From assembly GCA_027603945.1 (NCBI GenBank), contig JADIIU010000176.1, forward strand, positions 1 through 22,414: 22,414 nucleotides of DNA. The letters are read 5' to 3'. The stretch is from Terramyces sp. JEL0728. Its lineage: Eukaryota; Chytridiomycota; Chytridiomycetes; Rhizophydiales; Terramycetaceae. The first letter of the stretch is position 1. Every line of letters starts with the position of its first letter. Below the pieces are notes generated by a model. It saw only the letters and a list, made by a program, of their open reading frames with translations, was not told the DNA's origin and did no database searches. Shown in pieces: positions 1 through 22,414 of the stretch. The position numbers and the translations under genes are program-made.

Positions 1-2
1 CA

Positions 3-230
3 AGTGCGATTATATCTCCGGCTTTGAAATGCGTATCGCCACTAACACCAGCTATTCAAAATGTAAAGATACCAAAAAACAGACTGACGCGAATTAATAA
101 TTCATTCAAATGTCCATGCTGTGATCTGCGATTGCAGCATGTAAAGTCCATGAAGAAGCACTTGAAAAAACATGGGAAAAGCTCAAAGATAGTTAGGGAT
201 ACCATATTATATTTTAATTTTCAATTCTAA
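3..230 (+). CDS. C2H2 zinc-finger protein, 3' end only (5' part beyond left edge)
   Basis: The frame is open to the left edge, so this is the last 75 or so codons of a longer gene. No start codon is claimed; an initiator need not lie in the window. It holds one textbook C2H2 finger, C-x2-C-x12-H-x3-H (FKCPCC...HLKKH, about 40 residues before the stop), in a lysine-rich context. The tail after the finger (IVRDTILYF) closely matches the C-terminus of the next gene (NIRGDVILF), so the two are probably tandem relatives. C2H2 fingers usually bind DNA or RNA; the target cannot be told from one finger. The stop TAA overlaps an AATAAA signal. Confidence 0.65.
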   Translation, partial: SAIISPALKCVSPLTPAIQNVKIPKNRLTRINNSFKCPCCDLRLQHVKSMKKHLKKHGKSSKIVRDTILYFNFQF

Positions 231-234
231 TAAA
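229..234 (+). terminator. Poly(A) signal AATAAA overlapping the stop codon of the left-edge zinc-finger gene
   Basis: AATAAA begins at the second base of the stop codon TAA (228-230). Matching overlaps occur in other genes of the window, which makes a functional reading more likely than chance. Confidence 0.5.
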
Positions 235-366
235 TGATTTCGTCTGTATTTGATAAGGGATGGCAGCAAATTTTCGCCAATTTATTTGTGGTTGTGCTGA
301 AATCAATGCCTCCTCCACCCAGCCGCATTTTTTGTCTTTTAAATAAACAGAAAAATCATTTTCGAT

Positions 367-1047
367 ATGGAATCAAACTTAATCGGAAGCCCATATTTAG
401 CACTTTGTAAAAGATTTCAGGTAGCGACGGACATAGCTGTAGAATCTGCTTTGCCTGGCGATCTACCAACAATCAGTGAAAATCACCATTTCAACGAATT
501 TTTAAACACTACAATTCCCGATTATTTACCGGGTGATTATTTACTCGCACAAGGACAACAGGAGATATATCCCGAATATATGGCCAGCCTTTCAACCGGC
601 ACTATAGTCGAAGAAATGTACTCTACTGATTCTTCATTCCAAGTCGCCAATAACTTTACTACACATACCTCATTTCCAACCGATGCTTTTCAAGTATCCC
701 TGGCAAGAACGGATTCAACCTCATCACAACTAACAAGAAGTTCTTCGCTATCACGCACATCTTCATTAAATCGAAGTAAATCACTAACAAAAAAACCAGA
801 AATAAAACGGTCAAATTCACAAAAAAAGCCTGAACTGGAACGTAGCAAGTCGTTGAAAACTAATTGGAAGCTGAATAAGACTAGCGACGGGTACAAATGC
901 CCTCTATTAAAAGATCATCTGTACAAGGAAGATATAGAGTTTAGCGTTTGCGGAGAGCGGAAGAGTCAGGCTAAAGAAATGAAGAATCATTTGCTGCTGG
1001 GGCATGGGATTAAAGCTAATATCCGTGGTGATGTTATCTTGTTTTAA
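367..1047 (+). CDS. Zinc-finger-like protein with RxxS repeat tract, paralogue of the preceding gene
   Basis: 226 aa, no intron needed. Residues 1-110 are acidic, polar and unrecognised. Residues 114-163 carry six spaced R-x-x-S units (RTDS, RSSS, RTSS, RSKS, RSNS, RSKS), a pattern typical of basophilic kinase and 14-3-3 sites; the region is probably disordered. The C-terminus (176-226) aligns with the finger of the upstream gene: C195-x12-H208-x4-H213 is intact, but the first cysteine (C178) sits 17 residues before C195 instead of two, so the zinc knuckle is expanded or lost. Both proteins end in a similar R-[GD]-x-I-L-F motif. The start is the first ATG in frame. The spacing to the upstream gene (136 bp) fits a tandem duplication. 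Function unknown; a regulatory nucleic-acid-binding protein is a guess. Confidence 0.7.
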   Translation: MESNLIGSPYLALCKRFQVATDIAVESALPGDLPTISENHHFNEFLNTTIPDYLPGDYLLAQGQQEIYPEYMASLSTGTIVEEMYSTDSSFQVANNFTTHTSFPTDAFQVSLARTDSTSSQLTRSSSLSRTSSLNRSKSLTKKPEIKRSNSQKKPELERSKSLKTNWKLNKTSDGYKCPLLKDHLYKEDIEFSVCGERKSQAKEMKNHLLLGHGIKANIRGDVILF

Positions 1048-1182
1048 ATATACTGTAATTGCGTGCATTTATTGGTCGGTAAGTTGTTACTGAGTGGGGT
1101 GAACAGTTTGTAATCAAGTGTCGGTACGGACATCTGGTTAACTAATTAATATACGAATAGTTTTAATAACGGTTTCTGTAAT

Positions 1183-3054
1183 ATGGTAGGGAATATTGGC
1201 TGCGGTGGCGCGTCGGACCAAAGAGCAAAAGTAAAGAGAATTTCACTCCAAATGAACGAATTCGATCAATTATTTGAGCTAGCAGATCAGCACAAGGAGG
1301 GCGAACTAGACTTTGAAGACCTCAAATCCTTATTCACTAAAATCAACTTTTACCCAAACCAACTCCATCTCCATACCCAATTCAGTGCAATTGCAAAAAA
1401 CAAGAGTAAAATCAACAAGGAAGAGTTCAAATCACTAGTGGCACAGTTCAGACAAAAGCCGTTCTTTATTGAATTGTACAAGCAGCTTTGTAAAGCTAAA
1501 TCCGCCAGTAAATGGACCGACTCGACATTTACTAATTTATACAATCAAATCACTGAGCGTATCCAGCATTTGTGGTACCATGATGACGAGCCAGATAGCA
1601 ACTTGGAAAAAGCGCAATTTTGCGATTTTCTTGAAGTTCAAGGAGAATCTGAAGCATTTATTTCCGACTTTCTTCAAAAACATGCTATTGGTACTCACGT
1701 CCCCTATAGTGTCTTTTTGGAATACTTTGAAAATGACGAAAATCGATTGTACAGTCATGATCACCGATCTCGTGCATTGGATGGGTCAAAGCCTATCCAA
1801 GAGCACTTTATTAATTCTTCGCACAACTCTTATTTGATGGGCAATCAGTTGACCAGCCATTCTTCCACCAAGAGCTATGAAAATGTCCTTTCTAAAGGGG
1901 CAAGGTTTTTAATGTTAATTTAGATGTGTTGAATTGGATTGCTGGGACGGCAAGAATGGGCCAATCATCAAGCATGGGTTCACCCTAACTACTGAAATTA
2001 CTTTTGAGTCAGCAATTGAAACAATCAGCTCTCATGCTTTCCTTAACTCTGATTTTCCGTTGATCTTGTCGCTAGAAATTCACTGTGGGGTACAAGGGCA
2101 GCAAAAAATGATTGGTATCATGAAAAGCGTATTTGGAGAACAGCTGGCAAAGTATAACGAAACCGCTACGCTTGATGAACTCAAAGGCAAGATCTTGCTG
2201 CAGGCTAAAGCCATCGAAAAAGATGAAATTACCCAAAAAGATGAAAAGCATTATGGAATCTCAAAGGAATTATCTGAATTTGTGTATCAAATAGTCAAGC
2301 CATCCAAACACACTGCTGATTTTACCAATGTGTTGCCTCACGAACTGGTAAACATTTCTGAAGGCAATATTAAACACATTCTTGAAAAACATCCAGATCA
2401 AGTATTGCAAGCATCAAAAAGATCTTGTATCCGCGTATATCCGGAAGGCACACGCGTAAATTCGTCAAACTTGAATCCACTAAAATACTGGCAATTCCAG
2501 ATTCAAATGCCGTCACTAAATTTCCAAAACTTTGACTCGCACTTGCAAATTAATCGAGGATTCTACCGCCAATTCCAAAATTGTGGATATGTAGTTTTAT
2601 GTTGATGTAGGTACCTAAACAAGTTCGGTCTTGCAAAAAGACTGTTAAAGTTCAAGTGTTGCAAGGGTACCGGATCCCACACCATTTCGACAATTCACTT
2701 GTGGTTGATCCTTATGTATGTGTAGAATTAATCACACCAACAAAAGATCGGCATCTAGTTCACCATGAAAAGTATGAAACAGAAAAGGTATCTCACAACG
2801 GGTTCAACCCAGTGTTCCAGAATTTTGAAGCTGTAGAAACCTTGAAATTCTCCACAGTTGTTGAAAGCGACTTGTCATTCATCCAGTTTAGCGTCAGGGA
2901 TAAGAGAGAATTTAAAGAACTTTTGTGTGAAAGTGTCGTTCCTGTCCATTGCCTTTGTAGTGGATATAGGGTTGTATCCATGTTTGATCTGCACGGCGAT
3001 AGACTGGATTGGACTTATTTGGTGGTCAATGTCAAAGTAACTGACTTGGAATAA
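1183..3054 (+). CDS. Phosphoinositide-specific phospholipase C, PH-less
   Basis: Exons 1183-1904, 1924-2590, 2611-3054, joined across introns of 19 and 20 bp (phases 2 and 0), give 610 aa. The enzyme cleaves PI(4,5)P2 into diacylglycerol and IP3 at the inner plasma membrane. Order: EF-hand-like region (about 20-190), X domain (about 203-340), short linker, Y domain (about 425-470), C2 domain (C-terminal 130). The catalytic set of the PLC-delta family is visible: H214 and N215 (SSHNSYL), E244 and D246 (CVELDCWDG), H258 (IIKHGFT), E292 (LSLEIHC). The first splice restores GAR-CVELDC and the second GY-VPKQ. There is no PH domain before the EF-hands, unlike PLC-delta of animals and yeast Plc1 and more like plant PLC or PLC-zeta, so membrane targeting must come from C2 or partners. 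Start: first ATG of the frame, followed by a glycine/cysteine-rich N-terminus. Confidence 0.93.
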
Positions 3055-3055
3055 A
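3050..3055 (+). terminator. Poly(A) signal AATAAA spanning the PLC stop codon
   Basis: The last sense codon GAA and the stop TAA (3052-3054) together with the next base form AATAAA, so the 3' UTR should be only a few tens of bases. The 250 bp that follow, up to the convergent 7TM gene, contain nothing else I recognise. Confidence 0.5.
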
Positions 3056-3291
3056 GTATGTTTTTCCCCAGAAATTTTTCTTTTGCTAAATTAAGAGCGA
3101 TTCTGGTTGCAATATAAGCGCGAAAATTCTTTTTTTGTGGAAACATGTTTTTAAAGCAAAACTGATCCAAATTGGATATCTATACCTGAAAGTATACGCA
3201 ATCTATAATTCATCTAAGCGGCATGCATCACTGGTTACAAACCAATGTATCTCAAACTGTATTGAAATAATACAATATATTCTATCACAGA

Positions 3292-3297
3292 TTTATT
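3292..3297 (-). terminator. Poly(A) signal AATAAA 8 nt after the 7TM stop codon
   Basis: The minus strand reads AATAAA just downstream of the TGA at 3308-3306. It is a close but non-overlapping example of the signal-at-stop arrangement of this window. Confidence 0.45.
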
Positions 3298-3305
3298 AAT
3301 TCAAA

Positions 3306-4182
3306 TCAACTTTTGTCCACCGTACTTTTGGCACCAGAGTTCAGTTTGGAATCAGCAGTAGACCTTGCAGTGTGGTTGCCAGTCTTTTGACTAGTTCTAG
3401 CACCAGGTGGTTTCATGGCAATAATCAACGAAACAAGGACAATCTGTACCATTATTTCGTAGACGCAAAACGTTGTAGCGATAATTGGTCCGCCGACTTG
3501 CAAACAGTAAGGAATAAACAAGCCAAGTTTTACCGCAATCAGAACTATGGAAAACACAACACCTTTTTTGCCAACATCTTTTACCACTTCACTCTTTGGT
3601 CTGAATACGTTAACCGCCATTGAAATTCCCTACATTCAGAACACAAATACCATCGCGATTAGGTAGACAATTTTAACCAAAGTGCTGGCAACAGAAACAG
3701 TTGGGTTTTGGGTAGTCAGACAGATACCAGTGCCATCGCCAAAATTAACCCAAGTAAAAGACATTGTCGCCTACATGAACAAAACTTACCCAGTTGACAA
3801 TATGTGCGAGGACATTCATGATACAAAAAGCTCCAAGCCAGCCGTATTGGTACATCTTTTGTCTACTGGATGGAAGAATCAAAGCAACAACGATGCTGGT
3901 CAAGATAAAATCAGTGCAGATATCTTGAAAAGTCCACAACAAAGCAGTGACTACATTGACTGCGCAACCAAGGTTACTCAACGACAGAGTAAATAAACAG
4001 ATAATGGAGTAAAGCATCCCAAACACCGTGCATCCATACTGTAAAAGCGTCATTCTTTTCAAATTGAAGCCTTTTGACTGGATTGTATGTGCGATACCAG
4101 CTACACCAGCGCAGAATGTAATACCGAGAGCAAATACATAGTAGTATACTTGGGAAATAGGATACCCTAGATAAGTTAGCAT
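3306..4182 (-). CDS. Orphan seven-transmembrane protein
   Basis: Exons on the minus strand 4182-3790, 3770-3651, 3629-3306, with introns 3771-3789 (19 bp) and 3630-3650 (21 bp), both phase 0, give 278 aa. Seven hydrophobic segments are visible in order: around residues 12-33, 43-65, 76-100, 112-137, 162-182, 197-220 and 222-248. They are followed by a polar, Ser/Thr/Lys-rich tail of about 30 residues. The short N-terminus, compact loops and long polar tail recall a receptor-like 7TM topology with the tail in the cytoplasm. I see no DRY/NPxxY, retinal-lysine, PQ-loop or Pth11/CFEM signature, so the family is not assigned. Without the two splices the gene would appear as two unrelated membrane ORFs. 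The junction logic rests on frame continuity and hydrophobicity, weaker support than in conserved genes. It is transcribed away from PIG-A. Confidence 0.72.
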
Positions 4183-4858
4183 GGCTTTAGCAAAAAAGTA
4201 ATGAAATTTTGGCGATTTCCATTCTCGTTCTGATTGGCTAAGCTTAATGATGAGGTCATACTGGCAGTTCGCGTAATTAATTGGCCTGAAGAAGCATCTG
4301 CGGGTAATACACAGTCAAAAGCTTAAGAGGGCCAGTGCCGCTATAACTGGCTGAGGAGATTTAGCTTGAATCCAGCACCAGACCAGATGGCTACTTTTAG
4401 AACAGCAGGCTAAACAAATATTTTGGTGAGCAAGTATATCATGATCAATTGGAAGATTGAGGGGCTCTATTCAAAATATTTCGTTAAATTGTGGATGATT
4501 CGAGCAAATCTCACAAGATTTAAGCTTGGCATTGCCGACAATCTTGGCAAATGGAGCTGAGAATATGCAATTTAAATGTATTTGATTCTCTAGAAAAGCT
4601 TTAATCGTATATTCGCGATCTATTACCCAAAATAGCGCGTAATTATAGCAGAATTCACTATTCCAAATCAAATGAACAATAAGATTCAATTTCAGAAAAG
4701 GTTATTTCAAGAGTACATTCCAGCTGTGAGATCCCCGAATCAAGCAGCGATATACCAAATAAATCGACATTTCACGTTTGGTAATTACAACAGCAGCTCC
4801 TACTTTCAATTATTTCTATTTGCAAAAAACATTTTTTCTTTAAATCTGGATTCTGCAA
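4183..4858. other. Divergent intergenic region, largest gap of the window
   Basis: The region lies between the start codons of the 7TM gene (-) and PIG-A (+), 676 bp, and must hold both promoters. It contains a perfect 6-bp inverted repeat GCCAGT/ACTGGC with a 9-nt loop at 4331-4351, and a 69-codon ORF from an ATG at 4672 that would overlap the PIG-A start out of frame. I find no tRNA (no B-box-like TTCGANNC in a cloverleaf) and no convincing C/D or H/ACA snoRNA. No clear TATA box is seen near either start. Confidence 0.5.
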
Positions 4859-6222
4859 ATGAACATTTGCTTCGTCTCTGATTTCTTTTACCCGAACGTT
4901 GGAGGAGTAGAAGCTCACATGTACAACTTATCAAAGCAATTGATCAAGCGAGGACATAAAGTAGTAATAATCACTCATTCATACGGAAAGCGGTATTTTT
5001 CAATAACAGCAGAAAAGGAATTAAATACCTCACATCGCAAGTAAAAGTATACTACCTCCCACACTGGTTAGTAACTGATCAAGTATCGCTTCCAACCATA
5101 TTTTCAACTTTACCGCTTTTCAGATCAATAATTATCAGGGAGAATATAGATATTATACATGGAGTAGTTGTATTTAATGTAGCATGCCGCATTCTCTTCG
5201 ATGTGTCATGAAGCGATATTGCATGCGAAAACAATGGGGATAAAAGCGATATTCACCGATCATTCGCTATTTGGATTTGAGGATACAAGCTCCATTCTAA
5301 CTAACAAGCTACTTAAATTCACGCTGTCGGATGTAGATCATGTGATATGTGTTAGTCATACAAGTAAAGAAAATACAGTGCTGAGAGCGTCGCTAAACCC
5401 GCGCGATGTTTCCGTTATACCAAATGCGATTGTCAGTGCTGAATACCAGCCAGACCCAAATTTAAAAAATGATAAGAGTAAGAACAAAGTAACCTAGTCA
5501 ATATTATTGTGAATTGTAGATTAGTGTACAGAAAAGGAATAGATTTGCTGGTATTGGTGATTCCTAGGATATGTCAAGCGTATCCAAATGTAAATTTTAT
5601 TATATCTGGCGATGGACCGAAAAGGCTGGAGCTGGAACAAATGCGCGAACATTTTATACTACAGGATAGAGTGTTTTTGCTGGGAAGGACGGAGCAGAGT
5701 AAAGTACGTGATGTACTGGTCCAGGGCCACATTTTTCTCAATACCTCACTAACAGAAGCATTTTGTATCGCTATAGTGGAAGCGGCTTCGTGCGGACTGA
5801 TAGTAGTATCAACAAAAGTAGGCGGGATACCAGAAGTGCTTCCAGACGAAATGATTTTAATGGGAGCTCCCGACCCAGATTCAATCATTAGTGCACTAGA
5901 AAAAGCAATGAAAAAAGTAGAAAATAACGAAATTGATCGACATGATTTTCACGGACAAGTGAAGGAAATGTACAGCTGGCAGAACGTTGCTGAAAGAACT
6001 GAAATGGTTTACGAAAGAGTGTTGGAAATGGATAATCTACCGCTGCACGAACGATTGCTAAGGTATAATGGATGCGGCGTGTTTGCTGGAAAACTGTCGG
6101 TCATGATAATGGTTGTAAATTACATGTTTTTAAAAGTCCTTGAGTGGCTTATACCTATTGATACGATTGACGCAGCACCAAGATTTGATTCAGAGCTATT
6201 CAAAGAGCATTCAAATAAATGA
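4859..6222 (+). CDS. GPI3: PIG-A/GPI3, catalytic subunit of GPI-GlcNAc transferase
   Basis: Exons 4859-4992, 5013-5163, 5183-5477, 5498-6222, with introns of 20, 19 and 20 bp (phases 2, 0, 1), give 434 aa; yeast and human proteins are slightly longer. The enzyme transfers GlcNAc from UDP-GlcNAc to phosphatidylinositol on the cytosolic face of the ER, the first step of GPI-anchor synthesis. Family hallmarks: N-terminal [15 protein letters not shown], the segment [43 protein letters not shown], and the GT-B family 4 E-x7-E pair E280/E288 in [18 protein letters not shown] hydrophobic stretch near residues 390-416 is the expected single C-terminal membrane anchor. Each splice restores homology: SYGKR-KGIKYL, IIHG-HAAFSSM, NDK-INIIV. 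The start fits the short N-terminus of fungal homologues. The AATAAA at 6214-6219 lies directly before the TGA. Confidence 0.96.
6214..6219 (+). terminator. Poly(A) signal AATAAA abutting the GPI3 stop codon
   Basis: The last two sense codons (Asn-Lys) spell AATAAA, followed at once by the stop TGA. Only 100 bp separate this from the next ATG. Confidence 0.45.
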
Positions 6223-6321
6223 ATTGAACTTTTTTCCTTTTTAGCTTCCCGTTCTGGATGTGTCTGTTTTTTTGTGGCGCGAATCATTCCAAAATTGGCC
6301 TGAAAGAAAAGTTTGTGGGAG

Positions 6322-8000
6322 ATGGAGAAAAACACCATCGTATATCAGCAAGTAAACCAGAAAGCTTCTGTCGTGCGTGTAATCGGTTGCTAATTTAGCC
6401 CAAGCGACGATGGATTTGGGCAATTTTGCTCCTGATCGCCATAGTTACAAGTATCACTGTCCTTGTACTCCAATATTCATCAGCAGCATCAAGTCGCCCG
6501 AGACTAGAAACGGTAAAGAAAGTAGGTGCAAGCTCTAATTTGGCACTGAAGCTTACTGACAAGATTGCAATTGTTGGTGGTGGACCTGCCGGGTTGCATT
6601 TCGCATCGCTATTAGCAAAACAGGGCTTCAAAGATGTCACATTATTGGAAACTAGCTCTCACGTTGGAGGAAAAAGCTTGACTGTTTTGGACAATGAAGG
6701 AATTCCGCATGAGATGGGTACTTGCTACTTGTCCTCTGTCTACGATAACGTCCGATCACTCTTGGCTGAATACGATCCAACTAACCAGCTGATTGATATT
6801 ACTCACCGCCATGCTACTTTTGATGAAGTGCTTGGATCCGACATTCAAACTCCATCTAGATCAGATTCAGACCCCGCTGATGGAATGGACCTTTCGCTTT
6901 GGTACATCAACGAAATGTACATTGATAATGCTGCAGATCCAGCTAAAACACCAACTGATAACTTGGTAGCTGCGTTTCAAAAGTATATCGGTGTCCATTT
7001 GAAGCTGTTTGGTAATTACAGCTATGGGCTGCCTCCAAAACCGGCTGATTTCAAGGCTATTAACATGACTGCGATCGAGTTTTTGCAGAATAACGGGCTA
7101 ATGGCTCTTGAAGGGTTGTTGCGGTACGCACAGCAAACTCAGGGCTACGGTGTATTAGAAGATGTGCCTGCGTTTTACATGTTGTGGTGGATCCATCCAG
7201 AGCTATTGGTTCGCACTTTGGAGGGGTATGCTGTCCAGATGCTGTCGAAAGGGTTTCAGCATTTATGGCAAAGCGTGTACGAAAAGCATAAAAAGGATGT
7301 CAATTTCGTATTCAATGCAAGAGTGAAATCTATTAGTCGTGGGTTGGATGGTAGCAAGCCAACTATTACGTATGGACATGATGAAAAAACTGTTCATTTT
7401 GATAGGTTGGTAATGGCAGTTGATTTATCTACTCACCTGGGACTGATTAGTGATTTGACTGCAGAAGAAAAAACCTTATTTTCAGGCTACACCTCGTCAG
7501 TCTTGACTACTACCTTGTACGAATCTGACAAAGGAGTAGTTGAATATCCAATTGAATATTGGTTCAAAAGAATGACTCGCAATCCTCCTGGTGGAGTCCA
7601 AGGTAGACTGTACGCTCAAAGAAATTCCAAGCTTGCATTATTTGGCACGTTTAACAATGTAACAAACACTTGGAATGCAAGTGGCCGACAAAAGCGAATC
7701 GGCTACCAGTACCTCGGTAGACCAATGCAAAAGAACGACTCTAAAACAATGCTTGGGTTGTTGAAAACTGACTTGGTAACTGAAACTGACTTGAACGCGG
7801 AAATTATCCTCCAAAAACCGCATCGGTATTTCCCTCGTTTTGGCACAGATGGTATTTTGGCCGGTAAGCCGTGGGGTATCGTTGATATTCAAGGCAAATC
7901 CAATACACTATGGATTGGCAGCTCGGTATGTTTCGAGAGTGTGTTGGATGTAATGACGTACAATACAAACTTGTTTTCGCGGTTGCAAATATCCAAATAA
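6322..8000 (+). CDS. Membrane-anchored FAD-dependent amine-oxidase-like protein
   Basis: Exons 6322-6378 and 6399-8000, intron 6379-6398 (20 bp, phase 0, ending GCTAATTTAG), give 552 aa. The long frame has a stop just upstream and no usable ATG; the short first exon supplies one (MEKNTIVYQQ...), and the intron matches the size and branch motif of the others. Residues 24-45 are a hydrophobic signal anchor after a basic PKRR. The FAD-binding Rossmann motif follows, IVGGGPAGLHFASLL (about 77-91) with the acidic end LLE, then HVGGKSLT, a variant of the GG motif. The C-terminal GKPWGIVDIQGKSNTLWIGSS closes the flavoprotein fold. Substrate unknown: polyamine, monoamine or prenylcysteine-type are all possible. 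The body probably faces the ER lumen or outside if it is a type II protein. Its stop lies inside AATAAA (7996-8001). Confidence 0.85.
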
Positions 8001-8001
8001 A
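7996..8001 (+). terminator. Poly(A) signal AATAAA containing the amine-oxidase stop codon
   Basis: The TAA at 7998-8000 is embedded in AATAAA. The following 208 bp up to the SNF2 start contain no gene that I can support. Confidence 0.5.
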
Positions 8002-8208
8002 GCGCTTGTCATTCAATTAGTTCTTTGTTGTGGATACCCGTAGTGATTTTACGAGTAATTGAAAACGTTGGATGTTTCTTGTTTTTCAAACTCAAAAAAT
8101 TTGTTCGAACACTGCAATCATGTTTAGTCCAGACCCAGCACCAGATTTGAAATTCAAAAGTAAACGGGACTAATAGTAGAAAAACCAATTCAACAAGCGG
8201 GCTATGGA

Positions 8209-10669
8209 ATGTCTGCGCAACAGAGTGATCCATCGCTGAACAGTAATGAAACCAATCCAGTGCCCAATCCATCTATTCGCCAACAAGAAATAGCAGAACC
8301 GGATAACAGTGCTCAAAAGACAAAAGGAGGTAGTTGGAAGCTGCATGGAAAAACTGACAGTCACCAACCATGGGAACGAAATTCTCAGCAAAAGAAACAA
8401 CCTACCAAAAATACTGTCAATTCAACTGATAAATATTCAAATATATCATCTGATACTGGAAATCCGAAATGGGAAAAGTCCAAATACCTTTCAAACCTTC
8501 AATCAACAGCACACTCTAATTCCAATGCAGTAATCAAAGGGAATAATAAACAAGTCGAATTCAAGACCCGCAAAACTAGTCAACAAAATCTAGCAGAGTC
8601 AAAAAACGCAAACAATCCCTTTGGACACAATTCAACTGTTAAGCAAACTGGCCCTGCTGTGCCAAAAAAACAATCTACTATCAACGATTATTATACCACA
8701 ATGCACCATTATCGAAATTCGCAGCAAAAGAAATCCGGAAATTCGTCAACCCCAATCAAACATACCCAGAATATTCCTCCTAGGACGCCTGACAGTAAAC
8801 TTCAAACTCCGATGAAAGGCACTCCAATCTTTGTTCCAAACAATGAACAGTTTGCCATACATCCCGTCCACTCTCCATATTGGAAGAAAAAGACCAACGT
8901 CTACAACAAGCACGCTGTAACAAATATCCGACTCAATGAACAGATATACAAACCTCCTATGTTTCAACCATACGCATCCCAAAACCTTACCACCACCAAG
9001 AAACCTGGCAAAGAAAAAGACTTGATACTGGATATGATAAAAAAGATATCGGAAAAAATTGATTATCAGAACGTAAAAGTGCCTGAAATGCAAACAGAAT
9101 TGAGACCGTACCAACTCGAAGGATTAGGCTGGTTGAAAACCCGTGAAATCGACTGTAACGGAGGGATATTAGCTGATGATATGGGGCTTGGTAAAACTGT
9201 ATCAATGATTGCACTAATGTCTTCCACCAGGAAAAAGACTTTGATTATTGTGCCATTACCTGTTCTTGACCAATGGGAAAAAGAAATAAGGACAAAGGGC
9301 CCACCATTTCAAATAGCGAAATTCCAAGGCGCTAATCGCAGATCATTGTTTCCAAACTTTGGCAAATTTGATTTAGTAATCACAACATACAATGTAATTG
9401 TCAAGGAATTTTCTGCAGATGGTATACAAACCAGTCCAATTTTTACCACTCCTTGGGGGAGAGTTATCCTGGATGAAGCGCATCTGATCTGCAATAGCAC
9501 AACAAAATCCGCTCAAGCGTGTTTCAGTCTTCAAGCTGAAAAAAGGTGGTGCTTGTCAGGAACACTTATTCAAAACAAGATTGAAGATTTATTCAGCTAC
9601 TTTCATTTTATCAACAGAAAAGATTATGGAGACCTAAGTAACTTGCATTAACCCTAGAAATATTCAAGGACATGTACATTGCTAGGTTTGATTTGACGCG
9701 AAAGGAAGCGCTGCAAAAATTTCATCTATTGTTCAAAACCTATGTATTAAGGAGAACCAAGGATGCTGCAGATATTATTACGCTGCCGCCAATTAATATT
9801 AACACAACCTTTCTGGAGTTTAGCAAAGAGGAACGTAGCGACTATAATCGAGTTGTAGATGTTTACAAGGAAAAGATCAAAGATTTGCAATTTGAGGGCA
9901 AGTCTCAGGTTAGTCAAGCATTGGTGCTCTTAATGCGCACCAAACAAGTATGTGTGAACAAGGAAATGGTCCAGCATATCTTTGATGGAGATGGTGATAA
10001 AGAAGTGAAAATCGGCTCTGTTGACGATGATTGGGAGGACGATTTGGTGGCCATGATGAAAAGCGTCAAAATTGAAACTAGTTTCGAGTCTACTAAATTC
10101 CGAACGGTAACCAATACTAACGTAGGCAGTGGACATTGTTAAGCATTATAACGCACAAGGATCTAAAACTATTATCTTTTCCCAATTTACCACTGCCTTG
10201 AATTTACTTAGGGTTAGTTTAGAGAAACAGGGTTTAAAGTATGCTCATTTGGATGGGAAAATGAATGCTAAACAGCGGACTGCACAAATCTCAAAGTTTG
10301 AGAGCGATAGTGACTGCGGAGTGCTATTAGCTTCGCTCAAGTGTGCATCCACTGGACTAAACTTGACTATGGCATCAAATGTAATATTATTGGATTTATG
10401 GTGGAACCCAGCGATCCAAGGTGCATTTTGCTAATATAGAACAAGCATACGGGAGAGTACATCGGATGGGCCAAACTAAGCCGGTCAACGTCCACATACT
10501 AGTAATGAAAGACTCGGTCGAAGATCTCATACTAAAAATACAAGAAAAGAAATCCAATCTTGTCAAATCGGCATTTGGAGAAAACAAGATGGACAAAATG
10601 TCTGCAAGCGATATTTTCAGTATTTTCAACATCCCGTATATTCCACAAAATAAAAACAGTTTATTGTAA
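8209..10669 (+). CDS. SNF2-family ATPase of the Rad5/Rad16 group, no RING finger
   Basis: Exons 8209-9637, 9658-10106, 10126-10420, 10440-10669, with introns of 20, 19 and 19 bp (phases 1, 0, 1), give 800 aa. It is a nuclear DNA translocase, likely in repair or chromatin remodelling. Residues 1-280 are polar, Asn/Gln/Ser/Lys-rich and probably disordered, with a canonical PIP box QSTINDYY at 155-162. Helicase motifs: DDMGLGKT (I), LDEAH (II), LSGTLIQNK (III), then the C-terminal lobe TIIFSQF, LDGKMNAKQR, STGLNLTMAS, WWNPAIQEQAYGRVHRMGQTKPV. The DEAH box, LSGTLIQNK and WWNPAIQEQA favour Rad5/Rad16/TTF2 over Snf2/Chd. Rad5 and Rad16 carry a RING between the lobes; here exon 2 has no Cys/His array, so TTF2-like is possible. 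Splices restore GDL-KIF, FRT-AVDIVKHY and PAIQ-EQAYGR. Start: first in-frame ATG; another ATG at 8204 is out of frame. Confidence 0.93.
10649..10654 (+). terminator. Poly(A) signal AATAAA inside the last SNF2 codons
   Basis: AATAAA encodes Asn-Lys, ending 12 nt before the stop codon TAA at 10667-10669. It forms a near-palindrome with the opposite-strand signal of CFAP206 at 10660-10665. Confidence 0.4.
10660..10665 (-). terminator. Poly(A) signal AATAAA overlapping the CFAP206 stop codon, minus strand
   Basis: On the minus strand CAA-TAA followed by A gives AATAAA. It lies within the coding end of the convergent SNF2 gene, so both 3' ends share one element of about 20 bp. Confidence 0.5.
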
Positions 10670-12922
10670 AGCAGTTGGTTTCTTTGGTGTTTTTATCAAC
10701 GGCGGTAATCCGTAAGCTCCACCGCCATACGGAACTGGACCTCCCTCCAAGTCAATACTAAGATCTATAACTTTAAAGTGGTGTTTTCGATCGGCTAACG
10801 GTGTCTGATACATGTTTCTTTTAATAGGTACGACCCCATTGCGCAATCCAGCCAAATAATGCTTTGTCCTTGGCACTCCCGTGCTATTAGCCCTCGTAGT
10901 CTGCACAAAATTATTCCTAAATAAAAAATGAATTACTTTGGTGCATAATGCTGAGTTTCTGAATCTCTTCTGAAATGCGAACTGTCGGTCTGGCAAGAAT
11001 GTGTTCTCTTGTCTTTTAAATTCGCCAGCATCAAGGCTTCTCTCCGCATATCCCATTCATTCCATTTATAATTAGGCTTGATGTAGGAATCGACTATATG
11101 TGTATCTACCTGACAGCCTGCCTCAGCGACAATTGGCATTTGTCCGAGTAGCTGCTGTCTAGAGTACGACTGTGCCTTTTCCAGTGTATCGACAGTCGGA
11201 AAGAATTTGTATAAATGCAGCAGCTGTACAAATGGCGGTCTGAGTTTGGAAAGTTGGATAATTTCGTCAACGTACCTATGTTAATTCAACTCACTGATCT
11301 GGCTGCTTAAAGAACTCTACGGCAGCCGGGATAGTTTCGAATGCTAATAGTCTGTCCTTGTATCTGACCATACCAATATTTTTATCACCTGGAACAACTA
11401 AACCATCTCTACTAACTAGTGCATATGGGCAAAACCCACCAAATTCGACTGGGAGTTGGTAATACATTGTAGTGTTTCCTGGGTGTACAACTTCAACATT
11501 CTTTGTAATCATACCTAAAGCTGTCATTGTCTGCGTTGCTTTTTGAATAACTTCATGTTCTAAGTAAGTTTTGATTATACCATCTGAAATTTCAGGTTCG
11601 ATATCAGTCATAAATGGCTCTGATAATGTAACTGCAATGTCAGGCACAATAATGTCAAATGATGTTGCTGATTGTACAAGCGTGTTGAGTATGCCTCTTC
11701 TGAACGACAAGTAGAAGACTTGGTCGAACCACGAAGACCAAAACGTAGCCAAAGATATAAATAATGGCTACATTAACCGGCTTTTACGTAAACTTGGTCC
11801 ACTGGAACAGCTGTTTTTGATCTGCAGGCAAATTTCAAATCTTTGAGCGCTTGATCATACCGGTTTGTTAGCTTTTGCAAAATTTGTTGAGAACTGCCAA
11901 CTTGTTCCTGAAGTGCATCCAAGTAAATCAAATACTGTCTATTGAACACAAGTCCATGGTTTAATAATTGTTCCAGCTCTTCTGAAACTTCGGAATTCGG
12001 GGTTTTCTTTCTGTAATCTAGCGCAGCCTTGTACAGTTGAATCTTTGTCTCACAGTCCTGCATTTCAGAGCGCACCAAGAGACTAAGATCTCTCCACTCG
12101 CCTTGGCAAATATCAGGCAGATTTTCGATAGTCTCCCCTCCCTTTTCCAAATTTTTGTTGAATAGTCTGATTCCGGTAACTAAATTTGTCAATCCAAGTA
12201 ATTGCTGCTCTTTTTCTAGTCGTGGAAGCGAAATAAATGTGCTTAACTCGCTATTTGGAAATACAGATTCCAGAGCAGCTGAAATGAGTTTAATGTACCT
12301 GTTGCCTCTCTGATTACACGCATGTCCGTTGGAACGCCAATATTACTTTTCAGTAAAACATACGACACTATCTTCCTGTTCAGCGCTTCAAAAGCTGGAA
12401 TAGTTTTTTGCCGGGAATCAATAATCTCTCTTAGTAATGTGGAACACTGTTCATTCTTGGTTGCCTTTTCCAACTTCAAGAAATAATCTTGTTAGCGCTG
12501 GAATACCTTGCGCAGCAAAATGCGTATCGAAATACACCTGCACCCTAACTGTTTCCATTTCAGGGTCGTTCGTGGATGTAATTTTCTTTATGCATATCTT
12601 GTTAACACTACCTTACGTTTATTAGCCTGTCGACTTCTTCTTTTGGTAAATCAACTGCGATATTGAAATGGTTTGAAGGATCCAGGACTACGGCGCGTAC
12701 CATGAATGCCGCCAGCGTATCAGTTACTTGGTATGGCTTCACTGCTGATTGAATTCCACCAGCGAAAAACTTTGATACTCCATTACTGTCATTACTTTCA
12801 CTATTTTCATCAGATTTTGTTCCAAGAGCAGGCTCTATGAATTTGGTTTTCAATATATCTGTCGACGATGTGACTATTTCTTTAATTATTACTTTTATGA
12901 CATCCTCAGAGGTGCTGGCCAT
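10661..12922 (-). CDS. CFAP206: CFAP206 (FAP206), radial spoke/axoneme protein
   Basis: Seven exons on the minus strand: 12922-12617, 12597-12507, 12487-12299, 12278-11788, 11767-11295, 11275-10937, 10916-10661. Six introns of 19, 19, 20, 20, 19 and 20 bp (phases 0, 1, 1, 0, 2, 2) give 714 aa, somewhat longer than the human protein (about 620). CFAP206 anchors radial spoke 2 and nearby dynein to the doublet microtubules of motile 9+2 axonemes. Recognised stretches: LTNLVTGIRLFNKN, KTAVPVDQVYPLFISLA, FGGFCPYALVSRDGLVVPGDKNIGMVRYKD, and the family's C-terminal block WNEWDMRREALMLANL...THSCQTDSSHFRR...TQHYAPK, then KHYLAGLRNG. The last 50 residues are Pro/Gly-rich and unconserved. The two first introns end in AAG rather than TAG or CAG. 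The presence of this gene implies a flagellated stage. Its 3' end overlaps that of the SNF2 gene by 9 bp. Confidence 0.95.
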
Positions 12923-13096
12923 TTCTACGTGTCAAAGTTTTTGAAAGGTTGACGTAATTGCCTTTGAGCAGTTTACCTTGCTATTAGTAATGCAGAGTAA
13001 ATGCTCCTTGGCATTCGTATCGCAAAACGTTACAGTTCTCTCTCGGTAATTAGAGGCATCAAAACAAATTAAAAACACAGTGTTTTATCATGAGAT

Positions 13097-14579
13097 TTAA
13101 ATTTGAACAGCAGCGACCTCGTGCAAGTACCCAGCAAGCAACTTGATACCTTGGAGATAATTGGACTTGTCAAGTTTTTCATTGATAGAGTGAGCGCCAT
13201 CGTCACCTCTGCCCATTGGCAACAACAAAACGCTCTTCTTCAAAGCTTCTTGGAATGTAAGAGTAACTGGAATAGAACCACCTTCTCTAGTAAGATCTGG
13301 TTTAACGCCGTGGACTTTTTCGGTTGCCTTTGATGCAGCAGCAAAGTTCCAGTTGTTGACATCAGCAACCCACCATTTTCCAGCGTGTTTACATTGAATA
13401 GTAATCTTGTTTTTGCTCTTCAATTTTGCGAATTCAGACTGAACATATTCAGATACTAGTCTTGTGATTTCTTCTGGCTTTTGGTTTGGCACAGTTCTGA
13501 TACTGAATTTGCCAACAACTACTATTAGGATTAAATACCTTTAGCTGGAATTACAGTCTTTTCACCAGAAGAGTAGAAAGCTCCCTCGACACCGTGCAAT
13601 GAAAGGGACGGGAATCTCCATCTTGCCATCAACGCATCCTTTTCAACGGTAGAAATGGTGTTTTCAGCAGCAATTGCATTGTAAATATCCTTCATATCAA
13701 AGTCCAACGATTTGTAAATTTCATGTTCTTGCTCAGTAACTGGTGCGACAGAGTCCATCAGTCCAGGAATGAGGATCTTTCCATCTGGTGAAACCAACTT
13801 GGAAAACAAGTGGGCCAGATCAATCATAGGTTCATGAACAGTGCCTCCGAAAACTCCAGAGTGCAAATCTCTCCCAGGTCCAGAGATTGCCAGATGGAAG
13901 TAAGATACCCCACGCAAACCATAAGTCAAACATGGTTTAGTAGTTCCTAACCAGTAGTTGTCTGAAATGCATACGCAATCGACATCCTTAAAGTATTTGT
14001 CTGAATTAATTCAAGTTACCGGCTTCAGCATGAATCAATTCATCTAATCCTTCAGAGCCAGATTCCTCCATTCCTTCAAAGCACATTTTCAAATTGACTG
14101 GGAATTCTAATCCCAACTTTTGGTGTAGTTCGATAACATGCAACCAGCTGATAACTGGACCTTTGTCATCGCTGGAACCTCTCCCGTTCAATCTTCCTTG
14201 TTCGTCTTCTCTTAAAATGAATGGATCGCTAATTAAAATCAGAGTACCTGGTCCATCCATCAGATTCGAATGCTGGTTGCACGTCGTAGTGCCCATAAAC
14301 CAAAACAGTCTTTTTCTTTGGATCAGTGCCGTAAGTAGCCAAGACCACAGGTGGTAAATCAATGACTTGTCCTTCAAGGGTTTGCTTTCCTACTTCACGC
14401 ATTGAAACAGAAGCACCCAATTTCTTCAATTCGGTTTCCAACCATTGACCCATCTTGCGGACATGAGGACGATGTTCAGCGGTCCCGGATACGGAAGGGA
14501 TTGCTACTACTTCAGCAAGCTTCTTAATGTAATGAGATTCATTGCTATCAACGAATTGAGAGATTTTTTCGTAAGTCAT
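13097..14579 (-). CDS. DUG1: M20 metallodipeptidase, Dug1/CNDP2 type
   Basis: Exons on the minus strand 14579-14248, 14228-14020, 14000-13539, 13518-13097, with introns of 19, 19 and 20 bp (phases 2, 1, 1), give 474 aa, the usual length of Dug1/CNDP2. These cytosolic di-metal (Zn/Mn) enzymes hydrolyse Cys-Gly and other dipeptides and take part in glutathione breakdown. Metal and catalytic residues are present: H97 and D99 in GHYDVQP, D in [10 protein letters not shown], the Glu pair in [11 protein letters not shown] in [11 protein letters not shown], and the C-terminal His in [13 protein letters not shown]. The lid-domain signature [23 protein letters not shown] is intact. Splices restore DGWT-SDPFIL, AEAG to ADKYF, and [11 protein letters not shown]. 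The start MTYEKISQF is the conserved position; longer reading into the upstream gap adds nothing conserved. No AATAAA at its stop; ATAAAA lies 9 nt downstream. Confidence 0.96.
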
Positions 14580-14846
14580 TAAAAAAGGAAAATTAAAGAT
14601 TGCGTGACCAGTTGGGCAATGCCACAACCTCTAGGTCTAATTAAACAGAGTTGCTCTTGCCCAACGTTCCCAAATTCCGTAGTAGCCACCAGTGCACATT
14701 AATTGCCCTTGCAGTCCTGGTTGTCGAGGAATGTAGCCAATTGTCCTTCCAGCCAAAATAATGCAATCGACCGGTCGAGTTACACAATAAACTTGATAGC
14801 CCAACCATTTTGTCCGAAAAACAAAGTTGTCCAAAATCTTGAATCT

Positions 14847-17800
14847 ATGGAAAAACAAAAAAAGGAAACAGATTTCAAAGCAATTCAGAAACGAGATGAA
14901 ATTGATGAAAAGATGGGCTTCCCCCGCTTCGTAGAAGGGGAAAAGAGGCTAGGTTGGCTTGTTAACATCAACGATACCATTGTTGATACAGGTGTAGATA
15001 AGGATGGATCAGCTGGTGTAGATCTATACTTTTTGCAAAACGATGGCAGCTCTTTCAAGGCAACAGTCATTTATCAGCCGTACTTTTACGTCCTTGCCAA
15101 AGATGGATTCATTGGCGATGTTGAAGAATTCCTTCGACGTAAATTCGAGAAAAAGATTTCACTATTAGAATTGGTTCACTTGGACGACTTGGATTTGGTA
15201 ATCGTTGCTTTATTTAGAAAAACCACTTGACCGGTAACAAGAGGAAAGCGCTGAAGCTCTCATTTCATAACAATGTACAGTTCCGCCAAGTCAAGCAATT
15301 CCTTTCTCCACTGGTAAATAGCAAGAAGGAAGGGACGGAAGCAATTGACCAAATCACTGGGCTGCGAGAGTATGATTTAATGTACTACACTCGAGGTAAA
15401 TTTATTTAATTCAGTGACCATTGATAGAGATCTGCGTGTTGGATTGTGGTATAACGTGGAACCAAAGCAAGGAGTAATCACAATTGAGCCGCGACCAGAC
15501 ATAGTTACCAGGGCTGACCCCGTTGTGCTTGCGTTTGATATTGAAACAACCAAACTGCCACTAAAGTTTCCAGATTCCGCAATTGATTCAATAATGATGA
15601 TCTCCTATATGATTGACGGCCAAGTAGCTATTATTAATACAGGGGTATTTGATTACAAACAGAGATATCGTGTCTCAAGACATTGAAGATTTTGAATTTA
15701 CCCCAAAGCCCGAATACCAGGGATCATTCACCATTTTTAACGAAGACAATGAAGTAGGACTACTAAAACGATTCTTTGAACATATCCAGCAGGCGAAACC
15801 CCATATATTTGCAACGTATAACGGGGATTTCTTTGATTGGCCGTTTATCGAAGCAAGAGCTACTTTGCATAGCATCGACATGTATGAAGAAATTGGATTC
15901 TGTAAAAACAACAGCGGAGAATATCTTTCTAGTTACGCCAGTCACATGGACTGCTTCTGCTGGGTAAAAAGAGACTCTTATCTTCCTCAAGGAAGTCAAA
16001 ACCTGAAAGCTGTAGCTACTTACAAATTAGGGTATAATCCAGTTGAATTGGATCCCGAAGATATGACTCGGTACGCTGCTGAAAAACCGCAAATCCTTTC
16101 GCAATACTCGGTTTCCGATGCCGTAGCTACGTATTATCTCTACATGAAATACGTGAATCCTTTTACTTTTTCGCTCTGCAATATTATTCCTATGCATCCG
16201 GATGACGTGCTGCGTAGAGGCAGTGGCACTCTCTGTGAGCATCTATTGATGGTGCAGGCGTTTAAAGCCAATGTTTTGATGCCAAACAAACATGTTGACA
16301 AGGGAGGAAACTTTTTTGATGGCCATTTATTAAACAGCGAAACCTATGTTGGCGGCCATGTAGAAGCTCTTGAAGCAGGTGTATTTCGTAGTGATTTCCC
16401 AACAAAATTCAAATTGTCAAGTGAAGGATTCCAATCATTAATCGATGAGATTGACAACGCACTAAAGTTCAGTATAGAAAAAGAGGGAAAGATTGACTTG
16501 AAGAATGTGCTGAACTATGATGAAGTGCGAGCCGATATTGTTAAAGAATTAGAAAATCTGCGTGATCATCCAAACAGAACAGAAACTCCATCAATTTACC
16601 ATTTGGATGTTGGCGCAATGTACCCGAATATTATCCTCACGAATCGTTTGCAACCTGATGCGATTGTAACCGACAAGACCTGTGCCTCATGCGACTTTAA
16701 TCAAGGCGAAAACAGCACCTGTCAAAGAAAGATGCCATGGTCTTGGCGAGGTGAATATTTTTTATCATCTAAAGGTATACCAAACTTACATCAGGCGAAT
16801 ACAATATGTTGAAAAACCAGCTCGAACAAGAAAAGATTCAAGTAAAGGAAGAATACAAGTCATTCCACGAATTGCCGCATTTTGAGCAAGATTCTTTCCT
16901 GAAAAAGAGAATGTCAGAGTACACTCGCAAGGTTTACGGGAAAACATATGAAACCAAAGTTGTTGAAAAGGAATCCATCGTTTGTCAAAGAGAAAACCCT
17001 TTCTATGTCAACACTGTACGTAATTTCCGTGACAGGAGATACGAATATAAAGCACTTTTAAAGTCATGGAAAAAGAAACTGGAACAGGCAATAGGTAGTG
17101 GTGATGCTGCTAAAATCGATGAAGGTAATATTCTCTTTTAAATCAGCATCGAAAATGACCGTTATTTTTGATTCGCTGCAGACTGCGCACAAGTGTATCT
17201 TGAACTCATTTTATGGATATGTAATGCGCAAAGGTGCGCGATGGTACAGTATGGAAATGGCTGGAATTGTATGTTTGACTGGTGCAAAAATTATCCAGCT
17301 GGCTAGATCAAGAGTCGAGCAAATTGGACGTCCGCTTGAATTGGATACCGATGGTATTTGGTGTATGCTTCCGAAATCATTTCCAGAAAATTTTACTTTT
17401 AAACTGCAAGGTGACAAGTCATACTTTATTTCCTATCCCTGTGTCATGCTGAACCATCTTGTTCATGACAAGTTTACCAACGATCAATATCAAGATCTTG
17501 TCGACGAAAAAACTTTTGAATACCAAATCAAGAAAGAAAACTCTATATTTTTTGAAGTAATCGCTGTGTAATATTAGGTCGACGGCCCATATAAAGCCAT
17601 GATTCTTCCAGCGTCAACAGAGCAAGACAAGCTGCTTAAAAAGAGATATGCTGTTTTCAACCATGACGGAAGTTTAGCAGAGCTGAAAGGGTTTGAATTG
17701 AAAAGAAGAGGAGAGCTGAAGCTGATCAAGAATTTCCAAAGCAGTATTTTCAAAGTGTTTTTGGAAGGTGACGACTTGAATGATTGCTACAAGCAGGTAG

Positions 17801-20800
17801 CTGCTGCCACAGATAGCTGGTTGGACATTCTGTATACCAAAGGAAGAGATTTGACCGATAACGAATTATTTGATCTTGTCAGCGAAAACAGGAGTATGTC
17901 AAAGAGTTTGGAAGAGTATGGACAGCAAAAGAGCACCTCCATCACAACTGCCAAGCGATTGGCAGAGCTATTGGGAGATCAAATGGTAAAGGATAGAGGC
18001 TTGAATTGCAAGTTTGTTATCGTTTCCAAGCCAGCAGATGCACCTGTCAGCGAAAGAGCAATCCCAATCGCAATCTTTCAATCGGACGAATCAGTTAAGC
18101 GCCATTATTTACGCAAATGGCTAAAAGACACTGCTATTCAAGATGAAGATATTCGCGATTTAATTGATTGGGAATACTACTTGGAAAGATTTGGTGGTGT
18201 TATTCAAAAGCTAATCACCATTCCAGCTGCAGCACAAAACGTTGAAAATCCTATTCCGCGAATTAAACATCCCGATTGGTTGCTCAAGCGATTATCCATC
18301 CGTGATGATAAAATGAAACAGATCTCAATTACTGATATGTTTGCACGGACTGAAAAGCCAGTGTTCGAAGCAACGGACCAGGATAACGAAAATATTGTCG
18401 ATATTGAAGAACTTGCAACGACAAAAACTGTTCGCTTGGCAAATGGAAAGAGACACATTAAAACGCAGCTAGAACCGTTGACCAGAAAGAAAAAAAAGAG
18501 AAAGCATCTGCCTCCGGCTACAGTATCCGATAATCCACATTGTCCTTTCAGTGAATATACAAATTGGCTTCAGCACCAAAAGAAGATTTGGTTCAAGAGA
18601 TTGGCAGTTAACAAGCAAATATCTCAGTCGAAAAAGAAAAAAGGTATCTCTTCATTCTTCACTTCAACAATTGATATATTGAAAAGCCAGTGTTGGGAAA
18701 TATTGCAAATATCTGAAACTGATAGTTTCGGAGTGTTTAGAGTATTTGCTATCATCAATGACCAATTAGAATCCTTTGAACTGGAGATTCCGCGCATTAT
18801 TATTGCGAATTGCAAAACTTTAGATCCAACCTTTTTGCATAACCCAGATATCTTTGCCAAAAAAATCAACCGGACCTTACCAAGAAACCACTCTCCTCTC
18901 CATCTTTTCCAGCTGGAAATGACCGAGTATTTCTACAAGAGCAATCCAAGTTTATTTTCCACGGTATTGACAGAAAAAGAAATTGCTGGCATTTATGAAA
19001 CTCAAGTTCCGTTAATTCTTCGTGGACTTTTAAATTTGGGGACTTTTCTTGAACTGGCAGATCCTAATCAGATGTTTGACAGATCCATGCTACTTAAACT
19101 GGACCAAGTATCCAAAGTAACGAAGCCCCGAAAAAAGTATTTGCAGAAGGGGATTTTCAATTCGGCGCTCTTGTACCATTGCCAAACTACCAATAGGCAA
19201 ATGTTTGCGTTGTATGTCCCATTCTCGGAAACTTTGCAGGTATTCTTTGTAGATCCAGGAAATAACGTTGATGCAATACCTAATATCAAGAGATTGTACA
19301 GCACTGCATTTGAAAGCAGCATTTCAAATAGAGAACAAGACGCAGAACTGTTTTTTGAATATTCTGAAAATATTAAAGTTGAAGCAACAGTGTATACAAA
19401 CGAAAAGGAAGCCCACAGCCAACTCAACAGCATCCTGTTGGATATCAAAACCCAAAGCAAAATGCCTCTTGTGCTAGCTATTCAGTCCCCAAAGAGCACC
19501 AAATACTTTAGACAAAATGATTTATCGGCTCTATATGAACTGCCGGTTTTGAATGTGCCAATACATAAATCCGATTCCGCTTTCCCTGCTATTGGCTGGC
19601 AAGCATTTGCTGTAAACCGAATGTTTGGCCATCTATTCCACATTTCAGAATTCATTTGTGAAAGAATTGATATTGCCCGATACTCTGACATCCCATTGTG
19701 CAACATTGAATATGATTATGCTATATATCTGTCTGACCTGGCATTTGCACGGATCTTGGTTCGCACCGATAATGTGCTGTGGTGTTCTGCATCTTCTAAG
19801 CCGGATTTAGGCGGGAAGGAAAATGAAGATAATTCGTGCAATTCCTTGGATATCGAAAATCCAGAGGTGAACAACAAAGGTGCTTATGACTCAATCTGTA
19901 TTGAGTTGGGATTATGGGATTTATCGCTCAATACATTGATAAAATCCATGGATCAAAACGGCGAGCTTATCAGCGCTGCAGCTGCACCATCAAAAGCCAG
20001 TATACATTTACTGGATGCGCACTTTTCAGCGGATAACTTGAACACCAAAACGGACTCTGATCAGTCCCCACACAATGCAATCGCTTCAATTAGAACTTTG
20101 GTCAAGAGTTGGTTGGCGGATTTAAGAAAAGGAAATCGGTTTGCATCTCATTTCTTGGAGCATTTACATCGATGGATTACCACTAACTCTGCATACTTTT
20201 ATGATGGGCTCATAGTTTCTCATATCCATACGTTAATGACAAGGAACTTTAGTGCATTGCTTGAAGAATTCGACCAGCTTGGATCCAGTGTGGTTTACGC
20301 TTCATTCGACAAGCTAGTTTTGGCAACCTCCAAAAAATCATTGTCTGCTGGCATTGGGTATATAAGCTATGTACTGGCGTCAATCTCAAAGAATCCAGAA
20401 TTTATGCATTTAGAAATCAAACCAACGGGGTTTTACGACTATTTGTTGTGGTGTGACCAGTTCAATTTTGGAAGCTTAGCTTTCCAAGACGTGGAAAGCA
20501 TTGAATCATCGAATAATGAATCAACAGTGGATATGAAATGGAACATCTCTGATTTTCTCCCATCTCAAGTTCGTACTTCATTCCTAAAAACAATTGCGGA
20601 ATTCTTGTACATGGTTCGAGAATTCAAAAGCCAAGAACTCTGTTTGGAAGAAAATCTAAATTCTTTAATTGATATGGAGCTCAAGCGAAAGCTATTTTCT
20701 TTAGTTGAAAGTTTACACAGAAAACGTCTTCTGGACGAGGATTTGAATCCTGAAACTGCATATACATTCCCTAAACTTCCAGGCATATGTCGCAATCTGC

Positions 20801-21360
20801 ATAACCCAGCACTAGAATTCATCAAAATGGTTGCAATGGTGTTTTCATTGGACAGGAAACTTGAAATCAAGGTTCGTGTGATGAAAAGGGATCTTTTAAA
20901 ATTGATCGACATCAAGGAATTCAGCAGAGATGCAGTGTTCCATTATCCATGCGAAAAGTATATACTACCGCAAATTATTTGCGAATTCTGCAATCACTGT
21001 TGCGATCTGGACCTCACTCGAAAAACTGAGTTAAATGCAGATGAAAACATCACCGAAAGAAGCTTTTTAGGTTGTGAAGGGTGTGGAATGATGTATGACA
21101 AGGAAGATATTGAACAGAGGTTGATTGAGCAGGTCGCATTGCTGTTGACAAAATGGCAGCTGCAGGATCTGCAATGTAAAAAGTGCAAGATGATTAAAGC
21201 TGAAGAACTAAAGAACCAGTGCTATAGATGCACGGGGGAGCTGGCAACAGTGTTGGATAGGAGCCGTTTCGAACGGCAGCTTGTCGTGCTGGGCAACCTT
21301 GCTGACTATTTCCATTTAGAGATGTTACAAGACGTAATTAAATTTATCACAATCGTATAA
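14847..21360 (+). CDS. POL2: DNA polymerase epsilon catalytic subunit
   Basis: Exons 14847-15197, 15218-15395, 15415-15623, 15643-16774, 16795-17124, 17147-17556, 17578-21360; introns of 20, 19, 19, 20, 22 and 21 bp (phases 0, 1, 0, 1, 1, 0) give 2130 aa, slightly short of yeast (2222). Leading-strand replicase. Exonuclease: FDIETTKL (D218, E220), [16 protein letters not shown]. Polymerase: motif [10 protein letters not shown] (D568), motif [19 protein letters not shown], motif C ELDTDG (D800, D802). The core Fe-S cysteines are present (TCASC...TCQRK, later VCQREN). The inactive C-terminal polymerase repeat and the two C-terminal zinc-type motifs (CEFCNHCC...CEGC; CKKCK...CYRC) are intact, so the protein looks functional. 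QISITDMF (about nt 18320) is a degenerate PIP-like motif. Start: the first ATG before the conserved [12 protein letters not shown]; upstream codons lack ATG. All introns lie in the first 2.7 kb; exon 7 is 3.8 kb. Confidence 0.98.
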
Positions 21361-21364
21361 TAAA
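21359..21364 (+). terminator. Poly(A) signal AATAAA overlapping the POL2 stop codon
   Basis: Stop TAA (21358-21360) is followed by TAAA, giving TAATAAA, the same arrangement as in the left-edge zinc-finger gene. Confidence 0.5.
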
Positions 21365-21709
21365 TTAGTCATAATACCATTGCGTCATTCCACTAAGCAT
21401 TTTCCTTCTTTCATATCTGAATCACGGGCTCACCATCCAAATATTTGCTTTTAATTTCATCTCTATGGGAACCACTCAATTAAAAACGTGAACACCAAGA
21501 TAAACACACTTTTTCTTTCTCTGTCCAACGATTTCTAGTTGATAGTGATAATATTTTTGGGGTTTCCAGGTTGTGCTGGATCGGGGCTTTGAATCGGGCT
21601 CTTTGATTGGAGTTTTACAGGGGCCTGGACAAAAGCTTACGAGCAAGTGACAAATAACTCACAAATGATATAAAAGCATCCGGCTAGAAGAGACGCTATC
21701 AAAACAAAG
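21365..21709 (+). promoter_or_regulatory. Upstream region of the secreted globin-like gene, with TATA and inverted CCAAT
   Basis: TATAAAA lies at 21669-21675, 35 bp before the ATG at 21710, and ATTGG (CCAAT on the other strand) at 21606-21610. Near it an imperfect direct repeat, GGGCTTTGAAT then GGGCTCTTTGATT, spans about 21584-21608. No other gene of the window has so clear a TATA box, which fits strong or stage-specific expression. No ORF or RNA gene is seen here. Confidence 0.5.
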
Positions 21710-22414
21710 ATGTTTATATCTGCAAAGGTCACTCTCCTACTCTTAATTACTCCATTTACTGCCGCACAGCAGCAATCTTTGTGTGATAAATACACTACTG
21801 CTCTCTTCAAGGACAACACCGAAGATAACCAACTGAAGCTGCTTACAACTCTTGTTAACCGTGTTGTTGGGGGTAACTTTACGGCAACTCCAAACAACCA
21901 GCCGGTTACTGGAATTTTGGTCAAGGGAACTATTAATGGTGAGCCAGTGGATATGCTTCCAAAGTTTATTGGTACATCTGGCCCTACCACTAACATCAAC
22001 GGCGTTGCTACCGCTGGAATCAACTTTTTGGACGGCGGTGGTGCTGATGCTCTCAAGAAAGGTCTCCCTGCGAGCGACCCTAATACCAGGCAATTCAAAT
22101 TGCTCACTCACTTGTACGGTGTCTTTGGTTCTCTGACTGGCTGTTCCAAGATGGGCGGATCTGTATTCCCAAACTATGCTGGAAACCCTTCAATGACAGA
22201 TACTCACAGATTCATGAACATCAACAAACCAACATTGGACTTTTTCATTGACCAAGTTGGACAAGCTGCAATCTCTCTCGGTGTTACTAAAGACGATGCT
22301 ACCGCTGTTGGTGGTGCATTAAATGCCTTATTCAATACTCAATGTGCAAAGCCAACCCAACTGACTCCTCAATCTCAGCCATTACCTCAAGGTTTCTGCT
22401 TTGGATCTGGTTGC
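21710..22414 (+). CDS. Secreted truncated-haemoglobin-like protein, 5' part (cut by right edge)
   Basis: The frame is open from the ATG to the end of the window, 235 codons, no stop reached. Residues 1-19 are a clear signal peptide (basic Lys6, LLLLI core, cleavage near FTAA-QQQ). The mature part has cysteines at 25, 145, 212, 230 and 235 and a Pro/Gln-rich stretch from about 214. Residues 128-210 follow the helix E to H pattern of truncated haemoglobins: a helix ending in Gly (KLLTHLYGVFG), then Y-x-G-x-x-S-M-x3-H-x-F-M-N-I with H166 in the position of the proximal haem ligand, then FFIDQVGQAAISLGVTKDD. Whether haem is bound is not shown. Codons favour GGT, GCT, ACT, AAC and AAG, suggesting high expression. 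It could instead belong to an unrelated secreted helical family. Intron presence cannot be excluded beyond the edge. Confidence 0.6.
   Translation, partial: MFISAKVTLLLLITPFTAAQQQSLCDKYTTALFKDNTEDNQLKLLTTLVNRVVGGNFTATPNNQPVTGILVKGTINGEPVDMLPKFIGTSGPTTNINGVATAGINFLDGGGADALKKGLPASDPNTRQFKLLTHLYGVFGSLTGCSKMGGSVFPNYAGNPSMTDTHRFMNINKPTLDFFIDQVGQAAISLGVTKDDATAVGGALNALFNTQCAKPTQLTPQSQPLPQGFCFGSGC

Follow-up and report, generated by a model that had tools for sequence, protein, structure and literature searches.

Introns close to the lower size limit are known from a few eukaryotic lineages. Chlorarachniophyte nucleomorphs carry introns of 18–24 nt (PMC4035089), heterotrich ciliates introns of 15–16 nt (PMC9505925) and mikrocytids introns of 16–17 nt (PMC10245619). 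The original prediction, which proposed ultra-short spliceosomal introns for the DNA studied here, had named nucleomorphs and some ciliates as precedents; both are published, but the list was too short, as mikrocytids have them as well. The introns described below resemble those reported for the nucleomorphs of Bigelowiella natans and Lotharella oceanica in their GT-AG ends, narrow length range (mostly 18–23 bp in the nucleomorphs), high number per genome and rare GC-AG cases, whereas those nucleomorphs are relic nuclei of 0.37–0.61 Mb with about 950–1,000 introns (PMC4035089), to be compared with a genome of 15 Mb and 295 predicted introns in the 200 kb sampled. With Stentor coeruleus they share a near-fixed length, a GU start, AU richness and a 5-nt tail past the branch A; however, Stentor introns are described as 15–16 nt long, with the branch A at position 10–11 and no strong branch consensus (PMC9505925), whereas here lengths were 19–22 nt, the A lay mostly at 14–16 and the motif YTRAY was present in 220 of 283 introns. 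Mikrocytos mackini is likewise reported to have a narrow class of extremely short introns with conserved motifs, but only 224 of them and a highly reduced spliceosome (PMC10245619), in contrast to 322 predicted in 222 kb and the retention of SF1, U2AF65, Slu7 and Prp8 in the present case. Paramecium and other short-intron ciliates show a similarly constrained length and in-frame stops upon retention; at 25–45 bp, the Paramecium introns are longer than those found here (PMC5014332). A search of the literature by title and abstract opening retrieved no paper on introns of 19–22 nt in fungi or aphelids, although a 2022 aphelid genome paper may report them. What is new is thus the lineage, ultra-short introns as such being already known in nucleomorphs, mikrocytids and heterotrich ciliates.

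The stretch of DNA analyzed (22,414 nucleotides, hereafter the window) had been proposed to contain 26 GT...AG gaps in eight genes, and all 26 were confirmed by inspection of the window sequence, each starting with GT and ending with AG on the coding strand. Twelve were of 19 nt, eleven of 20, two of 21 and one of 22. The host genes encode a phospholipase C (PLC), a membrane protein, PIG-A, an amine oxidase, a SNF2-family ATPase, FAP206, DUG1 and DNA polymerase epsilon. The introns, together with a likely 27th, are as follows.

1905..1923, plus strand: 19-nt intron of the PI-PLC gene, GT..AG; joins GA to RCVELDCWDG, gap-free versus PLC-gamma2
2591..2610, plus strand: 20-nt intron of the PI-PLC gene, GT..AG; frame restored; an alignment gap adjoins the junction
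3630..3650, minus strand: 21-nt intron of the membrane protein gene, GT..AG; frame open after removal
3771..3789, minus strand: 19-nt intron of the membrane protein gene, GT..AG; frame open after removal
4993..5012, plus strand: 20-nt intron of the PIG-A gene, GT..AG; within the Pfam PIGA stretch (40-129, profile 1-90)
5164..5182, plus strand: 19-nt intron of the PIG-A gene, GT..AG; within the Pfam PIGA stretch
5478..5497, plus strand: 20-nt intron of the PIG-A gene, GT..AG; frame restored
6379..6398, plus strand: 20-nt intron of the amine oxidase gene, GT..AG; frame restored
8160..8179, plus strand: likely 20-nt intron of the SNF2-family gene, GTAAACGGGACTAATAGTAG, absent from the original prediction; proposed by the gene model without homology support
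9638..9657, plus strand: 20-nt intron of the SNF2-family gene, GT..AG; gap-free versus RAD5
10107..10125, plus strand: 19-nt intron of the SNF2-family gene, the example given in the original prediction; gap-free versus RAD5
10421..10439, plus strand: 19-nt intron of the SNF2-family gene with a GTG donor; joins WNPAIQ to EQAYGRVHRMGQ, gap-free versus RAD5; missed by the gene model
10917..10936, minus strand: 20-nt intron of the FAP206 gene; gap-free versus CFAP206
11276..11294, minus strand: 19-nt intron of the FAP206 gene; gap-free versus CFAP206
11768..11787, minus strand: 20-nt intron of the FAP206 gene; gap-free within 5 residues versus CFAP206, with a gap 7 residues upstream
12279..12298, minus strand: 20-nt intron of the FAP206 gene; gap-free versus CFAP206
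12488..12506, minus strand: 19-nt intron of the FAP206 gene, GT..AG; frame restored
12598..12616, minus strand: 19-nt intron of the FAP206 gene, GT..AG; frame restored
13519..13538, minus strand: 20-nt intron of the DUG1 gene; gap-free versus cytosolic non-specific dipeptidase
14001..14019, minus strand: 19-nt intron of the DUG1 gene; gap-free versus cytosolic non-specific dipeptidase
14229..14247, minus strand: 19-nt intron of the DUG1 gene; gap-free within 5 residues versus cytosolic non-specific dipeptidase
15198..15217, plus strand: 20-nt intron of the DNA polymerase epsilon gene; gap-free versus the Pol epsilon catalytic subunit
15396..15414, plus strand: 19-nt intron of the DNA polymerase epsilon gene; gap-free versus the Pol epsilon catalytic subunit
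15624..15642, plus strand: 19-nt intron of the DNA polymerase epsilon gene; 16 residues across the junction identical to the solved protein
16775..16794, plus strand: 20-nt intron of the DNA polymerase epsilon gene; gap-free versus the Pol epsilon catalytic subunit
17125..17146, plus strand: 22-nt intron of the DNA polymerase epsilon gene; gap-free versus the Pol epsilon catalytic subunit
17557..17577, plus strand: 21-nt intron of the DNA polymerase epsilon gene; 12 residues across the junction, gap-free

Once the 26 segments were cut out, reading frames were open in the eight genes. Retention of any single intron led to a stop within 1–20 codons in 21 of 21 cases, counted over six genes; the SNF2 and membrane protein genes, with 6 of the 27 introns, were left out of this count, and both were open after removal. 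Eighteen of the 26 junctions fell inside alignments to proteins in the PDB, and 17 of these were free of gaps within 5 residues, as judged by eye. The claim that known sequence is restored exactly at each junction was thus borne out with the exception of the PLC junction at 2591-2610, the only gapped one among those covered. For the POL2 and Dug1 genes, whose alignments had been singled out for comparison, every listed junction was gap-free within that distance. For PIG-A, singled out as well, the introns at 4993-5012 and 5164-5182 lay inside the Pfam stretch, but the three junctions were outside PDB coverage, as were two of the membrane protein, one of the amine oxidase and two of FAP206. The membrane protein gene had no Pfam match. 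The exact sequence of the intron at 10107..10125 occurred as a single copy in the genome. Removal of the candidate at 8160..8179 allowed the ATG at 8120 to read on into the SNF2 frame, and a 27th window intron at this position is likely according to the gene model.

To place the window introns in a wider context, the first 10 kb of each of the 20 largest contigs were surveyed, a 200-kb sample amounting to 1.3% of the genome and restricted to contig starts. Joins of open frames across GT..AG were counted for each length and compared with those for nine decoy dinucleotide pairs, a test involving no training on splice motifs and no seeding from the window introns. GT..AG joins exceeded the decoys at 19 nt (41 versus a mean of 25.6 and a maximum of 30), 20 nt (82 versus 31.8 and 44) and 21 nt (16 versus 4.9 and 8); among the other lengths listed between 10 and 70 nt, the decoy maximum was surpassed only at 15 nt (7 versus 6). 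A length-neutral gene model, with splice-site weights seeded from the window introns, predicted 322 introns in window and sample together (222 kb), of which 279 were of 19–23 nt (72, 143, 42, 19 and 3, in order of length). On the reversed sequence, the same model called 7 introns of any length. By both controls, decoy dinucleotides and reversed sequence, such segments were above chance. Window and sample support the proposal that ultra-short introns are the standard intron class.

The gene model was imperfect. In the window, a run with lengths of 12–25 recovered 25 of the 26 introns, with extra calls at 6465-6483 and 8160-8179, and a run with lengths of 12–60 recovered 24, with extra calls at 8160-8179, 12586-12616 and 14679-14714; the call at 12586-12616 was preferred by the latter run to 12598-12616, which was chosen by the former. 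With lengths up to 600 and both splice-site and branch weights, 20, 17 and 17 introns were recovered in three rounds. A flat-length model devoid of splice-site weights was rejected, as false long introns bridged genes and only 8 of 26 were recovered.

These data bear on whether, beside the tiny introns, the genome has a sizeable second class of longer, ordinary ones that the sample under-counts. Among the 322 predictions, 38 were longer than 24 nt; for 28 of these, the rule applied yielded no tiny intron in the same frame as an alternative, and some looked plausible, e.g. L024:7144-7177 with its T-rich end. The statement that no longer intron is needed holds for the window genes to which it referred, but some of these 28 may be genuine. 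Against a substantial longer class, the decoy maximum was exceeded at no listed length from 22 to 70 nt, with a tie at 30, and a model restricted to 26–600 nt scored 6846.7 versus 7587.6 for one allowing 12–600 nt, the length prior being nearly equal. In addition, homology favoured the tiny version in three checked genes: the Slu7 intron went from 54 to 21 nt and the SF1 intron from 36 to 21 nt with a GC donor, both lying outside the 38 longer predictions, and that of an Scc3-like gene from 35 to 20 nt, as judged against a human sequence. A substantial longer class is therefore unlikely.

The introns had in common a GTA start, the branch motif YTRAY, a YAG end and a near-fixed spacing. YTRAY was present in 220 of the 283 predicted introns of 18–24 nt; the distance from the branch A to the final G was 5 nt in 107 of these 220 and 6 nt in 96, and the A was mostly at intron position 14–16. 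Sequencing or assembly insertions that happened to break reading frames would not be expected to carry GT..AG on the gene strand and a common branch motif at near-fixed spacing, to yield 7 introns on reversed sequence versus 322, or to peak where decoy dinucleotides do not; this origin, for which nothing in the assembled sequence spoke, is extremely improbable. Furthermore, exons avoided intron-like strings. GT..NTRAY..YAG strings of 22–25 nt (non-multiples of 3) occurred once versus 17.9 times in synonymous shuffles, and TG control strings 17 versus 22.8 times. The signal peaked in this bin, which was picked post hoc from nine as the one with strongest avoidance and lies slightly above most intron lengths; the ratio was 0.58 at 19–20 nt and 0.50 at 14–17 nt.

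The splicing machinery was surveyed as well. U2 snRNA was found (140 bits), with the usual branch-pairing stretch GUGUAGUAUCUG, with which YTRAY is able to pair. The four core spliceosomal proteins sought, Prp8, U2AF65, SF1 and Slu7, were all found. Prp8 comprised 2309 aa in the stretch examined, its N-terminal end lying beyond it; an alignment of 580 residues with solved Prp8 took in three of its six introns and was free of gaps, the other three introns falling outside that piece. U2AF65 matched with 334 bits, above its cut-off, and the SF1 gene contains one likely GC-AG intron. A loss of 3'-end factors was looked for, with the opposite outcome for Slu7 and U2AF65, both of which are present. 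Covariance model searches of the genome returned nothing for U1 and only false matches for U6, two of which were near-identical repeats, and searches of the genome by pattern or DNA were empty or gave nothing snRNA-like, including three U6-pattern and three U1-pattern matches read individually. The failure to find U1 and U6 would fit excision without the major spliceosome, be it U12-type, tRNA-endonuclease-like, self-splicing or translational bypass. Nevertheless, the GT-AG ends, a branch motif pairable with the canonical U2 stretch and the presence of Prp8, SF1, U2AF65 and Slu7 make such routes highly improbable. To our knowledge, known self-splicing introns are all longer than 19–22 nt.

Combined, these results point to U2-type spliceosomal introns that have probably (about 95%, judged from sequence) shrunk to a near-fixed length of 19–22 nt and become the standard class of this nuclear genome. 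In such introns, a short 5' site would be read by U1 and then by U6, U2 would pair with YTRAY, and branching would generate a loop of about 14–16 nt with a tail of 5–6 nt. With the branch A at an almost constant distance from AG, this spacing may serve as the 3' ruler in place of a pyrimidine tract. The few bases that separate the branch motif from AG could not accommodate a tract, so that U2AF65 would need to bind the U-rich sequence 5' of the branch or to act through protein contacts. A retained intron, leading to a stop within about 20 codons, could expose the mRNA to removal by surveillance. FAP206 indicates a flagellated host; the fungal lineage spoken of in the original prediction was an assumption. 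Tentatively, the host might be flagellated and related to fungi, either an aphelid or a zoosporic fungus, and might independently have reduced nearly all of its introns, estimated at some 20,000, to 19–22 nt. Its spliceosome would otherwise be complete, with U2AF65 and SF1 retained; its U1 and U6 would have diverged beyond standard models, and spacing, not a pyrimidine tract, would set the 3' end.

In a genome of this kind, gene callers that accept no intron shorter than about 30 nt would misannotate most intron-bearing genes. Studies of the intron size limit have so far dealt with a relic nucleus, giant ciliates and a parasite that is strongly reduced. In the present 15-Mb genome, which keeps a flagellar gene, SF1, U2AF65, Slu7 and Prp8, introns appear to come close to a similar limit, which implies that they can do so without extreme genome reduction and without the loss of these factors. 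This lineage thus offers a new setting for asking what sets the lower limit of intron size.

The window makes up one complete contig (22,414 bp) of a genome that comprises 15.0 Mb in 231 contigs. Twenty-six segments of eight window genes had been put forward as introns, and their GT..AG ends and lengths were correct in all 26 cases when read on the gene strand. The eight genes read open once these segments were taken out. Retention of any single intron led to a stop codon after 1–20 codons for 21 out of 21 introns in six genes, a count that leaves out the SNF2-family and membrane-protein genes (6 of 27 introns, including a likely extra one at 8160-8179 in the former).

The original prediction also held that, in conserved families, removal restores known sequence exactly at each junction. 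Gaps were judged by eye on alignments to solved proteins, and 17 of the 18 covered junctions were gap-free within five residues, the exception being one of two in PLC; 8 of the 26 were uncovered. Gap-free junctions comprised all six of DNA polymerase epsilon (POL2), all three of DUG1, the three listed for the SNF2-family ATPase and the four covered in FAP206. Two PIG-A junctions lie inside the Pfam PIGA stretch, where 90 residues match 90 profile positions. Outside the window, six introns of 19–22 nt were predicted in the Prp8 gene, three of which (22, 21 and 21 nt) fall within a 580-residue gapless alignment to solved Prp8.

10669-12922: FAP206 gene, containing six of the listed introns; its product is associated with cilia and flagella

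Intron lengths were surveyed by taking 10 kb from the start of each of the 20 largest contigs, 200 kb in all. In this sample only, window left out and without splice-motif training, gaps that begin with GT, end with AG and join two long open frames were counted by length, using nine decoy dinucleotide pairs for comparison. GT..AG joins were in excess at lengths 19 (41; decoy mean 25.6), 20 (82; 31.8) and 21 (16; 4.9); among the other lengths listed between 10 and 70, the decoy maximum was exceeded only at 15 (7 versus 6). A gene model whose length prior was flat between 12 and 60 nt was run on window and sample and predicted 322 introns (295 in the sample), versus 7 on reversed sequence. Lengths of 19, 20, 21, 22 and 23 nt accounted for 72, 143, 42, 19 and 3 introns, respectively, with three at 18 nt, one at 15, one at 24 and 38 above 24. 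The 26 introns of the window supplied the starting values for the model's splice-site weights, which were later re-estimated, and this makes it less independent than the join test. At the sample's density (295 per 200 kb), 15 Mb would contain about 22,000 introns, a rough extrapolation from contig starts.

A same-frame alternative of 17–24 nt was present for 10 of the 38 longer predictions and absent for 28. Homology preferred 21 nt over a predicted 54 nt in Slu7, and 21 nt with a GC donor over a predicted 36 nt in SF1, both outside the 38; the SF1 donor was picked by eye, a scripted listing giving only a 15-nt GT version.

L037 (a stretch outside the window), 1173-1208, minus strand: likely 21-nt GC-AG intron of SF1, the branch-point protein; removal restores the protein relative to solved BBP and SF1

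In an Scc3-like gene, compared with a human sequence, 20 nt was favoured over 35 nt. The tiny version was favoured wherever homology permitted a check; with 28 of 38 lacking an alternative, some of the longer introns may be real. Two predictions elsewhere in the genome looked composite. A predicted 40-nt intron (L014:2386-2425, minus strand) can be read as two 20-nt GT..AG units directly abutting in the same orientation, and could represent either a single intron that was doubled or two introns around an exon of zero length; a predicted 44-nt intron (L027:8121-8164) can be read as 21-nt and 20-nt units separated by CAA, possibly a 3-nt micro-exon.

Anatomy was analyzed in 283 predicted introns of 18–24 nt. 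GT was followed by A in 81–100% at each length from 19 to 22 nt, and 220 of the 283 carried YTRAY, with the branch A 5 nt (107) or 6 nt (96) before the last G. In introns with the motif, this A lay mostly at position 14 for 19 nt, 14 or 15 for 20 nt, and mostly 15 and 16 for 21 and 22 nt. Intron interiors were 25% G+C, and the commonest exon bases preceding the donor were A (42%), A (55%) and G (49%).

Intron-like strings were counted in exons of 113 predicted genes (137,529 nt), with expectations from 100 synonymous shuffles. At 22–25 nt (multiples of three excluded), one was observed versus 17.9 expected; observed/expected ratios were 0.50 at 14–17 nt, 0.58 at 19–20 nt and 0.67–0.85 above 25 nt. 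A TG-donor control gave 0.59–0.86 at all lengths, so the branch-plus-AG tail is somewhat avoided by itself; at 22–25 nt, branch-reversed and acceptor-reversed controls gave 0.81 and 1.04. Six strict 21-nt matches occurred versus 1.0 in shuffles; these are probably genuine introns, lacking an in-frame stop and overlooked by the model. The depletion suggests that accidental tiny introns are purged from exons, the strongest bin having been chosen post hoc and being slightly longer than most real introns.

Splicing components were found in the genome. U2 snRNA gave a clear match (140 bits) with a canonical branch-pairing stretch, Prp8 (2309 aa read, its first residues beyond the sequence examined) covered solved Prp8 nearly end to end, and U2AF65 scored 334 bits after splicing, above the family cut-off, versus 251.7 unspliced. 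Genes for SF1 and Slu7 were both present. Genome searches for U1 and U6 snRNA returned no match but were run without positive controls, so non-detection does not establish absence; the snRNAs may have diverged, U6 may contain an intron, or the genes may fall into gaps of the assembly. Weak U6 scores at a near-identical repeat pair on two other contigs were false.

The FAP206 gene suggests a flagellated host; a dynein heavy chain found in the sample could equally be of the cytoplasmic type. Sample exons (40 scanned) also contained an Integrator subunit 2 domain (PF14750). In the window, adjacent small proteins at 1-228 and 367-1047 have alike Cys/His-containing tails and are perhaps a tandem pair, and a secreted-looking protein without a Pfam match (21709-22414) is truncated at the contig edge.

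Judged from sequence, the 19–22 nt segments would be removed by splicing. Published accounts give introns of 18–24 nt in nucleomorphs (PMC4035089), 16–17 nt in mikrocytids (PMC10245619) and 15–16 nt in Stentor (PMC9505925), and the genome described here therefore joins an already known kind. What sets it apart is that a size of 15 Mb, many introns and a clear branch motif occur together with the retention of SF1, U2AF65, Slu7 and Prp8.
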